Of a stretch of 64,000 nt of DNA, positions 1-64,000 are shown in pieces (the first letter of the stretch is position 1; each line of letters begins with the position of its first letter). The DNA lies in contig CAMKLO010000006.1 of the NCBI GenBank assembly GCA_946413655.1, positions 1-64,000 of the forward strand, in the 5' to 3' direction. Source of the stretch: an uncultured Fibrobacter sp. (GTDB taxonomy: Bacteria > Fibrobacterota > Fibrobacteria > Fibrobacterales > Fibrobacteraceae). A program made the translations under genes and the position numbers. A model generated the notes under the pieces. That model saw nothing but the letters and a program-made list of their open reading frames with translations. It did no database searches and was not told where the DNA came from.

Positions 1-2
1 GG

Positions 3-1649
3 GCATACGAAAGGAGCAAAAAATCCTGGAGCGACCTTGAATATAAAATTTCAATCGATACATCCGCAATCAAAAAATACATGAATAAATTTTGGCAGCA
101 AAATAACGGTTTTGGGGATTGCACAAACAAACAAAATAACGTAATCAAAAAGAACCACAATCCAGCAAGCAACAAAGCAAACACATTCTTCATCTGCAAA
201 TCTGGAACTTGGAGAGATGCTCAAAAAGATGAAATAGTGAAATACCTCTATACGGACACATTATACATCGACACCACTGCAAGCGACGGGGATCTCTACT
301 GGGACAAGGAATTCTCCGTCTGCTACGTCTATGATGACAGTTTATGGATCAAAATCGATAAAACAAATTGTACGATGGGTTTGAGCGGATGCACGAAACT
401 TCGCAAAAACGACGCAGAACAGGATTCCGACAATCAATGGTACATTTGCGACGGCAAAGAATGGATTTCCATGAACGATTATGAAACAATCAATAAAAAA
501 GGGCTTCTATTCGCAAAAGATATTCAAAACTGGAAAGATACGACAGATGGAGCCACCCGCAAAGGCGACATAACGGACATCATCTACATTTTCGACAACA
601 AGAACTGGCGCGTAGCAACGCTCCCGGAAGCATCTCTTGGATTGTGTAACGAAAAAAATCAAAACTTTTTTGGATACGCAGAAGAACGTAAAATGCAAGA
701 TTTGACTGACCCTAGAACAAACAAATGTACAGAACCATATAGTAGTTATTGTTACCATGCTAATTATCATCCAGACTTTTACATTTGCCAAAAAGATTAT
801 GATAACAAATTCTATTGGGAGCGTTTAGACACTTTTGACTATGATTACATATGCAACGACTCCAGCTATTACGCCAACAACAAAGACATCCATTGGGGCG
901 GCATAGACCCTATAAAATGTGTAAATTGCAAACAAGAAAACTTCGATTATTTTGAAAACTTTTGCAAAAAACAATGCTATAAAGGAAGATTTAAAATAAA
1001 TGCATTAAATTGTGCAGCAGACTTCGACGAATGCACAGAATCCCTTTTAGGCACAATAGAAGAAGGTCCCACCATAAAATCTAAAACCGAAATCGAATAT
1101 CTAAATGATGAACGTTACAGATACCATTCATACGTGACATCAATAGACAGCACCAACAAAACAACATACATCTGTCGAATCCGATACATCGAATTCAATT
1201 ATGAGAATGAGACATCCTATATCAAACCACATCCATCCTATCAATGGGATGTAGCCTCAGATTTTGATCTCGACGCAATCCCAACTATATGCTCTTGGGA
1301 TATCAACGGTCAAATTGTTGTCGGAAAGAAAAATACATACGTTTGCGAAGACGAATGGCTAAGGTTAGCGACCCCAGTAGAAATTGATGCGGGTTTTGCA
1401 TGTACTATGTACATGCGCGATAACGGAAATTGCAAGGGAGAAATCATTTCGGGAAAGAGCAACAATAAATATGTTTGCGATGAACTTGGTTTTAGAGACG
1501 CCACCCAAGAGGAAATAGAAACGGGAATTGCTTGTTCATCATGCATAATAAATAGCGGTCTGTCATGCAACACAGAAATGGAAAAAGAATTTGGTAAGAC
1601 CTGTACTGAACTCAAGAGTATTGTAGAGAAATGTCGTGCAAATGAATAG
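3..1649 (+). CDS. Cys-rich Fibrobacter-type lipoprotein paralog, 5' end outside window
   Basis: Partial gene. The frame is open from the window edge (first full codon at base 3), and its first codons (AYERSKKSWSDLEYKIS) align with residue 237 onward of the next gene, so the signal peptide and N-terminal domain lie upstream. An internal ATG at 81 is not the true start. What remains is the Cys-rich half: short modules of the kind [YF]-[IV]-C-x(4)-W-x-x-A-T followed by G-x-C (for example near bases 780, 1340 and 1465). It ends with the family C-terminus KCRANE. Function unknown. Bases 1-55 are identical to 2397-2451, pointing to recent duplication or gene conversion with the neighbour. Likely a surface-exposed, disulphide-rich lipoprotein by analogy with its complete paralogs. 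Confidence 0.85.
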   Translation, partial: AYERSKKSWSDLEYKISIDTSAIKKYMNKFWQQNNGFGDCTNKQNNVIKKNHNPASNKANTFFICKSGTWRDAQKDEIVKYLYTDTLYIDTTASDGDLYWDKEFSVCYVYDDSLWIKIDKTNCTMGLSGCTKLRKNDAEQDSDNQWYICDGKEWISMNDYETINKKGLLFAKDIQNWKDTTDGATRKGDITDIIYIFDNKNWRVATLPEASLGLCNEKNQNFFGYAEERKMQDLTDPRTNKCTEPYSSYCYHANYHPDFYICQKDYDNKFYWERLDTFDYDYICNDSSYYANNKDIHWGGIDPIKCVNCKQENFDYFENFCKKQCYKGRFKINALNCAADFDECTESLLGTIEEGPTIKSKTEIEYLNDERYRYHSYVTSIDSTNKTTYICRIRYIEFNYENETSYIKPHPSYQWDVASDFDLDAIPTICSWDINGQIVVGKKNTYVCEDEWLRLATPVEIDAGFACTMYMRDNGNCKGEIISGKSNNKYVCDELGFRDATQEEIETGIACSSCIINSGLSCNTEMEKEFGKTCTELKSIVEKCRANE

Positions 1650-1687
1650 AAACTAGCAAGAGATAAATTTATCAACAGGAGCAAATC
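1650..1687 (+). repeat. Conserved junction sequence between tandem lipoprotein genes, copy 1
   Basis: AGCAAGAGATAAATTTATC plus a purine-rich ribosome binding site (CAGGAGC) before the ATG at 1688. The same block recurs at 3971-4008 and, slightly shortened, at 6268-6304. It marks the duplicated unit and supplies each downstream gene with its RBS. Confidence 0.8.
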
Positions 1688-3970
1688 ATGAAAAACTTAG
1701 CCATTCTTTCATTTCTCCTTTCTCTTTTCCTCGTTTCCTGCGGGGATGATTCCGGCAGTTCCGTAGGCGATTCCAACGAAGAAGCCGAAAATGTCATCAA
1801 CAAGACTATTTCGGGGATGGCGCAGGGTCCCTTTGAAGAAGGGGCTACGGTTTCTGTTTACGAGCTTGACTCAAATTTTCAGAAAACAGGATACAACATA
1901 GAAACGGAAATCACAAATGAACATGGCGAATATTCGATAAATGTAAAGAACTTCAAATCCCAATACGTATTGCTTAAAGCAGACGGCAAATTACATGATA
2001 TTTTCACATCAGAGAAAACCTCAGGCAAAACAACCCTGTACGCACTCGCCGATTTAGGCAACACTAAAAAAACAAACATAAACATTCTCACCCACTTGGC
2101 ACATAAACGGGCGCTATATTTGGTCACAAAAAAGAACATGACCGTAGCCAAAGCCCAAAAGCAAGCAGAAACTGAAGTCTTGAAATCATTCAGCATTAAT
2201 GATGATTTGGGGGCCGCAGAAGATATAGACATTTTTACGGATACCAAACAAAATTGGCCCATACTCTCCATATCTGCACTAATGCAAAGCGATCTTCTAA
2301 ATAGGGGCGTTAAAGACTTCTTGGCAGACTACGTCTCGGATATCGAAAAAGACGGCACTTGGGACGACAAGAAAACAATCACAAAGATTGCCGACTGGGC
2401 ATACGAAAGGAGCAAAAAATCCTGGAGCGACCTTGAATATAAAATTTCAATAGATACATCCGCAATCAAAAAATACATGAATAAATTTTGGCAACAAAAT
2501 TACGGTCTTGGAAATTGTACAAGCAAACAAAACAATGTAGTCAAAAAGAACAACAATCCTGCAAGCAACGAAGCAAATACGTTCTTCATTTGCAAATCTA
2601 CAGATTGGGCAACCGCAAGAACAGTTGAAGTAAATAAATATTACTATACGGATACATTATACACCGACACCACCGCAAGCGACGGAGATATCTACTGGGA
2701 CAAGAAATATTCCGTCTGCTATGTCTATGAAGACAGTGTATGGCACAAGATCAATAAAACCATTTGTAAAACGGGATTGAGTGGCTGTACGAAACTTCGT
2801 AAAAATGAAGCAGAACAGGATACCAGCAAACTCTGGAATATCTGCGATGGCAAAGAGTGGCTTGCTATGGACAACTGTTTTTTAGACTCGACAGAATTAT
2901 GGGAAAAAGGACTTCTGTTCGAAAAAGACACTCTAGATTGGAAAGATACTACCGATGGAACCATCCGTAAAGGCAATAAATCAGATGTCATCTATATTTT
3001 CGACAACAAAAAATGGCGAGTAGCAACACTCATCGAAGCTTCACTTGGGAAATGCAGCAAAAAAAATGTAGGAGCCTTTGGTTACGTAGAAGATTGTAAT
3101 AATTTTCAAAATTCTCCCCTTAGCTACGCTTACGGTGTTCATGGAGCTTACCATGGTCCAGAGTTTGGCAACTATGGTATTTGCCAAAATGATGGAAGCA
3201 ATAATTTTTATTGGAATCTTATAGACGATGGTTCCTTAAACAAATACATATGTAATGATTCCAGCTATTACACTAACAATAAAGCAGGCGATGCCCATTG
3301 GGGTAGTATAGAATCAATAAAGAAAAATTGTATTAACTGCAAACAAGAGGATTTCGATTTTTTAGAAAACCTGTGCAAAAAACGCTGCTATGTACTTGAT
3401 GGAGAAAGTCCTTTTTATTCAAGTATGGATAAAACAAGCAATGGATGGCGCATAGGAAATGTAACGGAATGCGCATTGGGCTTCGGCGGATGCACAGAGT
3501 CCCGTTTAGGCACAATAAACGAAGGACCCTTGATAAAGTTAAAAAATGACTACGAATATTCGGATAACGTAAATGACAAAGCCTATTTATCCGCAACATC
3601 AATAGACAGCGCTAAAAAAACAACTTACATCTGCAGAACCCACTATTCTAATCCCTATTCTAGTGAATATTCGTTTCCCCCACGTTGGTATATCGCCTCG
3701 GATATTGACATCGAATTAGCACCCAAACTATGTGATACTTGGAGGAATAGCAAGGGGGTTCTCATTTCAGGAAAGAATAATAACAAATATGTTTGTGACT
3801 ATGGCGGGTTTAGAATCGCCACCCAAGAAGAAATCGATGCCGGCATCGCATGTACAGAATATATCCGTAATACAGGAATAACGGAATGCGACGATAAACT
3901 AGAAAAAGAAACAGGTATGGCCTGTACAGAGTATATGCAACATGTAGAGAAATGTCGTGCAAATGAATAG
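1688..3970 (+). CDS. Cys-rich lipoprotein, tandem paralog 2
   Basis: Complete 760-residue lipoprotein of unknown function. Residues 1-18 form a lipoprotein signal with lipobox LVSC (Cys18), followed by a short Asp/Ser/Glu linker. Residues about 38-165 form a beta-rich domain starting SGMAQGPFEEGATVSVYELD and containing the NINxLTHL segment. Residues about 165-262 are helical and Lys/Ala rich (KAQKQAETEVL). From about residue 265 the protein is a chain of Cys-containing modules such as FICKSTDWATA, WNICDGKEW and KYVCDYGGFRIAT. The ATG follows CAGGAGCAAATC, a good RBS. The last 100 residues closely resemble those of the gene at 8279. Probably anchored in the outer membrane and exposed (inference). 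It lacks the DGQTYKTVKIG-type signature I associate with FISUMP domains, so I do not call it FISUMP. Confidence 0.85.
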   Translation: MKNLAILSFLLSLFLVSCGDDSGSSVGDSNEEAENVINKTISGMAQGPFEEGATVSVYELDSNFQKTGYNIETEITNEHGEYSINVKNFKSQYVLLKADGKLHDIFTSEKTSGKTTLYALADLGNTKKTNINILTHLAHKRALYLVTKKNMTVAKAQKQAETEVLKSFSINDDLGAAEDIDIFTDTKQNWPILSISALMQSDLLNRGVKDFLADYVSDIEKDGTWDDKKTITKIADWAYERSKKSWSDLEYKISIDTSAIKKYMNKFWQQNYGLGNCTSKQNNVVKKNNNPASNEANTFFICKSTDWATARTVEVNKYYYTDTLYTDTTASDGDIYWDKKYSVCYVYEDSVWHKINKTICKTGLSGCTKLRKNEAEQDTSKLWNICDGKEWLAMDNCFLDSTELWEKGLLFEKDTLDWKDTTDGTIRKGNKSDVIYIFDNKKWRVATLIEASLGKCSKKNVGAFGYVEDCNNFQNSPLSYAYGVHGAYHGPEFGNYGICQNDGSNNFYWNLIDDGSLNKYICNDSSYYTNNKAGDAHWGSIESIKKNCINCKQEDFDFLENLCKKRCYVLDGESPFYSSMDKTSNGWRIGNVTECALGFGGCTESRLGTINEGPLIKLKNDYEYSDNVNDKAYLSATSIDSAKKTTYICRTHYSNPYSSEYSFPPRWYIASDIDIELAPKLCDTWRNSKGVLISGKNNNKYVCDYGGFRIATQEEIDAGIACTEYIRNTGITECDDKLEKETGMACTEYMQHVEKCRANE

Positions 3971-4008
3971 AAATTAGCAAGAGATAAATTTACCAATAGG
4001 AAGAACCC
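3971..4008 (+). repeat. Conserved junction sequence between tandem lipoprotein genes, copy 2
   Basis: TAGCAAGAGATAAATTTACC followed by the RBS AATAGGAAGAACCC, with the start codon at 4009. Nearly identical to the junction at 1650-1687. Confidence 0.8.
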
Positions 4009-6267
4009 ATGAAAAACTTAGCCATTCTTTCATTTCTCCTTTCGTTTTTGTTCGTTTCCTGCGGGGATGACTCCGGCAGTTCTGCAGGCGATTCCATCGA
4101 GGGAATCGGAATTTCTAGCAGTTCTAGCGAAAAAGCTAACAGGGATTCCAAATCGTCTAGTAGCTCCAGCGAAAAAGCAAACAAGGATTCCAAGTCTTCC
4201 AGTAGCTCTAGTGAAAAAGCCGAAAAACTTCCTGTCATCAACAAAACAATCTCGGGCATGGCGCAAGGGCCTTTTGAAAAAGGGGCGACAGTTTCTGTTT
4301 ATGAACTTGACACAAACTTTCAGCAGACGGGAATCAGTTACGAAACAAAAATTAAGAATGATTCAGGAAGTTACTCCATCAAATTGGAAGATTTCAAATC
4401 ACAATATGCATTGTTTAAAGTGAATGGTCGCTACATCGACAACATTACTGGTGCAAAATCAGCCTACAGTATCACATTGTATGCCTTCACGGATTTAGAC
4501 AATCACGACAATGTAAACATAAACTTCCTTACCCATTTATCGTACAAACGAATTCTGTATTTGGTCACAAAAAAGGACAAATCCGTAGACAAAGCCTCAA
4601 TGCAAGCAGAAACTGAAGTTTTAAGAGCATTCGATATTGAAAACGACGGATTCGATGATGCCGAAAACATTGACTTCTTTGGGAAAGACAAACAAAGCGC
4701 AGCTTTACTTGCTATATCGGTACTCTTGCAAAGTCACCTCCTTGATGAAAACTTAAATAACCGCTTAACAGACTTTACGTCATATATCGAAACATTTGGA
4801 ACCTGGAACAACGAAGAGACTAAAACAGAAATTGCCGATTGGGCAAGCTACTTAAGCCAGAACACTGCATTCGAGAAAATCAAGGGTTATATAAAAAAAT
4901 GGAACCAAACCGTTGATTTATCAATATTAAAAAAATACATGGATAACTTTTGGCAACAAAACTACGATCTTGGAGAATGCACCGACAAGCAAGAAAACAG
5001 AATTAAAGAAAATAGAAATAAATTAAGTTCTTTTGGGGAAGAACATTTCATTTGCCGATCCAGCAAATGGGAAATAGCCACGTCGAAAGAAATAGACGAC
5101 TATCCAAATATAGATACATTAAACAGCAAAATTGCAAAAGATAGTGACATCCGCTGGCTAGATTCTGAAAAGCGAAAATGCGAAGTTTACGATGACACGT
5201 ACACAACTTGGCGCATAGGGCATTACTCTGAATGCGAATACGGTTTTGGAGGTTGCACACATAAACGTGAAAATACGAAAGTAAAAAAAGGTGATAGGTA
5301 TTATATTTGCAATAATAAGATGTGGCTAACGCTCGGATTCAGAGATTCCTACCCCATCGAATACGAATTAGATACTTTAGATTGGAAAGATACGACAGAA
5401 GGTGCCATCCGCAAAGGCAACGTAACGGATGTTGTCTATATTTTCGACAACCAAAAATGGCGAGTGGCAACAATCCCTGAAGCATCTCTTGGAGGGTGTA
5501 ACGAAAAAAATGTAGGAAATTTTGGATACGCAGAAAGCCGCATAAAGCAGGCTTTATCTAAATTTGAATGTATACTCTATCCCGAATCCCCCGAAGATAA
5601 TAATTGTTTTAGAATCGTTTATAACCCAGGCTATTACATTTGCAAAAAAATTGGACCGAAAACAAATCTTTCCTGGGACTGGAAGCCCCTAAGATTTCCT
5701 GACTATACCAGCATTTGCGACAATCTAAGTGATGATGCAAATAGCAAAAAAGTCAATCCTTACTGGGGCAATTTTACCCCCGTAAAGGAAAAATGCTTAA
5801 ATTGCAATCAAGAAAATATTGATCATTTTGAAGATCAATGCAAAAAACGTTGCTACGTGTCAGGAAATATAGCCCATGCGTCCGCATGTGTATTGGGTTT
5901 CGGATGTAAATATGATCTTTACGGTACAATAAAAGAAGGCCCCTCCATGGAACTAGCCTCCGATACCATATTCTATGAAGACGAATATTATAGTGAACAT
6001 TTGTATCACTTATCATACCCTATTTCAATAGACAGTACAAAAAAAACAAAATACATCTGCAAAAATATCTCCTTAGGGGGTTTATACTATGGATGGAATG
6101 TCGCCACAGATATCGAAATTGACCTCGCTCCAACCATATGTGCTTATAGTAAAGGTGGTAGTGGATTTCAAATTCTTACAGGAACATCGGGAACAAAATA
6201 CGTTTGCGACAACGGCAAGACTAGATTAGCCACTCAAGAGGAAATAGACGCGTGGAATCTCCTATGA
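4009..6267 (+). CDS. Cys-rich lipoprotein, tandem paralog 3, Ser-rich linker, truncated C-terminus
   Basis: 752-residue paralog with signal peptide and lipobox FVSC (Cys18). It alone in this array carries a longer linker made of three near-repeats of SSSSSEKANxDSK (bases about 4110-4225), a low-complexity spacer that would lift the folded part off the membrane. The beta domain (SGMAQGPFEKGATVSVYELD), helical segment and Cys modules follow as in paralog 2. The end is abnormal: after ATQEEIDA, where paralogs continue GIACTEY for about 45 more residues, the frame reads WNLL and stops. A short deletion joining the gene directly to the next junction repeat is the simplest reading. Its middle part is closest to the gene at 8279 (both contain FEDQCKKRCY). 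Confidence 0.85.
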   Translation: MKNLAILSFLLSFLFVSCGDDSGSSAGDSIEGIGISSSSSEKANRDSKSSSSSSEKANKDSKSSSSSSEKAEKLPVINKTISGMAQGPFEKGATVSVYELDTNFQQTGISYETKIKNDSGSYSIKLEDFKSQYALFKVNGRYIDNITGAKSAYSITLYAFTDLDNHDNVNINFLTHLSYKRILYLVTKKDKSVDKASMQAETEVLRAFDIENDGFDDAENIDFFGKDKQSAALLAISVLLQSHLLDENLNNRLTDFTSYIETFGTWNNEETKTEIADWASYLSQNTAFEKIKGYIKKWNQTVDLSILKKYMDNFWQQNYDLGECTDKQENRIKENRNKLSSFGEEHFICRSSKWEIATSKEIDDYPNIDTLNSKIAKDSDIRWLDSEKRKCEVYDDTYTTWRIGHYSECEYGFGGCTHKRENTKVKKGDRYYICNNKMWLTLGFRDSYPIEYELDTLDWKDTTEGAIRKGNVTDVVYIFDNQKWRVATIPEASLGGCNEKNVGNFGYAESRIKQALSKFECILYPESPEDNNCFRIVYNPGYYICKKIGPKTNLSWDWKPLRFPDYTSICDNLSDDANSKKVNPYWGNFTPVKEKCLNCNQENIDHFEDQCKKRCYVSGNIAHASACVLGFGCKYDLYGTIKEGPSMELASDTIFYEDEYYSEHLYHLSYPISIDSTKKTKYICKNISLGGLYYGWNVATDIEIDLAPTICAYSKGGSGFQILTGTSGTKYVCDNGKTRLATQEEIDAWNLL

Positions 6268-6304
6268 CTTTAGCAAGAGTTAAATTTACCAATAGGAGGA
6301 ACCC
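6268..6304 (+). repeat. Conserved junction sequence between tandem lipoprotein genes, copy 3
   Basis: TTTAGCAAGAGTTAAATTTA followed by the RBS AATAGGAGGAACCC, just before a GTG start at 6305. Same family as the blocks at 1650 and 3971. Confidence 0.75.
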
Positions 6305-8275
6305 GTGAAAAACTTAGCCATTCTTTCATTTCTCCTTTCGTTTTTACTCGTTTCCTGCGGGGATGATTCCAGCAGTTCCGCAGATGATTCCGAAAAAAAA
6401 ATCAATACAACCATTTCAGGAATGGCGCAGTGGCCCTTTGAAGAAGGAACTATAGTTTCTATTTATGAACTTGACGAAAATTTCGAAAAGACAGGCATCA
6501 ATTACGAAACCAAAATTAAAAACGATTCAGGCGAATACTCAGAGAACATAAAAAAAATCCAATCACAATACGCTTTACTTAAAGCGTACGGTTATTACAG
6601 CAACCTCGTTACCGGAGAACAGGCAAAAGATAAATTAACACTATATGCCCTTGCAGACTTAAGCGAAAGCGACAAATTAAATATCAATCTGCTTACACAT
6701 CTAGCTCATAAGCGCACATTATACCTTATCTCAGCAAAAAACAAATCTTTGAAAGATGCAAAAAAGCAAGCAGAAAAAGAACTTTTAAAACCGTTCGGAA
6801 TCAAGGAAATAAATGATGACGAAAGTACAGCACTGCTTGCCTTATCCATATTGCTGCAGGGAACCTTTCCCGAAGAAAATATAAACGACCGCTTAACGAA
6901 CTATAAAAACGATATCGAGAAAGACGGCATTTGTAATGATAGTAAAACAGCGACTCAAATTGCCGATTGGGCATACCAGCAAAATCTAGATTCTGGCCTT
7001 ACGAAAATTCGAAGCAACATTGAAAAACAAAAAAAATACACCGATATTCCTGCATTCGAAAAATACGTGGACGGTTTCTGGCAAGCCAATTACGGACTTG
7101 GAAGCTGCACAGACAAACAAAAAAACGAAATCAGAAAAAACACAAATTCAGAAAGCAATTTCTCAGACCTATATTTCATTTGCAAATCCAAAAAATGGAG
7201 AGAGGCCACAAAAAAAGAAAAAGATTCATATTATTGGCCTGACTCTTTAGACAACATCAAGGCGAAAGAAGGAGATGCCTATTGGAGCAAAATAGACTCA
7301 ACAGTCTGTTACATCCATGAAGACAAATCGTGGCATAAAAGCGACATAAGCAATTGTACTCTTGGTTTACAAACATGCACAAAACAGCGAGTAAGGGATA
7401 TTGATACCACATCTAATGGGAACTGGTATGTTTGCGATGGAGAACAGTGGTTGCATTGGAACAGTTTCGAAATAGACCCCAAAGACTCCAAATGGAAAAC
7501 ATCCATCAAAAACGAAAAAGACACTTTAGGCTGGAAGAAAGCAGAACAAGGAACAACCCGCAAAGGCAGTAAGACCGATATCATTTACATTTTTGACAAA
7601 AACGCATGGAGACTCGCAACGATACCCGAAGCAACACTTGGCGGATGTACCAAGGAAATCGAAGATTCTCTCGGTTATGTGGAAATACGAAAAGGGCAAG
7701 AATTTATCGACCCCGTTGCCATCAGTTGCAAACAAGAAAAATCCATCAAATATCCGGATGGTTTAAAATGTCCAAAACCAACCAACAGCCCCAATAGCTA
7801 CTATGATTGTTCCTACATAGATTGTTCTACATCATTATTTGAAAACGGCTACTATCGTTGCAATGACGAACAATGGCATAGAGTAGATGACTGCACTATT
7901 GAACTAATAAAATTAAATGAAGGTAAACCAGGCAAAGATGGCGACAGCCATTGGGGAACCACATGCCCGTCCAGATGTTATGTATTCGAGAATGATTCCA
8001 ACGATTCAACTCATGGGAAATGGCGTGTAGGTGATTTAACAGAATGCGCTTTAGGCTTGGGAGGATGTACCAAAAGTCGTGACGGAATGAAAAAAACTGG
8101 ACTAAGTGCATCGAAATACTATGGTTGCCAAATCGATGTTTTTTGTTTCCAAGACCTAACAGTATATGAAAAAAGCGAAACACAATATGTCTGTAGAAGC
8201 ACAGTCGTTTCCGACTTTCCCCATGAATGGCAAGAAACGCAATCTAGAAACATAAAAAGCAACAGAAGCGAGTAA
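6305..8275 (+). CDS. Cys-rich lipoprotein, tandem paralog 4, short form with GTG start
   Basis: 656-residue paralog. The start is GTG, fixed by the strong RBS AGGAGG nine bases upstream and by the family N-terminus KNLAILSFLLSFLLVSC (lipobox Cys18). It has the same order as the others: beta domain (SGMAQWPFEEGTIVSIYELD), helical segment, then Cys modules. It lacks roughly the last 90-100 residues found in paralogs 2 and 5, ending soon after the module equivalent to YICR. The terminal residues (NIKSNRSE) match nothing in the other copies. The next gene starts only three bases after the stop, without the usual junction repeat, so the 3' end was probably rearranged. Confidence 0.85.
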   Translation: MKNLAILSFLLSFLLVSCGDDSSSSADDSEKKINTTISGMAQWPFEEGTIVSIYELDENFEKTGINYETKIKNDSGEYSENIKKIQSQYALLKAYGYYSNLVTGEQAKDKLTLYALADLSESDKLNINLLTHLAHKRTLYLISAKNKSLKDAKKQAEKELLKPFGIKEINDDESTALLALSILLQGTFPEENINDRLTNYKNDIEKDGICNDSKTATQIADWAYQQNLDSGLTKIRSNIEKQKKYTDIPAFEKYVDGFWQANYGLGSCTDKQKNEIRKNTNSESNFSDLYFICKSKKWREATKKEKDSYYWPDSLDNIKAKEGDAYWSKIDSTVCYIHEDKSWHKSDISNCTLGLQTCTKQRVRDIDTTSNGNWYVCDGEQWLHWNSFEIDPKDSKWKTSIKNEKDTLGWKKAEQGTTRKGSKTDIIYIFDKNAWRLATIPEATLGGCTKEIEDSLGYVEIRKGQEFIDPVAISCKQEKSIKYPDGLKCPKPTNSPNSYYDCSYIDCSTSLFENGYYRCNDEQWHRVDDCTIELIKLNEGKPGKDGDSHWGTTCPSRCYVFENDSNDSTHGKWRVGDLTECALGLGGCTKSRDGMKKTGLSASKYYGCQIDVFCFQDLTVYEKSETQYVCRSTVVSDFPHEWQETQSRNIKSNRSE

Positions 8276-8278
8276 ACT

Positions 8279-10519
8279 ATGAAAAAAACGGTCTTACTTA
8301 ACCTACTTTTTTTGCTTTTCTTGATTTCCTGCGGCAACGATTCAGGAAATTCCGCCGAAAATTCCGAAAAAATCATCAACACAACTATTTCAGGAATGGC
8401 GCAAGGCCCCTTTGAAAAAGGGGCGACGGTTTCTGTTTATGAACTTGATACGAACTTCCAGCAGACAGGGTACAATATCGAAACAAGCATCAAAAGCGAC
8501 AAGGGTGATTTTTCGGTTAAGTTAAGAGACTTTGAATCACAGTATATATTGTTTAAAGTAGAGGGTTATTACTTCAACATTTTCACCAACAAAAAAATAA
8601 AGGATAAATTAACTTTATACGCACTTACAGACTTGAGCGAACGGGACAAAGTAAACATAAACCTACTCACACACTTAGCCTACAACCGCACGCAGTATCT
8701 TGTCTCAGAAAAAAACGTACCCATAAAAAAAGCCAAAAAGCAAGCAGAAAATGAGGTTTTAAAAGCATTCGAGATTGAAGACGATTTCGATGACGCCGAA
8801 GACATAGACATCTTTGGAAAAGGCAAACAAAGTGCAGCATTGCTCGCCATATCGGTACTCATGCAAAGTCATCTCCTCGATGCAAGCCTGAACGACCGCT
8901 TGGCAGACTTTGCGTCAGATATTGAAAAAGATGGAACCTGGGACAATGAACAGATTAAAACAGAAATTGCCGATTGGGCAAGCCGTGTGAGCCTGAACTC
9001 AGGGTTCGACAAAGTCAAAGGTTATATAAAAAAATGGAACCAAACAGTTGATTTATCGGCATTTGAAAAATACGTGGAAAACTTTTGGCAACAAAATTAC
9101 AATCTTGGAGAATGCACCGATAAACGCAGTTATGAAGTCAAGGGTAACCGAAACAAACTAAGCAATTTTAGAGAAGAACATTTTATTTGCAAATCAAACA
9201 AGTGGGAAATGACCCCTACAGAAGAAAAATATCCATATCTGGATACTGCGAGCAATGACATCGCAAAAGATGGCGATGTCCGTTGGCCAAATTATGAAAA
9301 ATCAAAATGTGAAGTTTTTGACGACACGTCTTGGCGTAAAGGGAATAAAAGCGAATGCATATACGGCTTTGGAGGCTGCACAAAAAAACGCGAAAGCACA
9401 AAAATAAGAAAAAGGGAAGGGTATTATATTTGCCAAAACAAAGACTGGAAATGGCAGAACTTTGAAGATTTGAACATAGAAGACTCCATCCCAGAAATGC
9501 CAATCGATTGCGAATTGGATACTTTAGACTGGAAAGATACGACAGAAGGCGCCATCCGCAAAGGCAACATAACGGACATCATCTACATTTTTAACAACAA
9601 AAAATGGCGAATAGCAACACTCCCTGAAGCATCTCTTGGTGGGTGTAACGAAAAAACTGTAGGAAATTTTGGATACGCTGAAAAACGCCAAGGACAGGAT
9701 ATGATTGAACCAAGAGGTTACGAATGTGTAGTCCAAACCCATTCCGACGAATGCCCTAGTCCTGATTACGGTTCGGGCTATTACATTTGCGAAAAAAGTT
9801 ACGAAAATAAATATTATTGGGAAACCATAGAATATCGTAACTATAACAGCATATGCAACAATCCAAGTGATGATGCTAATAGCAAAAAAGTCAATGCTTA
9901 CTGGGGCAACTTTGCCCCAGCAAAGAAGAAGTGCGTAAATTGTAATCAGGAAAGTATTGATCATTTTGAAGATCAATGCAAAAAACGTTGCTACGCATCA
10001 GGGAGTATAGCCCATGCATCTGCATGCGCATTAGGCTTCGGCGGATGCACAAAAGACCTTTACGGTACACTCAAAGAAGGTCCCTCCATAAAAGTAGGAA
10101 CCGAAAACATATATGAGCGCTATGAAAAATACTATCAACTTTCATACTTAATTTCAATAGACAGCACACAAAAAAGAACATATATCTGCAGGTATCCTTA
10201 TTCTGAAGGTGAAGATTATTTTCCCACTCGATGGTATATCGCCTCGGATATCGACATCGAATTAGCCCCCAAACTTTGCGACGATTGGTGGAATAGCAAG
10301 GGTGTTCTCATTTCAGGAAAGAATGGCAACAAGTACGTTTGCGACGATGGCGGGTTTAGAATCGCTACCCAAGAGGAAATAGAAGAGGGAATTGCATGTA
10401 CAGAATACAACATGTACGATTTAGAGAAATGCGGCTCTGAACTAGAAAAACAAACAGGTATGACCTGTGCAGAATACATGCGCCTTGTGGAGAAATGCCG
10501 CGCCAAGCGGAAAGAATAA
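8279..10519 (+). CDS. Cys-rich lipoprotein, tandem paralog 5
   Basis: 746-residue lipoprotein closing the array. The signal peptide differs from the others (MKKTVLLNLLFLLFLISC, lipobox Cys18) although the domain after it is the same (SGMAQGPFEKGATVSVYELD). The middle third is almost that of paralog 3, with one uninterrupted 37-base identity around 5820/9960. The last 100 residues are almost those of paralog 2 (RWYIASDIDIELAPKLCD). This is the pattern expected from recombination among copies. No junction repeat lies upstream; the start sits three bases after the preceding stop, with a weak RBS (AGAAGCGAG). Function unknown. Confidence 0.85.
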   Translation: MKKTVLLNLLFLLFLISCGNDSGNSAENSEKIINTTISGMAQGPFEKGATVSVYELDTNFQQTGYNIETSIKSDKGDFSVKLRDFESQYILFKVEGYYFNIFTNKKIKDKLTLYALTDLSERDKVNINLLTHLAYNRTQYLVSEKNVPIKKAKKQAENEVLKAFEIEDDFDDAEDIDIFGKGKQSAALLAISVLMQSHLLDASLNDRLADFASDIEKDGTWDNEQIKTEIADWASRVSLNSGFDKVKGYIKKWNQTVDLSAFEKYVENFWQQNYNLGECTDKRSYEVKGNRNKLSNFREEHFICKSNKWEMTPTEEKYPYLDTASNDIAKDGDVRWPNYEKSKCEVFDDTSWRKGNKSECIYGFGGCTKKRESTKIRKREGYYICQNKDWKWQNFEDLNIEDSIPEMPIDCELDTLDWKDTTEGAIRKGNITDIIYIFNNKKWRIATLPEASLGGCNEKTVGNFGYAEKRQGQDMIEPRGYECVVQTHSDECPSPDYGSGYYICEKSYENKYYWETIEYRNYNSICNNPSDDANSKKVNAYWGNFAPAKKKCVNCNQESIDHFEDQCKKRCYASGSIAHASACALGFGGCTKDLYGTLKEGPSIKVGTENIYERYEKYYQLSYLISIDSTQKRTYICRYPYSEGEDYFPTRWYIASDIDIELAPKLCDDWWNSKGVLISGKNGNKYVCDDGGFRIATQEEIEEGIACTEYNMYDLEKCGSELEKQTGMTCAEYMRLVEKCRAKRKE

Positions 10520-10641
10520 GTCTAAACGCAATCATTACAGAAAAACAGGTAAAAAATTGTCATTGCGCAGAATATGCATCATTTCGAATCCTTTATTTTT
10601 CTAACTTAATATGGAAAATTTGAATTTCGAAGGTATATGAC

Positions 10642-12738
10642 ATGGCAGCGTCCAAGAAAAAAGAAGAAACCGACCTTTTTGACTTATTGAAAGACCTGGT
10701 CAAGAACTGGCGAATCATGTTTCCATGCATTTTCCTTGCAGGAATCATCGGCGTATTCGTCGCCCTTTGGATTCGCCCCATATACCAGGTAGATGCTCTG
10801 CTCCAAATCGAATCCAAGAGCAACAAGAGCGTAGGCATGATGGGCGGCCTCCCAAGCCTATTTGCCACGTCAAGCCCTGCCGAAACGGAAATCGAGCTTA
10901 TCAAGAGCAGGCACATCATCGGCGAAGCCGTCGAGAAGATGCACTTGCAATACAAGGCCACTCCTGTAAATGGGCTTGACCGTCTGTTGCATCGCGAAGG
11001 CCGTATGGAGCTTAGCCTATACGAAGTACCATGGGAGAACATACCTGCAACCGAGAAAATAGTTCCTTGGATTGCCGAAGCCGTCGATAGCACCTCATTC
11101 AACTTGTACGACCACAACAAAAAAGTTGTCCTCTCGGGAAGTGTCGGCACTACATACCATTTCCCGTATGCAGGCGACACAGCTCTTTTCTGCGTCCACC
11201 ACATGGAAGCCGAACCTGGGCAGAAATTCGAGCTTCTTAAACTGAACCGCCTTGACGCTATCGCCGCATTCAAGAACGCATTCAACATCAAGGAAAAAGG
11301 GAAAAAGACCGGCATTTTGGAATTCAGCTACAAGGACATCTACCCAGATCGTGCGACACTGATTCTAAACGAAATTGCCACAACGTATTTGCGTCAAAAT
11401 GTGGAACAGCGCAATGCCGAAGCGCAAAAAACTTTGGAATTTTTGGAGAAACAGCTACCCGACGTCAAAGCGCAGATGGACAGTTCCCTCCTCAAGTTCA
11501 ACACCTACCGCAACAAGGTCGGTTCTGTCGATATCGGTGCGGAAACTCAAATCATCTTGGAAAAGCGCAACGTCTTGCAGCAAAAGTTGCTCGATCTGCA
11601 ACAAAAGAAACAAAGCGCAATCCGGTTGTTCCAGCCGGAGCACCCGACTATCAAGACTCTCGAAGAACAGGAAAACAACCTGAAGCGAGAGCTCGCCAAC
11701 AACACGGCAGCGACCAAGAAGCTCCCGAACACGCAGCAGGAAGTGTTGAAGCTGACAAACGAAGTGGATATGAGCAAACACATGTACACGACGATGCTCA
11801 ACAACATCCAGCAGCTGAAACTCGTGTCCGCTGGCGAAGTGGGCTCCGTGCGTATCATCGACTTTGCCGAAGAAACGACCCAGCCGGTTAAACCAAAAAA
11901 ATTGCTCATTATCTTCGCGGCGCTTTTCATGGGTTTGCTTCTCGGATCAACTATCATAACGCTCCGCAGCAAGTTCAGCAACGGCGTACGAGATGCAAGT
12001 TTCATCGAACGCGAAACGGGATTCAGCGTCTATGCCAAGGTCCCGAAGGGCAATCCCAACGGCACCAAGGGCACTCGCCCCCTTGCCGTGGTCGAACCCG
12101 ACGATGTCGCTGTCGAATCGCTCCGCGCCTTGCGCAGTTCGCTGGAATTCAGCATGGAAGAAGGTTCCAACCCGACAATCGGCATCAGCGGTCTCATCCC
12201 TGGTGTGGGCAAGAGCTTTATCTCCGTAAACCTCGCTGCCCTTTACGCCGGCCTCGGCAAAAAGGTTTTGCTTATCGACGCCGACCTCCGCAAGGGCCGT
12301 CTGCACAAGGAATTCGGTATCAAGCGCGGTAAGGGCCTTTCGCAAGTTCTCTTGAACGAAGTATCCGTAGAAGACGTAATCAAATCGACCGAAGTCGAGA
12401 ACTTGTTCATTATGCAATGCGGAATGGTGCCGCCGAACCCGTCCGAACTGCTCGGTTCCAAGCACTACGCAGCAATGATTAGCGAGTTGGAAAAGATATA
12501 TGACCTCATCATCGTCGATACGCCGCCTATCATGCTCGTGACAGACGCAGCACTCGCTTGCCGTGTCGCATCCCAGATTGTCATGGTCATCGAATACAAC
12601 AAGCACAGCATCGATGCTATCAAGGACGGAATGAACCAGCTTTTGAAGGGCAATACAACCGCCCATGCAAGCGTTGTCATCAACAAGTATGTGCACAGCC
12701 ACAGCGATGGCTACGGTTATAAATACGGGAAGTACTAA
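10642..12738 (+). CDS. wzc: Polysaccharide co-polymerase / bacterial tyrosine kinase (Wzc type)
   Basis: 698-residue inner-membrane protein that, in this family, controls chain length and export of capsule or exopolysaccharide with the Wzx/Wzy machinery. N-terminal Wzz domain with first membrane helix at about 27-45; long coiled periplasmic region about 240-380; second helix at about 413-432; cytoplasmic BY-kinase domain from about 460. Visible kinase motifs are Walker A (PGVGKSF, about 521), Walker A' (VLLIDADLRKGR, about 546) and Walker B (IIVDTPP, about 622). The tail has a tyrosine cluster (Y691, Y693, Y695, Y698), the usual autophosphorylation site. The start is supported by GAAGG upstream. 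The 122 bases before it hold a change from the AT-rich lipoprotein array to higher-GC glycan genes but no clear terminator. No separate phosphatase (Wzb) or outer-membrane Wza is seen here. Confidence 0.92.
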   Translation: MAASKKKEETDLFDLLKDLVKNWRIMFPCIFLAGIIGVFVALWIRPIYQVDALLQIESKSNKSVGMMGGLPSLFATSSPAETEIELIKSRHIIGEAVEKMHLQYKATPVNGLDRLLHREGRMELSLYEVPWENIPATEKIVPWIAEAVDSTSFNLYDHNKKVVLSGSVGTTYHFPYAGDTALFCVHHMEAEPGQKFELLKLNRLDAIAAFKNAFNIKEKGKKTGILEFSYKDIYPDRATLILNEIATTYLRQNVEQRNAEAQKTLEFLEKQLPDVKAQMDSSLLKFNTYRNKVGSVDIGAETQIILEKRNVLQQKLLDLQQKKQSAIRLFQPEHPTIKTLEEQENNLKRELANNTAATKKLPNTQQEVLKLTNEVDMSKHMYTTMLNNIQQLKLVSAGEVGSVRIIDFAEETTQPVKPKKLLIIFAALFMGLLLGSTIITLRSKFSNGVRDASFIERETGFSVYAKVPKGNPNGTKGTRPLAVVEPDDVAVESLRALRSSLEFSMEEGSNPTIGISGLIPGVGKSFISVNLAALYAGLGKKVLLIDADLRKGRLHKEFGIKRGKGLSQVLLNEVSVEDVIKSTEVENLFIMQCGMVPPNPSELLGSKHYAAMISELEKIYDLIIVDTPPIMLVTDAALACRVASQIVMVIEYNKHSIDAIKDGMNQLLKGNTTAHASVVINKYVHSHSDGYGYKYGKY

Positions 12739-12755
12739 ACAGCCTTGTTAGCAAT

Positions 12756-14207
12756 ATGCCATCCAAAGCATCCATAATCTCGTCGCTGATATGGAAATTC
12801 ATGGAGCGTATGGGAATTCAGGGGACACAGTTTGTTGTCTCCATAGTTCTCGCGCGGCTTCTCGCCCCGGATGATTTCGGACTAATCGCACTTGTGATGG
12901 CGGTAATTGCCATTGCGAACGTTTTTGTACAAAGCGGACTCGGCACAGCCTTAATTCAAAAAAAAGACGCTGACGAAACGGATTTTTCCTCTGTATTTTA
13001 TGCAAGCCTCCTGCTTGCCACAATCGTCTATGCACTGATTTTCTTCACAGCACCGCTAATAGCCGATTTCTACGACAAACCTACGCTCATCCCCGTCATC
13101 CGTGTTTTGACGCTAACCCTGTTTATCGGCGTTTTCAATTCCATACAGTACGCCTTTGTCGCACGCCAAATGATGTTCAAGAAGCTCTTTTTCAGGAGCA
13201 TCGGGTCGATGATTCCATCGAGCATTATCGGCATCGTGATGGCATTCACAGGATTTGGCGTGTGGGCCCTTGTCGCACAGCAACTTTCGAATACCTTTCT
13301 CGCCGTAGTAATCATGTGGTTCGTCGTTCCGTGGCGTCCGCAATTAAAATTCTCTTTTGAAAGACTGAACAAACTTTTTTCATTTGGATGGAAACTTCTC
13401 TTTTCGTCGGTGATTGACACGGTCTATTCACAAATACAAAGCATCGTTATCGGAAAGATGTTCTCGCCCGCAAGCCTCGCTTTTTTCGACCGAGGAAGCC
13501 ACTTCCCCTACATTGTCGTAAACAACATCAACAATTCAATCCAGGCTGTCATGTTGCCCTCGCTTTCTGCACACCAAGATGACAAGCCCCAAGTGAAGAA
13601 GATGGTACGGCGAGCCATCGTGACTAGCTCATTCTTGATCATCCCGATGATGGCAGGCCTTGCTGCCGCAGCAGAACCCATCGTAAAAATCCTATTAGGG
13701 GATAAATGGCTCCCCAGCGTTCCCTTCGTCCAGATATTCTGTTTCATCTACGCCTTTTATCCAATCCATACGTCTAATTTATCTGCAATCAATGCCTTAG
13801 GACGCAGCGATATTTTTCTAAAACTCGAAATCATCAAAAAAATTTTCGGGATATCCATTCTTGTCGCAAGTATTCTCTATTTCAGGTCGCCTATCGGTAT
13901 CGCCTACGGTGTCGCCGTAAATACAATCATCGCCTCATTCATCAATGCCAGCCCGAACAAAAAGCTGCTCCATTACAGTTACCTTGAACAAATCAGCGAT
14001 ATCGCGCCATCGGCCATTTTAGCCTGCGCCATGGCCCTTGTCATTATTACAGTGAACCAACTGCAATTGAATATTTATTTGACTCTAGTTTTGCAGATTT
14101 TAACCGGAGCATTATTCTACTTCGGACTCGCCAAATTACTACATTTTGAAAGTTTAGAATACCTGATAAAGACAATCGCCGATTTCAGGAGAAGACATGC
14201 AAAATAA
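12756..14207 (+). CDS. Polysaccharide flippase, Wzx/WzxC type (MOP superfamily)
   Basis: 483 residues, almost entirely hydrophobic helices (about 12-14), with the N-terminal signature of the family (GTQFVVSIVLARLLAPDDFGLIAL) and a central cytoplasmic loop (about 200-215). Members flip undecaprenyl-linked repeat units to the periplasm. It lies 17 bases after wzc and overlaps the next gene by 11 bases, so it is in one transcription unit with both. The presence of this flippase with a Wzy-like polymerase at 30922 indicates a Wzx/Wzy-dependent pathway rather than an ABC exporter. Substrate cannot be read from the sequence. Confidence 0.9.
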   Translation: MPSKASIISSLIWKFMERMGIQGTQFVVSIVLARLLAPDDFGLIALVMAVIAIANVFVQSGLGTALIQKKDADETDFSSVFYASLLLATIVYALIFFTAPLIADFYDKPTLIPVIRVLTLTLFIGVFNSIQYAFVARQMMFKKLFFRSIGSMIPSSIIGIVMAFTGFGVWALVAQQLSNTFLAVVIMWFVVPWRPQLKFSFERLNKLFSFGWKLLFSSVIDTVYSQIQSIVIGKMFSPASLAFFDRGSHFPYIVVNNINNSIQAVMLPSLSAHQDDKPQVKKMVRRAIVTSSFLIIPMMAGLAAAAEPIVKILLGDKWLPSVPFVQIFCFIYAFYPIHTSNLSAINALGRSDIFLKLEIIKKIFGISILVASILYFRSPIGIAYGVAVNTIIASFINASPNKKLLHYSYLEQISDIAPSAILACAMALVIITVNQLQLNIYLTLVLQILTGALFYFGLAKLLHFESLEYLIKTIADFRRRHAK

Positions 14208-15309
14208 AGAAATTACCGTTACATCGCCGCTGTTTCCATCGTTAGACGACTTTATCCCGATGCTCAAGGACATCTGGGACCGCAAATGGCTCACAAACAA
14301 CGGGCATTATCACAAGGAACTTGAAAAGGCTCTCGCCGAATATTTGGGCGTGGAATACCTAAGTTTATTCACAAACGGGACTTTACCTCTCATTACGGCA
14401 CTCCAGGCCATGCGCATTACCGGCGAAGTCATCACAACGCCGTACAGTTTTGTCGCAACGACTCATTCCATTTGGTGGAACGGACTCAAGCCCGTTTTTG
14501 TCGATGTTGACGAAGAAACGGGAAACATCAATCCTGAAAAAATCGAAGCAGCCATCACTCCGCATACGACGGCCATCATGCCTGTCCATGTGTATGGAAC
14601 TCCCTGCAACACAAAGCGCATCCAGGAAATTGCCGACATTTACGGTCTCAAAATCATTTACGATGCGGCACACGCATTCGGCGTAAAAATCAACGGTGAA
14701 TCTGTACTCAATGCCGGCGACATGAGTACACTCAGTTTCCATGCGACGAAAGTCTATAACACCATCGAAGGCGGAGCATTAGTTTGTCACGACGCAGCCA
14801 CCAAGAAACGCATTGACTATCTCAAGAATTTCGGTTTTGCTGGTGAAACAACGGTCGTCGCTCCCGGCATCAACAGCAAAATGGACGAAATCCGTGCCGC
14901 ATACGGTCTCCTGAATTTGAAGCAAGTCGATAAAGCCATCGCAAGCCGCAAGGTCGTCGCCGAACGCTACCGCGAAGCGTTCAAAGATATTCCCGGCATC
15001 CGCATGCTCAAAGATATCGAAGGCGTTCGTCACAACTACGCTTACTTCCCCATTTTCATAAGCGAAGAATACGGCATGAGCCGAGATGCGCTCTATGAAA
15101 AGCTCAAGGAATACAATATCTACGGACGCCGTTACTTCTACCCGCTCATCAGCACGTTCAGCGCCTACAAGGGCTTGGAATCGGCAAATCCGTCGAACCT
15201 CCCTGTAGCCCACAAACTTGCCGACCAGGTACTTTGTCTGCCGATGTTTGCCGACTTGGACGATGAAGGTGTCAACCGAGTCATAAATGTTATCGTCAAT
15301 CGAAAATAA
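14197..15309 (+). CDS. DegT/DnrJ/EryC1/StrS family PLP sugar aminotransferase
   Basis: 370 residues. Members convert nucleotide-linked keto sugars to amino sugars. The PLP lysine is K185 in SFHATKVYNTIEGGA, a form of the motif typical of sugar aminotransferases; the PLP-phosphate and aspartate regions are at TNGTLPL (about 65) and IIYDAAHAFG (about 155). RBS CAGGAGAAG precedes the ATG, which lies inside the end of the flippase gene (11-base overlap). It probably makes an amino-dideoxy sugar for the glycan. It is not a convincing 2-aminoethylphosphonate transaminase, since known enzymes for that step belong to other PLP classes, so I would not use it to complete the phosphonate pathway without a test. 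Confidence 0.88.
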   Translation: MQNKEITVTSPLFPSLDDFIPMLKDIWDRKWLTNNGHYHKELEKALAEYLGVEYLSLFTNGTLPLITALQAMRITGEVITTPYSFVATTHSIWWNGLKPVFVDVDEETGNINPEKIEAAITPHTTAIMPVHVYGTPCNTKRIQEIADIYGLKIIYDAAHAFGVKINGESVLNAGDMSTLSFHATKVYNTIEGGALVCHDAATKKRIDYLKNFGFAGETTVVAPGINSKMDEIRAAYGLLNLKQVDKAIASRKVVAERYREAFKDIPGIRMLKDIEGVRHNYAYFPIFISEEYGMSRDALYEKLKEYNIYGRRYFYPLISTFSAYKGLESANPSNLPVAHKLADQVLCLPMFADLDDEGVNRVINVIVNRK

Positions 15310-15321
15310 ATTCGAGCATCT

Positions 15322-16614
15322 ATGAAGAAGAATATTCTTGTATTCCCCTGCGGTTCAGAAATAGCGCTCGAAGTGTATCGTGCAGTCAATCATTCGACAC
15401 ACTTCAATCTTATTGGCGCAAACTCCATAGACGACCACGGTCAATTTGTATTCGAAAACTACATCGGCGGCTTGCCCTTCATTACGGCCCCGGACTTTCT
15501 TGAAAAATTTGGGCAGGTCATTCGCGAAAACAACATCGACGCTGTCTATCCGGCAATGGATTCCGTCATCGAACTTTTAAAGAACAACGAAGATTTGTTG
15601 GGATGCAAAGTAGTCTCCTCCCCCATAGAGACAACGCAAATCTGCCTTTCAAAATCCAGGACGTACAAAGTCCTCGAGAATATCGTAAAAGTCCCTAAAA
15701 CATACACTGCCAATGAACTTGTCAAAGCAGGTGGACCGTTCCCCGTTTTTGCTAAACCCGATATCGGTTACGGTTCCCGCGGCGCAAAGAAAATTTCAAG
15801 CGTCGAAGACCTCAAGGCACACTTGGCCCTGTACCCGTCATGCATCCTTTCGGAATTTTTACCGGGCAAGGAATACACCGTCGATTGCTTTACAAACAGC
15901 AACGGGAAATTGCTTTTTGCTGCAGCACGCGAACGTTGCCGCATCATGAACGGAATCAGCGTCAACACGAAGCCTGTCAAGGAAAATGCCGAAGAGTTCA
16001 TGGATTTCGCACAAAAGATAAACGAAACCATAAAATTCCAAGGAGCTTGGTTTTACCAAGTCAAACGCGATGCAAACGGCAGCCTTACGCTTCTCGAAAT
16101 TGCAAGCCGTTTCGGCGGGTCTTCTTCGTTGTTCCGCGCACAGGGTATCAACTTTGCGCTGATGTCGCTATTCGATGCATTCGACATTCCCGTATCCATA
16201 CTCCGCAATGGCTACGACGTCGTCATGGACCGTGCGCTTGACAACAAGTACAAACTGGACTTGAAATACAGCGAAGTCTTTATCGATTTTGACGACTGTA
16301 TTTATCTCGAAAAGAAATTCGTAAACGACGCCATGATGGCGTTCCTTTACCGGTGCGTAAACAAAGGAATCAAAGTTACTTTGCTTTCCCGTCATGACGA
16401 CGAAAAACTTGGCAAGTTGGACGAACTTTTGGACAAATTGCGTATCCGTCAGGTATTCGACCGCATCATCCATCTTAATCCGAGCCAGAAAAAAATCGAT
16501 TCCATCGACAACACGGATTCCATTTTCATTGACGACTCTTTCGCAGAACGCAAAGCCGTCGCAGACAAATTTAACATACCCGTTTTTAGTCTAGACATGA
16601 TTGAGGCCCTTTAA
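15322..16614 (+). CDS. ATP-grasp ligase fused to a C-terminal HAD-like domain
   Basis: 430 residues. Residues about 80-300 form an ATP-grasp fold: nucleotide-binding lysine and Gly loop in FAKPDIGYGSRGAKK (about 139-153), acidic/metal region LLEIASRFGGSSS (about 257). Residues about 315-430 form a HAD-like domain with motif I FIDFDDCIYL (about 319) and motif IV FIDDSFAERKA (about 397). ATP-grasp enzymes join a carboxylate to an amine or thiol through an acyl phosphate; HAD domains usually hydrolyse phosphate esters. Its place between a sugar aminotransferase and LicD genes suggests an amide-forming or ligand-preparing step in glycan decoration (inference). The stop codon overlaps the next start by one base (TAATG), implying translational coupling. 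Confidence 0.82.
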   Translation: MKKNILVFPCGSEIALEVYRAVNHSTHFNLIGANSIDDHGQFVFENYIGGLPFITAPDFLEKFGQVIRENNIDAVYPAMDSVIELLKNNEDLLGCKVVSSPIETTQICLSKSRTYKVLENIVKVPKTYTANELVKAGGPFPVFAKPDIGYGSRGAKKISSVEDLKAHLALYPSCILSEFLPGKEYTVDCFTNSNGKLLFAAARERCRIMNGISVNTKPVKENAEEFMDFAQKINETIKFQGAWFYQVKRDANGSLTLLEIASRFGGSSSLFRAQGINFALMSLFDAFDIPVSILRNGYDVVMDRALDNKYKLDLKYSEVFIDFDDCIYLEKKFVNDAMMAFLYRCVNKGIKVTLLSRHDDEKLGKLDELLDKLRIRQVFDRIIHLNPSQKKIDSIDNTDSIFIDDSFAERKAVADKFNIPVFSLDMIEAL

Positions 16615-17357
16615 TGGAAACGCCCTTCGACATCAAACGCGCGCAGGCGCGCCTTTTAGAAATGGCAAAAGCAACAGCAGCCATTCTTGAAAAGCACGAC
16701 ATTCCCTACCAAATTGCATTCGGCACGTTACTTGGAGCCGTAAGGCACGGAGGGTTCATTCCGTGGGATGACGATTTTGACTTTTTACTTTTCAACGATT
16801 CTTACGACAAGGCAACGGAAGTATTGCTGAAGGAGCTCCCCGCCGATATGCTCCTCGAAAACGAAAAGACCGAGCCCAAGTATTTCCACGGTTGGGCTCA
16901 TGTCAAAGATTTGAAAAGCGAATGTGACTGCGCTCTTTTCCCGCAAGATGCGGCCTACGCACACCACGGTTTAAGTGTAGATTTGTACAAGCTCACAAAA
17001 ATCAAGGAAAAGGATTACATTCAATACCGACTTGATGAAGCTCTTACCTACATCGATCGCCGCCTCAAGCAAGGGCTCATGACCGAAGAAGAATACAAGA
17101 ATAAAAAGGAATCTTTCTCAAACTTGTTCAAGCCGGACGGGAACACATCTGAAAAGGAAATTTTAGCCTACCCGTTTACATATGGCAAACAAGAAATCGA
17201 CGATGTTTTTCCGTTGAAAAAATACAAATTCGAGGATACGGAATTTTTAGGTCCGAACAATTATGATCCATTGCTCGCTTCTGAATATCGCGACTATATG
17301 TCGCTCCCGCCCGAAGAAGATCGAAAGCCACATTATACATCCATTAAATATTTTTAA
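16614..17357 (+). CDS. LicD-family phosphotransferase 1
   Basis: 247 residues. LicD proteins transfer phosphocholine or related phospho-substituents from a CDP/CMP-activated donor to a sugar. The signature is clear: GTLLGAVRHGGFIPWDDDFD at about residues 41-60, the nucleotidyltransferase-like metal site. Three consecutive LicD genes start here. The second acidic part of this copy reads DFDFLLF, where the other two read DIDIAMA and DIDVAMP, so it may differ in acceptor or activity. One-base overlap with the ATP-grasp gene. Confidence 0.88.
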   Translation: METPFDIKRAQARLLEMAKATAAILEKHDIPYQIAFGTLLGAVRHGGFIPWDDDFDFLLFNDSYDKATEVLLKELPADMLLENEKTEPKYFHGWAHVKDLKSECDCALFPQDAAYAHHGLSVDLYKLTKIKEKDYIQYRLDEALTYIDRRLKQGLMTEEEYKNKKESFSNLFKPDGNTSEKEILAYPFTYGKQEIDDVFPLKKYKFEDTEFLGPNNYDPLLASEYRDYMSLPPEEDRKPHYTSIKYF

Positions 17358-17370
17358 GGAGGGCATATAA

Positions 17371-18369
17371 ATGAAAAAACTTAAATCGTTTATCATAAAG
17401 TGCATGGGTCCTCTCTATGGAATTCTTTTCAAGACGAGAATCGAAAACCGTCGCCTTGTTAAAGAAAAAAAAGATCTGGAAAGTCAAATCAACGAGCTAA
17501 CTTATCAAGTCAACTACCTAAAGCATCACTTTGATATCGGGCAGATGAAGCCCGCATCCGGGTATCTCCGCGAATTCCAGCTTGCCGAAGTCGAATACGC
17601 AAGACACATCCTTGATTTGCTCAAGCCCTACGATATCCAGATGTACCTTGAAGGGGGCGCACTGCTCGGAGCTAAGCGCCACAAGGGATTCATCCCCTGG
17701 GACGACGACATCGATATTGCCATGGCCCGAGCAGATTTCAACAAGCTTCTTCACGTTCTGCAAACCGATCCCAATTTCGTGTGGATAGACACAACGCAGA
17801 AATCCGGTTACTACGCCGAATATTACGACAAGAACATTCGCGCGAACGCAAACAAGAACGTTGTTCTCATGACTCCGACTTGTGTACACATATTCAATGG
17901 AACCTGTTTGAGAGATGCGAAGAACCTTGAATTTTTCCCGAACGATTTCTTGAAAGAAGATGTGACCGAAGAACAATATCTTGCTTTCCGTGACAAAGTA
18001 ATTGCATTCATACGTGTACCGCACGCATGGAAAGAACTCTTCGACTTCTACGAAGAAAATTGGAAAGCGAGCGGTATCTATTCCATGGAGCCGACCTCTC
18101 GAATCGTCCCAGGGCTTGGCAACTGGGATTTGACGGAATACGGCTATCACGGATTTAGACACCACGATGACGTTTATCCCACAACGACCATTGTATTCGA
18201 AGGCAAGGAACTCCCCTGCCCGAACAAGGCCGAAGTAATTCTGGACAGGGAATACAGTAAAAGTTGGCGTGACTATCCTAAAGACATCGGATTCCCGCAA
18301 ACACTACTTGACCGGAACAATTATTTTAAATTAATTGGCGAACCCTTGATTGACTACAAAGAATTTTAA
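17371..18369 (+). CDS. LicD-family phosphotransferase 2, with N-terminal coiled coil
   Basis: 332 residues. Starts with a short hydrophobic/basic stretch (about 5-22) and a heptad-like segment (about 25-55, RRLVKEKKDLESQINELTYQ), then the LicD core with GALLGAKRHKGFIPWDDDID at about 98-117. The strong RBS AAGGAGGG stands upstream of the ATG and would give this gene high translation. Longer than copy 1 by a distinct N-terminus that could tether it to the membrane or to a partner. Probably transfers a phospho- or phosphono-substituent to the glycan (family knowledge plus context). Confidence 0.88.
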   Translation: MKKLKSFIIKCMGPLYGILFKTRIENRRLVKEKKDLESQINELTYQVNYLKHHFDIGQMKPASGYLREFQLAEVEYARHILDLLKPYDIQMYLEGGALLGAKRHKGFIPWDDDIDIAMARADFNKLLHVLQTDPNFVWIDTTQKSGYYAEYYDKNIRANANKNVVLMTPTCVHIFNGTCLRDAKNLEFFPNDFLKEDVTEEQYLAFRDKVIAFIRVPHAWKELFDFYEENWKASGIYSMEPTSRIVPGLGNWDLTEYGYHGFRHHDDVYPTTTIVFEGKELPCPNKAEVILDREYSKSWRDYPKDIGFPQTLLDRNNYFKLIGEPLIDYKEF

Positions 18370-18372
18370 AAT

Positions 18373-19284
18373 ATGACCGAACCGGAAAGAATTGTCGCGA
18401 AAGGAATCGTTCCCTCCTCGTTTTTGCAAGAAGAAACGATATGCGATTTTTTTGTGGATTCCACCCGCAAAAAGGTATGGGCCATTGAACTCGACATCTT
18501 GATCGAATTCGACCGTATATGCAAAAAACACGGCCTGAAATATTTCTTGATGTGCGGCACGCTTCTCGGCGCCATTCGCCACAAGGGATTCATCCCGTGG
18601 GACGACGATATTGACGTCGCCATGCCGCGCGACGATTTTAACAAGTTGAACACGTTGCAAGAGGAATTCAAGCACCCGTTTTTCTTGCAGACGCCGCTCA
18701 CCGACAAAGAATTCGCAGGTTCGCACACCTGTATCCGCAACACGAATACGAGCGCCATCAGCCCCATCATCCGGTTCCAGAAGATGAATCACGGGCTTTT
18801 CATCGACGTTTTTGCGCTGGACCATTTTGTACCGGAAGGCGCCGAAGAGCGCTATGCCGAAATAAACCAGCTGAACATCGAGAACGGAACGTTCATGCGG
18901 TTGACCAACCCGGAACTGAACGAGAAAAACCGCGAGCGCGTAAAAAATTACCACAGGGACCATATTGCCGATTACTTGAAAATCCATGAAATTGCGAGCA
19001 AGTTCAACAATAAAAAAACAGACAAACTTGCAATCCTCACATGGACGGCAGAACCGCTAGAACAAAACGTGTGGGACGCAAAGGACTTTGACGAATCGGT
19101 GGATGTTGAATTCGAAGGATACCGTTTCCCGGCACCCGCAGGATATCGCAACATTCTCACGCAGCTGTTCGGGAACTACATGGAATTCCCGCCTGTAGAA
19201 AAAAGAGGAGCCCAGCACAGTCAATACGTGCTGGACCCCGATACGCCTTATGCGGAATTCCTGCGCACGTTCAAGCCGTGCTAA
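18373..19284 (+). CDS. LicD-family phosphotransferase 3
   Basis: 303 residues, three bases after copy 2. Core motif GTLLGAIRHKGFIPWDDDID at about 57-76, followed by VAMPRDDFNKL, which is the most canonical of the three. The C-terminal half has the usual conserved YMEFPPVEKR segment that closes LicD proteins. It is the last + strand gene of this operon; the phosphonate operon converges on it from the other side with only 18 bases between stops. Confidence 0.9.
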   Translation: MTEPERIVAKGIVPSSFLQEETICDFFVDSTRKKVWAIELDILIEFDRICKKHGLKYFLMCGTLLGAIRHKGFIPWDDDIDVAMPRDDFNKLNTLQEEFKHPFFLQTPLTDKEFAGSHTCIRNTNTSAISPIIRFQKMNHGLFIDVFALDHFVPEGAEERYAEINQLNIENGTFMRLTNPELNEKNRERVKNYHRDHIADYLKIHEIASKFNNKKTDKLAILTWTAEPLEQNVWDAKDFDESVDVEFEGYRFPAPAGYRNILTQLFGNYMEFPPVEKRGAQHSQYVLDPDTPYAEFLRTFKPC

Positions 19285-19302
19285 CAGGATTCTCCACAGC
19301 AA

Positions 19303-20484
19303 TTACTTTTTCGGTGCAAACGGCTCGATGATGTTCTTGATGATAAAGTCGGCAGTTTCGTCGATTTTCTCGAAGGGAACGCGTTTCGGCAAGTCGACAT
19401 TGAAAGCCTTCTTCACCTTCGCGACGAGTTCGTCGGTATAGACGAGCGTGCCGTTTTCCACGTTCTCGATGCCGTCGCAGTAAATAGACTTCCGGTTGGC
19501 TGCACGCATGTCGTCCATGCTAAACAGGGTCGTGTCAAACGAGGCTTCCGCCTTGGCCCCATCAATTAATACCGGATAACCGCCGATTTCGCCATCGACA
19601 CCGGGCGCATGCACCTTGGTCACCGTCTTTTCGCGGAGAGCGGTCAAGATGGAATCGATGATGTTGAAGTTGCTCGAAGCGTTCATCATGTTGCGCTTCT
19701 GGTCCACCGGCATCGGGATAGAGCAGGCGGCCAGCACTTCGGCCTGGTCAAACGGCAAATCCTTGCCGTCCTTCTTGAAGTTCAAGAGCAGCGTCTGGCC
19801 TTCGGCGTGACCTTCCTTGGAAATCACCACGTCATGGAAATGGCTTACCGCGAGTGTCACGTCGATATCGTTCAGGTTGTCGATGTTGTACTTTTCGGCC
19901 ATGAAGAACTTCATACGCGGAATGAGGTGGTTCAGGTTGCCGCTACCGAAATCGAAGTACGTCTTGCCGGCGGACTTGAGCCAAGGAATCACCGCGTCGG
20001 AATACGAAGTATTGATGGTGACGGCGTTCGAGCCGGCCTTCTCGTAAGCGGCCATGATGTTCTTCGCGTAACGGATAGAAAGCGGGGACCAGATGCCGTA
20101 AGCGCGCAGGTTGCTCCACGAGATGCTCCCGTACTTGAGGCCCGAATACACGCGGCTGCTGTTCACGATAAAGTCGGGGTTCGCCTTCTGGATGGTCGCG
20201 GCGATGCTATCGACATCGTTCAAGTCGCAGTCACCGAGAATTTCAATCTGGCTGCGCAGTTCGCGACGGATTGTCGCTGCCGTGCGGACGATGTTCACGT
20301 CCATCTGCATCTTGGCGGCATTGCGGCCCGCGACCACGATTTTCAGCTGCGGATCACGGAGACTCACCAAAAAGTCAAGCAGGAACGTACCGACGCTCCC
20401 GAGCCCGATAATCATAATCGTAATCGTTTCGTTCTTTTCGACCTTGGACTTGAGCAAGGCAATTTTCTTGTTCAGGATTTCCAT
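19303..20484 (-). CDS. Rossmann-fold NAD(P)-binding protein (saccharopine dehydrogenase-like), last gene of phosphonate operon
   Basis: 393 residues. The N-terminus carries a dinucleotide-binding motif (IMIIGLGSVGTFLLDFL, about 23-39), then AGRNAAK where an NADP-type loop is expected. The remainder resembles the saccharopine dehydrogenase/homospermidine synthase layout but I cannot assign a reaction. It is three bases downstream of the LicC-like nucleotidyltransferase in the six-gene PEP-mutase operon. The operon lacks a recognisable phosphonoacetaldehyde transaminase or iron alcohol dehydrogenase, so reduction of phosphonoacetaldehyde, or a later redox step, is a candidate role. That is inference from position only. 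Confidence 0.75.
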   Translation of the reverse strand: MEILNKKIALLKSKVEKNETITIMIIGLGSVGTFLLDFLVSLRDPQLKIVVAGRNAAKMQMDVNIVRTAATIRRELRSQIEILGDCDLNDVDSIAATIQKANPDFIVNSSRVYSGLKYGSISWSNLRAYGIWSPLSIRYAKNIMAAYEKAGSNAVTINTSYSDAVIPWLKSAGKTYFDFGSGNLNHLIPRMKFFMAEKYNIDNLNDIDVTLAVSHFHDVVISKEGHAEGQTLLLNFKKDGKDLPFDQAEVLAACSIPMPVDQKRNMMNASSNFNIIDSILTALREKTVTKVHAPGVDGEIGGYPVLIDGAKAEASFDTTLFSMDDMRAANRKSIYCDGIENVENGTLVYTDELVAKVKKAFNVDLPKRVPFEKIDETADFIIKNIIEPFAPKK

Positions 20485-20487
20485 ATC

Positions 20488-21231
20488 TTACTCCATAAGT
20501 TCGCGGACAATGTTGTAGTCCGCAACGGTGTTGCAGTTATACCAGGCATCGAACGTGACCACGTCATATTCTTCACGGGTAAGTTTGTTGAAATACGCCT
20601 GGATAATTTCGAGGTTCGTACCCTGGAGCTGCTTCTCGGTCAGGGATGCGACGGCCTCGTGCAGTTTTTCTGCCGACTGGAACTTCCACATCTGCGCAGA
20701 ATTGAATACCGCGAGGAACGGTTCCGGAATCGTGAGCGAAGAATGGTTCGTGTCGTACAGGTAATGCGGACGGCCATCCGTCGATACATAGAGCGCCACG
20801 GCCTTGTTCGAATAGATAGGTTCGCGATTGATCGTGAGCACGCTCTTTTCGCTATCGTAAACCTTCTTGAAATTTTCCTTCAAGAAGAACAGGTCGCCTT
20901 CTACGAAGGTGACATCACCCGATTCCTTCACGGCCTCGATGCCCTTGTACAGGCTGTAGCCCGAACCATAGTCCTTGAAGTGCTCGTTGTAGACAAGTTC
21001 AATCTTGTCGCCGTAAGCCTGGAGATTTTCCTTCACGTATTCTTCGAGAGCGGAATAGAGGTAGCCGCCCACGATGATGTACTTGTCGTATTCACCGCAG
21101 TTTTTGATAAGCTGGTTGAGCAGCGCAAACTTCGGGGAATCCTTATAGTAAAGGCACTTCAGGGTTTCCTTTTCGGTATCCCTGTTAAAGCGGGTCGCCG
21201 TCCCGGCAACAGTAATAATCAGGTACTTCAT
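20488..21231 (-). CDS. LicC/MobA-like nucleotidyltransferase (probable CMP activation of phosphonate or choline-type group)
   Basis: 247 residues. NTP-transferase fold with the loop VAGTATRFNRDTEKETLKCL at about 8-27, a variant of the usual AAGxGxRL...PKxL signature, and acidic residues at VEGDLFF (about 90) for metal. Such LicC-like enzymes make CDP-choline or CMP-phosphonates, the donors for LicD proteins. Sharing a locus with PEP mutase, phosphonopyruvate decarboxylase and three LicD genes makes activation of a phosphonate the best guess. Overlaps the upstream SDR gene by four bases (ATGA). Confidence 0.8.
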   Translation of the reverse strand: MKYLIITVAGTATRFNRDTEKETLKCLYYKDSPKFALLNQLIKNCGEYDKYIIVGGYLYSALEEYVKENLQAYGDKIELVYNEHFKDYGSGYSLYKGIEAVKESGDVTFVEGDLFFLKENFKKVYDSEKSVLTINREPIYSNKAVALYVSTDGRPHYLYDTNHSSLTIPEPFLAVFNSAQMWKFQSAEKLHEAVASLTEKQLQGTNLEIIQAYFNKLTREEYDVVTFDAWYNCNTVADYNIVRELME

Positions 21232-22226
21232 CTTTCAATACTCTTCACGCACATTTCAAGGCCTTCGTCGAGCGTAACGATCGGTTTCCAGCGCGTACGC
21301 GTACGAATCTTGTCGGTATTGAGTAAGCGACGTTCCGGGTCGGACTTGCGGAAACCTTCAAACCTGATTTTCACGTCATCCATGCCCATCTTCTTCGCGA
21401 TAAGCTTGGTCAAATCCACAATGGATATTTCCTCATTGGTCGCGACGTTATAGACGGTACCGTCGAGTGCTTCGGGCGATTCCATGAGTTCCATCACGGC
21501 GCGGCAGCTGTCGATATTGTGGAGGAACGTGCGCTTGTTGACCTTCGAGTTTTCGAGCAAAGTGACTTCGGGCTTTTCGAGAAGGTTGTTGATGATGTGC
21601 GGGATAATGTGGTCAGCAAAGCGTTCGTGCTTGCTGTACACGTTCGCAAAGCGGATAGAGCAGCCCTTGATTTTGCCCTTGTCCACGGCATCCTTCATGA
21701 AGAATTCCGTAAGGAGCTTGCCCACTGCATAACTCGTGCGCTGGCTGTGTTCTGCTGTAGCCATAACCAGGAAGTCCGATTCGCGGACACCGCCGTTCGC
21801 GTTCCACGACTGCATGGAATACACTTCGGAGGTAGAGCAGTTGATGTAGGTGTCGGCACCAAGGGAAATCGCCATTTCGAGGAAAGTCTTCATCGAGATG
21901 ACGTTCGTCTGGAAGGTATGTTCCACTTCGTAGAAATGCTTCGTGTGGACTACTGCAGCGCAGTTGATAAATATCAGGCGGCCAGAGTACGAACCCTTGA
22001 GGTTCTTCACCTTGTCGGCGACAGCGGCCATGTGTTCGGCATTGTTGATGTCGTATTCAAAAAAGATAAAGTCATCGCGACCAACCAAGTCCTTCACCGT
22101 ATCGATGGAACTGGCAAAGAAGTTGTCAAAACCGACAACGATGTTTTCTTCTTTCAGCAGCTGGTGCGAAAGTTCACTGCCGGTCATGCCGGTAGCACCA
22201 CTTATGACATACAGATTTTTCTTCAT
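21228..22226 (-). CDS. NAD-dependent epimerase/dehydratase (extended SDR)
   Basis: 332 residues. Rossmann motif GATGMTGSEL (about 10-19, GxxGxxG), catalytic YxxxK in TSYAVGKLL (about 165), and the Ser/Thr of the triad in INCSTSEVY (about 130). Extended SDRs epimerise, dehydrate or reduce nucleotide sugars. In this operon it could prepare the sugar that receives the phosphonate, or act on a phosphonate nucleotide intermediate; the sequence does not decide. Overlaps the downstream nucleotidyltransferase start by four bases. Confidence 0.85.
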   Translation of the reverse strand: MKKNLYVISGATGMTGSELSHQLLKEENIVVGFDNFFASSIDTVKDLVGRDDFIFFEYDINNAEHMAAVADKVKNLKGSYSGRLIFINCAAVVHTKHFYEVEHTFQTNVISMKTFLEMAISLGADTYINCSTSEVYSMQSWNANGGVRESDFLVMATAEHSQRTSYAVGKLLTEFFMKDAVDKGKIKGCSIRFANVYSKHERFADHIIPHIINNLLEKPEVTLLENSKVNKRTFLHNIDSCRAVMELMESPEALDGTVYNVATNEEISIVDLTKLIAKKMGMDDVKIRFEGFRKSDPERRLLNTDKIRTRTRWKPIVTLDEGLEMCVKSIER

Positions 22227-22239
22227 GTTAAGCCTCTGT

Positions 22240-22968
22240 TTAAATTCCTAAAGTCAGACGATCCTTGTAGAACACATCTACCTCGTCCGTATAAAGTTCC
22301 TGTTCCGCCCCGATGTCGTACGGGACGCAAACATGTTCGTACCCCGTCGTCTCGGTATTGAGAATCCCGAACTGTGCACAGGGATTGATGTTGCGCGGCT
22401 GCCCTACGGAACCCGGGTTGATAAAAACCGTTTTTTTCTTGTTCCTCGTGCTCGGGGAATCCGCCTTGAAAAGAACCTCGAAGTAGTGGCACACATGGGA
22501 ATGCGCCGTCAACACGTAATCGAACTCCGCATATTCCTCGCGGGAAAGTTCTGCCGGCGTAAACTTGCCCCAATACGGGTCGCCCAGGATTCCGTGCACC
22601 AGCAAAAATTTCTTGCCGTCGATTTCCAGGGTGCAGGCACCGTCGCGGTTCATCTTGTTATTGATAAAGTCGATGGATTCCTGCGACAGGCGCTTTTGTG
22701 TGTAATGGAGGATAGCGCGTCCGCGGTCTGTCGCAAAACGGGTCGTGTCGTTGTCCATGACCGCCTTCTCGTGGTTTCCCCAAATCTTCGCAACAAACTT
22801 GTCGTCCATATCGCGGACCATGTCCACAATCTCGTTCGGGCGCATGCCGTAATTGACAAGGTCACCCAGCAGCACGAACTTATCGACATGGCGGCGGGCG
22901 AGTTCTTCGAGAACGGCCTTCAATGCCGTCACGTTCGCATGGATGTCCGACAGCAGGGCAAGTCGCAT
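22240..22968 (-). CDS. Calcineurin-like metallophosphoesterase (YfcE/MJ0936 type)
   Basis: 242 residues. Dinuclear metal motifs in order: SDIHANVTAL (about 7), GDLVNYGMRPNE (about 35), GNHEKAV (about 64), then VHG and TAHSH motifs (about 128 and 153). The family hydrolyses phosphodiesters or monoesters. It lies two bases after phosphonopyruvate decarboxylase inside the phosphonate operon, so it may remove a nucleotide or phosphate from an intermediate; this is inference. Confidence 0.87.
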   Translation of the reverse strand: MRLALLSDIHANVTALKAVLEELARRHVDKFVLLGDLVNYGMRPNEIVDMVRDMDDKFVAKIWGNHEKAVMDNDTTRFATDRGRAILHYTQKRLSQESIDFINNKMNRDGACTLEIDGKKFLLVHGILGDPYWGKFTPAELSREEYAEFDYVLTAHSHVCHYFEVLFKADSPSTRNKKKTVFINPGSVGQPRNINPCAQFGILNTETTGYEHVCVPYDIGAEQELYTDEVDVFYKDRLTLGI

Positions 22969-22970
22969 TT

Positions 22971-24098
22971 TTATTTCCTCAGGAACTCCATCAAGGCGTT
23001 CTTGTTCTCGATAGGAGTCGTGGTCGGGCGGCCCAAATCCTTGCGGTTGCCCTTCTTCACCTTGACTTCGAGGAGCACGGGGCCTTCCATGCCCTTGAGC
23101 TTTTCGAGCACAGCAGCAAGCGATTCCTTGCTGTCGGCTGTCAGAGCATCGCGGTAGCCCACCGCCTTCGCGATGGCCGGCAGGTCAATCTTGAGGCCCA
23201 CCGTCGGCTGGCCGCCCACGGAGTCGTGAGCGCCGTTGTTGAACACCACGTGAACGTAATTTGCAGGAGACTTGCTCGCGACAATCGCCATGGAACCCAT
23301 GTGCATGATGGTCGCGCCGTCGCCGTCAAAGCACCATACCTTGCGGTCTTCCTTTTCCATCGCGATGCCAAGCGCAATCTGCGAGGCGTGTCCCATGGAG
23401 CCCACCGTCAAAAAGTCGCGCTCGTGACCTTCACCCTTCTGGGCGCGGTATTCAAAAAGTTCGCGGCTAATCATGCCAGTGGTAGAGACAATCACGTCCT
23501 TTTCGCCAAGCGCAGCAGCCACAGTCTGGATAGCTTCTTCGCGGCTCATCGTGAGGTCGTTTTTCTCGACGCTCTGGAGCTTGTAATCCTCGAAGGTGTC
23601 CTTCTCGATGACGAGCGCATAGACCTCGCCCGTTTCCTTCATCGTCTTGACGGCCTTCGCAATCTGCTTTGCCGCCTTGTCATCTTCCTTGCAGAGCACA
23701 TCGTAATTCACGCCCATCGTGTTGAGGATGCCGGTCGTCACCTTGCCCTGCTTCACGTGCTGCGGCTCGTCGTGAACGCCCGGGCGTCCGCGCCAGCCAA
23801 TGAGGAGCAGTACGGGAATGTTGTAGACTTCCTTGTCCGTAAGCGATGCAAGCGGATTGATGATGTTGCCTTCGCCGGAATTCTGCATATAGACAACGCC
23901 AATCTTTCCTGTAGCGAGGTGATAGCCTGCGGCAAGGCCCACGGCGGCACCTTCGTTCGCGGCAATCACGTTATGCTTGGCATCCTTGTTGTCGGCGATG
24001 TAGGCGCAGATGTTCTTGAGCAAAGAATCGGGGACTCCGGCAAAAAAGTCAATGCCGTAGGAGCCGAGCGTGTCAATAAAAAACTTCGGACTGATCAT
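22971..24098 (-). CDS. aepY: Phosphonopyruvate decarboxylase
   Basis: 375 residues, the usual size. A thiamine-diphosphate enzyme that decarboxylates phosphonopyruvate to phosphonoacetaldehyde and thereby pulls the unfavourable PEP-mutase reaction forward. The N-terminus has GVPDSLLKN (about 20), ANEGAAVGLAAGYHLATGK (about 48, with the TDP-activating Glu) and LIGWRGRPGVHDEPQH (about 97). The C-terminal half has the TDP/Mg motif CFDGDGATIMHMGSM (about 253), closing with the Asn of FNNGAHDSVGGQ. Lies 13 bases downstream of the PEP mutase gene, the classic pair. Confidence 0.95.
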   Translation of the reverse strand: MISPKFFIDTLGSYGIDFFAGVPDSLLKNICAYIADNKDAKHNVIAANEGAAVGLAAGYHLATGKIGVVYMQNSGEGNIINPLASLTDKEVYNIPVLLLIGWRGRPGVHDEPQHVKQGKVTTGILNTMGVNYDVLCKEDDKAAKQIAKAVKTMKETGEVYALVIEKDTFEDYKLQSVEKNDLTMSREEAIQTVAAALGEKDVIVSTTGMISRELFEYRAQKGEGHERDFLTVGSMGHASQIALGIAMEKEDRKVWCFDGDGATIMHMGSMAIVASKSPANYVHVVFNNGAHDSVGGQPTVGLKIDLPAIAKAVGYRDALTADSKESLAAVLEKLKGMEGPVLLEVKVKKGNRKDLGRPTTTPIENKNALMEFLRK

Positions 24099-24111
24099 AG
24101 GTAAAATACCG

Positions 24112-25422
24112 TTACTTCTTCATCGTTCCGGGAATGAGGTTCAGAATCTGCTTGATGGGCATGCAGTAGTCGTTGGAGGCTTCCAGGCTACGGCTATGCG
24201 TTAAGATAGATTCAGCGCACTTCACCATAGCAGGGTATGCAGACCTCAGCATGTGGTTTGCATAGATGACGATGTTGATGCCCCACGTCGCCAGCTCCTC
24301 TTCGGTGAACTGGTTGTAGGTCGTAGGCACGGCGACAATCGGAGTGTGCGCATCCTTCTCGCGGAAGCGCCTGCAAAATTCCTTGATATCCTCGCCGCTC
24401 TTGTCCTTGGAATGGATCATGATGCCGTCGGTACCGGCAGCCACATAGGCGTGGCAGCGTTCCAGCGCGTCGTCCACGGACTTGCCCGCAATCAGGGATT
24501 CGCAACGGGAAATAACCATGAAGTCGTTCGTTATCTGGGCGTCCTTGCCCGCGCGGATCTTGGTGCAGAAGCCTTCGATGGTGTCCTGCGTCTGGATAGC
24601 GTCCGTCCCGAACAGGGAGTTCTGCTTGAGGCCCACCTTGTCCTCGATGATGACTGCCGAAATGCCCAAGCGTTCGAGCGTGCGGACCGTGAAACCGAAA
24701 TGTTCCACCTTTCCGCCCGTATCACCATCAAAAATCACCGGTTTAGTCGTCACTTCAAGCGTATCGTTCAAGTCGTGCAAGCGGGTCGTAAGGTCCACCG
24801 CCTCGATATCCGGCTTGCCCTTACTGGTGGAATCCGTCAAGGACGAAGACCACATGCCGTCAAACTCGCGGACGCAACCATTGACTTCGACACTCGTGTG
24901 TTCCGCGATAAGGCCCGTAAGGCCGTTGTGCGATTCCAGAATACGGACGATCGGTTTGGCCGCAATCAGGCGACGCAGCGAAGAAAGCCTCGCCTGCGGG
25001 GTCGTGCCCAACGATTCCATTTCCTTCTTGAGTCCGGTTGAGGTAATGCCCTGCGTATAGGGGATTTCAATCACCTTGCCGCCCAGGGATTCCATGACCT
25101 TGAAAACTTCGTCGCGAATGTACTTGTCCGGGCCGTAAAGCCAGTCATCACCGTGGATGATGAAGTCCGGTTTGTACTTCTTCAGATTTTCTACGTAACT
25201 CCATTCATCTTGCGGAACAATCTTTGACACGCCCTTGATATTCTCGATGACATTCTTGCGCTGCTCGTAATTCAAATACGGGAGACGCTTATGCGTCGCA
25301 ATCGCCTTGTCCGTAAAAAGCCCAATCATCACGTCACCGTACTTGGCGCCCTCATTGATTATATTGATGAGGCCCGGGTGCATGATATCACCAATCATTC
25401 CTAGATAAACAGTCTTTGCCAT
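24112..25422 (-). CDS. aepX: Phosphoenolpyruvate mutase with N-terminal nucleotidyltransferase-like domain
   Basis: 436 residues. The C-terminal part (about 145-436) is PEP mutase, which forms the C-P bond of phosphonopyruvate. The diagnostic EDKVGLKQNS at about 262-271 matches the EDKX5NS hallmark separating mutases from isocitrate-lyase relatives, with FDGDTGG just before it. Residues 1-135 form a cytidylyltransferase-like domain (VYLGMIGDIMHPGLINII, HGDDWLYGPDKY). Its HxGH motif reads HPGL because CTC (Leu) stands where His is expected, so this domain may be impaired. Fusions of this kind occur in phosphonate pathways. First gene of the minus-strand operon, with RBS AAGG before the ATG and a 130-base divergent promoter region. 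Confidence 0.95.
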   Translation of the reverse strand: MAKTVYLGMIGDIMHPGLINIINEGAKYGDVMIGLFTDKAIATHKRLPYLNYEQRKNVIENIKGVSKIVPQDEWSYVENLKKYKPDFIIHGDDWLYGPDKYIRDEVFKVMESLGGKVIEIPYTQGITSTGLKKEMESLGTTPQARLSSLRRLIAAKPIVRILESHNGLTGLIAEHTSVEVNGCVREFDGMWSSSLTDSTSKGKPDIEAVDLTTRLHDLNDTLEVTTKPVIFDGDTGGKVEHFGFTVRTLERLGISAVIIEDKVGLKQNSLFGTDAIQTQDTIEGFCTKIRAGKDAQITNDFMVISRCESLIAGKSVDDALERCHAYVAAGTDGIMIHSKDKSGEDIKEFCRRFREKDAHTPIVAVPTTYNQFTEEELATWGINIVIYANHMLRSAYPAMVKCAESILTHSRSLEASNDYCMPIKQILNLIPGTMKK

Positions 25423-25500
25423 GCTAAACCTTATACGAATCTATCTTCACGTCAAATCTAGAAAAATAACGGACACACCGCCCATAGCCCATGATGTACA

Positions 25501-25529
25501 TTGACCATTTCTACTCATATAAATATATT
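25501..25529 (+). promoter_or_regulatory. Sigma70-like promoter for the GT2 gene at 25556
   Basis: -35 TTGACC at 25501-25506, a 17-base spacer, and -10 TATATT at 25524-25529. The expected transcript start near 25536 lies downstream of a possible TTG codon at 25529, so that codon cannot be the start if this promoter is used. Confidence 0.6.
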
Positions 25530-25555
25530 TGGCAATTCAGATATCCGGAAAAAAA

Positions 25556-26500
25556 ATGCTGTTAAGAACTCAAGATGAAATCATGGCCAAATGGCCGACA
25601 AATGCCGAACCGCTCGTCTGCATCCGTTGCACGGCGTTCAATCAAGAAAAGTTCATCGCCCAATGTCTCGAAGGATTCTTGATTCAAGAAACCGATTTTC
25701 CTTTTGAAGTCATCGCCCATGATGACGCCTCCCACGACAGAACTGGCGATATCATTCGCGATTATGCAGCCAAATATCCCAAGATTATCAAGCCCTACAT
25801 AGAAACCGAAAATCAATGGTCCAAAAACGATGGCTCGTTTACCAAAGTAATGGACTCGCTCACTACACGAAAATATGTAGGCATGTGCGAAGGGGACGAC
25901 TACTGGATCGATCCGCATAAACTGCAAACGCAAATTGATTTTCTCGAAAGCCATCCCGATTACACCATGACGTTCCACGACGCCGAAATCAAGAACGAGC
26001 CCGGTGTAGAGGCGGTCGATTCTGTTTATCCCCCCATGGAAGACCGCGAATATACGGCTACGGAACTCTTCGAAAAATGGACCGTTCCGACCGCCTCCAT
26101 GGTCTATCTGCGCAAAGTAAGAGATTATCCCATCAAAAATCCCCTCAACATCATGAACGGCGACATTTTCCTTGTTGAAAAATGCGCCCACACGGGCAAG
26201 ATCCGTTGTTTCAACAAAAAGATGTCCGTCTATCGCAGGCAACCGGGTGGAGTCACGTGGGATCAGTCCAAGAAAATCCAGCGTTTAAAAGAATACCCGG
26301 CGCACCTCATGGAGCTCAAGCGCAATTTTCCCAAAATAGACCATAGACTCATCAGCCGAGCCATTAGCCAAACATTCATCAACGCCTGGGACTATGTCAA
26401 CCTGAGAACAAAAATCTATTATTTTTTCAAAGGCATGACTCTCGCCCCAAGAACATTCCTAAAGAAACTTTATCGTAAAAAATTTTCGGACAAGGCGTAA
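25556..26500 (+). CDS. Glycosyltransferase family 2
   Basis: 314 residues from the ATG at 25556. A TTG at 25529 would add nine residues but sits inside the predicted -10 element, whereas GGA a few bases before 25556 is a plausible RBS. GT-A fold: nucleotide-sugar region VCIRCTAFNQEKFIAQCLEG near the start, VIAHDDASHDRTGDI (about 52), and GDDYWIDPHKL (about 110) supplying the acidic motif. The C-terminus is basic and semi-hydrophobic (FFKGMTLAPRTFLKKLYRKK), fitting membrane association. Adds a sugar to the lipid-linked repeat unit. Followed four bases later by glf. Confidence 0.88.
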   Translation: MLLRTQDEIMAKWPTNAEPLVCIRCTAFNQEKFIAQCLEGFLIQETDFPFEVIAHDDASHDRTGDIIRDYAAKYPKIIKPYIETENQWSKNDGSFTKVMDSLTTRKYVGMCEGDDYWIDPHKLQTQIDFLESHPDYTMTFHDAEIKNEPGVEAVDSVYPPMEDREYTATELFEKWTVPTASMVYLRKVRDYPIKNPLNIMNGDIFLVEKCAHTGKIRCFNKKMSVYRRQPGGVTWDQSKKIQRLKEYPAHLMELKRNFPKIDHRLISRAISQTFINAWDYVNLRTKIYYFFKGMTLAPRTFLKKLYRKKFSDKA

Positions 26501-26504
26501 TCGC

Positions 26505-27629
26505 ATGGTTCATTTCGACTACCTCATCGTAGGCTCCGGCCTTTTCGGGGCAACTTTTGCATACCGCGCCCACAAAGCGGGCAAAAAGTGCCTGGTCATC
26601 GACAAGCGCGCACAACTGGGCGGAAACGTCTATTGCGAAAATGTCGAGGGCATCAACGTCCACAAATACGGCGCACACATTTTCCATACGAGCAACAAGC
26701 AGGTATGGGATTTCGTGAATTCCATCGTCGAATTCAACCGCTACACGAACAGCCCTGTCGCAAATTACAAGGGCAAACTTTACAACCTGCCGTTCAACAT
26801 GAACACGTTCTACCAGATGTGGGGCGTTACGACCCCGGCAGAGGCTCACGCGAAAATCGAAGAGCAAAAGGCGGAAGCTATCGCGGCATTGAACGGCCGC
26901 GAGCCTGTAAACCTCGAAGAACAGGCGCTCACGCTCGTGGGCAAGGACATCTTCAACACACTCATCAAGGAATACACCGAAAAACAATGGGGCCGAGATT
27001 GCCGGGACCTTCCTGCGTTCATCATCAAGCGCCTCCCAGTACGGCTCGTATTCGACAACAACTACTTCAACGACAAGTACCAAGGCATCCCCATCGGCGG
27101 CTACAACAAACTCATCGACGGACTGCTGGAAGGAATCGAAACGCGCACTGGCGTCGATTTCTTTGCGGAATACAAGGGCAACTGGCAAGAGATTGCGAAC
27201 AAGCTCGTCTACACGGGAGCCCTCGACGAATATTTCGGTTACAGCCTCGGCAAACTCGATTGGCGTACAGTCAGCTTCAAGACGCGTATCGAAGACACGC
27301 CGAACTTTCAAGGGAACGCCGTCGTCAACTACACATCGCACGAACAGCCTTACACGCGCATCATCGAACACAAACATTTCGAAATGTTCGGCGCCGACGT
27401 CTATAATGTTCCCAAGACCGTCATTTCGGAAGAATACTCCACCGAGTACAAAGAAGGCATGGAGCCCTACTACCCCGTCAACGACGAGCGCAACAACAAA
27501 CTGGCCGAAGATTACCGCAAGCTCGCCGCCCAAGAGACAAACGTCATCTTCGGCGGACGCTTGGCGCAGTACAAGTATTACGACATGGCCCCCGTCATTG
27601 AACAAGTGCTGAATATCGAAAAATTCTAA
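26505..27629 (+). CDS. glf: UDP-galactopyranose mutase
   Basis: 374 residues, standard length. FAD enzyme converting UDP-galactopyranose to UDP-galactofuranose. FAD motif DYLIVGSGLFGATFAYRA (about 5-22), then IDKRAQLGGNVYCE (about 34) and GAHIFHT (about 57), all typical of Glf. NSPVANYKGKLYNLPFNMNT and EKQWGRDCRDLP are further family segments. It shows that the glycan built by this locus contains galactofuranose (inference from known function). Confidence 0.96.
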   Translation: MVHFDYLIVGSGLFGATFAYRAHKAGKKCLVIDKRAQLGGNVYCENVEGINVHKYGAHIFHTSNKQVWDFVNSIVEFNRYTNSPVANYKGKLYNLPFNMNTFYQMWGVTTPAEAHAKIEEQKAEAIAALNGREPVNLEEQALTLVGKDIFNTLIKEYTEKQWGRDCRDLPAFIIKRLPVRLVFDNNYFNDKYQGIPIGGYNKLIDGLLEGIETRTGVDFFAEYKGNWQEIANKLVYTGALDEYFGYSLGKLDWRTVSFKTRIEDTPNFQGNAVVNYTSHEQPYTRIIEHKHFEMFGADVYNVPKTVISEEYSTEYKEGMEPYYPVNDERNNKLAEDYRKLAAQETNVIFGGRLAQYKYYDMAPVIEQVLNIEKF

Positions 27630-27638
27630 GTTATTTCT

Positions 27639-28544
27639 ATGCTTGACGATTCCAAAATAAAGATTCTAGTCTGTTGCCACAAGCCCTGCGAATTGCCTCA
27701 GGACAACATTTTTTTACCGATTCATGTCGGTGCGGCACTCTCTGACATGAGTCTCGGAATCCAGCGCGATGACCAACTGAACGGAGAGCCTTGCGACAAC
27801 ATCAGTAGCAAAAACCGCAGTTTTTGCGAGTTGACCGCAATTTACTGGGCTTGGAAAAACATCAAGAAAATTTATCCTGAATTGCAGTATATCGGGCTAA
27901 ACCACTATCGCCGTTTTTTTTCGTTTAACGAGACTCGACTCACCGCAAGCGGCATTCCCAAAGATGTAAAGAATATCTCTGGATACAAACTCGACACGCC
28001 CCAAATCGAATTCTGTCTTTTTGCAAACAAAGTCATCACAACTCCCAAGGCGCACCTCAAAACGTCCGTCGCTAGTGGCTACGAACACGCCCACTACAGT
28101 TCCGACTTGCGAATCGTTCACGACATCGTGCGTGAAGAGTTTCCTGAATCCCTCCAAGCCTTCAACGACGTTTTACTCGGCTGCAATTACTTCTACGATT
28201 GCAACATGTTCATCATGCCATGGAACGAATTCGACAAATATTGCGAATGGCTTTTCGCGATTCTCTTTGAAGCCGAAAAGCGTATTGACATCAGCCATTA
28301 CGACACCTACCAAAAGAGAATCTTTGGATTCATGGCAGAACGCCTCTGGACCGTATGGGTCAAGCATAGGCGCTATTCGCTCCAAAACTTGAACTACCTC
28401 GTTTATACTGAAGCCCCCAAAAAAGTAAATGACGGCATCATAGCCCGGCTAAAGCACCACAGAATGCTTTTCAAGGACAATTTTGCCTTTTTCCTCTCAA
28501 AAACTCGTAAAGACAAGCAAGAACGTTACTGGACCGTTCCATAA
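27639..28544 (+). CDS. DUF4422 (capsular glycan, glycosyltransferase-like) protein
   Basis: 301 residues. The start ILVCCHKPCELPQDNIFLPI and the segments NRSFCELTAIYWAWKN (about 62) and YIGLNHYRRFF (about 87) are those of the DUF4422 family, found in capsule and LPS clusters and believed to include glycosyltransferases. No signal peptide, so it is cytosolic or peripheral. Sits nine bases after glf; a galactofuranosyl- or other sugar-transfer step is plausible but not shown. Confidence 0.82.
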   Translation: MLDDSKIKILVCCHKPCELPQDNIFLPIHVGAALSDMSLGIQRDDQLNGEPCDNISSKNRSFCELTAIYWAWKNIKKIYPELQYIGLNHYRRFFSFNETRLTASGIPKDVKNISGYKLDTPQIEFCLFANKVITTPKAHLKTSVASGYEHAHYSSDLRIVHDIVREEFPESLQAFNDVLLGCNYFYDCNMFIMPWNEFDKYCEWLFAILFEAEKRIDISHYDTYQKRIFGFMAERLWTVWVKHRRYSLQNLNYLVYTEAPKKVNDGIIARLKHHRMLFKDNFAFFLSKTRKDKQERYWTVP

Positions 28545-28562
28545 GTTTTTTATTTTTGAACC

Positions 28563-28982
28563 ATGAGCGAAAAAAAATACAAGCGAGCGATTACCTACGG
28601 GACATACGATCTTTTCCATATCGGTCACTTGCGTCTTCTCAAAAGAATCGCTAATTTAGCAGAAGAAGTATATGTAGCGGTTTCCTCCGACGAATTCAAC
28701 GCATTGAAAGGGAAAAAATGCATCGTCCCATTTGAAAACCGCAAAGAAATTGTCGAAGCCCTCCGCATGGTCACAAAAGTTATCCGTGAAGACAACTGGG
28801 AACAAAAAATAAGCGATGTTCAAAAATACGGTTGCGACTTGTTCGTCATGGGCAGCGATTGGACAGGGAAATTCGATTTCCTTAAAGATTACTGCGACGT
28901 CATCTATCTTCCCAGAACTGAAGGAGTCAGTACAACAGAAATCAAGCAGGATATAAAATCTCCTAAAGGTTCTTCATGCTAG
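28563..28982 (+). CDS. tagD: Glycerol-3-phosphate cytidylyltransferase-like (TagD family)
   Basis: 139 residues, close to the usual 130. Signature ITYGTYDLFHIGHLRLLKR (about 10-28) has an intact HxGH, and RTEGVSTTEIK (about 119) is the second family motif. These enzymes make CDP-glycerol from CTP and glycerol 3-phosphate. The polyol-phosphate polymerase/transferase at 33186 would be the consumer, so together they suggest a phosphoglycerol-type substituent. An ethanolamine- or other polyol-phosphate substrate cannot be excluded. Overlaps the next gene by seven bases. Confidence 0.88.
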   Translation: MSEKKYKRAITYGTYDLFHIGHLRLLKRIANLAEEVYVAVSSDEFNALKGKKCIVPFENRKEIVEALRMVTKVIREDNWEQKISDVQKYGCDLFVMGSDWTGKFDFLKDYCDVIYLPRTEGVSTTEIKQDIKSPKGSSC

Positions 28983-29971
28983 AAATTGTTCTTTGCACAG
29001 ATGAAAATTATGTCATGCCGACATCCGTCCTCATGACATCCATCGGGCTTACCAATCCAGACCTGAGCATTCATTACAATATCATTTCCACAAAATTAGG
29101 CCAGGAATTTAAAGATAAGCTATCTAGGCATCTCGGGAACAAGCATTCCAGCATTTCCTTTTACTGTCTTAACGAATCGTATTTGAAAGACTGTCCCGTC
29201 CGTCCCGGAGAACACGTTTCTCTCGCAACATACAACCGACTATTTCTCCCTTCAATCCTTCCGCAGGACACAGACAAAGTTCTCTACATTGACGGAGACG
29301 TTATTTGCACCGACTCCATCCAGGAACTTTGGGAAACTCCTCTTGCAGGATTCGCTTCGGCTGCGGTTCCAGACATGCGCTGCAACGACATCCGCATTTT
29401 GAACCGGCTTTCGCTTCCCAAAGACAGCGATTATTTCAATGCCGGAATCATGCTAATCAATCTCAAATGGTGGCGCGAAAATGACATCCAGAAAAAAACG
29501 CTCCAATACATAGCCGAGAATCAGGATGTATGCCAATATCACGATCAGGACGCCTTAAACGTCATACTCCACGGGCATATTGCAGAACTACCTATCCGCT
29601 ACAATTTACAAGAACATTTTTTTGAACCGCTAAAGGACCAGTTCATCAGCCAAAGCCACTTCGAAGAATTACGTGAGGCATTATCTAATCCAAGCCTCAT
29701 CCATTACACCGGCTTCAGGAAGCCCTGGCACAGAGAATGCGTCAACCCGCTAAAATCCATTTGGGAATTCTTCTACAAAAAAACAGAATGGCAGAACACC
29801 AAACTAGGATTCCGCCACAAAGGATTTAGGCTTTTCAAATATAGGCTTCGTGAAAAAATCGCCAACTACGGCCTGATGACATCAAAAAACATATACAAAG
29901 GTATGAATTTTTCAGAAATTCAGCAGGCCGTCACAAATAAAGTCGAACAAAAAGTCAAAACCATCGGCTGA
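28976..29971 (+). CDS. Glycosyltransferase family 8
   Basis: 331 residues. GT8 retaining enzymes of LPS outer-core or capsule. Starts EIVLCTDENYVMPTSVLMTS, with ATYNRLFLPSILP (about 82) and the DxD metal motif VLYIDGDVICTDSI (about 102). The HYTGFRKPW segment near residue 244 is the conserved nucleotide-sugar region of GT8. Seven-base overlap with the TagD-like gene suggests coupling. A short Lys-rich amphipathic tail follows. Last gene of the + strand group begun at 25556. Confidence 0.88.
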   Translation: MLEIVLCTDENYVMPTSVLMTSIGLTNPDLSIHYNIISTKLGQEFKDKLSRHLGNKHSSISFYCLNESYLKDCPVRPGEHVSLATYNRLFLPSILPQDTDKVLYIDGDVICTDSIQELWETPLAGFASAAVPDMRCNDIRILNRLSLPKDSDYFNAGIMLINLKWWRENDIQKKTLQYIAENQDVCQYHDQDALNVILHGHIAELPIRYNLQEHFFEPLKDQFISQSHFEELREALSNPSLIHYTGFRKPWHRECVNPLKSIWEFFYKKTEWQNTKLGFRHKGFRLFKYRLREKIANYGLMTSKNIYKGMNFSEIQQAVTNKVEQKVKTIG

Positions 29972-29992
29972 CAGCGAATTCAGCAGATTCGT

Positions 29993-30829
29993 TTATTTAT
30001 ACTCAAGATCGACCATGATGGGCAAATGGTCCGAATGGTAACGCCACTTTTTTCCGTCGTAATAGCGTTCGTTCAACACTCCGTACCTCAAGACACTAAA
30101 TGTCGGGCTCACGAAGACGTGGTCAATTTGCCAATTGCCGTAAGTATTAGGATCAAAGTTGTTGAAAGAATTATTCGGGGCGTAAGCGATCTTTGCTGCC
30201 TTCTTGGAATCCATAAGGATGGACGATCTCTGCATCGTATTGTAAGGTTCCTTGTCCGGTTCAACATTGGTATCGCCGGAGAAAATCGCAAGACCGCTCC
30301 CCGCGATTTCCTTAATTTTTCTTACCGTCAACTTTGCCGATTCCTTTCGTGCATCCCAGCTTTTATGGTCCCAATGACCATTAAATATAAACAAAGGCTT
30401 CTTTCCCTTTTTCGGCATCAATTTTGCCCACGAACAATAACGAATCTGGCTTGCATTCCACCCAATTGAGCCTCGCTCTCCAGATTCCGAATACCAGAAC
30501 ATTCCCGATTGTTGCTTTTTAAAAAGAGACTTCTTGAAAAAAATGGGATGGAAATAAATGGAATCGGCCTGTACATAATCGTATTCCGGCAACAAAGCCA
30601 CCAAATCGGCCACCTGATTCTTATCCGGTTCCTGCATAGAGATTATGTCAAAATCATAGAACTTGATTACCTCGGCAATCCTCGGAGCGCGCTTGCCCCA
30701 GCCATCACCATTGGCAGAATCCTTCGCATTGGCATAACGAATATTCCACGTCGCATACGTAATTTTTTCAGCAAGCGCAGGAGAGCAAAGGAGTCCAGCA
30801 ATTACAAAAAAAACGGTTGATAGTTTCAT
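29993..30829 (-). CDS. Secreted endonuclease/exonuclease/phosphatase family protein
   Basis: 278 residues. Sec signal peptide, probable cleavage after Ala20 (CSPALA|EK). The EEP fold is shown by TWNIRY (about 27), the metal Glu in SMQEPDKN (about 64), the NGHWDHKSW region, SGDTNVEP (Asp and Asn, about 187) and the terminal YHSDHLPIMVDL with the catalytic His. Members hydrolyse nucleic-acid or lipid phosphodiesters. Export makes an extracytoplasmic nuclease or phosphodiesterase likely. It points against the flanking glycan genes and may be unrelated cargo. Converges on the GT8 gene with 21 bases between stops. Confidence 0.85.
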   Translation of the reverse strand: MKLSTVFFVIAGLLCSPALAEKITYATWNIRYANAKDSANGDGWGKRAPRIAEVIKFYDFDIISMQEPDKNQVADLVALLPEYDYVQADSIYFHPIFFKKSLFKKQQSGMFWYSESGERGSIGWNASQIRYCSWAKLMPKKGKKPLFIFNGHWDHKSWDARKESAKLTVRKIKEIAGSGLAIFSGDTNVEPDKEPYNTMQRSSILMDSKKAAKIAYAPNNSFNNFDPNTYGNWQIDHVFVSPTFSVLRYGVLNERYYDGKKWRYHSDHLPIMVDLEYK

Positions 30830-30921
30830 TTTACACCTTCCTTTTTAGATAGATAAAAAATAATAGTTTTCCGAAGACTTGTTTTGCGCAAATAGAAACT
30901 TTTTTATATTTTCATCACGCT

Positions 30922-32280
30922 ATGATTGATTTTCTAGTCTATGCCATTTTCGCCTCCTGTTTTTTTATACTGCTGTACAAGGATACTGAAGCGCGTTTTT
31001 GTGCATTGTTTATCGGAACGCTTCTTTTTCCTTCTTGTATCTGGATTATCAATTCCCCGAAACTTTCGCCACAACACATTCTTCTCTACACATTCTTTTT
31101 AATCGAAATCACAAAAGACTACAATTTTTTCATCGAGTCTATAAAAAAATTTCCCTTCAAAATTCCGATACTACTAGTAATTATCTCATTTATTTGTACC
31201 GTCTACACAAACAACAAATTTGACGTTAAAGAATATTATGTTCTAGCCCGTTATGTCATTGAACTATACGGCTATTTATTTGCATCGTTTATCATCGGTC
31301 GTAAAATAGATATCATAAAGACTTTGCGGCAACTATTTCCAATCATGTTCATATTGGGTGTTCTCGGCGTACTTGAAGGACTGTTCAACGCCAACTATCC
31401 GTTCAAGTTCATCTGTTCCGCATTTCCATATTACGACGGCTTTTACGATCTTTCATCAAACATCAATGCTAGCGACGCATGGCGTACAAGGACATTGCTG
31501 ACAACGACGTATCCAACAGCCTATGGAACCCTCCTTTGCGGAATAATCCTCGTTTTCTTCCCGATGCTGAAAAAAATCGACATCAGCCTTCCATGGAAAA
31601 TCGCATTTGTCATCATATACTTGACCAATCTGCTGCTCAGCGGAAGTAGAACCGGAATGCTTTGCTCCGCCATCGCACTGACGTTTTGGTTTACGAGAAA
31701 ATGGCACTTTCTTATAAAGGCATTCATGATTTTTGCACTTGTCGTGACCGCTTATTTCAGCATTCAGCAAGTAATCGAAAACTTCTCGCAAGAAACTAGA
31801 GGAAGTTCTTTACAATTGCGAGAACAGCAATTGATTTTCTCAGTCATCCAAATTGCAGAAAAGCCCTTATTCGGAAACGGCGTCGGATACCTGACCAAAT
31901 ATATTTTTGAAACCGATGCCTATGGGGACAGAATCAAGAACGAAGACATTCTAGGAATGGAATCCATCCTTTTCCCCAAGCTTATCAATTACGGGTTCGT
32001 AGGCCTGTTTTTGTACTTCCTTCTTTCTGTTTGGATTTTCATATACTTTTTCAAGCGAAGAAACGAAAGCGAAATGGCTATTTCTGGCGCATTGGAAATA
32101 TTCGCCATGACTCTATTTTTTGTGTTATCCGGAAACATGGGAAACGCATCTGCATACACCTATCTTATCATCGGACTACTCACAGGCGGGATACTTTCTT
32201 CAGAAGAATCGAAACAAGAGGTAAATATATCCAAAGAACCCCAAATGGAATCTCTGGAGCAAGACGTAAGGGACGAATGA
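30922..32280 (+). CDS. O-antigen polymerase/ligase-like membrane protein (Wzy candidate)
   Basis: 452 residues with about 11-12 membrane helices and a large periplasmic loop (about 155-190). LLLSGSRTGMLCSAIALTFW (about 236) is the Wzy_C/O-antigen ligase motif. It would polymerise repeat units delivered by the flippase at 12756. A TATATT -10 box at 30905-30910 lies only 12 bases before the ATG and no RBS is visible, so the transcript may be nearly leaderless. The final 81 bases overlap, tail to tail, the GT2 gene on the other strand; the cytosolic tail is charged and Glu/Gln rich. Confidence 0.85.
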   Translation: MIDFLVYAIFASCFFILLYKDTEARFCALFIGTLLFPSCIWIINSPKLSPQHILLYTFFLIEITKDYNFFIESIKKFPFKIPILLVIISFICTVYTNNKFDVKEYYVLARYVIELYGYLFASFIIGRKIDIIKTLRQLFPIMFILGVLGVLEGLFNANYPFKFICSAFPYYDGFYDLSSNINASDAWRTRTLLTTTYPTAYGTLLCGIILVFFPMLKKIDISLPWKIAFVIIYLTNLLLSGSRTGMLCSAIALTFWFTRKWHFLIKAFMIFALVVTAYFSIQQVIENFSQETRGSSLQLREQQLIFSVIQIAEKPLFGNGVGYLTKYIFETDAYGDRIKNEDILGMESILFPKLINYGFVGLFLYFLLSVWIFIYFFKRRNESEMAISGALEIFAMTLFFVLSGNMGNASAYTYLIIGLLTGGILSSEESKQEVNISKEPQMESLEQDVRDE

Positions 32281-33189
32281 TTTTCCCAAAAACGAAGCTT
32301 TCCATTGGCATATTTCCGATTTAGGAATCTCGCGATGGATGCTCCACAAAGCTTTTATCCGTTCAAAGCCACGATTATTGATTGCCGCCAATGCAAATTT
32401 CCTTGCATAAATCGGGCAACGCCTCCGCATCAATGCGAATTCAAAATCGACATCATTTAAATCGGCCCATTCTTTTATTTTACGCCATCCAGCAATGCGA
32501 TTTTCTAAAGAATACGTTCCTTTATTTGAAGACAGTTGTTCTAAATTCACTCGGTAATAGTAATAAGCATTGTTAACAACAGCAACTTTCGAAGCTTTAT
32601 AAAGCGTTTCGATGCAAAAAAGAACATCTTCATTGTATTTCAAGGATACATCAAATTTTATGTCGGCAAGCAGATCCTTAGAAAAAAAGCAACGCCATAC
32701 GTATCCATTCAAGTCAATACCCGCCCCAAGCCTCCGTTTAAGGATATAATCCTTCTCCTCTAGCGAAAGAATCCTATCCGCACCTAACGCTAAAGGATTT
32801 TCCTTGATCTTTCCGGATTCCGAACTATAGAAAGGAACAATGCCTAATTCGACATCGAATTGAACAAACGACTGAAACGTTTTCACAAAGGCAGAAGCAT
32901 CAATCCAATCATCGGCATCGATAAACGTGACGACTTCATTTCGAGCATTCTGCAATCCCAAATTGCGAGCTCGGCTCACACCTCCGTTTTCCACATGTAG
33001 CACATGAACTCGGGAATCAGCCTCAGCATACCGATTGCAAATTGACAAACTGGAATCTACCGAGCCATCGTCAATGATGACAAGTTCCCATTCAACCATT
33101 TTTTTAAGATTCAGCACCGAATCAATGCACTGAGCCAAATGCTTTTCAGCGTTATAAACAGGAAGAATGAAGGATACAGATTTACTCAT
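32200..33189 (-). CDS. Glycosyltransferase family 2
   Basis: 329 residues. GT-A start VSFILPVYNAEKHLAQCIDS (about 5), ELVIIDDGSVDSS (about 36), GGVSRARNLGL (about 69) and the acidic motif TFIDADDWIDAS (about 89). C-terminal part hydrophobic and aromatic. Last gene of a minus-strand run (35353 to 32200) in which each gene overlaps the next by four bases. Its 3' end extends 81 bases into the convergent Wzy-like gene. Confidence 0.9.
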   Translation of the reverse strand: MSKSVSFILPVYNAEKHLAQCIDSVLNLKKMVEWELVIIDDGSVDSSLSICNRYAEADSRVHVLHVENGGVSRARNLGLQNARNEVVTFIDADDWIDASAFVKTFQSFVQFDVELGIVPFYSSESGKIKENPLALGADRILSLEEKDYILKRRLGAGIDLNGYVWRCFFSKDLLADIKFDVSLKYNEDVLFCIETLYKASKVAVVNNAYYYYRVNLEQLSSNKGTYSLENRIAGWRKIKEWADLNDVDFEFALMRRRCPIYARKFALAAINNRGFERIKALWSIHREIPKSEICQWKASFLGKSFVPYVLLQRFHLGFFGYIYLLFRFF

Positions 33190-34301
33190 ACTCGATCAAG
33201 AATCCATTGACAAGCTTGTTCAGAAGCATTTCCATTTTCGCAAACATGCCCATAAAAGTCCAGAATTTTTTTGCAGTTTTCAACGGCTTCCGATTCTTTA
33301 AAATCAAGTATAATCTGGAACAGGTCCTTGGCATTCTGCGCATACTTGAAAGGACTTTTTTCAAGATCAAAATTCAAACCGCGACTAGACTTGTAATCAT
33401 CAAGATCAGGAACATACAATACTACAGGCCGATTCATCAAAACAAAATCGCCCACCAAGGAAGAATAATCCGAAATAACCATATCGGAAATAAGCAGCAA
33501 GTCCTGCATTTCTGGATATTTAGAGGCATCAACAATCCGAGAATCGTTCTTCCATTCCGGTTGCATTTTCACTTTATGATGCTGACGGATTAAAACAGCC
33601 CATTTTTTCCCATCTCTTTTTTCAAGTTCATCTGCCAAATATGAAAAATCCAACAAATCCGCTGCCAGCCCATTGCCTCGAAAAGTCGGAGCGTACGTGA
33701 GAATCTTGTCAAAGCGTTCTAAATTCAAAGTTTTGCGAATCGATTCCACCTTAAATGCATTATCCTGAAACAATATATCATTGCGAGGAGAACCGCAGTG
33801 CAAGATTTCTGCATTCGGATTTAATGAACGGCGAATAATTTCATCACCGTAATCCGAACCAGACAAAATAACATCCACATGTTTATACGCTTCAGAAAGC
33901 AGGGAGCTTCCATCCGATGTCTTATCCACATTTTTAAATGCACGGTCGCCATGCCACGTATCCATGTACAGTTGTCCTTTCCGTTTGCAAGGAACAATAA
34001 GGCCCGCATTTAGCACCCAAAATTTTGACGTAAACAATTCCCTATATTCTGCAAACGATTTCTTTTTCACGATTCGGACATAGTCTGGAATATCCGCAAC
34101 ATCGTTTACATCATTCATACTCCAGACAATTTCCATTGCAGGATCCATTTCATGCATTTTCTCCGAAATTGCCCTAGGATTGCATGCGTAACGCAAACCA
34201 TTGTAGGCTCTAAAAAAAATTTTTTTTCGGTTTAATCGATAGAATACCGAAATAAAAATGCACAAAACGCGAAGAATTGTATTCTTGATAAAACGGGTCA
34301 T
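33186..34301 (-). CDS. CDP-glycerol:poly(glycerophosphate) glycerophosphotransferase-like protein (TagB/TagF family)
   Basis: 371 residues. The C-terminal glycerophosphotransferase fold shows YMDTWHGDRAFKNV (about 115), GSPRNDILF (about 168), LTYAPTFRGNG (about 194), and the conserved SDMVISDYSSLVGDF (about 276) with the acidic/Ser motif of the family. Teichoic acid enzymes of this family polymerise or prime polyol phosphate from CDP-glycerol. In a diderm it most likely adds phosphoglycerol to a surface glycan. Its partner enzyme is the TagD-like protein at 28563. Four-base overlaps with both neighbours. Confidence 0.9.
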   Translation of the reverse strand: MTRFIKNTILRVLCIFISVFYRLNRKKIFFRAYNGLRYACNPRAISEKMHEMDPAMEIVWSMNDVNDVADIPDYVRIVKKKSFAEYRELFTSKFWVLNAGLIVPCKRKGQLYMDTWHGDRAFKNVDKTSDGSSLLSEAYKHVDVILSGSDYGDEIIRRSLNPNAEILHCGSPRNDILFQDNAFKVESIRKTLNLERFDKILTYAPTFRGNGLAADLLDFSYLADELEKRDGKKWAVLIRQHHKVKMQPEWKNDSRIVDASKYPEMQDLLLISDMVISDYSSLVGDFVLMNRPVVLYVPDLDDYKSSRGLNFDLEKSPFKYAQNAKDLFQIILDFKESEAVENCKKILDFYGHVCENGNASEQACQWILDRV

Positions 34302-35353
34302 TCACTAAGTTCCTTATAACATTTTTCTAATTTACCCAAAACAACTTTAGGCGAGAAAGCCTCCTGAGCATGTTTCCATCCGTATAAGCCCATCTGTAAG
34401 CGGCTTTCTTTTTCATTGACCAATTTTTCAAGAGCCTGCGTCAACGCTGGAATATCGCCCGGTTTACAAAGAATACCACATTTTCCATCTTCAACAACTT
34501 CGGCAGTACCTCCGACAAACGTTGAAATCACAGGCAGACCCATGCCCAAAGCCTCTACTAAACTCATGCTAAAACGCTCCGCATACGATGGAAGAACTAG
34601 TAGATCAAATTTAGGGAGCATTTTCACATATTCAGAATGCACAACCCATGAAGAAACCTCAATATTGTTTCGTTTAGGAGATTCCTTAACGACTGCACGC
34701 ACTTGATTGACTTCGCCATCACCAAAAAGGAATAACTTTGTCTGTACCAAAAAATTCGCTTGCGAGAACGCATCAATAAGGTCATAAACACCTTTACGTT
34801 TCCCAAAGCGTCCAGAAAAAATGATTTTGACAGGAGGTTCATGCGTTTCAAGATTTGCTGGTTTATCAGAAATATCAGCACCGGGATTTGGAACAATCAT
34901 AAAATTGTCAATGGAAGGATCCAATTTTTGAACTATATCCTTCATTTCCGACGAAAGAATCAAGATCTTTTCAGCATGGTGAAAATAATCTCTCAGCATC
35001 CATTGGACTAAAGCGGATGCGTTCTCGGAAAATTTATCGAATACGCTTCCATGAATATGGACGGTATATTTCTTCCCCCGAAAACGTAAGCAACGGCTTA
35101 CCAGATACTTCCTAAAAAAGCTTCCATAACTAGATGTATGAATCTGGTAAAATTCAAATTTTTTTGATGGAGCGAATAAAATTTTAACACAAAGCTTAAT
35201 TAAAACAGGAATGGATCGAACAAAGGATCCGTTATACGATTCTATGAAATTTTCGTCCGGTAAATCGTACAATTTTTTGTAACTGACAAGCACAGAACTG
35301 ATACCGCCCTGCACAGCAAGCCCCGGACCAACATGACAAACCTTTTCGAGCAT
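34298..35353 (-). CDS. Glycosyltransferase family 4
   Basis: 351 residues. GT-B fold: N-terminal VCHVGPGLAVQGGISSVLVS, linker to the second domain at about 175 (IIFSGRFGKRKGVYDLIDAF), and the nucleotide-sugar motif VEALGMGLPVISTFVGGTAE (about 268). Retaining enzyme adding a sugar to the growing repeat unit. Its stop overlaps the start of the TagF-like gene (ATGA). Confidence 0.9.
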   Translation of the reverse strand: MLEKVCHVGPGLAVQGGISSVLVSYKKLYDLPDENFIESYNGSFVRSIPVLIKLCVKILFAPSKKFEFYQIHTSSYGSFFRKYLVSRCLRFRGKKYTVHIHGSVFDKFSENASALVQWMLRDYFHHAEKILILSSEMKDIVQKLDPSIDNFMIVPNPGADISDKPANLETHEPPVKIIFSGRFGKRKGVYDLIDAFSQANFLVQTKLFLFGDGEVNQVRAVVKESPKRNNIEVSSWVVHSEYVKMLPKFDLLVLPSYAERFSMSLVEALGMGLPVISTFVGGTAEVVEDGKCGILCKPGDIPALTQALEKLVNEKESRLQMGLYGWKHAQEAFSPKVVLGKLEKCYKELSE

Positions 35354-35373
35354 AGGGACAATCTAGAAAAAAA

Positions 35374-37272
35374 TTAAAGCACACGCAACTTCGTCACAAA
35401 TTCGACGTTGCCCTTGCATTCCATCTTGGCATACAGATACTTCGTTGGAACTTTCTCGCCAAAGTGTTCCGAATACCAACCGTTATCACGAACCGTATAA
35501 GAAAGTTTTTCATCCAAGGCCATAACCACACGGCGAGCGCCCGGAACCTCAATCGTAACCGAAGAACCGTCCAAAAGAGCAGTAACATTCGGGTGCAAAT
35601 GGAACGGAATTTCAACAGTCGCCGCCTTATTACAGCGCAACGTATCAACAATCACGAATTCGTTCTTGTCGCGGTTGAACTGAATTTTTCGCGTATGGGA
35701 AACGCCTTCAGATTTATAACCGTCATGCGTCGCTTCGACAAAGTTTTCTCCGGCATTCAGCATTTTGCAATGGTAGTGGGCAAGCCACATAGTGGGACCC
35801 GCCTGATTCGCCTGATTTTTTCCATTTACGCATACTGTATTATGTGCAATCGTACTGACAAAATAAGCGCGCAAATCTTTATGCGTATGATACGTGAACG
35901 TTCCAGGATCAACGAGAACCGGCTTACCATCGACATGCAAAATAAAGCTTAGCGCATCCGCATGGGCGTGAGCCGCAATACTCAAGAAGCCTAGCGGAGC
36001 CGCATCGAAATGCAAATACGTTTCGCAAAAACCAGAACCTGCAATACCTTCTGCTCGTCTAAAGATAAAATGTCCACTCTCGGCAAAAAAACGATTTCCG
36101 TCCATCACGAAGCCGGCAGCGACTGCAGGCATCATCACGAACTTTTCGCGACCAGCCACTCCGAATAAAAGTTCATTTTTTTCATCCCAGAGGGCATACG
36201 GACGCTTGAAGCTGGGTTCATCAAAATAGACCGCAAACGACGTCAACAATGATTTGAAATTATTGAAATGTCCGCCCGAATCCGGTCGCAGCACAAAGCC
36301 ATCATCGCCATCGCCGTACATCGGGTAATTGCAATTGCAATCCAGCATGGCGTTCATGTAATCCGCCATAGAGTGCAAACGCTTGTTATACGCCTCCGAA
36401 AACTCGACACCCGCACGACGCCCCACAACAGCCGCAATCAAGAAAAAGTCATCGATGAACTGGATGTATTCTGCCGCCTCTTCGCGATTGACGCCCTCAG
36501 CGGTATTCTGTGTAAGGATTTCGCGTTCAAGCCCAGCCTTGGCATACTCCAGTCGTGCTTTGCGATTCGGAATATCCCAACCGCAGGCCGCCACAAACAG
36601 CCCCGCATATTCCGAAATCAAATGGTTGTTTGCCGAAGAACAAAGCGACGGATGGTTGTAGGAATATTCCGCATGCTCCAAAATCATCGGGAACCAAACA
36701 TCACAAATAAACTTTTCTATTCCCGGCTCCGTGCTTCGCATGCTGTCAATATCCAGCACCCGCCAACAGAAGTACCAGCAAATCAAGCGCAAGTTCACCT
36801 CGATATTGCTGTACCAGTTGACACCCATCATGTACGGGTTTTCATTTTTCCAACTCGTCAAATGGTAACGAAACAAATCCAAATACTTTCTGTTCCCGCT
36901 ATTTTTATAAAGCATCGCAATATGCAGCATAAACTGCATGCGATTCACTTCCCACACATGCTTGGCACTGCCATACTTGTCACTGCGAATATCGATTTTA
37001 TGAGCAAAGGACTTCGGGAATTTCCTTTCTGTCGATAAATCCAAATGCCAACGGACGGGTTTGAAAATGTCAAGCGTTTTATCAAAAATCGGATAATCCA
37101 AATGTGCCGAGCCATCCTCAATTATCGAAGATTCCGGCAATTCCACCGAAGCGGTAGATTTTTTCATCAGCCGCTTGTCGAACACGTGCGTACGCACCCG
37201 CTGGCGGATACGATAAAAAAATTCACCTAGAGAAAAAGTTTTTAAGCGTTTAATGTACCAAGAAAAAGACAT
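35374..37272 (-). CDS. Heparinase II/III family protein
   Basis: 632 residues. All-alpha N-terminal toroid (about 85-330, with SNIEVNLRLICWYFCWR and SSANNHLISEYAGLFVAAC) followed by a beta-sandwich lyase domain: AAHAHADALSFILHVDGKPV (about 430), VDPGTFTYH, and STIAHNTVCVNGKNQ (about 470). Related proteins in capsule and O-antigen loci are uronic-acid polysaccharide lyases or relatives. No signal peptide is seen (starts MSFSWYIKRLKTF), which is common for the version found inside such loci. Its role could be trimming or quality control of a uronate-containing chain, fitting the UDP-glucose dehydrogenase downstream (inference). 20 bases before the GT4 gene. Confidence 0.88.
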   Translation of the reverse strand: MSFSWYIKRLKTFSLGEFFYRIRQRVRTHVFDKRLMKKSTASVELPESSIIEDGSAHLDYPIFDKTLDIFKPVRWHLDLSTERKFPKSFAHKIDIRSDKYGSAKHVWEVNRMQFMLHIAMLYKNSGNRKYLDLFRYHLTSWKNENPYMMGVNWYSNIEVNLRLICWYFCWRVLDIDSMRSTEPGIEKFICDVWFPMILEHAEYSYNHPSLCSSANNHLISEYAGLFVAACGWDIPNRKARLEYAKAGLEREILTQNTAEGVNREEAAEYIQFIDDFFLIAAVVGRRAGVEFSEAYNKRLHSMADYMNAMLDCNCNYPMYGDGDDGFVLRPDSGGHFNNFKSLLTSFAVYFDEPSFKRPYALWDEKNELLFGVAGREKFVMMPAVAAGFVMDGNRFFAESGHFIFRRAEGIAGSGFCETYLHFDAAPLGFLSIAAHAHADALSFILHVDGKPVLVDPGTFTYHTHKDLRAYFVSTIAHNTVCVNGKNQANQAGPTMWLAHYHCKMLNAGENFVEATHDGYKSEGVSHTRKIQFNRDKNEFVIVDTLRCNKAATVEIPFHLHPNVTALLDGSSVTIEVPGARRVVMALDEKLSYTVRDNGWYSEHFGEKVPTKYLYAKMECKGNVEFVTKLRVL

Positions 37273-37410
37273 TGGATAGAAATCTAGTAAAATAAAGCGC
37301 TTTTTTTCTAGGATTATTTTGAAAAATCAATATTCAGAGTCTTTATAAGCGAAATCAACAGCCATTTCATCAGTGTAATCATGGTCTCCCATTTTAACAA
37401 GTCAAAATTT

Positions 37411-37485
37411 TTATGATATCCGAACCGAAGCCAAGGATGCCGAAGGCATCAATCTAGATGGCAGATCATGAAAATAATTTACCAT
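37411..37485 (-). other. Unassigned intergenic stretch with a possible 24-codon ORF
   Basis: The 263 bases between the heparinase and CotH genes hold no recognised gene. On the minus strand an ATG at 37485 with a good RBS (TGAGG) opens a 24-codon frame containing HDLPSRLMPSASLAS, then TAA. In the same frame, after two stops, a second 21-codon stretch begins MGDHDYTDEMAVDF. It may be a leader peptide or the remains of a decayed gene; I cannot tell which. Confidence 0.25.
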
Positions 37486-37535
37486 GTAATTTCCTCAAAA
37501 TATTTTCATAAAACGAATATATATTTAAATAGAAT

Positions 37536-38957
37536 ATGACGTTCTTTAATCACCATCCATCCTTTTTTGCGATTGTGGCAACAATTGTTCTAGCTCTATT
37601 CTCAAATGGATGCGATGATATTCATTCCGCTAGCACGCAAGAAAAGTCTATCATCCCAGAACATCCGCTAAACAGGCCAACTCCAGAACGCATCCCGGAA
37701 CTTTTCATTTACACAAATTCCAAGATAACCAGCAACTACACCAAAGCCTATTTCTACTTTTTTGATTCAAAAAAACATTTTTCTTACTTTTCCCCCACAG
37801 AAAATTTTGAAGATTTTGGCTATATAAAAAATCGCGGGAATTCAACAGCAATGAGTTCCAAAAAACCTTACAACATCAAATTTGAAAAAAAACAAAATTT
37901 TTTCGGCATGGGTAAAGCAAAAAAATGGGTTCTCCTATCCAATCCCTTTGATCCCACGCTTATTCGGAATAAGTTAATCTACGATCTTGCCAGCAATCTT
38001 TCCTTTGTATTTTCACCCAAATCATATTTCATGGACGTATGGTTAAACGACATTTTCATGGGGAACTACCAAATTTCAGAAAAAATCGAATTTCAAGGCA
38101 GTCGAATTCCCTACGATATCGATAAAGGCGACTTTCTATTTGAACTTATCGAAAGCGAAGTTCGCAACGATACAAATGATATTTATTTTTGTACACCTAT
38201 TGATTCTTTCCGTATAACGTTAAAAGAGCCAGAAAACCCAACTTCCGAACAAACCAACGATTTCTTGAAAAATCTCAAGAGCATCGAAAAATCCATCGCA
38301 ACAAAAAAATTCACGGAATACGTTAGATATGTTGACTTGAAATCTATTATCGACTATTACTGGATAGAAGAATTCGTCAACGATCCCGATTTACACACGG
38401 GTTCCATTTTCTTTTCCATACACAACGGAATTTTGATAAGTGGACCAGTATGGGATTTTGACCTATCCCTCGGAAACACAGTATCAGCCACAAAAGCATC
38501 TACAAACAATTTCAATGCAAAAAAAATATGGTGGAAAAAACTTTTCCAAGATTCAATCTTTCAAAAAATTGCATATGAACGATATCTTCAAATCGAGCCC
38601 TATTTCGACAATTTGGTCAATGATAACAAACTAGGTAAGAATAAAATCGATTCCATCCTAGACTATTTTCATGATTCTTTCCATCGAAATTTTTCCGATT
38701 CTGGATGGGCATACTGTGACACTCTAGGAATAACCGACAACCAAGAAAGAAGGCAACTTTCCTGCCCCTACAACCCAATTCCCTTACCAACATTCGATGA
38801 AAATATTCATTTTCTAAAAGAATGGATTATAGGAAGAAATCAGTACCTAAAACAAACAGTCTCTCGCAAACTAGATGAACTGAACCACATAGATATCACA
38901 CTTGAGCGGGCGCTTGTCATCCAAGATTCAATATTTAGGAACAAATCAATTTTTTAA
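37536..38957 (+). CDS. CotH-type protein kinase-like lipoprotein
   Basis: 473 residues. Hydrophobic N-terminus ending FSNGC (Cys26), a weak lipobox, suggests export. CotH family segments are plain: YIKNRGNSTAMSSKKPYNIK (about 93), KKWVLLSNPFDPTLIRN (about 130), the SEKIEF element, and GPVWDFDLSLGN (about 304) with the metal-binding Asp pair. CotH proteins are secreted atypical kinases, first known from spore coats and also common in cellulolytic and gut bacteria next to surface proteins. The region is AT-rich with no clear RBS. No obvious partner except the large lipoprotein gene that follows. Confidence 0.85.
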   Translation: MTFFNHHPSFFAIVATIVLALFSNGCDDIHSASTQEKSIIPEHPLNRPTPERIPELFIYTNSKITSNYTKAYFYFFDSKKHFSYFSPTENFEDFGYIKNRGNSTAMSSKKPYNIKFEKKQNFFGMGKAKKWVLLSNPFDPTLIRNKLIYDLASNLSFVFSPKSYFMDVWLNDIFMGNYQISEKIEFQGSRIPYDIDKGDFLFELIESEVRNDTNDIYFCTPIDSFRITLKEPENPTSEQTNDFLKNLKSIEKSIATKKFTEYVRYVDLKSIIDYYWIEEFVNDPDLHTGSIFFSIHNGILISGPVWDFDLSLGNTVSATKASTNNFNAKKIWWKKLFQDSIFQKIAYERYLQIEPYFDNLVNDNKLGKNKIDSILDYFHDSFHRNFSDSGWAYCDTLGITDNQERRQLSCPYNPIPLPTFDENIHFLKEWIIGRNQYLKQTVSRKLDELNHIDITLERALVIQDSIFRNKSIF

Positions 38958-39010
38958 ATTCACCAAAAGAGATTGTTTTTAAACGTCTAGTGTACCAAGA
39001 TAATTTCACG
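38957..39010 (-). pseudogene. Vestige of a second heparinase II/III gene (first ~18 codons)
   Basis: Read on the minus strand from 39010, the bases encode KLSWYTRRLKTISFGEF, which aligns with residues 2-18 of the intact protein at 35374 (SFSWYIKRLKTFSLGEF), including the underlying codons. The similarity stops where the CotH gene ends. It looks like the 5' end of a lost paralog cut off by rearrangement. Confidence 0.6.
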
Positions 39011-39049
39011 TACCAAATATAATTTTATCTTTCCATAACAGAGGTCGTT

Positions 39050-41848
39050 ATGAAACAAGGATTATTAATCTCAATTTGGGCAATGTTGTTATACGCATGC
39101 AGTATGTCGTCCGATTCCTCGACCGACACCCCATTGGATGAAATCGAAGGCATGATTGCCGTTCGTGGCGGAACCGTGACACTCGGGACAAAAGACAGCA
39201 AATTCAAACCTTCGGAACGCCCAGCCATGAAGGTTTCGCTCGATTACGACTATTATCTGGCCATCCACGAGTTCACTTGCGGCGAATACAAGGCCCTAGC
39301 CAAAGAATACAAACTGAAAGATTTTGGCAAGTGCAAAAAAGATAGTCTCCCCCTTGCAAACGTCACCTACTACGATGCCGTACTCATCGCAAATGCCAAA
39401 AGCAAATCCGAAAAACGAGATTCAGCATATACATACACCAAGGCGACATTCGATAGCGAAGGCCATTGCACAAACCTGGACGCACTCGTTTTTCACCCCG
39501 AAGTAAATGCCTACCGGCTCCCCACAGAAGCCGAATGGGTCCATGCCGCATCCAAAGGCTGGGATCCCAAAAACAATAGCTGGAATGCCGACAACTCCGA
39601 CTTCAAATCGCATGTTGTCTGCAGTGCCGGAAAAGATTCACGAGATTTCTGCGACCTTGCCGGCAACGTGAAGGAATGGGTCAACGACTGGGCTGGTCAA
39701 TTCCGCGACACGACCATCACAAATTACGTAGGTTCCCTCGACGGAGGCGATCTCGGAGAACGAGTTCTAAAAGGGGGCTACTTCTCTGACAGGCCATCTG
39801 AAATGAACGTCATCGCACGAGGCGACGAATACACCGTAGAGGGTTCAACACATGCCGACCGTATAGGCTTTCGACTCGCATTCGGCAACATCCCGAGCCC
39901 CGTTTGGCTAGACGCCAGCGGAAAAGTACAGACAAGCGCAGTATCAGCCCTTGCCAATGCCAGCTCCATAAAAAATTTGACCGGCACCCATAACGCCATT
40001 CTCGCGTTCCGCAACGACATCAGCGGAAACCTCGCATTTATCGACTACAGTGAAGGAACCTTATCCGTAAAAGAGATTCATGATTCCATCGAAGTCTATC
40101 ACCCTGATATTTCGCCCGACGGAAAACTTATTGCATTCTGTACCAAGCCCGAAGGCATCAGCGGCACATCCAAACTTTACGTCCGCGACTTGAACGCAAA
40201 AGGGACAAACCGCGTAAAACTGGATGTCAAGAGTGCCGCCATCCCCCGCTGGAGAGTCCTCGACAATGGCGATACGGTAATCGTCTATGTAACCGACGCC
40301 GGCAACAACAAGGATGAATCCGCTTTCAAGGGGAGCGCCACCTGGCAGGTAAAATTCTCCAAAGGCAAATTCGGAACTCCACAAAAACTCTTTGACGGAG
40401 CCTACCACGGCGGCATCAGCGAAAACAACTCGTTGGCCGTTTCGGGAGCAAGGCTCCTCCGTGCACGCATTGCAAAATCCGGCTCTACAATTACAGAAAA
40501 AGCACGCGACACCATTTGGTACGACAAAGAACAAGCGTGCAATGTTTCGCTTGCTCAAGATAAAAGCAAACGCACTTTATTCCTTGACTTCGCAGGGAAA
40601 ACGGGAAAGAAATTCGTCGGCAAATCGTACGCCACGCACGAACGCATTTTCATCGCCGACAGCAACGGGAAGTTAATACAAAGTATTTCATCACCATCAG
40701 GCTACACGTTCGACCATACCGAATGGGCGACCGATGGTAACACATCCAACATCGTGGCAACGCTCACCAACGCAAACGGGGCCCATACAAAAATCGTCCT
40801 TGCTAGTCCCAAAGACAGCTCCATTGTCGAACTTGTCGAAGGCGAAGAACTTTGGCACCCGAATCTGTGGGTAGAACGCAAAGCAAGAAATACACAAATA
40901 GACGAAACGGGAATAGACTTTGAACTCGACCCGGATAGCGCAGGTATGTATTACAACAATTCGGGAGCATGCAACCAAGCTAGTGTTTATCGTTACAAAA
41001 TGGAACTTATATGGCAATATAAGGATTCGACAAATGCGGTCATCATGGGAGCATCAAGAGCTTACTATGGAATTGACCCTACATTATTTACAAATTCAAT
41101 CTTTGCCATAAATCTTGCAACCCCAGCAGCATCACTTTGGGGAACTACGGAACTTTTTTACAACTATGTCATCCCACACTTAAAGAAGTTAAAAATGCTT
41201 ATTATGTCTTTAGATTTGGACAGATCGTATAACAATGGGCAAAACGCAAACAACATGTTTTACAAGGCATACGAATCTTATCCAGGATATGTATATGACA
41301 AGAACCACAATTATTGGAAAGATGGTTATCCTAAAGGATTATTCAAAGCGACCTACGACAGTCCAGGCGTATCCACCGAAGCTCAATACAACCGCCCAAC
41401 TCGCGGTCACCTGATAACATCAGCTAATGGTTGGGGAGACCCTACAATAACCGAAGATTCCTGCTGGATGGATTACAAAGCCGACAGGTATAACCGAAAT
41501 TTGCAACTTTTGACAGAACTCATGGACTCTTGCAGCGCCCATAAAATAACCGTAATTGGCGTAATTCCACCAATCAATCCCAAATATGCAGAAACAGGAG
41601 CTTACGGATATGCCGGACTGCGCCGCAGCGAAGTTCCGGACGTTTTACAAGATTTGTCAAGCATCGCGAAGAAATACCCGAATTTCATCATAATGGACGA
41701 AAACAAAATGGGCAAGCACGACTACACCGATAAAGAAGCCCACGACTACAGTCATCTATCCCAAGCAGGCACCGAAAAGCTCACCCACCGCCTCGATTCG
41801 CTTATCAAAACATTAGATATAAAGTTCGAAAACAAAAAAGAGAAGTGA
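39050..41848 (+). CDS. Large lipoprotein: formylglycine-enzyme-like domain + beta-propeller + SGNH-like domain
   Basis: 932 residues. Signal peptide with lipobox LYAC (Cys17). Residues about 34-285 resemble the sulfatase-modifying/FGE fold (VRGGTVTLGTKDSKFKP, AIHEFTCGEYKAL, RLPTEAEWVHAASKG, CDLAGNVKEWVNDW, LKGGYFSDRP, RIGFRLAFG). Residues about 300-620 carry TolB-like propeller elements such as YHPDISPDGKLIAFC. Residues about 655-920 look like an SGNH hydrolase: VIMGASRAYYG (about 663, nucleophile block) and DYSHLSQAG (about 898, catalytic Asp/His block). I recall a Fibrobacter-restricted paralogous family of about 900-residue lipoproteins (TIGR02171) with this look. Function unknown; a surface enzyme acting on polysaccharide or ester groups is a guess. 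RBS AGAGG and a TATAAT box (39019-39024) lie upstream. Confidence 0.8.
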   Translation: MKQGLLISIWAMLLYACSMSSDSSTDTPLDEIEGMIAVRGGTVTLGTKDSKFKPSERPAMKVSLDYDYYLAIHEFTCGEYKALAKEYKLKDFGKCKKDSLPLANVTYYDAVLIANAKSKSEKRDSAYTYTKATFDSEGHCTNLDALVFHPEVNAYRLPTEAEWVHAASKGWDPKNNSWNADNSDFKSHVVCSAGKDSRDFCDLAGNVKEWVNDWAGQFRDTTITNYVGSLDGGDLGERVLKGGYFSDRPSEMNVIARGDEYTVEGSTHADRIGFRLAFGNIPSPVWLDASGKVQTSAVSALANASSIKNLTGTHNAILAFRNDISGNLAFIDYSEGTLSVKEIHDSIEVYHPDISPDGKLIAFCTKPEGISGTSKLYVRDLNAKGTNRVKLDVKSAAIPRWRVLDNGDTVIVYVTDAGNNKDESAFKGSATWQVKFSKGKFGTPQKLFDGAYHGGISENNSLAVSGARLLRARIAKSGSTITEKARDTIWYDKEQACNVSLAQDKSKRTLFLDFAGKTGKKFVGKSYATHERIFIADSNGKLIQSISSPSGYTFDHTEWATDGNTSNIVATLTNANGAHTKIVLASPKDSSIVELVEGEELWHPNLWVERKARNTQIDETGIDFELDPDSAGMYYNNSGACNQASVYRYKMELIWQYKDSTNAVIMGASRAYYGIDPTLFTNSIFAINLATPAASLWGTTELFYNYVIPHLKKLKMLIMSLDLDRSYNNGQNANNMFYKAYESYPGYVYDKNHNYWKDGYPKGLFKATYDSPGVSTEAQYNRPTRGHLITSANGWGDPTITEDSCWMDYKADRYNRNLQLLTELMDSCSAHKITVIGVIPPINPKYAETGAYGYAGLRRSEVPDVLQDLSSIAKKYPNFIIMDENKMGKHDYTDKEAHDYSHLSQAGTEKLTHRLDSLIKTLDIKFENKKEK

Positions 41849-41868
41849 ATCACACTTCCCTTTTTTCT
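41837..41868. terminator. Bidirectional intrinsic terminator between convergent genes
   Basis: GAAGTG / CACTTC hairpin (41842-41847 with 41853-41858), preceded by an A-run and followed by CCTTTTTTCTT on the + strand. The minus strand reads the same hairpin followed by TCTTTTTTG. It contains the stop codon of the lipoprotein gene and precedes the stop of the GT4 gene at 41883, so it can serve both. Confidence 0.8.
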
Positions 41869-41882
41869 TATACAAAATAAAT

Positions 41883-43094
41883 TTACAATCCCAGAATTTT
41901 CTTGTAGGCGCCGATAAGCTTTGGCTTTTCGTATTCCCAGCAGAGTTCATTTTCAACGCGTTTGCGGCCAAAGCGGCCCATTTCAGCGGCCTTTTCAGGG
42001 TTGTCCAAAAGCCACAGAATCTTGTCTCCGAAATCTTCGATATCGGTGTTCTTCGCATAAAGCGAAGCCTCTTGCGCCGAGAACATTCCTTCCTTGAGCG
42101 TAAACTGCACAATTGGCTTTCCGAACGCCATGTATTCCATGATTTTGTTCATCGTCGATTTGTCGTTCATTTCAGAAGGCAAATCCGGATTCACGCACAC
42201 GTCCGCCGTATTCAGCACATCGGCCAGATATTCATCCGAAACGCGCCCTGGGAATTCAACGTAATCCGTAAGATTCATCGTCTCGTTCAATGCCCGCAAT
42301 TCATCTAAAGACGGGCCACCACCCATGATGCAGAAATGGATATCCTTGCGGTTTTTCTTGTTCACGATGTAATCGATAGAACTCAGCAAAAGGTCAATCC
42401 CTTCCTGTTTGCCCATGACTCCAATATAACCGACAAGGTAATTGAACCCTTCCTTGACTTCAGGCTTTGTAGGACCAACCTTCAATTTGGAGAGATTCGG
42501 GCCACTGCGGACAATCGTCACATCCTCTTCGCGCTTTTTGCCGCGACGCATGGCGATTTCCTTGTACGATTCGTTCGTCACAATCGCATGCTTTGCAAAG
42601 AAATACGTAAGGCGTTCCACCAAAATCATGGCACGGTAGCCAAGACCTTTCTTGCCGAATTTCGCAATCCAAAGTTCCGGATTGATATCGTGATGGTCAA
42701 AAAGGAACTTGCAGCGCGTAAAAAAGAAAAACGGTGCCGCGGCAATAAAAATCAAGTCCGGTGGATTACATGCATGGATGACATCCTGCACGCCCTGCTT
42801 GCGGAATACCTTGAACAAAAGACGAAATTCATGATAAAGCGCACACAAGTATTCCTTGAAGTAGTCCAAGGTTCCTTTCGCTTCCGGCAATGGATGGCGA
42901 TAAATCTTGATTCCTTCCAATTCCTCGTATTCCAAAGGGTACTTTTTGGTCTTTGGACAAATTACGGTCACTTCGGCGCCCGTTTCATGGAGCGATGTCG
43001 CCTCTTGCCAAACTCGGCGGTCAAAAGGAACCGGGAGGTTTTCAACAACGATACAGACTTTTTTGCCTGATAATTCCTTCGATGACAGATCCAT
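41883..43094 (-). CDS. Glycosyltransferase family 4
   Basis: 403 residues. N-terminal KVCIVVENLPVPFDRRVWQE is the typical start of a GT4 subgroup in capsule loci; DVIHACNPPDLIF (about 103) and HHDINPELW (about 134) follow. The C-terminal domain has VGYIGVMGKQEGIDLLLSSI (about 222), the nucleotide-sugar region KIMEYMAFGKPIVQF (about 321) and a late Glu-rich helix. Six bases downstream of the AlgD-like gene, so the three genes 45807 to 41883 form one operon with the two sugar dehydrogenases. Confidence 0.9.
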   Translation of the reverse strand: MDLSSKELSGKKVCIVVENLPVPFDRRVWQEATSLHETGAEVTVICPKTKKYPLEYEELEGIKIYRHPLPEAKGTLDYFKEYLCALYHEFRLLFKVFRKQGVQDVIHACNPPDLIFIAAAPFFFFTRCKFLFDHHDINPELWIAKFGKKGLGYRAMILVERLTYFFAKHAIVTNESYKEIAMRRGKKREEDVTIVRSGPNLSKLKVGPTKPEVKEGFNYLVGYIGVMGKQEGIDLLLSSIDYIVNKKNRKDIHFCIMGGGPSLDELRALNETMNLTDYVEFPGRVSDEYLADVLNTADVCVNPDLPSEMNDKSTMNKIMEYMAFGKPIVQFTLKEGMFSAQEASLYAKNTDIEDFGDKILWLLDNPEKAAEMGRFGRKRVENELCWEYEKPKLIGAYKKILGL

Positions 43095-43100
43095 ACTCGT

Positions 43101-44414
43101 TTACCAGCAAAAGCCTTCGTAGTTCGGCAATGTTTCTACAGACGGATCTTTCATTCGCACCAAGTCCAAGAAATGAATTTCGGGATATTTACGGACTAGC
43201 TCAGGAATCTCGGGATTACGAACAGTGATAATGACAAGCGAAGTCGATTCCACGACATCTTCGACATCCTTCACGAGAAGCGGCAGCAAGTGCGGAATAC
43301 GCTTGTTGAGTTCACGCAAATTCGTTTCCGTTTCACGGGCGATATTCAGGTAGCGGTCATAAATGCTCAAGGAGCAACCCTTCCCGAGCACGCCTTCTGC
43401 AAGACGGATTGCCGCTGAATTGCGCAAGTCATCCGTCCCGGCCTTGAACGTCAAGCCGATAATGCCCACAGAGCGCACGCCAATTTCTTGCACGCGATTC
43501 AGCACGCGTTTGATATGCTCGTTGTTACTATTTTCAATCGACGAAAGCACCGGAACATCCACCTGATTGGATTCCGCCAAGAAATTGAGCCCGCGCAAAT
43601 CCTTCGGCAGGCAGGAACCGCCATAAGCAAATCCCGGCTTGAAATAGTACGGCGAAATATTCAGCTGCGTATCCTTGCAGAACAAGTTCATCACGCTGTG
43701 GCTATCAATATCCAGTTTCTTGCAAATAGCGCCAATTTCGTTTCCGAACGTCACCTTCAACGCGTGGTACGAATTATTGACAAACTTGATAATTTCGGCA
43801 ACCTTAGGCTCGACTTCGACAATTTCACTGCCAAGCGTCGAATAGAGGTTCCTTAGGGTGTCAAGGGCGCGGCGGCTTTCGCAACCAATAACCGTCAACG
43901 GCGGGTTCAGGTAGTCCGCAACAGCCATGCCTTCACGGAGAAATTCCGGATTCGAGGCCACAGCAAAGTTGACGCCTTCGCGCTTGCCCGAGATTTTTTC
44001 AATCAACTCAATCGCGGCGGCGTTCGTTCCCGGCGGAACAGTACTGCGAATCACCACAATGTGGAAAGTCGATTTGGAGCGAATTGCTTCGGCAATGGAC
44101 TTGACCGCAGACATCAAATATGTTGTATCTAGACGTCCATCCGGAGCATTCGGCGTTCCCACACACAGAAACGAGATATTGGTCTTGGACACAGCTTCCA
44201 TCGGAGACGTTGTCGCCGAAATAAGCCCAGCCTTAAAGCCTTCCAGCATGACCTCATCAACATCACGCTCGACAATTGTCGGGAGGCCCTTTGCAATTCG
44301 TCTTACTTTGCTTTCATCGACGTCACATCCAACAACCTTGTGACCGAGTTTAGCCAAACAAGCAATACCAACACAACCCACATATCCCAGACCGAAAACG
44401 CTAATAGACGCCAT
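43101..44414 (-). CDS. Nucleotide-sugar 6-dehydrogenase, GDP-mannose dehydrogenase (AlgD)-like
   Basis: 437 residues, the usual size. NAD motif ISVFGLGYVGCVGIACL (about 4), SNPEFLREGMAVADY (about 158), catalytic Cys in GFAYGGSCLPKDLRGL (about 265), and LTFKAGTDDLRNSA (about 326). The AYGGSCLPKD form and overall spacing look closer to GDP-mannose than to UDP-glucose dehydrogenases. It performs the double oxidation of a sugar C6 alcohol to a uronate. Next to a true UDP-glucose dehydrogenase it implies two different uronic acids, or two specificities, in the glycan; substrate remains inferred. Confidence 0.88.
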   Translation of the reverse strand: MASISVFGLGYVGCVGIACLAKLGHKVVGCDVDESKVRRIAKGLPTIVERDVDEVMLEGFKAGLISATTSPMEAVSKTNISFLCVGTPNAPDGRLDTTYLMSAVKSIAEAIRSKSTFHIVVIRSTVPPGTNAAAIELIEKISGKREGVNFAVASNPEFLREGMAVADYLNPPLTVIGCESRRALDTLRNLYSTLGSEIVEVEPKVAEIIKFVNNSYHALKVTFGNEIGAICKKLDIDSHSVMNLFCKDTQLNISPYYFKPGFAYGGSCLPKDLRGLNFLAESNQVDVPVLSSIENSNNEHIKRVLNRVQEIGVRSVGIIGLTFKAGTDDLRNSAAIRLAEGVLGKGCSLSIYDRYLNIARETETNLRELNKRIPHLLPLLVKDVEDVVESTSLVIITVRNPEIPELVRKYPEIHFLDLVRMKDPSVETLPNYEGFCW

Positions 44415-44436
44415 AGTCCATATTCTCTCTTCGAAA

Positions 44437-45807
44437 TTACTCCGCCTTACCTTTACCGATACTCGTCACTTCAAACCCAATCTTGCGAAGAGCATCGGCA
44501 TCCAAAATATTACGACCGTCAAAGACAAACGCTGGCTTGGCCATCGATTTGTATATGCGGTTCCAATCCAATTCTGCAAAGCACTTCCATTCTGTGCATA
44601 CGACTACCGCATGAGCACCTTCGGCGGCCTTGTACGGATCTTCTTCGAACTCAACCTGATCGATGACATCCTTCAAGTCGCGCTTGGCGTCAGGAATAGC
44701 CTTCGGGTCCGTCACGACAGGCTGTGCATGTTCGGCAAGCAAGTCACGCACGACAAGGTTTGCCGGACTCTCACGGGTATCGCCCGTATTCGCCTTGAAC
44801 GCAAAACCGAACACAGCAATCTTTTTACCGGCGATGGTATTGAACATCGTTTCGAGCATGCGATCGACAACACGGTGCGTCTGCCACTCGTTAATTTTCA
44901 CGACGCTTTCCCAATAGGCAGCCACTTCAGGCAGTCCATAGTAACCGCACAGATAAACGAGATTCAAGATATCCTTCTTGAAACAGCTGCCACCGAAACC
45001 GATGGACGCCTTGAGGAACTTCGAACCGATTCGCTTGTCCTTCCCCATCACAAAAGCCACTTCATCGACATCGGCGCCAGTACGTTCGCAAAGAGCGCTG
45101 ATGGAGTTGATGGAACTGATACGCTGAGCAAGGAAAGCATTCGCTGTAAGCTTCGTAAGTTCGGAACTCCAAAGGTTCGTCGTCAAGATGCGGTCACGCG
45201 GCACCCAGTGGGCATACACATCCACAAGCTTCTGGCAAGCGGCAAGGCCGGACTCCGTCTGGTGACTACCTATAAGTACGCGGTCCGGTTCGAACAAGTC
45301 ATTGATAGCCGTACCTTCCGCCAAGAATTCTGGGTTCGAAAGCACTTCAAAATGCAAACCCTTGTCATTCGAATTCAAGATGCGTTCCATGGCCGCAGCC
45401 GTGCGTACCGGGAGCGTCGATTTTTCGACGATGATTTTCCCTTCGTCAGCGATTTCCAAAATGTTGCGGGCCGTCTTTTCCCAATACTGAAGGTCAGACG
45501 CCTTGCCTGCGCCATGCCCAAAAGTTTTCGTCGGCGTATTTACAGAAACAAAAATAATATCGGCTTCTTTAATTGCAGACGGAATGTCCGTGCTAAAGAA
45601 CAAGTTACGCCCACGGGCACGTTTTACGACGTCGTCCAGGCCGGGCTCAAAAATCGGAAGGTTTTCGCTATTCCAGGCATCGATGCGGGACTGGTTAATA
45701 TCGACAACAGTCACCTTGACATCGGGGCACTTGTCGGCGATAACAGTCATAGTGGGGCCACCGACGTAACCCGCGCCAATACAAACAATTTTGGTATTAA
45801 AACTCAT
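44437..45807 (-). CDS. ugd: UDP-glucose 6-dehydrogenase, eukaryote-like type
   Basis: 456 residues from the ATG at 45807; a TTG six codons upstream lacks an RBS. Makes UDP-glucuronate. NAD motif [18 protein letters not shown] at the start, [18 protein letters not shown] (about 88), [15 protein letters not shown], catalytic Cys in [18 protein letters not shown] (about 271), and [15 protein letters not shown] near 405. These segments are those of the animal and plant type enzyme, which also occurs in some bacteria. It is first in the operon with the AlgD-like enzyme and a GT4, and supplies uronate for the glycan, in line with the heparinase-type gene at 35374. Confidence 0.93.
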
Positions 45808-45912
45808 GATATTATAAGATAGCAATTACAGGATTTGTAAGCACATAGAATGGTCAAAAAAATCCTTTTTAAAAGCTTTCTTTTCTTTGTGTAGCCGCGG
45901 AGCGGCACAGCC

Positions 45913-46752
45913 CTAAACTTTAGGCTTTCTTCTCGGACGACGGACAATGAACAAGCATGCGCCAATCAACACAAGCGACACGGAAACAGCCTTCCCTATC
46001 GGGAACGCCTCCGAGAATACGAGCGCTCCCGCCAACGTCGGCACTGCCGCGCCGACAGCTGCACTGAACGGAATAATAAACAGCGCGCGCCCACGAGAGA
46101 ATGAAATTTGCGAATAAAGGAACGCAATCCCGTACGTCACCACATAACCAAGAGTCCTAAAATCCAAAAGCAAGTTCGCCACCGACGAGGCATCAATATG
46201 GTCGAGGTCAAAATCCATCGCAAGGCTCTTGTAAAACGCCGCCGAAAGTCCAAAACCCACACCCATGATGAGCGAATCCACCATTTCGCGGTCCTTCACC
46301 CAAATGTGGGCAATCAACGTCGCAAAGCAAAGGCCACCCGCATACACCCAGAGCGTCCCGATATTCTGCACAGCCGTCGATTCGCCTAAATTTTCTACGG
46401 AATACAAAAGCCCTGCCACCACAAAGCAAATCGCGACAACGATGCGCTTCGTCAAGGCTTCCTTCAAAATGCAAAAACCCATAAGCGCCGTCAGCACCGG
46501 ATTCAGAACCATCATCGGCTGCACCTGCGAAAGGTCATATTGCGCCATCGCAATGTAGTAACCCACCGTCGCTAGCCCGGAACACCCGATTCCAAGCCAC
46601 CAATACTTATTTGTGATGACGCCCTTGAAAAACTCCCAAGGCCTAGAAGTTCCGCCCGTGCGCTTGCCCACAGTCGAAACCCCGGACTTTTCCAAGATAT
46701 TTCCACAAGCAAATAAAAACGCAGGACCAATAGTTAGAAGTAAGAATAACAT
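45913..46752 (-). CDS. EamA/DMT family transporter
   Basis: 279 residues, about ten membrane helices in two EamA repeats (about 1-130 and 140-275), with the second repeat ending in the usual basic tail (RRPRRKPKV). Exports small metabolites; substrate unknown. The ATG is only three bases from the edge of an AGTTACTAG repeat element, and no Shine-Dalgarno is visible, so the element appears to have replaced the native upstream region. Confidence 0.85.
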   Translation of the reverse strand: MLFLLLTIGPAFLFACGNILEKSGVSTVGKRTGGTSRPWEFFKGVITNKYWWLGIGCSGLATVGYYIAMAQYDLSQVQPMMVLNPVLTALMGFCILKEALTKRIVVAICFVVAGLLYSVENLGESTAVQNIGTLWVYAGGLCFATLIAHIWVKDREMVDSLIMGVGFGLSAAFYKSLAMDFDLDHIDASSVANLLLDFRTLGYVVTYGIAFLYSQISFSRGRALFIIPFSAAVGAAVPTLAGALVFSEAFPIGKAVSVSLVLIGACLFIVRRPRRKPKV

Positions 46753-46755
46753 ACG

Positions 46756-46792
46756 AGTTACTAGTTACTAGTTACTAGTTTATAGTTACTAG
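46756..46792. repeat. AGTTACTAG repeat element, copy 1, left half
   Basis: Four consecutive units of AGTTACTAG type, one degenerate (TTTATAG). Together with the inverted right half at 47161-47194 it brackets the four-helix-bundle gene. Same family as elements at 58851, 60223 and 61505. Confidence 0.75.
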
Positions 46793-46799
46793 GATAGAA

Positions 46800-47153
46800 T
46801 CATTTCCATTGCATCAAAGAACGAATCATTCTACTGATTTCATCCAACATAGCCAAAGGTGCTTTTATTTTCATTTCATCGACAAAACCGATTTCTTTGC
46901 ATAATAAAAGCTGCGTTTCTAATTCTGCAGCGGAGCCTTTGGCTATTCGCAAAAAATTTGTCATTTGTGTTTTAGATTCTCGTCCACAGCCTTCAGCAAT
47001 ATTAGAAGGAATCGACACCACAGATCTTCTCATTTGATCAGACAACGCATATAGTTCTTCTTTTGGAAGCAATTTTGCAATTGCATAAACTTCTTTAGCC
47101 AAATTCATCGCTTTACGCCAAACTATTAAATTCTGATAATTTGAAACAGTCAT
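46800..47153 (-). CDS. Four helix bundle protein (S23/IVP family)
   Basis: 117 residues. Family features: starts SNYQNLIVWRKAMNLAKEVY, then LSDQMRRSVVSIPSNIAEGC (about 39) and a last helix MIRSLMQWK. Relatives are encoded in intervening sequences of 23S rRNA genes and at many isolated chromosomal sites; a nucleic-acid-associated role is suspected but not established. Here the gene fills the interior of an inverted-repeat element (46756-47194), with its start codon overlapping a motif shared by short, gene-less copies of the element. It therefore looks like a component or cargo of that element. Confidence 0.88.
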   Translation of the reverse strand: MTVSNYQNLIVWRKAMNLAKEVYAIAKLLPKEELYALSDQMRRSVVSIPSNIAEGCGRESKTQMTNFLRIAKGSAAELETQLLLCKEIGFVDEMKIKAPLAMLDEISRMIRSLMQWK

Positions 47154-47160
47154 AATTACA

Positions 47161-47194
47161 TTTCTAGTAACTAGTAACTCAGAACTAGTAACTA
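47161..47194. repeat. AGTTACTAG repeat element, copy 1, right half (inverted)
   Basis: TTTCTAGTAACTAGTAACT plus a second CTAGTAACT after CAGAA. It is the reverse complement type of the left half. The final CTA is the stop codon (TAG) of the lytic transglycosylase gene, so insertion reached the 3' end of that gene. Confidence 0.75.
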
Positions 47195-49471
47195 AATCCC
47201 GTCATATATTTCCTTATAAATCCAATAGTTCCCCATGACGCGCTTCACGTATTCGCGGGTTTCCCAGTAGCTGATTTCCTCGACGCGCAAATCCCACGGG
47301 AGACCTTCGCTTTGGGATTGCCAGCGTTTCGTCGGCTTCGGCCCCGCATTGTAATTGCAAAGCACGTACATGTAGTCGTTCTTGTAATCGTCCTTGAGGT
47401 CCACCAAATAGCGGATACCCAGGCGGATATTCAAGTAGGCGTTGTACAAGCGTTTCGGATCGAAATTAGAAATATCTTCTTTTTCGGCAAGCATCTTGCC
47501 CGTCGCAGGCATAATCTGCAAAAGCCCGCAAGCTCCCGCAGGAGATGTTATCTGGAAATCGAATATGGATTCCTGGCGCATCACACTATAGACAAAGAAC
47601 GGGTCGATGTTGTTGCCTGAATAATAGACCACCGGATCGGCATACGGTACAGGGTACAGGTAATGCAACACGTCTATCGGCGGAGCCATGAGCAGGCGCC
47701 TGTCTATTTTTGCCTGGAACTGTCTTGCAAGCCTATAACCGGCAGCTATTTCGCCCATATCATAGAACAATTTGCCGTACTCATAAAGGAAATCCAGACG
47801 CTTGTAGTTTTTCTTTCTCAATTCGTCATAAAGTCTAAAGGCATCATCTTCGAAACCATAAATAAACAACTTCTTGATGCGTTCGTAACGTTCCTTGTTG
47901 TACGAAGGATCCGGCTTGCCTAGTTTGTTCACAGAACGAATCCAATCCAACGTCGTCGCCGGGGACATTTGCACCCCATGTGCATATGGAATCTGATCTG
48001 CCGGCAGCAAGTTGTTTTCCGAGAGTTTCATACGGCTGCGGTGAGCGTAATACGAAAGCGGGAAATCCTTGATACAGTCCAAATAGGCTTCACGCGCAAG
48101 CGAATCTTCGTGCATTTTCATGTACGTATCGCCAAGGAACATCCTCGAAGCGCTTCCGCTCCACATGAACGGTTCCTTCGTCGCCTCCCGGAAATTGGCA
48201 GCGGCCTCCACCCACATGCCACGCTTGAAATACACATAGCCGATGCGGAACCTCGCCCACTGACGCTTCTGATTGTTCTTGAAACGCTTGTGGACCAGCT
48301 TCATGTAGCAATCGACCGCTTTATCGTACATCAGCTTCTGTTCAAACTCGAAACCGCGCAACCAAAGGTTGTTCGCATTTTCGGTGCTGTACTGGCTTAC
48401 GTCTTGCAAAAGCGAATCATAATTACGGATTTCTTCACCGAATAGTTCCGCAGATTCCTTGCGGTAAAGTTTCAAGATATTCTGAATCCACGACGGACGC
48501 GGTTCCACGTTTTCTATCAAATAACGGTACTGTTCAATGGCATCTTCGTTGCGGTTCAGTGCGCGCAAGGCGCCGGCACGTTTTTCCCACAAATTGATAC
48601 GGGTATTCAAATCCAGCGTGCTCTTTTTGAGGTTGGCGTAAGCCGGGTCGTCGAGCTGTACCACCAAAGACGGATTCTTCTGCGCCTGCTGTGCATCCAT
48701 AATCTGAATGGAGTCGAGCAAATCAATGCAGTTTTTCATTTCGTCCTTCGTGCAGGCCATTTTCGCATAAGCGACCTTTTCAGCAAGCGATTCGGGAGTA
48801 CCGAGCACTTCTCTCAGACGACGGATAGACGCAAAAGCAGAATCCTTGTACGATGATTTGCTTGTCAAGAGTTTCATGTAAAGGCGTTTTGCCTGCTTCA
48901 ACTGGTAGGAATCCTCCAAATACCGCGCATAGCGGTACTTCAGCGGCACAACATCTTCACCGTCCGGGTTATTTTCGAGGAAAATCATCAGTGAATCCGC
49001 ACGGGCGGCATCGTTAATCGAGAAATCCGCCATCGTCGCCTCGATTCTCAAGCGGTCTGCCACCTCGCGAAATCCCTTGTCATTTTCCAAATTCTTTTCC
49101 AGGCGCAGCGTCTCGCGCATCTTGGCGAACTTTTCCTGTTTGAACTCGGCCTGAGCCATGCGCAAAATGACGCTTCCCGTCAAACCGGGTTCGCGGTCGC
49201 GCAAGGAATTATAGGCCGCATAGGCGCTATCCCACTGTCCACTGTAATAAAAATAAGCAGCACGTGCAAAGTCGCGGTGGTTCTGCGAAACAGAGATATC
49301 GTTCATCATCTTCTTCGCGCGGGCAGCCCGGATGACCGCATCCTGGAACTGGTCCGGTGCGACGGACTCCTGATCCGTAAAAGGAGACTTATAAAGAGAA
49401 TATACCGAACCGTCCATCTGCGCATACAAGACGGTCGTACAAGCAATCAATAAAGAATACAATAGTTTCAT
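47192..49471 (-). CDS. slt: Soluble lytic transglycosylase (Slt70-like) with TPR-type superhelix
   Basis: 759 residues from the ATG at 49471, chosen because GTGGA lies upstream and the protein then begins with a clean signal peptide (MKLLYSLLIACTTVLYA|Q). A long alpha-superhelical region (about 20-580) with TPR-like repeats is followed by the catalytic SLT domain: SVMRQESIFDFQITSPAGAC with the catalytic Glu (about 637), GLLQIMPATGKMLA, LNIRLGIRYL and VLCNYNAGP. Cleaves peptidoglycan glycan strands to anhydro-muropeptides in the periplasm. Its stop codon lies in a repeat element. It starts 17 bases after the ptsI stop, probably co-transcribed. Confidence 0.92.
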   Translation of the reverse strand: MKLLYSLLIACTTVLYAQMDGSVYSLYKSPFTDQESVAPDQFQDAVIRAARAKKMMNDISVSQNHRDFARAAYFYYSGQWDSAYAAYNSLRDREPGLTGSVILRMAQAEFKQEKFAKMRETLRLEKNLENDKGFREVADRLRIEATMADFSINDAARADSLMIFLENNPDGEDVVPLKYRYARYLEDSYQLKQAKRLYMKLLTSKSSYKDSAFASIRRLREVLGTPESLAEKVAYAKMACTKDEMKNCIDLLDSIQIMDAQQAQKNPSLVVQLDDPAYANLKKSTLDLNTRINLWEKRAGALRALNRNEDAIEQYRYLIENVEPRPSWIQNILKLYRKESAELFGEEIRNYDSLLQDVSQYSTENANNLWLRGFEFEQKLMYDKAVDCYMKLVHKRFKNNQKRQWARFRIGYVYFKRGMWVEAAANFREATKEPFMWSGSASRMFLGDTYMKMHEDSLAREAYLDCIKDFPLSYYAHRSRMKLSENNLLPADQIPYAHGVQMSPATTLDWIRSVNKLGKPDPSYNKERYERIKKLFIYGFEDDAFRLYDELRKKNYKRLDFLYEYGKLFYDMGEIAAGYRLARQFQAKIDRRLLMAPPIDVLHYLYPVPYADPVVYYSGNNIDPFFVYSVMRQESIFDFQITSPAGACGLLQIMPATGKMLAEKEDISNFDPKRLYNAYLNIRLGIRYLVDLKDDYKNDYMYVLCNYNAGPKPTKRWQSQSEGLPWDLRVEEISYWETREYVKRVMGNYWIYKEIYDGI

Positions 49472-49488
49472 CAATATTCCACGCAATT

Positions 49489-51327
49489 TTATTTTTCGAC
49501 TTGCCCCACAAAACTAGATATACCTAATTCCGTGATGGTTTGCGCATATTTTTTATATAAAAATGCATTTACAGCTTCGGCATCATCCATTTGCAACACC
49601 GTCAAGGCCGTATCACGGACATCTTCAAAGTTAATAGAACGTATAATCTTCTTCGTGGTCATCACGCTCCACGGCGTCATGGACAGTTCATCGACACCGA
49701 GCCCCACCAACAAAAGTACGCTCATCGGGTCCGCACTCATTTCACCGCAAACCGCCACAGGGATTCCTTCGCGGTGCGCAGCAACTACGGTCTGGTAAAT
49801 CATACTGAGCACTGACGGGTGGTGCGGCTGGAACATATCCGTAATCAATTCGTTCGTACGATCTACTGCAAGCGTAAATTGGATCAAGTCGTTCGTTCCA
49901 AGGCTAAAGAAATCCACTTCCTTTGCTAGTTTATCTACAATCATCACCGCCGCAGGCACTTCGATCATCGCGCCCACCTTCACCACGGCAGGCTTGTGGT
50001 CCTCGTCTTCGAGCTGCTTGCGGGCCTTCTCGATACACGCCTTAGCACGGCGCAGTTCGCTCATGCTCGATATCATCGGAAGCAAGATACGCAAGTTGCC
50101 CTGCGTATTCGCGAGCAAGAGCGCGCGAAGCTGCGTAATGAACACGTCCTCGCGGTCCAGGCACACGCGGATAGAACGCCACCCCATGAACGGGTTGGAT
50201 TCGTTCACCGCCGATATACCGCTGACAAGCTTGTCTCCGCCCGCATCGAGCGTACGGATGACCACCGGATAAGGCGCCATCGTTTCAAGGATATGCTTAT
50301 AGGCGCTTTCTTGTTCCGACTGTGTCGGTGCGTCTTTCTTGAGGAACAGGAATTCCGAACGGTAAAGGCCAATCCCTGTTGCGCCAAAATCCTTCACCTT
50401 GTCCGCCTCGGTCGGGAGTTCGATGTTCGCGTGCAGCACAATGTACTTGCCGTCGCGCGTCATCGGCTCCAGCTGGCGCATCGTAAAAAGCTCACGGCGC
50501 TGGCGTTCGAAAATTTCCTGGCGTTCACGGAACTTGCGGACATCGTCGTCATTCGGATTGATGATGACCTTGCCGTGAGAACCATCGACGATAATCGTAT
50601 CGCCGTTCTTCACGAGCGCAGCGACATTGCGAAGACCGCCCACCGCAGGAATCTGCAGCGCCCTCGCCAAAATGGCCACGTGGCTTGTACGGCCACCCGT
50701 ATCCATTACGATGGCGTTCACCTGTCCAGGCTTGAGCGTCATCAAAAAACTAGGAACAAATTCATGCGCAACAAGGACAATGCCCTTTTCGTCAGCCACG
50801 TCCTCCAATACCGGTCCGGAGTCGTCCATGGCAGACATCAGGCGGTTGTACAAGTCCCTCAGGTCTGCCGCTTTGTCACGCATGGCAGGGGAATTAATCT
50901 TTTCGAACTTCTCGATGTAGGCGCCAAAGACCACATGCACCGCCCACTTCGCGTTCTTGCGCTTTTTCTTGATTTTGTCGAGAACCCCGTTCACCAGTCC
51001 CGGGTCTTGCAAAATCATCAAGTGGGTTGCAAAAATCAAACTGTCCTTGACACCGGCCCTGCTCTCGGAAATTTCTTTTATCTGGGCAATTTCTTTTGCC
51101 GTCTTGGTGACGGCCTTCAAGAACATTTGTTCTTCCGCAGGAATCCGGCTCTCAGGGAGAGTCTCCTCGACTACGGAAAATTCACGGTTCGCAATAGGGA
51201 ACACAGTCCCCATGGCAAAACCGGGAGATGACGGGACACCGACAAGTACCGTCCTCGGAGATTTCCGAGACGCCCCGTCACTAGACTTCTTCACATATTC
51301 AGCAGGGTTCTTCGTTGAAGTGGTCAT
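49489..51327 (-). CDS. ptsI: Phosphoenolpyruvate-protein phosphotransferase (PTS enzyme I)
   Basis: 612 residues from the ATG at 51327. A start at 51366 is possible but would lengthen the overlap with the HPr gene from 29 to 68 bases. Takes phosphate from PEP and passes it to HPr. The swivelling domain has the phospho-His in TGGRTSHVAILARALQIPAVG, the linker follows, and the PEP-binding TIM barrel shows GIGLYRSEFLFL, MGWRSIRVCLDR, the SLGTNDLIQFTLAVDRTN motif and VAVCGEMSADP with the active Cys. The N-terminus has a roughly 25-residue Lys/Ser-rich extension before VLVGVPSSPG. No sugar permease (EII) is in the window, so sugar uptake or a regulatory role cannot be told apart. Confidence 0.95.
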   Translation of the reverse strand: MTTSTKNPAEYVKKSSDGASRKSPRTVLVGVPSSPGFAMGTVFPIANREFSVVEETLPESRIPAEEQMFLKAVTKTAKEIAQIKEISESRAGVKDSLIFATHLMILQDPGLVNGVLDKIKKKRKNAKWAVHVVFGAYIEKFEKINSPAMRDKAADLRDLYNRLMSAMDDSGPVLEDVADEKGIVLVAHEFVPSFLMTLKPGQVNAIVMDTGGRTSHVAILARALQIPAVGGLRNVAALVKNGDTIIVDGSHGKVIINPNDDDVRKFRERQEIFERQRRELFTMRQLEPMTRDGKYIVLHANIELPTEADKVKDFGATGIGLYRSEFLFLKKDAPTQSEQESAYKHILETMAPYPVVIRTLDAGGDKLVSGISAVNESNPFMGWRSIRVCLDREDVFITQLRALLLANTQGNLRILLPMISSMSELRRAKACIEKARKQLEDEDHKPAVVKVGAMIEVPAAVMIVDKLAKEVDFFSLGTNDLIQFTLAVDRTNELITDMFQPHHPSVLSMIYQTVVAAHREGIPVAVCGEMSADPMSVLLLVGLGVDELSMTPWSVMTTKKIIRSINFEDVRDTALTVLQMDDAEAVNAFLYKKYAQTITELGISSFVGQVEK

Positions 51328-51571
51328 CAAAAAGCTTTTCCAACTGCTGGACGACAATCTCTTCATCCTCGCCGTCGATTTCGAACTTCACTTCGGAACC
51401 CGCCGGGATAGCAAGCATCATCACATTTAGGATGCTCTTCGCATTGGCCTTCGAACCATCAAACACAATGGACACATCGCTCCTCGCCTGACCCGTGATA
51501 TCTACAATCATACCGGCCGGACGGGCGTGAATGCCCAGTTTGTTGGAAACAGTAAATATCTTAGTAATCAT
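51299..51571 (-). CDS. ptsH: Phosphocarrier protein HPr
   Basis: 90 residues from the ATG at 51571 (a TTG just upstream is less likely). Active-site His15 in KLGIHARPAGMIV, and the regulatory-type Ser in NAKSILNVMMLAI (about 45), which is the site phosphorylated by HPr kinase where that enzyme exists. Translationally overlaps ptsI by 29 bases. Nine bases downstream of the MlaD-family gene. Confidence 0.95.
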   Translation of the reverse strand: MITKIFTVSNKLGIHARPAGMIVDITGQARSDVSIVFDGSKANAKSILNVMMLAIPAGSEVKFEIDGEDEEIVVQQLEKLFDDHFNEEPC

Positions 51572-51583
51572 CAATCCAATCCC

Positions 51584-52504
51584 TTAGAAGAAATCTACGT
51601 TAATATCAAGGCCATCCTGTAGGATGATTCTGAACAGGCTGTCAGCCGAATGCACCGTTTTGACAAGATCGTCATGCAACTTTCTGTCGTTCAGCAAGAT
51701 GCCCACGGTGTTGTCCTTGGAGTCCATCTTGGCTTGCACCTTGGCTATCAGCCCATCCAAATGCTTGGTCACGCCTTCCAGTTCCGAAATCAACTGGTTT
51801 GCGTTCCCCATAACTTTATCGGTCCCGGCAAAGAGACCGTTGATCGGTTCCTTGACACCATCGACAAGCTCGTTCACCTTGACCGTCACCTTGTTCAGGT
51901 TCGCAAGGCTCTTCTTGAGTTGAGGATCTGTCGTTACCACAAGATTCGTCAAACGGTCTTCAAGGTTCTCGGCTTTCACGAGAAGCGTCCTGAAGCGGTC
52001 CTGAAATTCCGGATTGGCAATAGTCCCGTTCAAAGCCGTCTTGACCGCTTCAAGCAGGACCTTCGTAGAATCGCAAACTTCGCCTGCAAGCCCGAGCGCT
52101 TCGGCAATACCCGCATCGAACTGACCCGTAATCGTGTCGCCCGGCACAAAATATTCATTCGCGTCGCCGAGAATCATACCAATCTGGCGTTCGCCCATGA
52201 TACCGATATTCTGCACGCGGATTTCGGAATCCTTCGGAATTTTCACATCCGACTTGAGTCTAATCGTCACCACCACGCGGTGACCCGAAAGTTCGATGGA
52301 CTCCACGCGGCCAAGCTTTACGCCATTGATTTTGACCGGGTCATCCAGAACAAGCGTACTCACCTGCGTAAAACGCAAATGATAAACGTCAAAGGTTTCA
52401 CGCAAGTCCTTTTCGTTCAAAAAGAACATGCCAAATATCAGGATGACAATGGCGAGAAGAACGACAAGGCCTACAGAAAAGTATAGAACAGTATTCTTTT
52501 TCAT
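51584..52504 (-). CDS. mlaD: MCE/MlaD family lipid-transport protein
   Basis: 306 residues. One N-terminal membrane helix (about 7-29), then the MCE domain (about 38-115: FTQVSTLVLDDPVKINGVKL, NIGIMGERQIGMI). A long alpha-helical C-terminal region (about 140-300) has heptad-like Leu/Val spacing that in relatives forms the central tube of the hexamer. Part of the Mla-type ABC system moving phospholipid between membranes. The ATPase and permease genes are not downstream in this window, so they lie upstream of the operon or elsewhere. Confidence 0.88.
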   Translation of the reverse strand: MKKNTVLYFSVGLVVLLAIVILIFGMFFLNEKDLRETFDVYHLRFTQVSTLVLDDPVKINGVKLGRVESIELSGHRVVVTIRLKSDVKIPKDSEIRVQNIGIMGERQIGMILGDANEYFVPGDTITGQFDAGIAEALGLAGEVCDSTKVLLEAVKTALNGTIANPEFQDRFRTLLVKAENLEDRLTNLVVTTDPQLKKSLANLNKVTVKVNELVDGVKEPINGLFAGTDKVMGNANQLISELEGVTKHLDGLIAKVQAKMDSKDNTVGILLNDRKLHDDLVKTVHSADSLFRIILQDGLDINVDFF

Positions 52505-52591
52505 TGCAAAACTAATCTAGCATATTTTGCGCTTAACATTTGATTGCAACAACAAAAATGTGGCATGAAATGAGTCGGATGTTCTTAGTGC

Positions 52592-53251
52592 CTACGGCGC
52601 TTCCACCCTCACGATGGGGCTGTTGGTCTCGATGCCGTTCACGTGGCGGTCGAGCCAGTCAAGCAAAAGCGCGTCGCGTTCCGCCTGCGGGAGCGCAAAC
52701 TTCTCACGCCCTTCTTTCTGCATGAACACGTCAAGATAGGTCATCAAGACGCCCCCGGCGACAGACACGTTCATGGATTCAGTAATGCCGTACTGCGGCA
52801 GCTTGAACTCGTAATCGGCATGCGCGAGCGTATCCGGGTGATTCCCGTGGAACTCGCTACCTAGGTAAAACGCCATCGGCTGGTTCAAATCGAGGTCCAG
52901 CACGGAGTTCGTGGTGTTCGTGCTCGCCACGGCAATCTTGTAGCCCTTGGCACGCAGTTTTTCCATACAAAGCATGCGCTTCTTGTACAGATAAATACTC
53001 ATCCACTTGTACGAGCCCTTCAAAATGGACTTGTTCACACTATAGGCGTTGTCTTCTTCAATCACATGCACATCCTGGAGCCCAAAAACTTCCGCCGTGC
53101 GGATGACCGCAGAAATGTTGTGCGGGTCAAACAAGTCCTCAAGTACCATACAAAAATGACGCGTGCGACGGTTGACTACAGAAGTAAGCAACTCGCGACG
53201 TCTGTCTGTAACGCGAGCAAGCAGTGATTCCAAATCCCTCGGTTCACTCAT
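52592..53251 (-). CDS. trmH: SpoU/TrmH-family RNA 2'-O-methyltransferase
   Basis: 219 residues. SPOUT knot motifs: motif 1 LEDLFDPHNISAVIRTAEVF (about 37), motif 2 FYLGSEFHGNHP (about 131), motif 3 LPQYGITESMNVSVAGGVLM (about 151). The N-terminal helix RVTDRRRELLTSVVNRRTR matches TrmH, which methylates G18 of tRNA using S-adenosylmethionine; the same fold also covers rRNA enzymes. Overlaps the upstream gene by eight bases. 87 bases separate it from mlaD. Confidence 0.9.
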   Translation of the reverse strand: MSEPRDLESLLARVTDRRRELLTSVVNRRTRHFCMVLEDLFDPHNISAVIRTAEVFGLQDVHVIEEDNAYSVNKSILKGSYKWMSIYLYKKRMLCMEKLRAKGYKIAVASTNTTNSVLDLDLNQPMAFYLGSEFHGNHPDTLAHADYEFKLPQYGITESMNVSVAGGVLMTYLDVFMQKEGREKFALPQAERDALLLDWLDRHVNGIETNSPIVRVEAP

Positions 53252-54458
53252 TATTTGAATCCTTTTTTATAGTAATATTCGCCTTGAAATCGGACGGGTC
53301 AACGGACTTCGCCGGCACGGTGGAATCCATCGTTTGAGCCGAATCTGCAACAGGTTCAGGAACAGCTTCTACGACCGCATCCACAAACCCCGCAGAATCC
53401 GTTGTCGCCGTAGAATCGACGATGACGACATGCTGCTTGGGTTCAGCGGGTCTCAGGCGCGTAGGAGGCCTGTTCAGTTCTAGCATTTTGCGTTCAATAT
53501 TTATGGCATCCCCGAGTTTCCACGGGCCACCAGCAACCACACTATTAAACTCCGCCAAGTGACGTTCATTTTCCGGAGTGTGCAACCTCTTGTCCTTCGT
53601 GATAGGCTTCTTGTTTCCGCCAAAGTACATTTTCGACGCTTTCTTGATATCGCCCACGATGCCGTCAATCTTCGAATTGACCACGCTCTTGAACACGCGC
53701 AACTGCATAATGGAATTCAGCACGGAATTAGCAGGGAACACGATTGCTTTTAGTTTGTACTTAAGCGTCCGCGGGGCGACCAAGTCCATGTCCAGATAGG
53801 CAATCGCAGTCCCCTTCAACGACCACTTCAGAATCTGCGCATAGCCATAGCCAAAGAACATGTTGCGCAGCGCAGGCTTTGCACCGGCACTATCCTGCAG
53901 CGCCCAGTAAAAATCGCCCGAAAGCCCATGGCCGTTGCCACCAGAAAAATAGCGGCGGTCACGACTAGTGTATTGCAACGTATATTCCGTTTCCAGGTAG
54001 GCGTTGACGAGGTCCGCCGTAAAAGGCATGTTGTCGAACAAGTACGTGATTTCGTTCACCTCAAGAGGAATCGTCCCCTCGTTTTCGTAAATCGCCCTGT
54101 ACTGGCGACCGAGGCGCAGAAACACGTCCACCATCATGGGAGCCTTGAAATCGGTCGAAAAACCGCGATTCACGAGTTCCTTGTACGGAGCGCAGAATTC
54201 CTCGTTATATTCGACCTTCGGCCACAGCTTGAGTTCTTCCCCCGTGCAAGCCTCGTACTTGATATCGAGGCACTTGTTCATACCCGAACAGAATGCGCGC
54301 ATGTCGTCAGCCTTATTTTTTACTTTCATCAAGAGTTGCTTGCGAGTCACCTCCGACGCAGGGACGTTCGTGGTGGCAAAAGACAGGGAATAACCCAGTG
54401 CGAGCACAACGGCAAGGCACACGCTCACAAAAGAAGAACGGGAAAACACGCATCGCAT
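53244..54458 (-). CDS. Secreted protein of unknown function
   Basis: 404 residues from the ATG at 54458. AAGGAGGT ends seven bases before that ATG; a GTG three codons earlier lies inside the RBS itself and is rejected. Signal peptide MRCVFSRSSFVSVCLAVVLALG with probable cleavage after FA. The mature part has four Cys in the first third, a mixed alpha/beta body, and a Ser/Thr/Asp/Pro-rich low-complexity tail (about 340-400) ending in DSNNE. I recognise no family. Overlaps trmH by eight bases. Confidence 0.75.
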   Translation of the reverse strand: MRCVFSRSSFVSVCLAVVLALGYSLSFATTNVPASEVTRKQLLMKVKNKADDMRAFCSGMNKCLDIKYEACTGEELKLWPKVEYNEEFCAPYKELVNRGFSTDFKAPMMVDVFLRLGRQYRAIYENEGTIPLEVNEITYLFDNMPFTADLVNAYLETEYTLQYTSRDRRYFSGGNGHGLSGDFYWALQDSAGAKPALRNMFFGYGYAQILKWSLKGTAIAYLDMDLVAPRTLKYKLKAIVFPANSVLNSIMQLRVFKSVVNSKIDGIVGDIKKASKMYFGGNKKPITKDKRLHTPENERHLAEFNSVVAGGPWKLGDAINIERKMLELNRPPTRLRPAEPKQHVVIVDSTATTDSAGFVDAVVEAVPEPVADSAQTMDSTVPAKSVDPSDFKANITIKKDSNNE

Positions 54459-54485
54459 AAGGCACACCTCCTTTTTAGCTTAGGG

Positions 54486-56003
54486 TTACCTGAACTCCAG
54501 GCTATCTAAGGGAATCACGGTGAACGGCTTCAATGAATCGAACATGGATACAGGGCCGACTATCGAAATCGTCATCTTGTCCTTATCAAAATACTTAGCT
54601 ATCATCGCCTTGACCTGCTCCGCCGTCACTGCGTTGATTTCCGTCACATAATCGATGTAATGGTTATCCGATTTTCCCAAAAGTTCACCCTTCGCAAAAA
54701 TGGACGCAGTCGATGCCGGGGAATCGAACAAACTCGGCAGACTTTCGACCAGGGACTTCTTCGCCTGCGACAGTTCCTCCGCCGTAGGCCCGTCCTTCGC
54801 GAGCTTTTCCACTTCCTCGAAAATGAGCTTCATGGCAAAGCCGACCGTCTCGACCTTCGTCTGCAGAGCAATCGTCGTCATCGCCGTATCGCGGTAATCG
54901 TTACCGACCGTGCTATACACGCTATACGCAAGGCCCTCGTCGCTACGGACGCGGTTCATGAGTCTGGAGCTGAAGCTACCGCCACCTAAGATGAAACTTG
55001 CAACCGCGGTCGGATAGTAATCCGGATGCGGACGCTTCACGAACGGCTGATTCATAGTGATGTTCGCCTGCGTGATGTCCTTATCGACCACATATACGCC
55101 GGGCTTGCGGGCAAACGAAAGCGGCGTAGGCATCGACTTTTCTTCCGTCGAAACATCGACCTTCCAACCCTCAAAGAACGACTTGAGCATCGTCACCGCG
55201 GAATCCCTGTTGACATTTCCGGCGAGGGCGAAAACAATGCGCTTCGACGAGAACACACCCTTCGCGAGACGCTTCACGTCGGCGGCAGTGACCGCCTTAT
55301 ACTCTGTCGCGTTCGCATTCCAAAGCCTCGGGTTCGACACATAGTTCACCTTCGACTTGAGAGCCGAAAGCACCTTGGCAGGCGTCTCGTAGCGGCGTTC
55401 ATAAGAAGTCACGAAGTTCGCTTTCACAATTTCAAGCTGATCTTTGTCGAACGACGGGTCCGTAAGCACCTTTCGCGCCAGTTCGAGCATCGACGGGAAG
55501 TGCATAGAAAGGCAGTTAATATCGAATGCCGAAAGGTACGTGCCCACGCTCGTCGAAATCGACGAACTCACGAATTCCAGCGAATCTTCAAGCGCATGCG
55601 CCGTAATCCCACCGCCACCGCCACGACGAATCATGGAACCGACCATTTCAAAGGCCGCCTCGTCCTTCAGCACCAGAGGCAAGTTGCTCTCTTCAAAATA
55701 AACGGAAAAATCCACAAGCGGGAGCGTCGTGTCGCTCACGATATAGCCCGTAATGCCGTCAGCAATCTGCACGCGGTAATCCTTCGGGTAGGGCGCCACG
55801 TACTTGTATTCCGGAAATTCGATCTTGCTGTAATGTTCCGGCAACGAACTAGGCTGAACGAAGGAATCAGGCTCCTCCGCCGCAGCCGAAAAAAAGTCAG
55901 GCGTATGCTTGACATGGGACGACTTTTTCGGCATCATCGAACACGATGTCAAAACCACCAGGGCCGCACAGAAGGCGGCAGAAATCACATATTTCGTTTT
56001 CAT
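54486..56003 (-). CDS. M16-family peptidase-like lipoprotein lacking the zinc motif
   Basis: 505 residues. Lipoprotein signal with lipobox LTSC (Cys21). The fold follows the M16B (insulinase-like) pattern: N-terminal half with RIQ-type start VQIADGITGYIVSDTTLPLV, then the SSSISTSVGTYLSAFDINCL segment, and the second half with the conserved GGGSFSSRLMNRVRSDEGLA (about 335) and YSVYSTVGNDYRD. The HxxEH zinc site expected near residue 120 is absent; the equivalent place reads AFEMVGSMIRRGGG. It therefore resembles the non-catalytic partner of two-subunit M16B enzymes. No active subunit is visible in the window. Confidence 0.85.
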   Translation of the reverse strand: MKTKYVISAAFCAALVVLTSCSMMPKKSSHVKHTPDFFSAAAEEPDSFVQPSSLPEHYSKIEFPEYKYVAPYPKDYRVQIADGITGYIVSDTTLPLVDFSVYFEESNLPLVLKDEAAFEMVGSMIRRGGGGGITAHALEDSLEFVSSSISTSVGTYLSAFDINCLSMHFPSMLELARKVLTDPSFDKDQLEIVKANFVTSYERRYETPAKVLSALKSKVNYVSNPRLWNANATEYKAVTAADVKRLAKGVFSSKRIVFALAGNVNRDSAVTMLKSFFEGWKVDVSTEEKSMPTPLSFARKPGVYVVDKDITQANITMNQPFVKRPHPDYYPTAVASFILGGGSFSSRLMNRVRSDEGLAYSVYSTVGNDYRDTAMTTIALQTKVETVGFAMKLIFEEVEKLAKDGPTAEELSQAKKSLVESLPSLFDSPASTASIFAKGELLGKSDNHYIDYVTEINAVTAEQVKAMIAKYFDKDKMTISIVGPVSMFDSLKPFTVIPLDSLEFR

Positions 56004-56090
56004 CCATTAGAAAATAGTAAACTAAAATGAAACATTCCAACCTAGACCAATGATTTTAAGGTTTATCGTTCCACATTCCAAATTATGACG

Positions 56091-56096
56091 TATATT
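56091..56096 (+). promoter_or_regulatory. Possible -10 element for the putative ncRNA
   Basis: TATATT at 56091-56096, seven bases before the start of the long stem. No good -35 hexamer is visible 16-18 bases upstream. Confidence 0.35.
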
Positions 56097-56102
56097 AATA
56101 CT

Positions 56103-56248
56103 TGAGCCTTCCTAGTGGTCACAACACGCGAAGTAAGTCACCTCCGGCTTCCGCACAGATCTCCAGTCGAGACACAGAACCACCAGGAAGGCTTCTTCAA
56201 TCCCTCCTATGAAAAAGGCCCGGTGCGGACGCACCGGGTCTTTTATTT
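56103..56248 (+). ncRNA. Putative structured small RNA with intrinsic terminator
   Basis: Intergenic, no ORF. 56105-56119 pairs with 56179-56193: nine pairs, one A-C mismatch, five pairs, closing a 59-base interior. The interior can form a GCGAAG/CTTCCGC hairpin with the loop holding CACCTCC; a second C-rich stretch TCCCTCC follows the main stem (56201-56207). Both resemble anti-Shine-Dalgarno sequence. A strong terminator ends the unit. Too short and without the hallmarks for 6S, SRP, RNase P or tmRNA. The long stem is also symmetrical on the other strand, so orientation rests on the TATATT box. Confidence 0.5.
56217..56248. terminator. Strong intrinsic terminator, usable on both strands
   Basis: Ten-base stem GGCCCGGTGC / GCACCGGGTC with loop GGAC, then TTTTATTT on the + strand. 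The minus strand ends in CCTTTTTC, so it can also terminate the small-peptide transcript arriving from 56275. Confidence 0.85.
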
Positions 56249-56274
56249 AAACTTGTATGACGGAAGGTGTCAGG

Positions 56275-56415
56275 TTAGCCTAATTCACGATTATCTTCCT
56301 TATCGCTAAGCGGTGTAGTATACTCCGGACTGCCATCCAGCAAATTCATATGGTAACCCATTTCAACGACTTCCATTTCCGGAGCCATATATTCTTTTTT
56401 CTGTTTAAGATTCAT
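56275..56415 (-). CDS. Small peptide with KKEYMAP leader-like N-terminus, copy A
   Basis: 46 residues from the ATG at 56415 (RBS GAGGG five bases upstream); a longer frame to 56493 lacks an RBS and overlaps the neighbouring peptide gene. N-terminus MNLKQKKEYMAPEMEVVEMG followed by LLDGS and an acidic, Thr/Pro-containing tail. It shares its first 12 residues and the spacing to the LLxGS / LMGVS segment with the next peptide. Short peptides of this design are frequent in Bacteroidota and their relatives and can be precursors cut after a conserved leader; no modifying enzyme is nearby. Function unknown. Confidence 0.6.
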   Translation of the reverse strand: MNLKQKKEYMAPEMEVVEMGYHMNLLDGSPEYTTPLSDKEDNRELG

Positions 56416-56434
56416 TTTTCCCTCTGTATGAAAA

Positions 56435-56587
56435 TTAACCCAATCCACAGCCTTCACCGCATTCTGCACCTTCAAGAGTTTGCGAATCCTCATCGGATTC
56501 GCTAACTCCCATCAAACGATTCTGGTAGCGCACTTGGACGACGTTCATGGTTGGAGCCATGTATTCTTTTTTCTGTTCAGGATTCAT
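56435..56587 (-). CDS. Small peptide with KKEYMAP leader-like N-terminus, copy B, Cys/Gly-rich tail
   Basis: 50 residues. RBS AAGGGA lies eight bases before the ATG at 56587. N-terminus MNPEQKKEYMAPTMNVVQVR, then RLMGVSESDED and a C-terminal AECGEGCGLG with two Cys. Paralog of the peptide 19 bases downstream. The conserved N-terminal half with a divergent, Cys/Gly-ending tail is what ribosomally made, modified peptides look like, but this is only a resemblance. Confidence 0.6.
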   Translation of the reverse strand: MNPEQKKEYMAPTMNVVQVRYQNRLMGVSESDEDSQTLEGAECGEGCGLG

Positions 56588-56604
56588 TGGTGTGTCCCTT
56601 TTTG

Positions 56605-56775
56605 TTAAAAAATCTTGTTGGTAGAATTAATCCCTATCGCATCACCTTCTTGCCGTAGTAGGCTCCGCGGGCATTGTTCACGCCATTCACGCGGCGACCC
56701 CGCAGCGGCCCATGCCGATGTCGCAGCAAAAGCCGCCATCATCGCACTAACAGAAACCACACGAAAATTTTTCAT
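56605..56775 (-). pseudogene. Small secreted cationic peptide with a single-base frameshift
   Basis: ATG at 56775, signal peptide MKNFRVVSVSAMMAAFAATSAWA, then after AAAG the frame diverges. Removing one G from the GGGG run at 56698-56701 gives GRRVNGVNNARGAYYGKKV and ends at a TAG at 56634, while the actual frame runs on to TAA at 56605 with unrelated residues. The compact Arg/Lys/Gly/Tyr tail looks like the original mature peptide. Either a real frameshift or a homopolymer sequencing error. Encoded just upstream of the two KKEYMAP peptides on the same strand. Confidence 0.6.
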
Positions 56776-56820
56776 CAAGATTTTCCAATCCTTATTTTGA
56801 TGTTTTTTCAAACATAACAA

Positions 56821-57278
56821 AAACTTACATCATTTGCAACAAAATACGCACAATTTCCATTTTTTTTGGTACAAAATTATCCAAAACCCCATTTTTGAGC
56901 CAAGACCGCCACCCTTTTTCGCCCCCTAAAAAATTATTTTACAAAGATTTTTCACAAAAATTCCGGACAAACGGGTGAAAAAAGCGTGCAAAATGAGCGT
57001 CGCAGAAAAATGCTTGCATTTTTCTATGACCGAATGCAGCTCTGTGTGGCTCGGAACTTTAGTTCCGTTCACGGTTTATATTGATGAAATAGTCACCGAT
57101 GTAACTTGCACATTCATAGAAATTTTAATTTCGTTATGAATGTAGCTGGGTACTGCGGACGCCGTAGGCGTCAAAAGCGTGTTAATATATCGGTAGGGGA
57201 AATTCCTTTGCTCGAAATGAATTTTCAGAATCCATCGTCCGTGATATCGCAAAAGAATTTAACGTCATCGTCGATTCC
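56821..57278. other. Gene-free stretch with a cluster of short hairpins
   Basis: No convincing ORF. Contains four perfect or nearly perfect inverted repeats in 170 bases: 57004-57025 (AGAAAAATGC stem), 57052-57067 (CGGAACT stem), 57111-57142 (CATTCATA stem) and 57158-57172 (GACGCC stem). The first 120 bases are A/T-rich. Confidence 0.6.
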
Positions 57279-57750
57279 GTGAAAAACGACAAGAGCGACT
57301 TCGTCCATGACCGCTACTTCCGTTTCGCCTTTGCTGAACCGAAGCGTATGGCGGAACTCCTGACGCTTTTTTCGCGGCACAACGCCACGCTCAAGGCTTT
57401 TCTTGATACAATTGATCTTGCGAGCCTTCGCGGGGCGAAAGAAAACTTTTCCAGCGACAAGCATGTCGGTTCCGCGGACCTCGTTTTCGAGGTGGACCTC
57501 AAGGCGGGTGGCTTTACAGGACTCTACGTGGGCATCATCGCGGAGCACAAGTCAACGAACAAGGACGACGTGCTCTACCAGATTTCGGAATACTACCACA
57601 ATCTGTTCATGGAATGCAAGAAGGGGTACCGAGCAGGAACGCAAGAAGAACGAAATCGAAAGTGCTGCCCGCGACAAGAAAATCGCGGAATATTTGCATT
57701 CAATAGGAGTTCCTGCGGAAAGTATCACCGCAGCACTCGCTATCAAGTAG
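57279..57750 (+). pseudogene. Decayed Rpn family (recombination-promoting nuclease / PD-(D/E)XK) gene
   Basis: The first ~115 codons give FVHDRYFRFAFAEPKRMAEL, LFSRHNATLKAFL and the nuclease core segment LYVGIIAEHKSTNKDDVLYQ (Glu/Lys of the PD-(D/E)XK motif), then ISEYYHNLFMECKKG. After about base 57625 the family's C-terminal part continues in the +1 frame (KKNEIESAARDKKIAEYLHS, then GVPAESITAALAIK and TAG at 57750). Complete relatives are near 300 residues, so a central block is missing and the reading frame changed at the join. The GTG at 57279 has no RBS and the frame is open upstream to 57186. Likely a non-functional remnant. Confidence 0.75.
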
Positions 57751-57763
57751 CGCAATTTCTAAA

Positions 57764-58792
57764 CTAGCTGAATCTTCCGTTCAGCTGCTTGCGGCGGCGG
57801 CCGCGTTCCGAGACAACGGCTTCAATTAAGAACAGCAAGGCAGCCAGTCCAAGGAAAATCTGGTAACGGTCCTGGTAATTTTCCATGCGGTCGCTGCTCT
57901 GGTCCTTCTTTTCGAGCGTCGCGATTTCGGTCAGCACCTTCTGCAGCTGGAACTCGCCCGGGCTTGCGTAAAAGTAGAGTGCCCCCGTCACGTTCGCGAT
58001 TTCCTGCAATGTGCCTTCTTCAAGGCGGGTCGTCACGATGTTGCCTTGCATGTCCTTCTTATAGACGCTCCCGCCGTTCTTGTCCTTGAGCGGTATGGGC
58101 ACGCCTTCGCGGGAACCTATACCGATAGTATATATCTTGATGCCCATTTCGGCAGCTTCTTTCGCGGCGTTCACGGCGGCAGCCTCAAGCTCTTCGCCAT
58201 CGCTCATAAGCACCATGATGGAATGCTGGCTTGGTCCACCGGAGTTTTTGAACAAAGTCATTCCCTTGCGGATGGCTTTTTCCAGGTTCGTGCCCGGCAT
58301 GAGCCATCCCGGATTCAGTTCGCGCAGCACCATCTGCACCGTGCCGTAATCGAGCGTCAAGGGGACCATTACCTGCGCCTCGCCACTGAACGCCACCAAG
58401 CCCACGCGGTCGCCTGTCAGCGATTCGAGGAACGAGGAAATCTCGTGGCGGCTACGGACCAGGCGGTTCGGCTTCACGTCCTCGGCAAGCATCGAAAGCG
58501 AGATGTCCTGCAAGAGCACAAGGTCCTGCCCGCGGCGTTCCACGTGCTCCATTTTACGGCCCCACTGCGGGCGCGCAAGCGCAACGAACAAAAACGCAAT
58601 CGCGAGGAGCAACAGCAAGACCTTCGTGAGGCGCCTCCACGGCGAAACGCTTGTCGAAAGTTTCGTCAGCATGGGCAGCGAAACAAAACGGGCCGCCAAC
58701 TTTTTACGACGATGATACGCATACACAAACAAGAGCGCAAAGAGAGGCAGGGTAAAAAGCCCCCACAAAAAATTCGGTTCAGCAAATCTCAT
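57764..58792 (-). CDS. batB: BatB-like von Willebrand factor A membrane protein
   Basis: 342 residues from the ATG at 58792, supported by TGGAG ten bases upstream and by the family start RFAEPNFLWGLFTLPLFALL. Two N-terminal membrane helices (about 7-25 and 55-75, with FVALARPQWG), a VWA domain with MIDAS motif LLQDISLSML (about 92), SGEAQVMVPLTLDY and MSDGEELE, and a last membrane helix near 315-332. In the Bat (aerotolerance) operon this protein works with BatA, which here lies beyond an inserted gene. Confidence 0.88.
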   Translation of the reverse strand: MRFAEPNFLWGLFTLPLFALLFVYAYHRRKKLAARFVSLPMLTKLSTSVSPWRRLTKVLLLLLAIAFLFVALARPQWGRKMEHVERRGQDLVLLQDISLSMLAEDVKPNRLVRSRHEISSFLESLTGDRVGLVAFSGEAQVMVPLTLDYGTVQMVLRELNPGWLMPGTNLEKAIRKGMTLFKNSGGPSQHSIMVLMSDGEELEAAAVNAAKEAAEMGIKIYTIGIGSREGVPIPLKDKNGGSVYKKDMQGNIVTTRLEEGTLQEIANVTGALYFYASPGEFQLQKVLTEIATLEKKDQSSDRMENYQDRYQIFLGLAALLFLIEAVVSERGRRRKQLNGRFS

Positions 58793-58850
58793 TATAGACT
58801 CCAGTAAACTCGCCCTCAATCTTTGGGCAACAAGAATATACAAAATTCGA

Positions 58851-58968
58851 AGTTACTAGAGTTGAGTTACTAGAGTTGAGTTACTAGAGTTGAGTTACTA
58901 GTTACTAGTTAATAGTTAATAGTTACTAGAAACAGCGATAAGAACATCTCTAGTAACTCAAAACTATA
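58851..58968. repeat. AGTTACTAG repeat element, copy 2 (short form)
   Basis: Three tandem 14-base units AGTTACTAGAGTTG, then AGTTACTAG/TTAATAG units, an interior AAACAGCGATAAGAACATCT, and an inverted end CTAGTAACT. Lies in the divergent region between batB and the GGDEF gene. Confidence 0.75.
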
Positions 58969-59037
58969 TTACCAATTCTTTTCGTACAAAAAGTTTGCAA
59001 TTATTTTATATTTTCCCATAAGGTTTAGGTTGCGAGA

Positions 59038-60207
59038 ATGTCTTACACAGGTCTTATAGAAATCAACATCATCTGCATAGCAGTGTTGCTCATTACGCTG
59101 CTACAGTTCAAAGAAAGTGTCCTTAGGCACCTAGAAGAGCGCATTCTCGGCTTTACCATCATCGATACCATCATCTACATTGTGCTGAGCACAGTGACCA
59201 AGATGCTGTACATGATCCACGTGCAAAACGACCTTTACGGGCACAACCAGAAAATCTGCGTCGTTTATGCAATCATGTACTCGTTGAGCCTCATCTCCTC
59301 GCTCCTTCTCGGGCAGCTCTGGTTTTCCTTCATATTCCTCCGAATCCGCAAGAGCGTCTATTCCTACAAGCACTTGTTCCCGCTTTTTTCGACGCCAAGC
59401 ATCATCGGCATCTTCATCTGCATCGGAATCAGCATCTACGGGTTCACCAACGACTGCCACGCGACAACGCTACAGTTCAGAAGGCTTTTGCCCTTCCTCA
59501 TCGGGCTCAACCTGCTCTACATCATCGCGACGATGGTCATCGGCATCCAGAACGCCATTGCGCAAAAGAACTCCACGAACCGCAAAGAAGCGATTTATCT
59601 CTCCTTCATCGCCTTCATCCCCAGTTTTTCGTGCATTCTCCAGTACTTCATCCCAGACATTCCGCTCACGGACCCCATCTTCGCGCTTACGCTCCTGCAT
59701 GTCTATGTCACCCTCCTGAAGTACAGGATTACGTCGGACCCGCTGACCAACGTGAACAACAAGATACGACTCATCGACTACCTGCAATACATCACCCAGC
59801 ATCAGGACCCGAGCAAGCGTCTGTTCATTCTGGTAATGGAAGTGGACTATTTCAAGGCGATTATCCACAAGTTCGGCTACGAAATGGCAGACAGCGTCAT
59901 CGCAGACCTCGCTGCATTCTTCAAGCGCCAGTGCCGCGAACAAAAGGGATTTTTAGCAAGAACCGGAGAGAACCAGTTCTCGATTATCATGGAAAGCAAC
60001 GAACTCTCCGAAATCGAATCGTTCTGTCAAAAGCTCATCCGCGAATGCGAACGCGACGGCATGCAGGCGAACATGAACACATGGAAGGTTTCGTTCAGTA
60101 TCCATTATGCCGACATCTCGAACATTTCTTCTAGCAACATTTCCAAGATTTTCAACGAAGCCCAGAAGAACTGCTACAAGCCCGAAACCCCGGCACCAAA
60201 GGAGTAG
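59038..60207 (+). CDS. Multi-pass membrane protein with degenerate GGDEF domain
   Basis: 389 residues. Seven or so membrane helices in residues 5-225, then a GGDEF-like domain from about 228: DPLTNVNNKIRLIDYL (normally DxLTGLxNR), MEVDYFKAIIHKFGYEMADS (normally DxDxFKxxND), and RTGENQFSIIMES at about 307, where the active-site GGDEF reads TGENQ. Loss of those residues argues against diguanylate cyclase activity; it may bind nucleotide or be a membrane sensor. It runs against batA and batB and separates them, with repeat elements on both sides. A TTATATT-like -10 lies upstream. Confidence 0.85.
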   Translation: MSYTGLIEINIICIAVLLITLLQFKESVLRHLEERILGFTIIDTIIYIVLSTVTKMLYMIHVQNDLYGHNQKICVVYAIMYSLSLISSLLLGQLWFSFIFLRIRKSVYSYKHLFPLFSTPSIIGIFICIGISIYGFTNDCHATTLQFRRLLPFLIGLNLLYIIATMVIGIQNAIAQKNSTNRKEAIYLSFIAFIPSFSCILQYFIPDIPLTDPIFALTLLHVYVTLLKYRITSDPLTNVNNKIRLIDYLQYITQHQDPSKRLFILVMEVDYFKAIIHKFGYEMADSVIADLAAFFKRQCREQKGFLARTGENQFSIIMESNELSEIESFCQKLIRECERDGMQANMNTWKVSFSIHYADISNISSSNISKIFNEAQKNCYKPETPAPKE

Positions 60208-60222
60208 CGCGGAGGAATGCGG

Positions 60223-60345
60223 AGTAACTAGTTACTAGTTACTAGTTACTAGTTATTAGTAATTGCGATAAGAACGTCTCTAGTTACTAGTAACTCTGAA
60301 CTAGTAACTGCGCCGGCACCCTAGTAACTTAGAACTCGAAACTCA
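60223..60345. repeat. AGTTACTAG repeat element, copy 3 (short form)
   Basis: GAGTAACTAGTTACTAGTTA and further units, interior AATTGCGATAAGAACGTCT, then inverted CTAGTTACTAGTAACT and two more spaced CTAGTAACT units. Lies between the convergent stops of the GGDEF gene and batA. Confidence 0.75.
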
Positions 60346-60346
60346 C

Positions 60347-61450
60347 CTACGGTATTCTCACGAATCTTGTATTGGCAAGAACCAACTCCAGCAGAATGAG
60401 GAGCGCGCCTACCAAAAGCCACGGGTAGAATTTTTCCGCATAGCGGGCGTAAGCGATTGTTTCGATTTCCGTCTTTTCAAGTTCGTCGATTTCAGAATAA
60501 ATCTTTTCGAGTTCAGCCTTGTTCTCGGCACGGTAGAAGCGACCGCCAGTCTTTGCGGCAACGTCCTTGAGTACGCTTTCGTCAATGCCCTCTTCGGGAG
60601 TAATGTCGCGTTCGCCCCAAGAGATTTCGCCAGTCCACGGGTTCTGCTGGAACGCCAGAATCTTGCCGTCCTTCTTGCCGACGCCGACCGTATAGACCTT
60701 TACGCCCAGGGACTTTGCCACTTCGGCAGCTCGCATCGGCGGAACGACGCTGGCGTTGTCGCGGCCATCGGTCAAAAGAATCACCACGCGGGACTTCGCA
60801 TCCGACATCTTGAGGCGGGCAAGCGCATTCATGAGGCCATCGCCAATGGCGGTCCTGTTGTTGATAAGCGTATCGCGGGCAAGGTCGTCACTCGCCTTCA
60901 AAATTTCGAGCAACGAGCCATAATCGAGCGTGAGCGGGCACTGCGTAAACGAACGAGCGCCAAACGCCGAAAGCCCTATGCGGTCGCTATGTCGTTTTTG
61001 AATGAATTCCGCAATCACGTCCTGTGCATAACCAAGGCGGCTGTACTTCCAGTATTCGCCGCGCTTCAAAATCTTCTCGGCGTTCATCACGCCAAGCTTT
61101 GCCTGTTCCGTGCGCGTCAGCATGTCCAGCGTCCCCATGGAAGCGGAAACGTCAAGGGCAAGCATGATATCTACGCCGTCCGTTGATGTATATTCGACTT
61201 CCATGGCGTTCTGCGGGCGAGCAAGCGCCACCACAAAGCAAATGAGCGCCGCCAATCGAAGCGCAGGAACAATATGCCTAAACTTCACGCGACGGCTCGG
61301 GACCGCCTTTTTCGCAAGCGCGAGCGCCGGGAACTTGATTGTACTCTTGCGACGCTGCTGACGGTAAACATAAAGCGCAATCAACAGCGGTACAAACAAC
61401 AACAGCCAAAAGGCTTCGGGATTTTGAAAATGAAGGGCTCCAATATCCAT
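60347..61450 (-). CDS. batA: BatA-like von Willebrand factor A membrane protein
   Basis: 367 residues. N-terminal FQNPEAFWLLLFVPLLIALY helix, second helix about 60-78 (ICFVVALARPQNAME), MIDAS motif MLALDVSASMGTLD (about 97), SAFGARSFTQCPLTLDYGSL (about 171), LLTDGRDNAS (about 225) and a closing membrane helix (YPWLLVGALLILLELVLA). Compared with BatB it carries a roughly 25-residue insert after the MIDAS motif (RGEYWKYSRLGYAQD), which is unusual. Proposed partner of BatB in envelope stress or respiration-linked functions (family knowledge). Confidence 0.88.
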   Translation of the reverse strand: MDIGALHFQNPEAFWLLLFVPLLIALYVYRQQRRKSTIKFPALALAKKAVPSRRVKFRHIVPALRLAALICFVVALARPQNAMEVEYTSTDGVDIMLALDVSASMGTLDMLTRTEQAKLGVMNAEKILKRGEYWKYSRLGYAQDVIAEFIQKRHSDRIGLSAFGARSFTQCPLTLDYGSLLEILKASDDLARDTLINNRTAIGDGLMNALARLKMSDAKSRVVILLTDGRDNASVVPPMRAAEVAKSLGVKVYTVGVGKKDGKILAFQQNPWTGEISWGERDITPEEGIDESVLKDVAAKTGGRFYRAENKAELEKIYSEIDELEKTEIETIAYARYAEKFYPWLLVGALLILLELVLANTRFVRIP

Positions 61451-61504
61451 TTCAGCTCCAAAATAACAGAAAACAAATTCTACAAGCGAGAATATACAAA
61501 ATTT

Positions 61505-61616
61505 GAGTTACTAGATACTAGTTAGTAGTTAGTAGTTACTAGTTACTAGTTAATAGTTAATAGAGATTGCAATAAGAACATTTCTAGCAACTAGTAACTT
61601 AGAACTCGGAACTAAA
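61505..61616. repeat. AGTTACTAG repeat element, copy 4 (short form)
   Basis: GAGTTACTAGATACTAGTTA followed by GTAGTTACTAG units, interior AGATTGCAATAAGAACATTT, then inverted CTAGCAACTAGTAACT and diverged ends. Lies between the azlD stop and the batA start. Confidence 0.75.
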
Positions 61617-61621
61617 AGTTC

Positions 61622-61948
61622 TTACAGCGTTAAAAGCATCAACCCATCAACGCCGAGCACGGCAAGGCAAGAAACCGCGGCAACAGTCACGAGGCCACCA
61701 CCCAAAAGCGAGGCGACCACCGCCGCCAAAAGCGCACAGGCGCCCGTAATGCGGCTATCCGTCGCAAAGAATATCGCAGGCACGGTCATCGCGCTGAGTA
61801 CCGTATAAGGCACATACGCGAGGAACGAACTCCAGAACACGCTCTTCAGCTTTTTCCGCAACAGAATAAACGGCACCGCGCGCAAAAACAGCGTCACTCC
61901 CGCCATGACGAACAAATAAATCACGTAGGTCTGCATATCGATATTCAT
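61622..61948 (-). CDS. azlD: AzlD-family branched-chain amino acid exporter small subunit
   Basis: 108 residues, about four hydrophobic helices, with the family stretch GVTLFLRAVPFILLRKKLKS (about 18) and AYVPYTVLSAMTVPAIFF (about 44). The start overlaps the azlC stop by four bases (ATGA), the normal AzlCD arrangement. Works with AzlC to export branched-chain amino acids. Confidence 0.9.
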   Translation of the reverse strand: MNIDMQTYVIYLFVMAGVTLFLRAVPFILLRKKLKSVFWSSFLAYVPYTVLSAMTVPAIFFATDSRITGACALLAAVVASLLGGGLVTVAAVSCLAVLGVDGLMLLTL

Positions 61949-62658
61949 TCCGCAGCTCCTTCGTCATCCGCATTGACATTTTTCATGGGGAACAGCGCCG
62001 CTGCCAGCAAAGAAGCGACAAGCGCACAAATGATTATCGCAAATCCGACAGAAACACAACTCAACGCAGGAATAAACTTGAACGCACAACTGAGCGCCAC
62101 GGCCACAGCAACAGCAAAGACCGTCGGCATGTGCACCTTCATCTGCGGGACGACAATCGCCACAAACATGCCGTACAGCGCCACGCCAAGAGCATTCGTC
62201 ACAAGCGCCGGGAGAATTTCGCCACAAATCGCCCCGACCATCGTCCCCAGCGACCAGCCAAAGTAAGGGAGTGTCATGAGTCCAAGGAAATAAATCGGCG
62301 TCACCTTCTTTTGCGACATCGCCACCGCAAAAATTTCGTCGGTAATGCCCGTCGCCAACAGCAAACGCTTCACCGTCCCGAAATCCGGCGAAACCTTCTG
62401 CGAAAGTGAAATCGCCATCAGCGAATAGCGGAGGTTGATAAAGAACGTCGCGAGAGCCATCTCGATGAACGTGCCGGCAGCATCGGCCATAATCTGGAGG
62501 CCCGCAAACTGCCCCGCCGACGTAAGGTTCGTCATGGAAATAAGTGTCACAAGCGGCCACGAAAAAATTTTGGAACCCGCAATGCCGAACGAAAACGAAA
62601 CGGCAAAATAGCCAAGCCCAATCGGGGAACCATCTTTCAAGCCACTCAAGTAATTCAT
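61945..62658 (-). CDS. azlC: AzlC-family branched-chain amino acid exporter large subunit
   Basis: 237 residues with about seven helices. Family features: DGSPIGLGYFAVSFSFGIAG near the start, LTSAGQFAGLQIM (about 44), LRYSLMAISLSQK (about 78) and a GITDEIFAVA segment (about 104). Partner of the AzlD protein overlapping its 3' end. Confidence 0.92.
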   Translation of the reverse strand: MNYLSGLKDGSPIGLGYFAVSFSFGIAGSKIFSWPLVTLISMTNLTSAGQFAGLQIMADAAGTFIEMALATFFINLRYSLMAISLSQKVSPDFGTVKRLLLATGITDEIFAVAMSQKKVTPIYFLGLMTLPYFGWSLGTMVGAICGEILPALVTNALGVALYGMFVAIVVPQMKVHMPTVFAVAVAVALSCAFKFIPALSCVSVGFAIIICALVASLLAAALFPMKNVNADDEGAAE

Positions 62659-62726
62659 GGGCGCAAAGATAGTAAATAAAGCGACTTCGGCAACGGTAAT
62701 TTATGCAAATATTTAGATATATGCAA

Positions 62727-62913
62727 TTTAGTAGGAAGTAGACAGTAGACGGTAGGCAGTGGTTAGTGGTTAGTAGGAAGAAAGCGTCATCCTGAGCAGT
62801 GTGGTTAGACGAGAGACGAGAGAACGGACCTGCGGTCCTACAGACGAGAGAGATTTAGCACAGTCATCCTGGAGGGAGCGTCGCGACCGATAGGATCCAG
62901 TGAAGTTTTATTC
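62727..62913. repeat. Gene-free stretch built of short dispersed-type repeats
   Basis: AGTAGACAGTAGACGGTAGG-like simple repeat, then GTCATCCTG at 62786 and again at 62863, a GACGAGAGACGAGAGA block, a GGACC/GGTCC hairpin (62826-62838) and GTCGCGACCGATAGGATCC. Looks like an intergenic repeat family, unlike the AGTTACTAG elements. No ORF. Confidence 0.55.
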
Positions 62914-62927
62914 GGAGAATTTAGAGT

Positions 62928-62959
62928 ACAAAAAGAACCCGTAGCGTTTAGCCACGGGT
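62928..62959 (-). terminator. Intrinsic terminator of the small secreted protein gene
   Basis: On the minus strand ACCCGTGGC / GCTACGGGT (62937-62959, one mismatch, loop TAAAC), followed by TCTTTTTGT. It lies 37 bases beyond the stop of the gene ending at 62996. Confidence 0.75.
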
Positions 62960-62995
62960 CAAACGTTCATGAATGCTTAGCAACTAAAACTAGGA

Positions 62996-63439
62996 TTAGT
63001 TTTCGTTGTTGTGCATTTCGATCTGTTCGCGGTCCATCGTGTGCTGCAAGTATTCCTTGAAGTCACGGTCGATGTTCACACCGTCGAAGTCGATGTCGTC
63101 GTTTTCCAACACGAACACGGCGCTCGGGTTATCGAGCCAGCCCACAATGTCCACGTCTTCCAACTTCATGGACTTGTCACCGGGTTTCTGAGCAACGTAT
63201 TCGACCTTAGCCTTCGGAACCCAACCCTGACCGCAAGCACCCTTCACGAGGACTTCGGTATCGCCTTCTTTCAAGACGGTCATTTCGTCGTTAAAGCCTG
63301 CCGTGCAGACAACAGAGCCACCATCTTTATCTTTGGTGAGTTCCACGTCGCCCAGCTTGGACTTGACCTTCTTGGCTGCAAAGGAGGAAGCAACCAGCAA
63401 AGCGAAGGCGACAAACATAACTTTTTTCATCATTTTCAT
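62996..63439 (-). CDS. Small secreted protein of unknown function
   Basis: 147 residues. RBS TGAGG lies before the ATG at 63439. Signal peptide MKMMKKVMFVAFALLVASSFA, cleaved after AA or FA. The mature part has two Cys (VVCTAGFNDEM and KGACGQGWV) that could pair, a beta-rich first half resembling an SH3-like fold (KEGDTEVLVKGACGQGWVPK) and an acidic second half. No family recognised. Monocistronic, with its own terminator. Confidence 0.75.
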   Translation of the reverse strand: MKMMKKVMFVAFALLVASSFAAKKVKSKLGDVELTKDKDGGSVVCTAGFNDEMTVLKEGDTEVLVKGACGQGWVPKAKVEYVAQKPGDKSMKLEDVDIVGWLDNPSAVFVLENDDIDFDGVNIDRDFKEYLQHTMDREQIEMHNNEN

Positions 63440-63536
63440 AGCGAATCCTCAAAACAAGGGAAAATATTCAACAATGCTATACGAATATACTTTTTATTTT
63501 GCCAATCCGTTGCAATTTCTTTTAAATTTTTACGCA

Positions 63537-64000
63537 ATGAAGAAGATTTTTTCAATTACCGCCGTTATCCTCGTTTTTCTCGCGATTTTTGCGTTTTTTA
63601 ACGTAAATCAGCGATTAAACGCCGTTTCACACAACGAAAAAACCGTCATTTTGGAGATTCCGAAGGGCAGTTCACCCACAAAAGTTTTACAAATTTTACA
63701 AGAAAAAAACATTTGGACCGACGAATTGGCCTTCACTTTGTGGTGCAAAATGAAAAAACCAGCACTCAAGGCCGGCTGGTACGAGGTTCCCGCCCACCAG
63801 ACACTCGAACAGATTTCCTCGTTGTTTGAGAGCGGCAAAAGCGCCGTCCGCAAGGTGACCATCCCCGAAGGTCGGGCCTCCTGGGAAATCCCAGCGTATC
63901 TGCAAAAAAGTTTTCCGAACATCGACACGGCCCGTTGGAACAAGTTAGTCCAGGACCCGCAGTTCGCCCATTCGCTCGGCATCGAAGGCAACTCGCTGGA
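63537..64000 (+). CDS. mltG: Endolytic murein transglycosylase MltG (YceG-like), 3' end outside window
   Basis: First 154 residues only; the frame stays open to the window edge. The ATG at 63537 starts a membrane anchor (KKIFSITAVILVFLAIFAFF), then the YceG N-terminal LysM-like domain: IPKGSSPTKVLQILQEKNIW, KAGWYEVPAHQTLEQISSLF and VTIPEGRASWEIPAYLQKS, all in the usual places. The catalytic domain lies beyond the window. MltG cuts nascent peptidoglycan strands at the inner membrane. Divergent from the gene at 63439 across 97 A/T-rich bases. Confidence 0.9.
   Translation, partial: MKKIFSITAVILVFLAIFAFFNVNQRLNAVSHNEKTVILEIPKGSSPTKVLQILQEKNIWTDELAFTLWCKMKKPALKAGWYEVPAHQTLEQISSLFESGKSAVRKVTIPEGRASWEIPAYLQKSFPNIDTARWNKLVQDPQFAHSLGIEGNSL

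Follow-up and report, generated by a model that had tools for sequence, protein, structure and literature searches.

The 64,000-nt window, the whole stretch of DNA analysed here, holds one gene-bearing copy and three gene-less copies of what is likely a mobile element, and we put at about two in three the probability that the S23 protein encoded in the long copy recognises its own heptamer repeat and causes copies of either kind to spread. Since S23 genes of many bacterial phyla mostly lie within inverted heptamer arrays, and since in the genus the arrays are commoner in genomes with the matching gene, genes and arrays likely belong to one widespread and unrecognised kind of mobile element. 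The architecture, the genus-level coupling of protein and heptamer, the abundance of cognate arrays, and the presence or absence, replacement, and nesting of elements at orthologous sites can be read from the compared sequences, and movement is what we infer from them.

The arrays are built of the heptamer AGTTACT, repeated head to tail in one arm and in inverted form (AGTAACT) in the opposite arm, and the coordinates are collected in Table 1. The earlier note on this DNA had described an inverted-repeat element carrying a four-helix-bundle gene, with short copies nearby, and that description is confirmed at four places. The window has 25 occurrences of AGTTACTAG, where 0.10 would be expected and 100 shuffles gave 3 at most, and these are confined to 46756-47193, 58851-58958, 60230-60329, and 61506-61599. 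A scan for tandem units of 4 to 12 bases finds two-armed period-7 arrays at the same four places. Period 7 gives 122 hits against 1 in the shuffled window, periods 8 to 12 give 0 to 3, periods 4 and 5 are without excess, and period 6 is mildly raised (64 versus 21 shuffled); on this profile, with no signal at periods 8 to 12 and period 6 mildly above shuffles, chance or low complexity is rejected as the origin of the arrays.

Table 1. The gene-bearing element, its gene-less copies and the flanking genes in the window
Feature	Positions	Strand	Remarks
S23 / 23S_rRNA_IVP four-helix-bundle gene, 117 aa	46800..47153	-	ORF list; PF05635, TIGR02436 and fold
Upstream heptamer arm (gene sense), TAGTTACTAGTTCTGAGTTACTAGTTACTAG	47164..47194	-	Its outer TAG serves the transglycosylase gene as stop codon
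Downstream inverted arm (gene sense), AGTAACT units	46756..46792	-	EamA-like ATG follows 3 nt after its end
Gene-less AGTTACT copy	58851..58966	-	Between BatA-like (-) and GGDEF (+) genes
Gene-less AGTTACT copy	60223..60343	-	Between GGDEF gene (+) and BatA-like gene (-)
Gene-less AGTTACT copy, common 24-nt loop	61506..61613	-	Upstream of BatA-like gene
Flanking lytic transglycosylase gene (SLT)	47192..49486	-	Stop codon opens the insertion site (empty-site comparison)
Flanking EamA-like transporter gene	45913..46752	-	ATG 3-4 nt past the transglycosylase stop in 16 of 30 genomes

The long arms enclose the S23 gene alone, as had been claimed: the ORF list of the window has no second frame of at least 60 aa between them, and the Pfam and NCBIfam matches of this only frame are not to a transposase, leaving no transposase or recombinase gene in the window element. 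All three short copies have the same ends, with one correction to the earlier note, namely that the array of the third copy starts with an inverted AGTAACT unit at 60223. The inner right border said to be common to long and short copies is present (ATAATTACATTTCTAG and ATAAGAACATTTCTAG) but is missing from the orthologous gene-bearing copy in genome G004, and it is weak evidence for that reason. The window genome as a whole has 98 exact matches to the AGTTACT dimer at 74 places, and in the commonest two-armed gene-less form the arms are joined by a distinct 24-nt loop. At the orthologous sites of relatives (26 of 30 loci parsed, the distant ones having other neighbours), AGTTACT is found at the 61506 site in G004 and in none of the other parsed loci, and at the 60223 and 61506 sites relatives lack the copies or have arrays of other heptamers instead. 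At 3 loci of the window genome (L010, L037, and L038 of G000), GC-rich mini-hairpins such as GGTGCCTTCGGCAC, whose 14 nt amount to two heptamer lengths, stand between heptamers, some of them keeping the 7-nt register.

Folded as a 451-nt transcript, the gene-bearing copy pairs its arms (MFE -111.2, z = -3.67, with 0 of 100 shuffles as low). The gene-less copies at 58851 and 61506 fold with z = -4.22 and z = -3.41, and the one at 60223 (z = -1.95) folds little better than its shuffles. An Rfam search of the window gave no match, on which ground a known RNA family is rejected for the element. A phage origin is rejected as well, the window S23 being unmatched by any record of the phage collection.

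The S23 protein belongs to its family by profile above the curated cut-offs, with E = 7 × 10−39 and 132.7 bits to PF05635 (23S_rRNA_IVP; cut-off 33.8) and 126 bits to TIGR02436 (cut-off 24), and by its four-helix fold. The structure prediction has four helices with a pLDDT of 93.9, and Foldseek places this model closest to 2gsc with a TM score of 0.91, with 2rld also among the closest. Those two PDB entries, with five chains each, go by names such as 'hypothetical protein' and 'protein of unknown function', S23 structures having been solved since 2006. Avd is further off (4dwl, TM 0.78, E = 0.03), chains of the ribonucleoprotein of diversity-generating retroelements (DGRs) are matched too, and the profile matches to bAvd in Pfam (E = 10−4, 23.2 bits, cut-off 40) and to NF033474 (28.8 bits, cut-off 80) are below their cut-offs. 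No catalytic domain was recognised in S23 by Pfam, NCBIfam, or structure search. At L041, L047, L052, and other loci, the S23 frame seems to terminate within the heptamer array, so the C-terminal tail there would be encoded by the repeat.

A profile scan of 61 genomes of the genus finds S23 in 40 of them, with 73 hits in total, and three of these genes are in the window genome. We fetched 72 (G062:C25 was left out) and analysed 69, as L101, L105, and L107 had no phmmer ORF. Period-7 tandems are found in the 160-bp flanks of 67 of the 69 loci (1592 hits against 23 shuffled), the two where they were not found being L051 and L093, and 62 loci have at least 5 hits. Periods 8 to 12 give 9, 3, 0, 1, and 0 hits in these flanks, and period 6 is mildly raised (174 versus 110 shuffled). 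At 39 of the 69 loci the match between one flank and the inverted other is better than in all shuffled controls. The heptamers are of many classes, and close S23 proteins mostly have the same class, whether at the same site or at different sites. The named Fibrobacter records L115 and L141 have the same S23 flanks as loci of G011 and G060, and on this ground the genus is taken to be Fibrobacter. The orientation of the Fibrobacter loci is +S+ in 25 of 69, with 6 unplaced, which is a noisy count. Ten gene-less places with ACGAGAG (AGACGAG) in G004 (L260-L269) are mostly one-armed; judged by eye, they lie near gene starts or promoter-like stretches, so an effect on expression might be possible.

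The idea that only this gene and only AGTTACT are involved is rejected, as all three S23 genes of the window genome have heptamer ends. The earlier note had listed two observations that would speak against its own idea of a small mobile or repeat system, other four-helix-bundle genes of the genome lacking these ends, and short copies in a genome with no gene-bearing one. Taken literally, both are seen. AGTTACT is missing from the other two S23 genes, but these have inverted arrays of their own, AGGAAGT/AGACAGT at one and AGACGAG at the other. AGTTACT matches occur in G012, G014, G017, G025, G027, and G034, with counts of 1 to 9 in genomes without any S23 hit versus 98, 34, and 23 in carriers. 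Both observations refine the two-part idea and do not kill it. The broader claim, that the S23 gene is part of an undescribed small mobile or repeat system for which no transposase is known, gains support and is widened by the genus, the other phyla, the junctions, and the abundance of arrays.

Among S23 genes at different sites in the genus, the coupling of S23 to heptamer has a Spearman coefficient of -0.21, where the lowest of 500 label permutations is -0.12, and at 60-80% protein identity the heptamers are within one base of each other in 62% of 58 pairs. Across phyla, over the 148 of 161 loci with a heptamer call, the coupling is only weak, with a Spearman coefficient of -0.105 that 11 of 400 permutations equalled, as would be expected if specificity shifts within about 40% divergence, which is no proof that it does. 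If S23 drives its own arrays, then the arrays should be commoner in genomes with the cognate gene. This is found for 5 of 5 heptamers, with Mann-Whitney P values of 0.0011, 0.0006, 3 × 10−5, 0.0010, and 0.0049, and 0 of 20000 permutations reach the joint result. Leaving out G033 and subtracting 8 matches from every carrier does not change that figure of 0 of 20000. The counts are of exact 16-base matches, so a long array is counted several times, and the gene's own arms contribute 0 to 3 per element. The carriers of AGTTACT are the exact top three of 37 genomes (the top two without G033), and those of AAGTAGG the exact top six of 37. G033 is taken as an AGTTACT carrier for the dimer in its left arm, its heptamer being called AGTTCCT, and without it the AGTTACT P value is 0.006. 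When each carrier is set beside the closest non-carrier on a tree of the EamA gene, it has the higher count in 15 of 15 cases, with some relatives reused, and in 14 of 15 when its own arms are subtracted, G016 then dropping below G021. As a control, the patterns read backward have no match for four heptamers, and the fifth matched 6 of 60 genomes (maximum 21, in G011), where it is probably another heptamer. Three genomes are rich in arrays with no cognate gene detected, namely G073 (83 AACTTAG), G018 (176 ACGAGAG), and G006 (101 AGTGGTT), for which gene loss or assembly gaps could be the cause.

The comparison of empty with filled sites, which the earlier note had named as a check, finds orthologous junctions that are filled or empty depending on the genome. 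For each junction the 30 loci were taken by top score, from 58, 60, and 55 of 61 genomes matched, and are not a random draw. At the window junction, between the transglycosylase stop and the EamA start, 16 of 30 genomes are empty with 3-4 nt, and 7 have an intact S23 element, in three heptamer classes. There are also one decayed copy of 197 nt (G060), three remnants of 15-50 nt, of which one shares its right end with the window copy, and three unparsed loci. The lysS|lolC junction is filled in 18 of 30 with four heptamer classes, next to three 24-nt remnants with heptamer traces, seven empty junctions of 3-7 nt, and two unparsed loci. On the EamA-gene tree the state of the window junction is scattered, with 11 changes over all states and 6 for S23 presence or absence (without G006 and G081); tree shuffles have a mean of 10.7 changes, in a count that treats the unparsed G006 and G081 as empty. 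At one site, a patchy pattern of this kind could also come from homologous recombination that exchanges alleles.

Elements are also found one inside another. In G079 an AGTGGTT element with an S23 of the AGTGGTT clade lies inside the outer ends of an AAGTAGG element known from G029, and G073 and G060 have the right arm of an AGACGAG element as their outermost one; in these nested elements the S23 clade goes with the inner arms. In the AATTCGG class the element takes the place of the final codons of the gene upstream. Inspection by eye finds no constant target-site duplication at two junctions, and the junctions vary by heptamer class. The suggestion that short copies are internal-deletion derivatives of the long one is borne out in one element of another class only, the G060 remnant, which retains a partial S23 frame.

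Beyond the genus, an alignment-guided scan yields 587 confirmed S23 loci, of which we took the best 80, 3 of them from Fibrobacter and the remainder from Clostridia, Bacteroidota, Planctomycetes, Kiritimatiellota, candidate phyla, Proteobacteria, and others. Period-7 flanks are found at 72 of these best 80 loci (1469 hits versus 41 shuffled), or 69 of 77 without the three Fibrobacter loci, and the inverted flanks match above all controls at 50 of 80. The earlier note had proposed counting four-helix-bundle genes with these ends; period-7 flanks of any heptamer stand at 67 of 69 loci in the genus and 72 of 80 across phyla. At a score of at least 12, 62 of 78 S23 genes have inverted flanks versus 5 of 137 other ORFs of the same loci. 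At least one period-7 tandem lies beside 65 of 135 control ORFs of diverse loci, at a density about 1/6 of that of S23. In 14 of 72 loci (two from Fibrobacter) a further array of the S23 gene's own heptamer stands apart from the gene in that locus, as against 3 of 576 tests with other heptamers. Neighbour genes around the element are co-directional in 53 of 74 placed loci. The unit is not 7 bases in every case, being 8 bases at L226, L229, L310, and L313 by count, about 8 at L147, L161, and L166 by eye, and 9 at L167 by eye. At two Bacteroidota loci (L154 and L157) the frame after S23 starts like nadD, judged by a motif. In Flavobacterium columnare, S23 is described between the guanylate kinase and nicotinate-nucleotide adenylyltransferase genes (PMC5524665), and the nadD side is perhaps another junction hotspot in Bacteroidota.

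Nineteen plasmid S23 loci, mostly cyanobacterial, have clear period-7 tandems in 12 cases and period-8 tandems in 4. Inverted arrays of two-letter units, left out by the filter, are present at L222 and L316, L219 and L310 have arrays without inversion, and no arrays were found at L312. Some of these S23 genes lie between cas6 and cas4, between cmr2 and cmr3, or between ribonucleotide reductase genes. S23 is listed among the functions found in cas loci, with 18 genes, often with cas4/cas6 (PMC3936711), and S23 elements sitting within rows of cas genes may explain that listing.

The ribosomal case is reached from a plasmid locus. In Azospirillum lipoferum plasmid AZO_p2 (NC_016586.1), the S23 frame (L228:1501-1854) is inside a 23S rRNA match (292-3354) and has inverted period-7 arms on both sides. 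The PLSDB gene table has no feature at L228:292-3354 of NC_016586.1, the 23S rRNA with this S23-bearing intervening sequence (IVS). The Coxiella 23S IVS is described with terminal inverted repeats and with tandem GACAGAT heptamers upstream of the S23p ORF (PMC4990558). From this architecture in Azospirillum and Coxiella, the rRNA IVSs would seem to be this element in a different niche, and the best reading includes them in a two-part family made of an S23 specificity factor and heptamer ends.

How such an element would work can be outlined. The heptamer arrays would be its ends, folded into a hairpin as RNA or as single-stranded DNA, and an S23 oligomer would bind its own heptamer repeat and recruit copying or repair enzymes of the host. 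Host enzymes are invoked because no catalytic domain can be recognised in S23 and because a recognisable reverse transcriptase is missing from most of the genus genomes with S23. An insertion next to a stop codon or within an exposed rRNA helix would be tolerated because the hairpin spares the flanking products and may be excised from RNA, as the Coxiella rRNA IVS is by RNase III. By analogy with MITEs, the gene-less copies would be mobilised in trans. A wider proposal, which we offer as tentative, is that S23 proteins define a new mobile class with no transposase, recombinase, or reverse transcriptase, in which an oligomeric four-helix bundle recognises a 7-base code that varies, produces or copies heptamer arrays of its own, and settles at gene junctions and in rRNA helices, and that they may be the missing cause of the intergenic heptamer repeats of cyanobacteria, Beggiatoaceae, and xanthomonads.

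Several results speak against the mobile-element reading, namely the array-rich genomes with no cognate gene detected, the failure to see a constant target-site duplication by eye, the weak coupling across phyla, the mostly one-armed places of G004, the poorly folding copy at 60223, the plasmid loci whose arrays are uninverted or missing, and the period-7 tandems beside other ORFs. Other explanations have also been weighed. The arrays might be RNA processing or regulatory hairpins, with S23 as an RNA-binding partner that protects or tunes its cognates, and with the spread left to homologous recombination and selection. The stable stems of the gene-bearing copy and of 2 of the 3 gene-less copies suit that account, as do the co-directional neighbours in 53 of 74 placed cross-phylum loci and the cutting of Coxiella IVS RNA by RNase III in vitro described in PMC4990558; we nevertheless hold it unlikely, since empty junctions of 3-7 nt, several S23/heptamer pairs per junction, and nesting point to insertion of a foreign unit. 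A transposase or integrase of the host or of a phage could instead act on the heptamer ends, with S23 helping or hitch-hiking. S23 has no recognised catalytic domain, and the search for trans-acting enzymes covered reverse transcriptase only, both of which leave room for such an enzyme. Each heptamer would need a matching enzyme, however, and the matching gene that is seen is S23, which makes this decidedly unlikely.

It is improbable that S23 is a passenger, picked up where slippage at hotspots makes heptamer arrays that capture small genes, because the heptamer is predicted by S23 clade at different sites, array number tracks the cognate gene, and inverted arrays are rare at other ORFs (5 of 137). 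What recommends slippage is that heptamers are the commonest repeat class in most surveyed genomes and that polymerase slippage has been proposed for them, as told in PMC4679880, and that AGTTACT arrays exist in genomes without an S23 hit. The remaining candidate is a retroelement in which S23 acts like Avd of the DGRs, with a reverse transcriptase supplied in trans. The predicted structure matches Avd (4dwl, TM 0.78, E = 0.03) and the DGR ribonucleoprotein chains, and there is the bAvd hit of E = 10−4 below the cut-off. Against these, among the 61 genomes of the genus the reverse transcriptase profile PF00078 has matches in 16, which comprise 13 of the 40 with S23 and 3 of the 21 without. The window genome has one match, and 27 of the 40 S23-bearing genomes have none, including the 99-100% complete G004, G010, G029, G079, G024, and G032. 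A reverse transcriptase is thereby rejected as a necessary partner, and the retroelement reading, already disfavoured for the genus, is very improbable. With the Avd models below their cut-offs and a reverse transcriptase match in 16 of 61 genomes only, S23 does not fall within the DGR systems.

Our preferred reading of a mobile element with S23 as its specificity factor ties together S23 proteins, rRNA IVSs, and TAACTGA-type heptamers by data and makes each of them testable. Every S23 gene brings a predicted 7-base target, many S23/heptamer pairs are available, and empty, filled, nested, and decayed junctions are mapped. If S23 alone suffices, this would be protein-guided mobility without any known DNA-moving enzyme. 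A search of the open-access literature, with subscription journals and preprints outside its scope, found in the passages it returned no general link between S23 genes and heptamer arrays. What is new is the system, namely a protein in which no enzyme domain is known, together with 7-base ends that vary and cognate gene-less copies, of which the rRNA IVSs are the known corner. An alternative view would take the IVS as the parent kind and the S23/heptamer system as a variant of it.

Among known systems, MITEs and REP-RAYT consist of short hairpin-forming gene-less copies and a gene-bearing partner with common ends. S23 elements are like them in having hairpin gene-less copies and a gene-bearing partner with the same ends, and also, as in a transposon with its MITEs, a copy number that tracks the gene, with G073, G018, and G006 as exceptions. 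They differ in having no transposase-type gene and in having ends made of tandem heptamers of many sequences rather than a single terminal repeat. The intergenic heptamer repeats, to which the STRR of cyanobacteria belong, are dispersed, have period 7, and are strain-specific in position, as S23 arrays are. They include TAACTGA in Beggiatoaceae, Cyanobacteria, and Bacteroidetes, for which a transfer mechanism is called not evident (PMC4679880), and GGGNATC in Xanthomonas and Nostoc, generally with no tie to mobile elements (PMC4692102); a comparison within Cyanothece finds indels of mostly 7 nt. Where PMC4679880 and PMC4692102 treat these repeats they name no gene partner, whereas here S23 genes are the gene-bearing members. 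The four-helix fold is held in common with Avd of the DGRs, and the homology of 4DWL and 2GSC is noted in PMC10053308, but the reverse transcriptase of a DGR is unmatched in 27 of 40 S23-bearing genus genomes.

The 23S rRNA IVSs of Coxiella, Leptospira, and Azospirillum have, like the window element, an S23 ORF between inverted repeats, which in the window element can form a stem in silico, and a sporadic distribution. The IVSs occur in forms with and without an ORF, that of Salmonella being among them. Such forms are also described in CPR rRNA insertions, within which IVP genes are found (PMC11270868), and the functionality and origin of rRNA intervening sequences have been called unclear (PMC4990558). 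Unlike these, the window element is not inside a 23S rRNA gene, and the Fibrobacter elements sit between protein genes, with 74 array places in one genome and a heptamer that varies by S23 clade.
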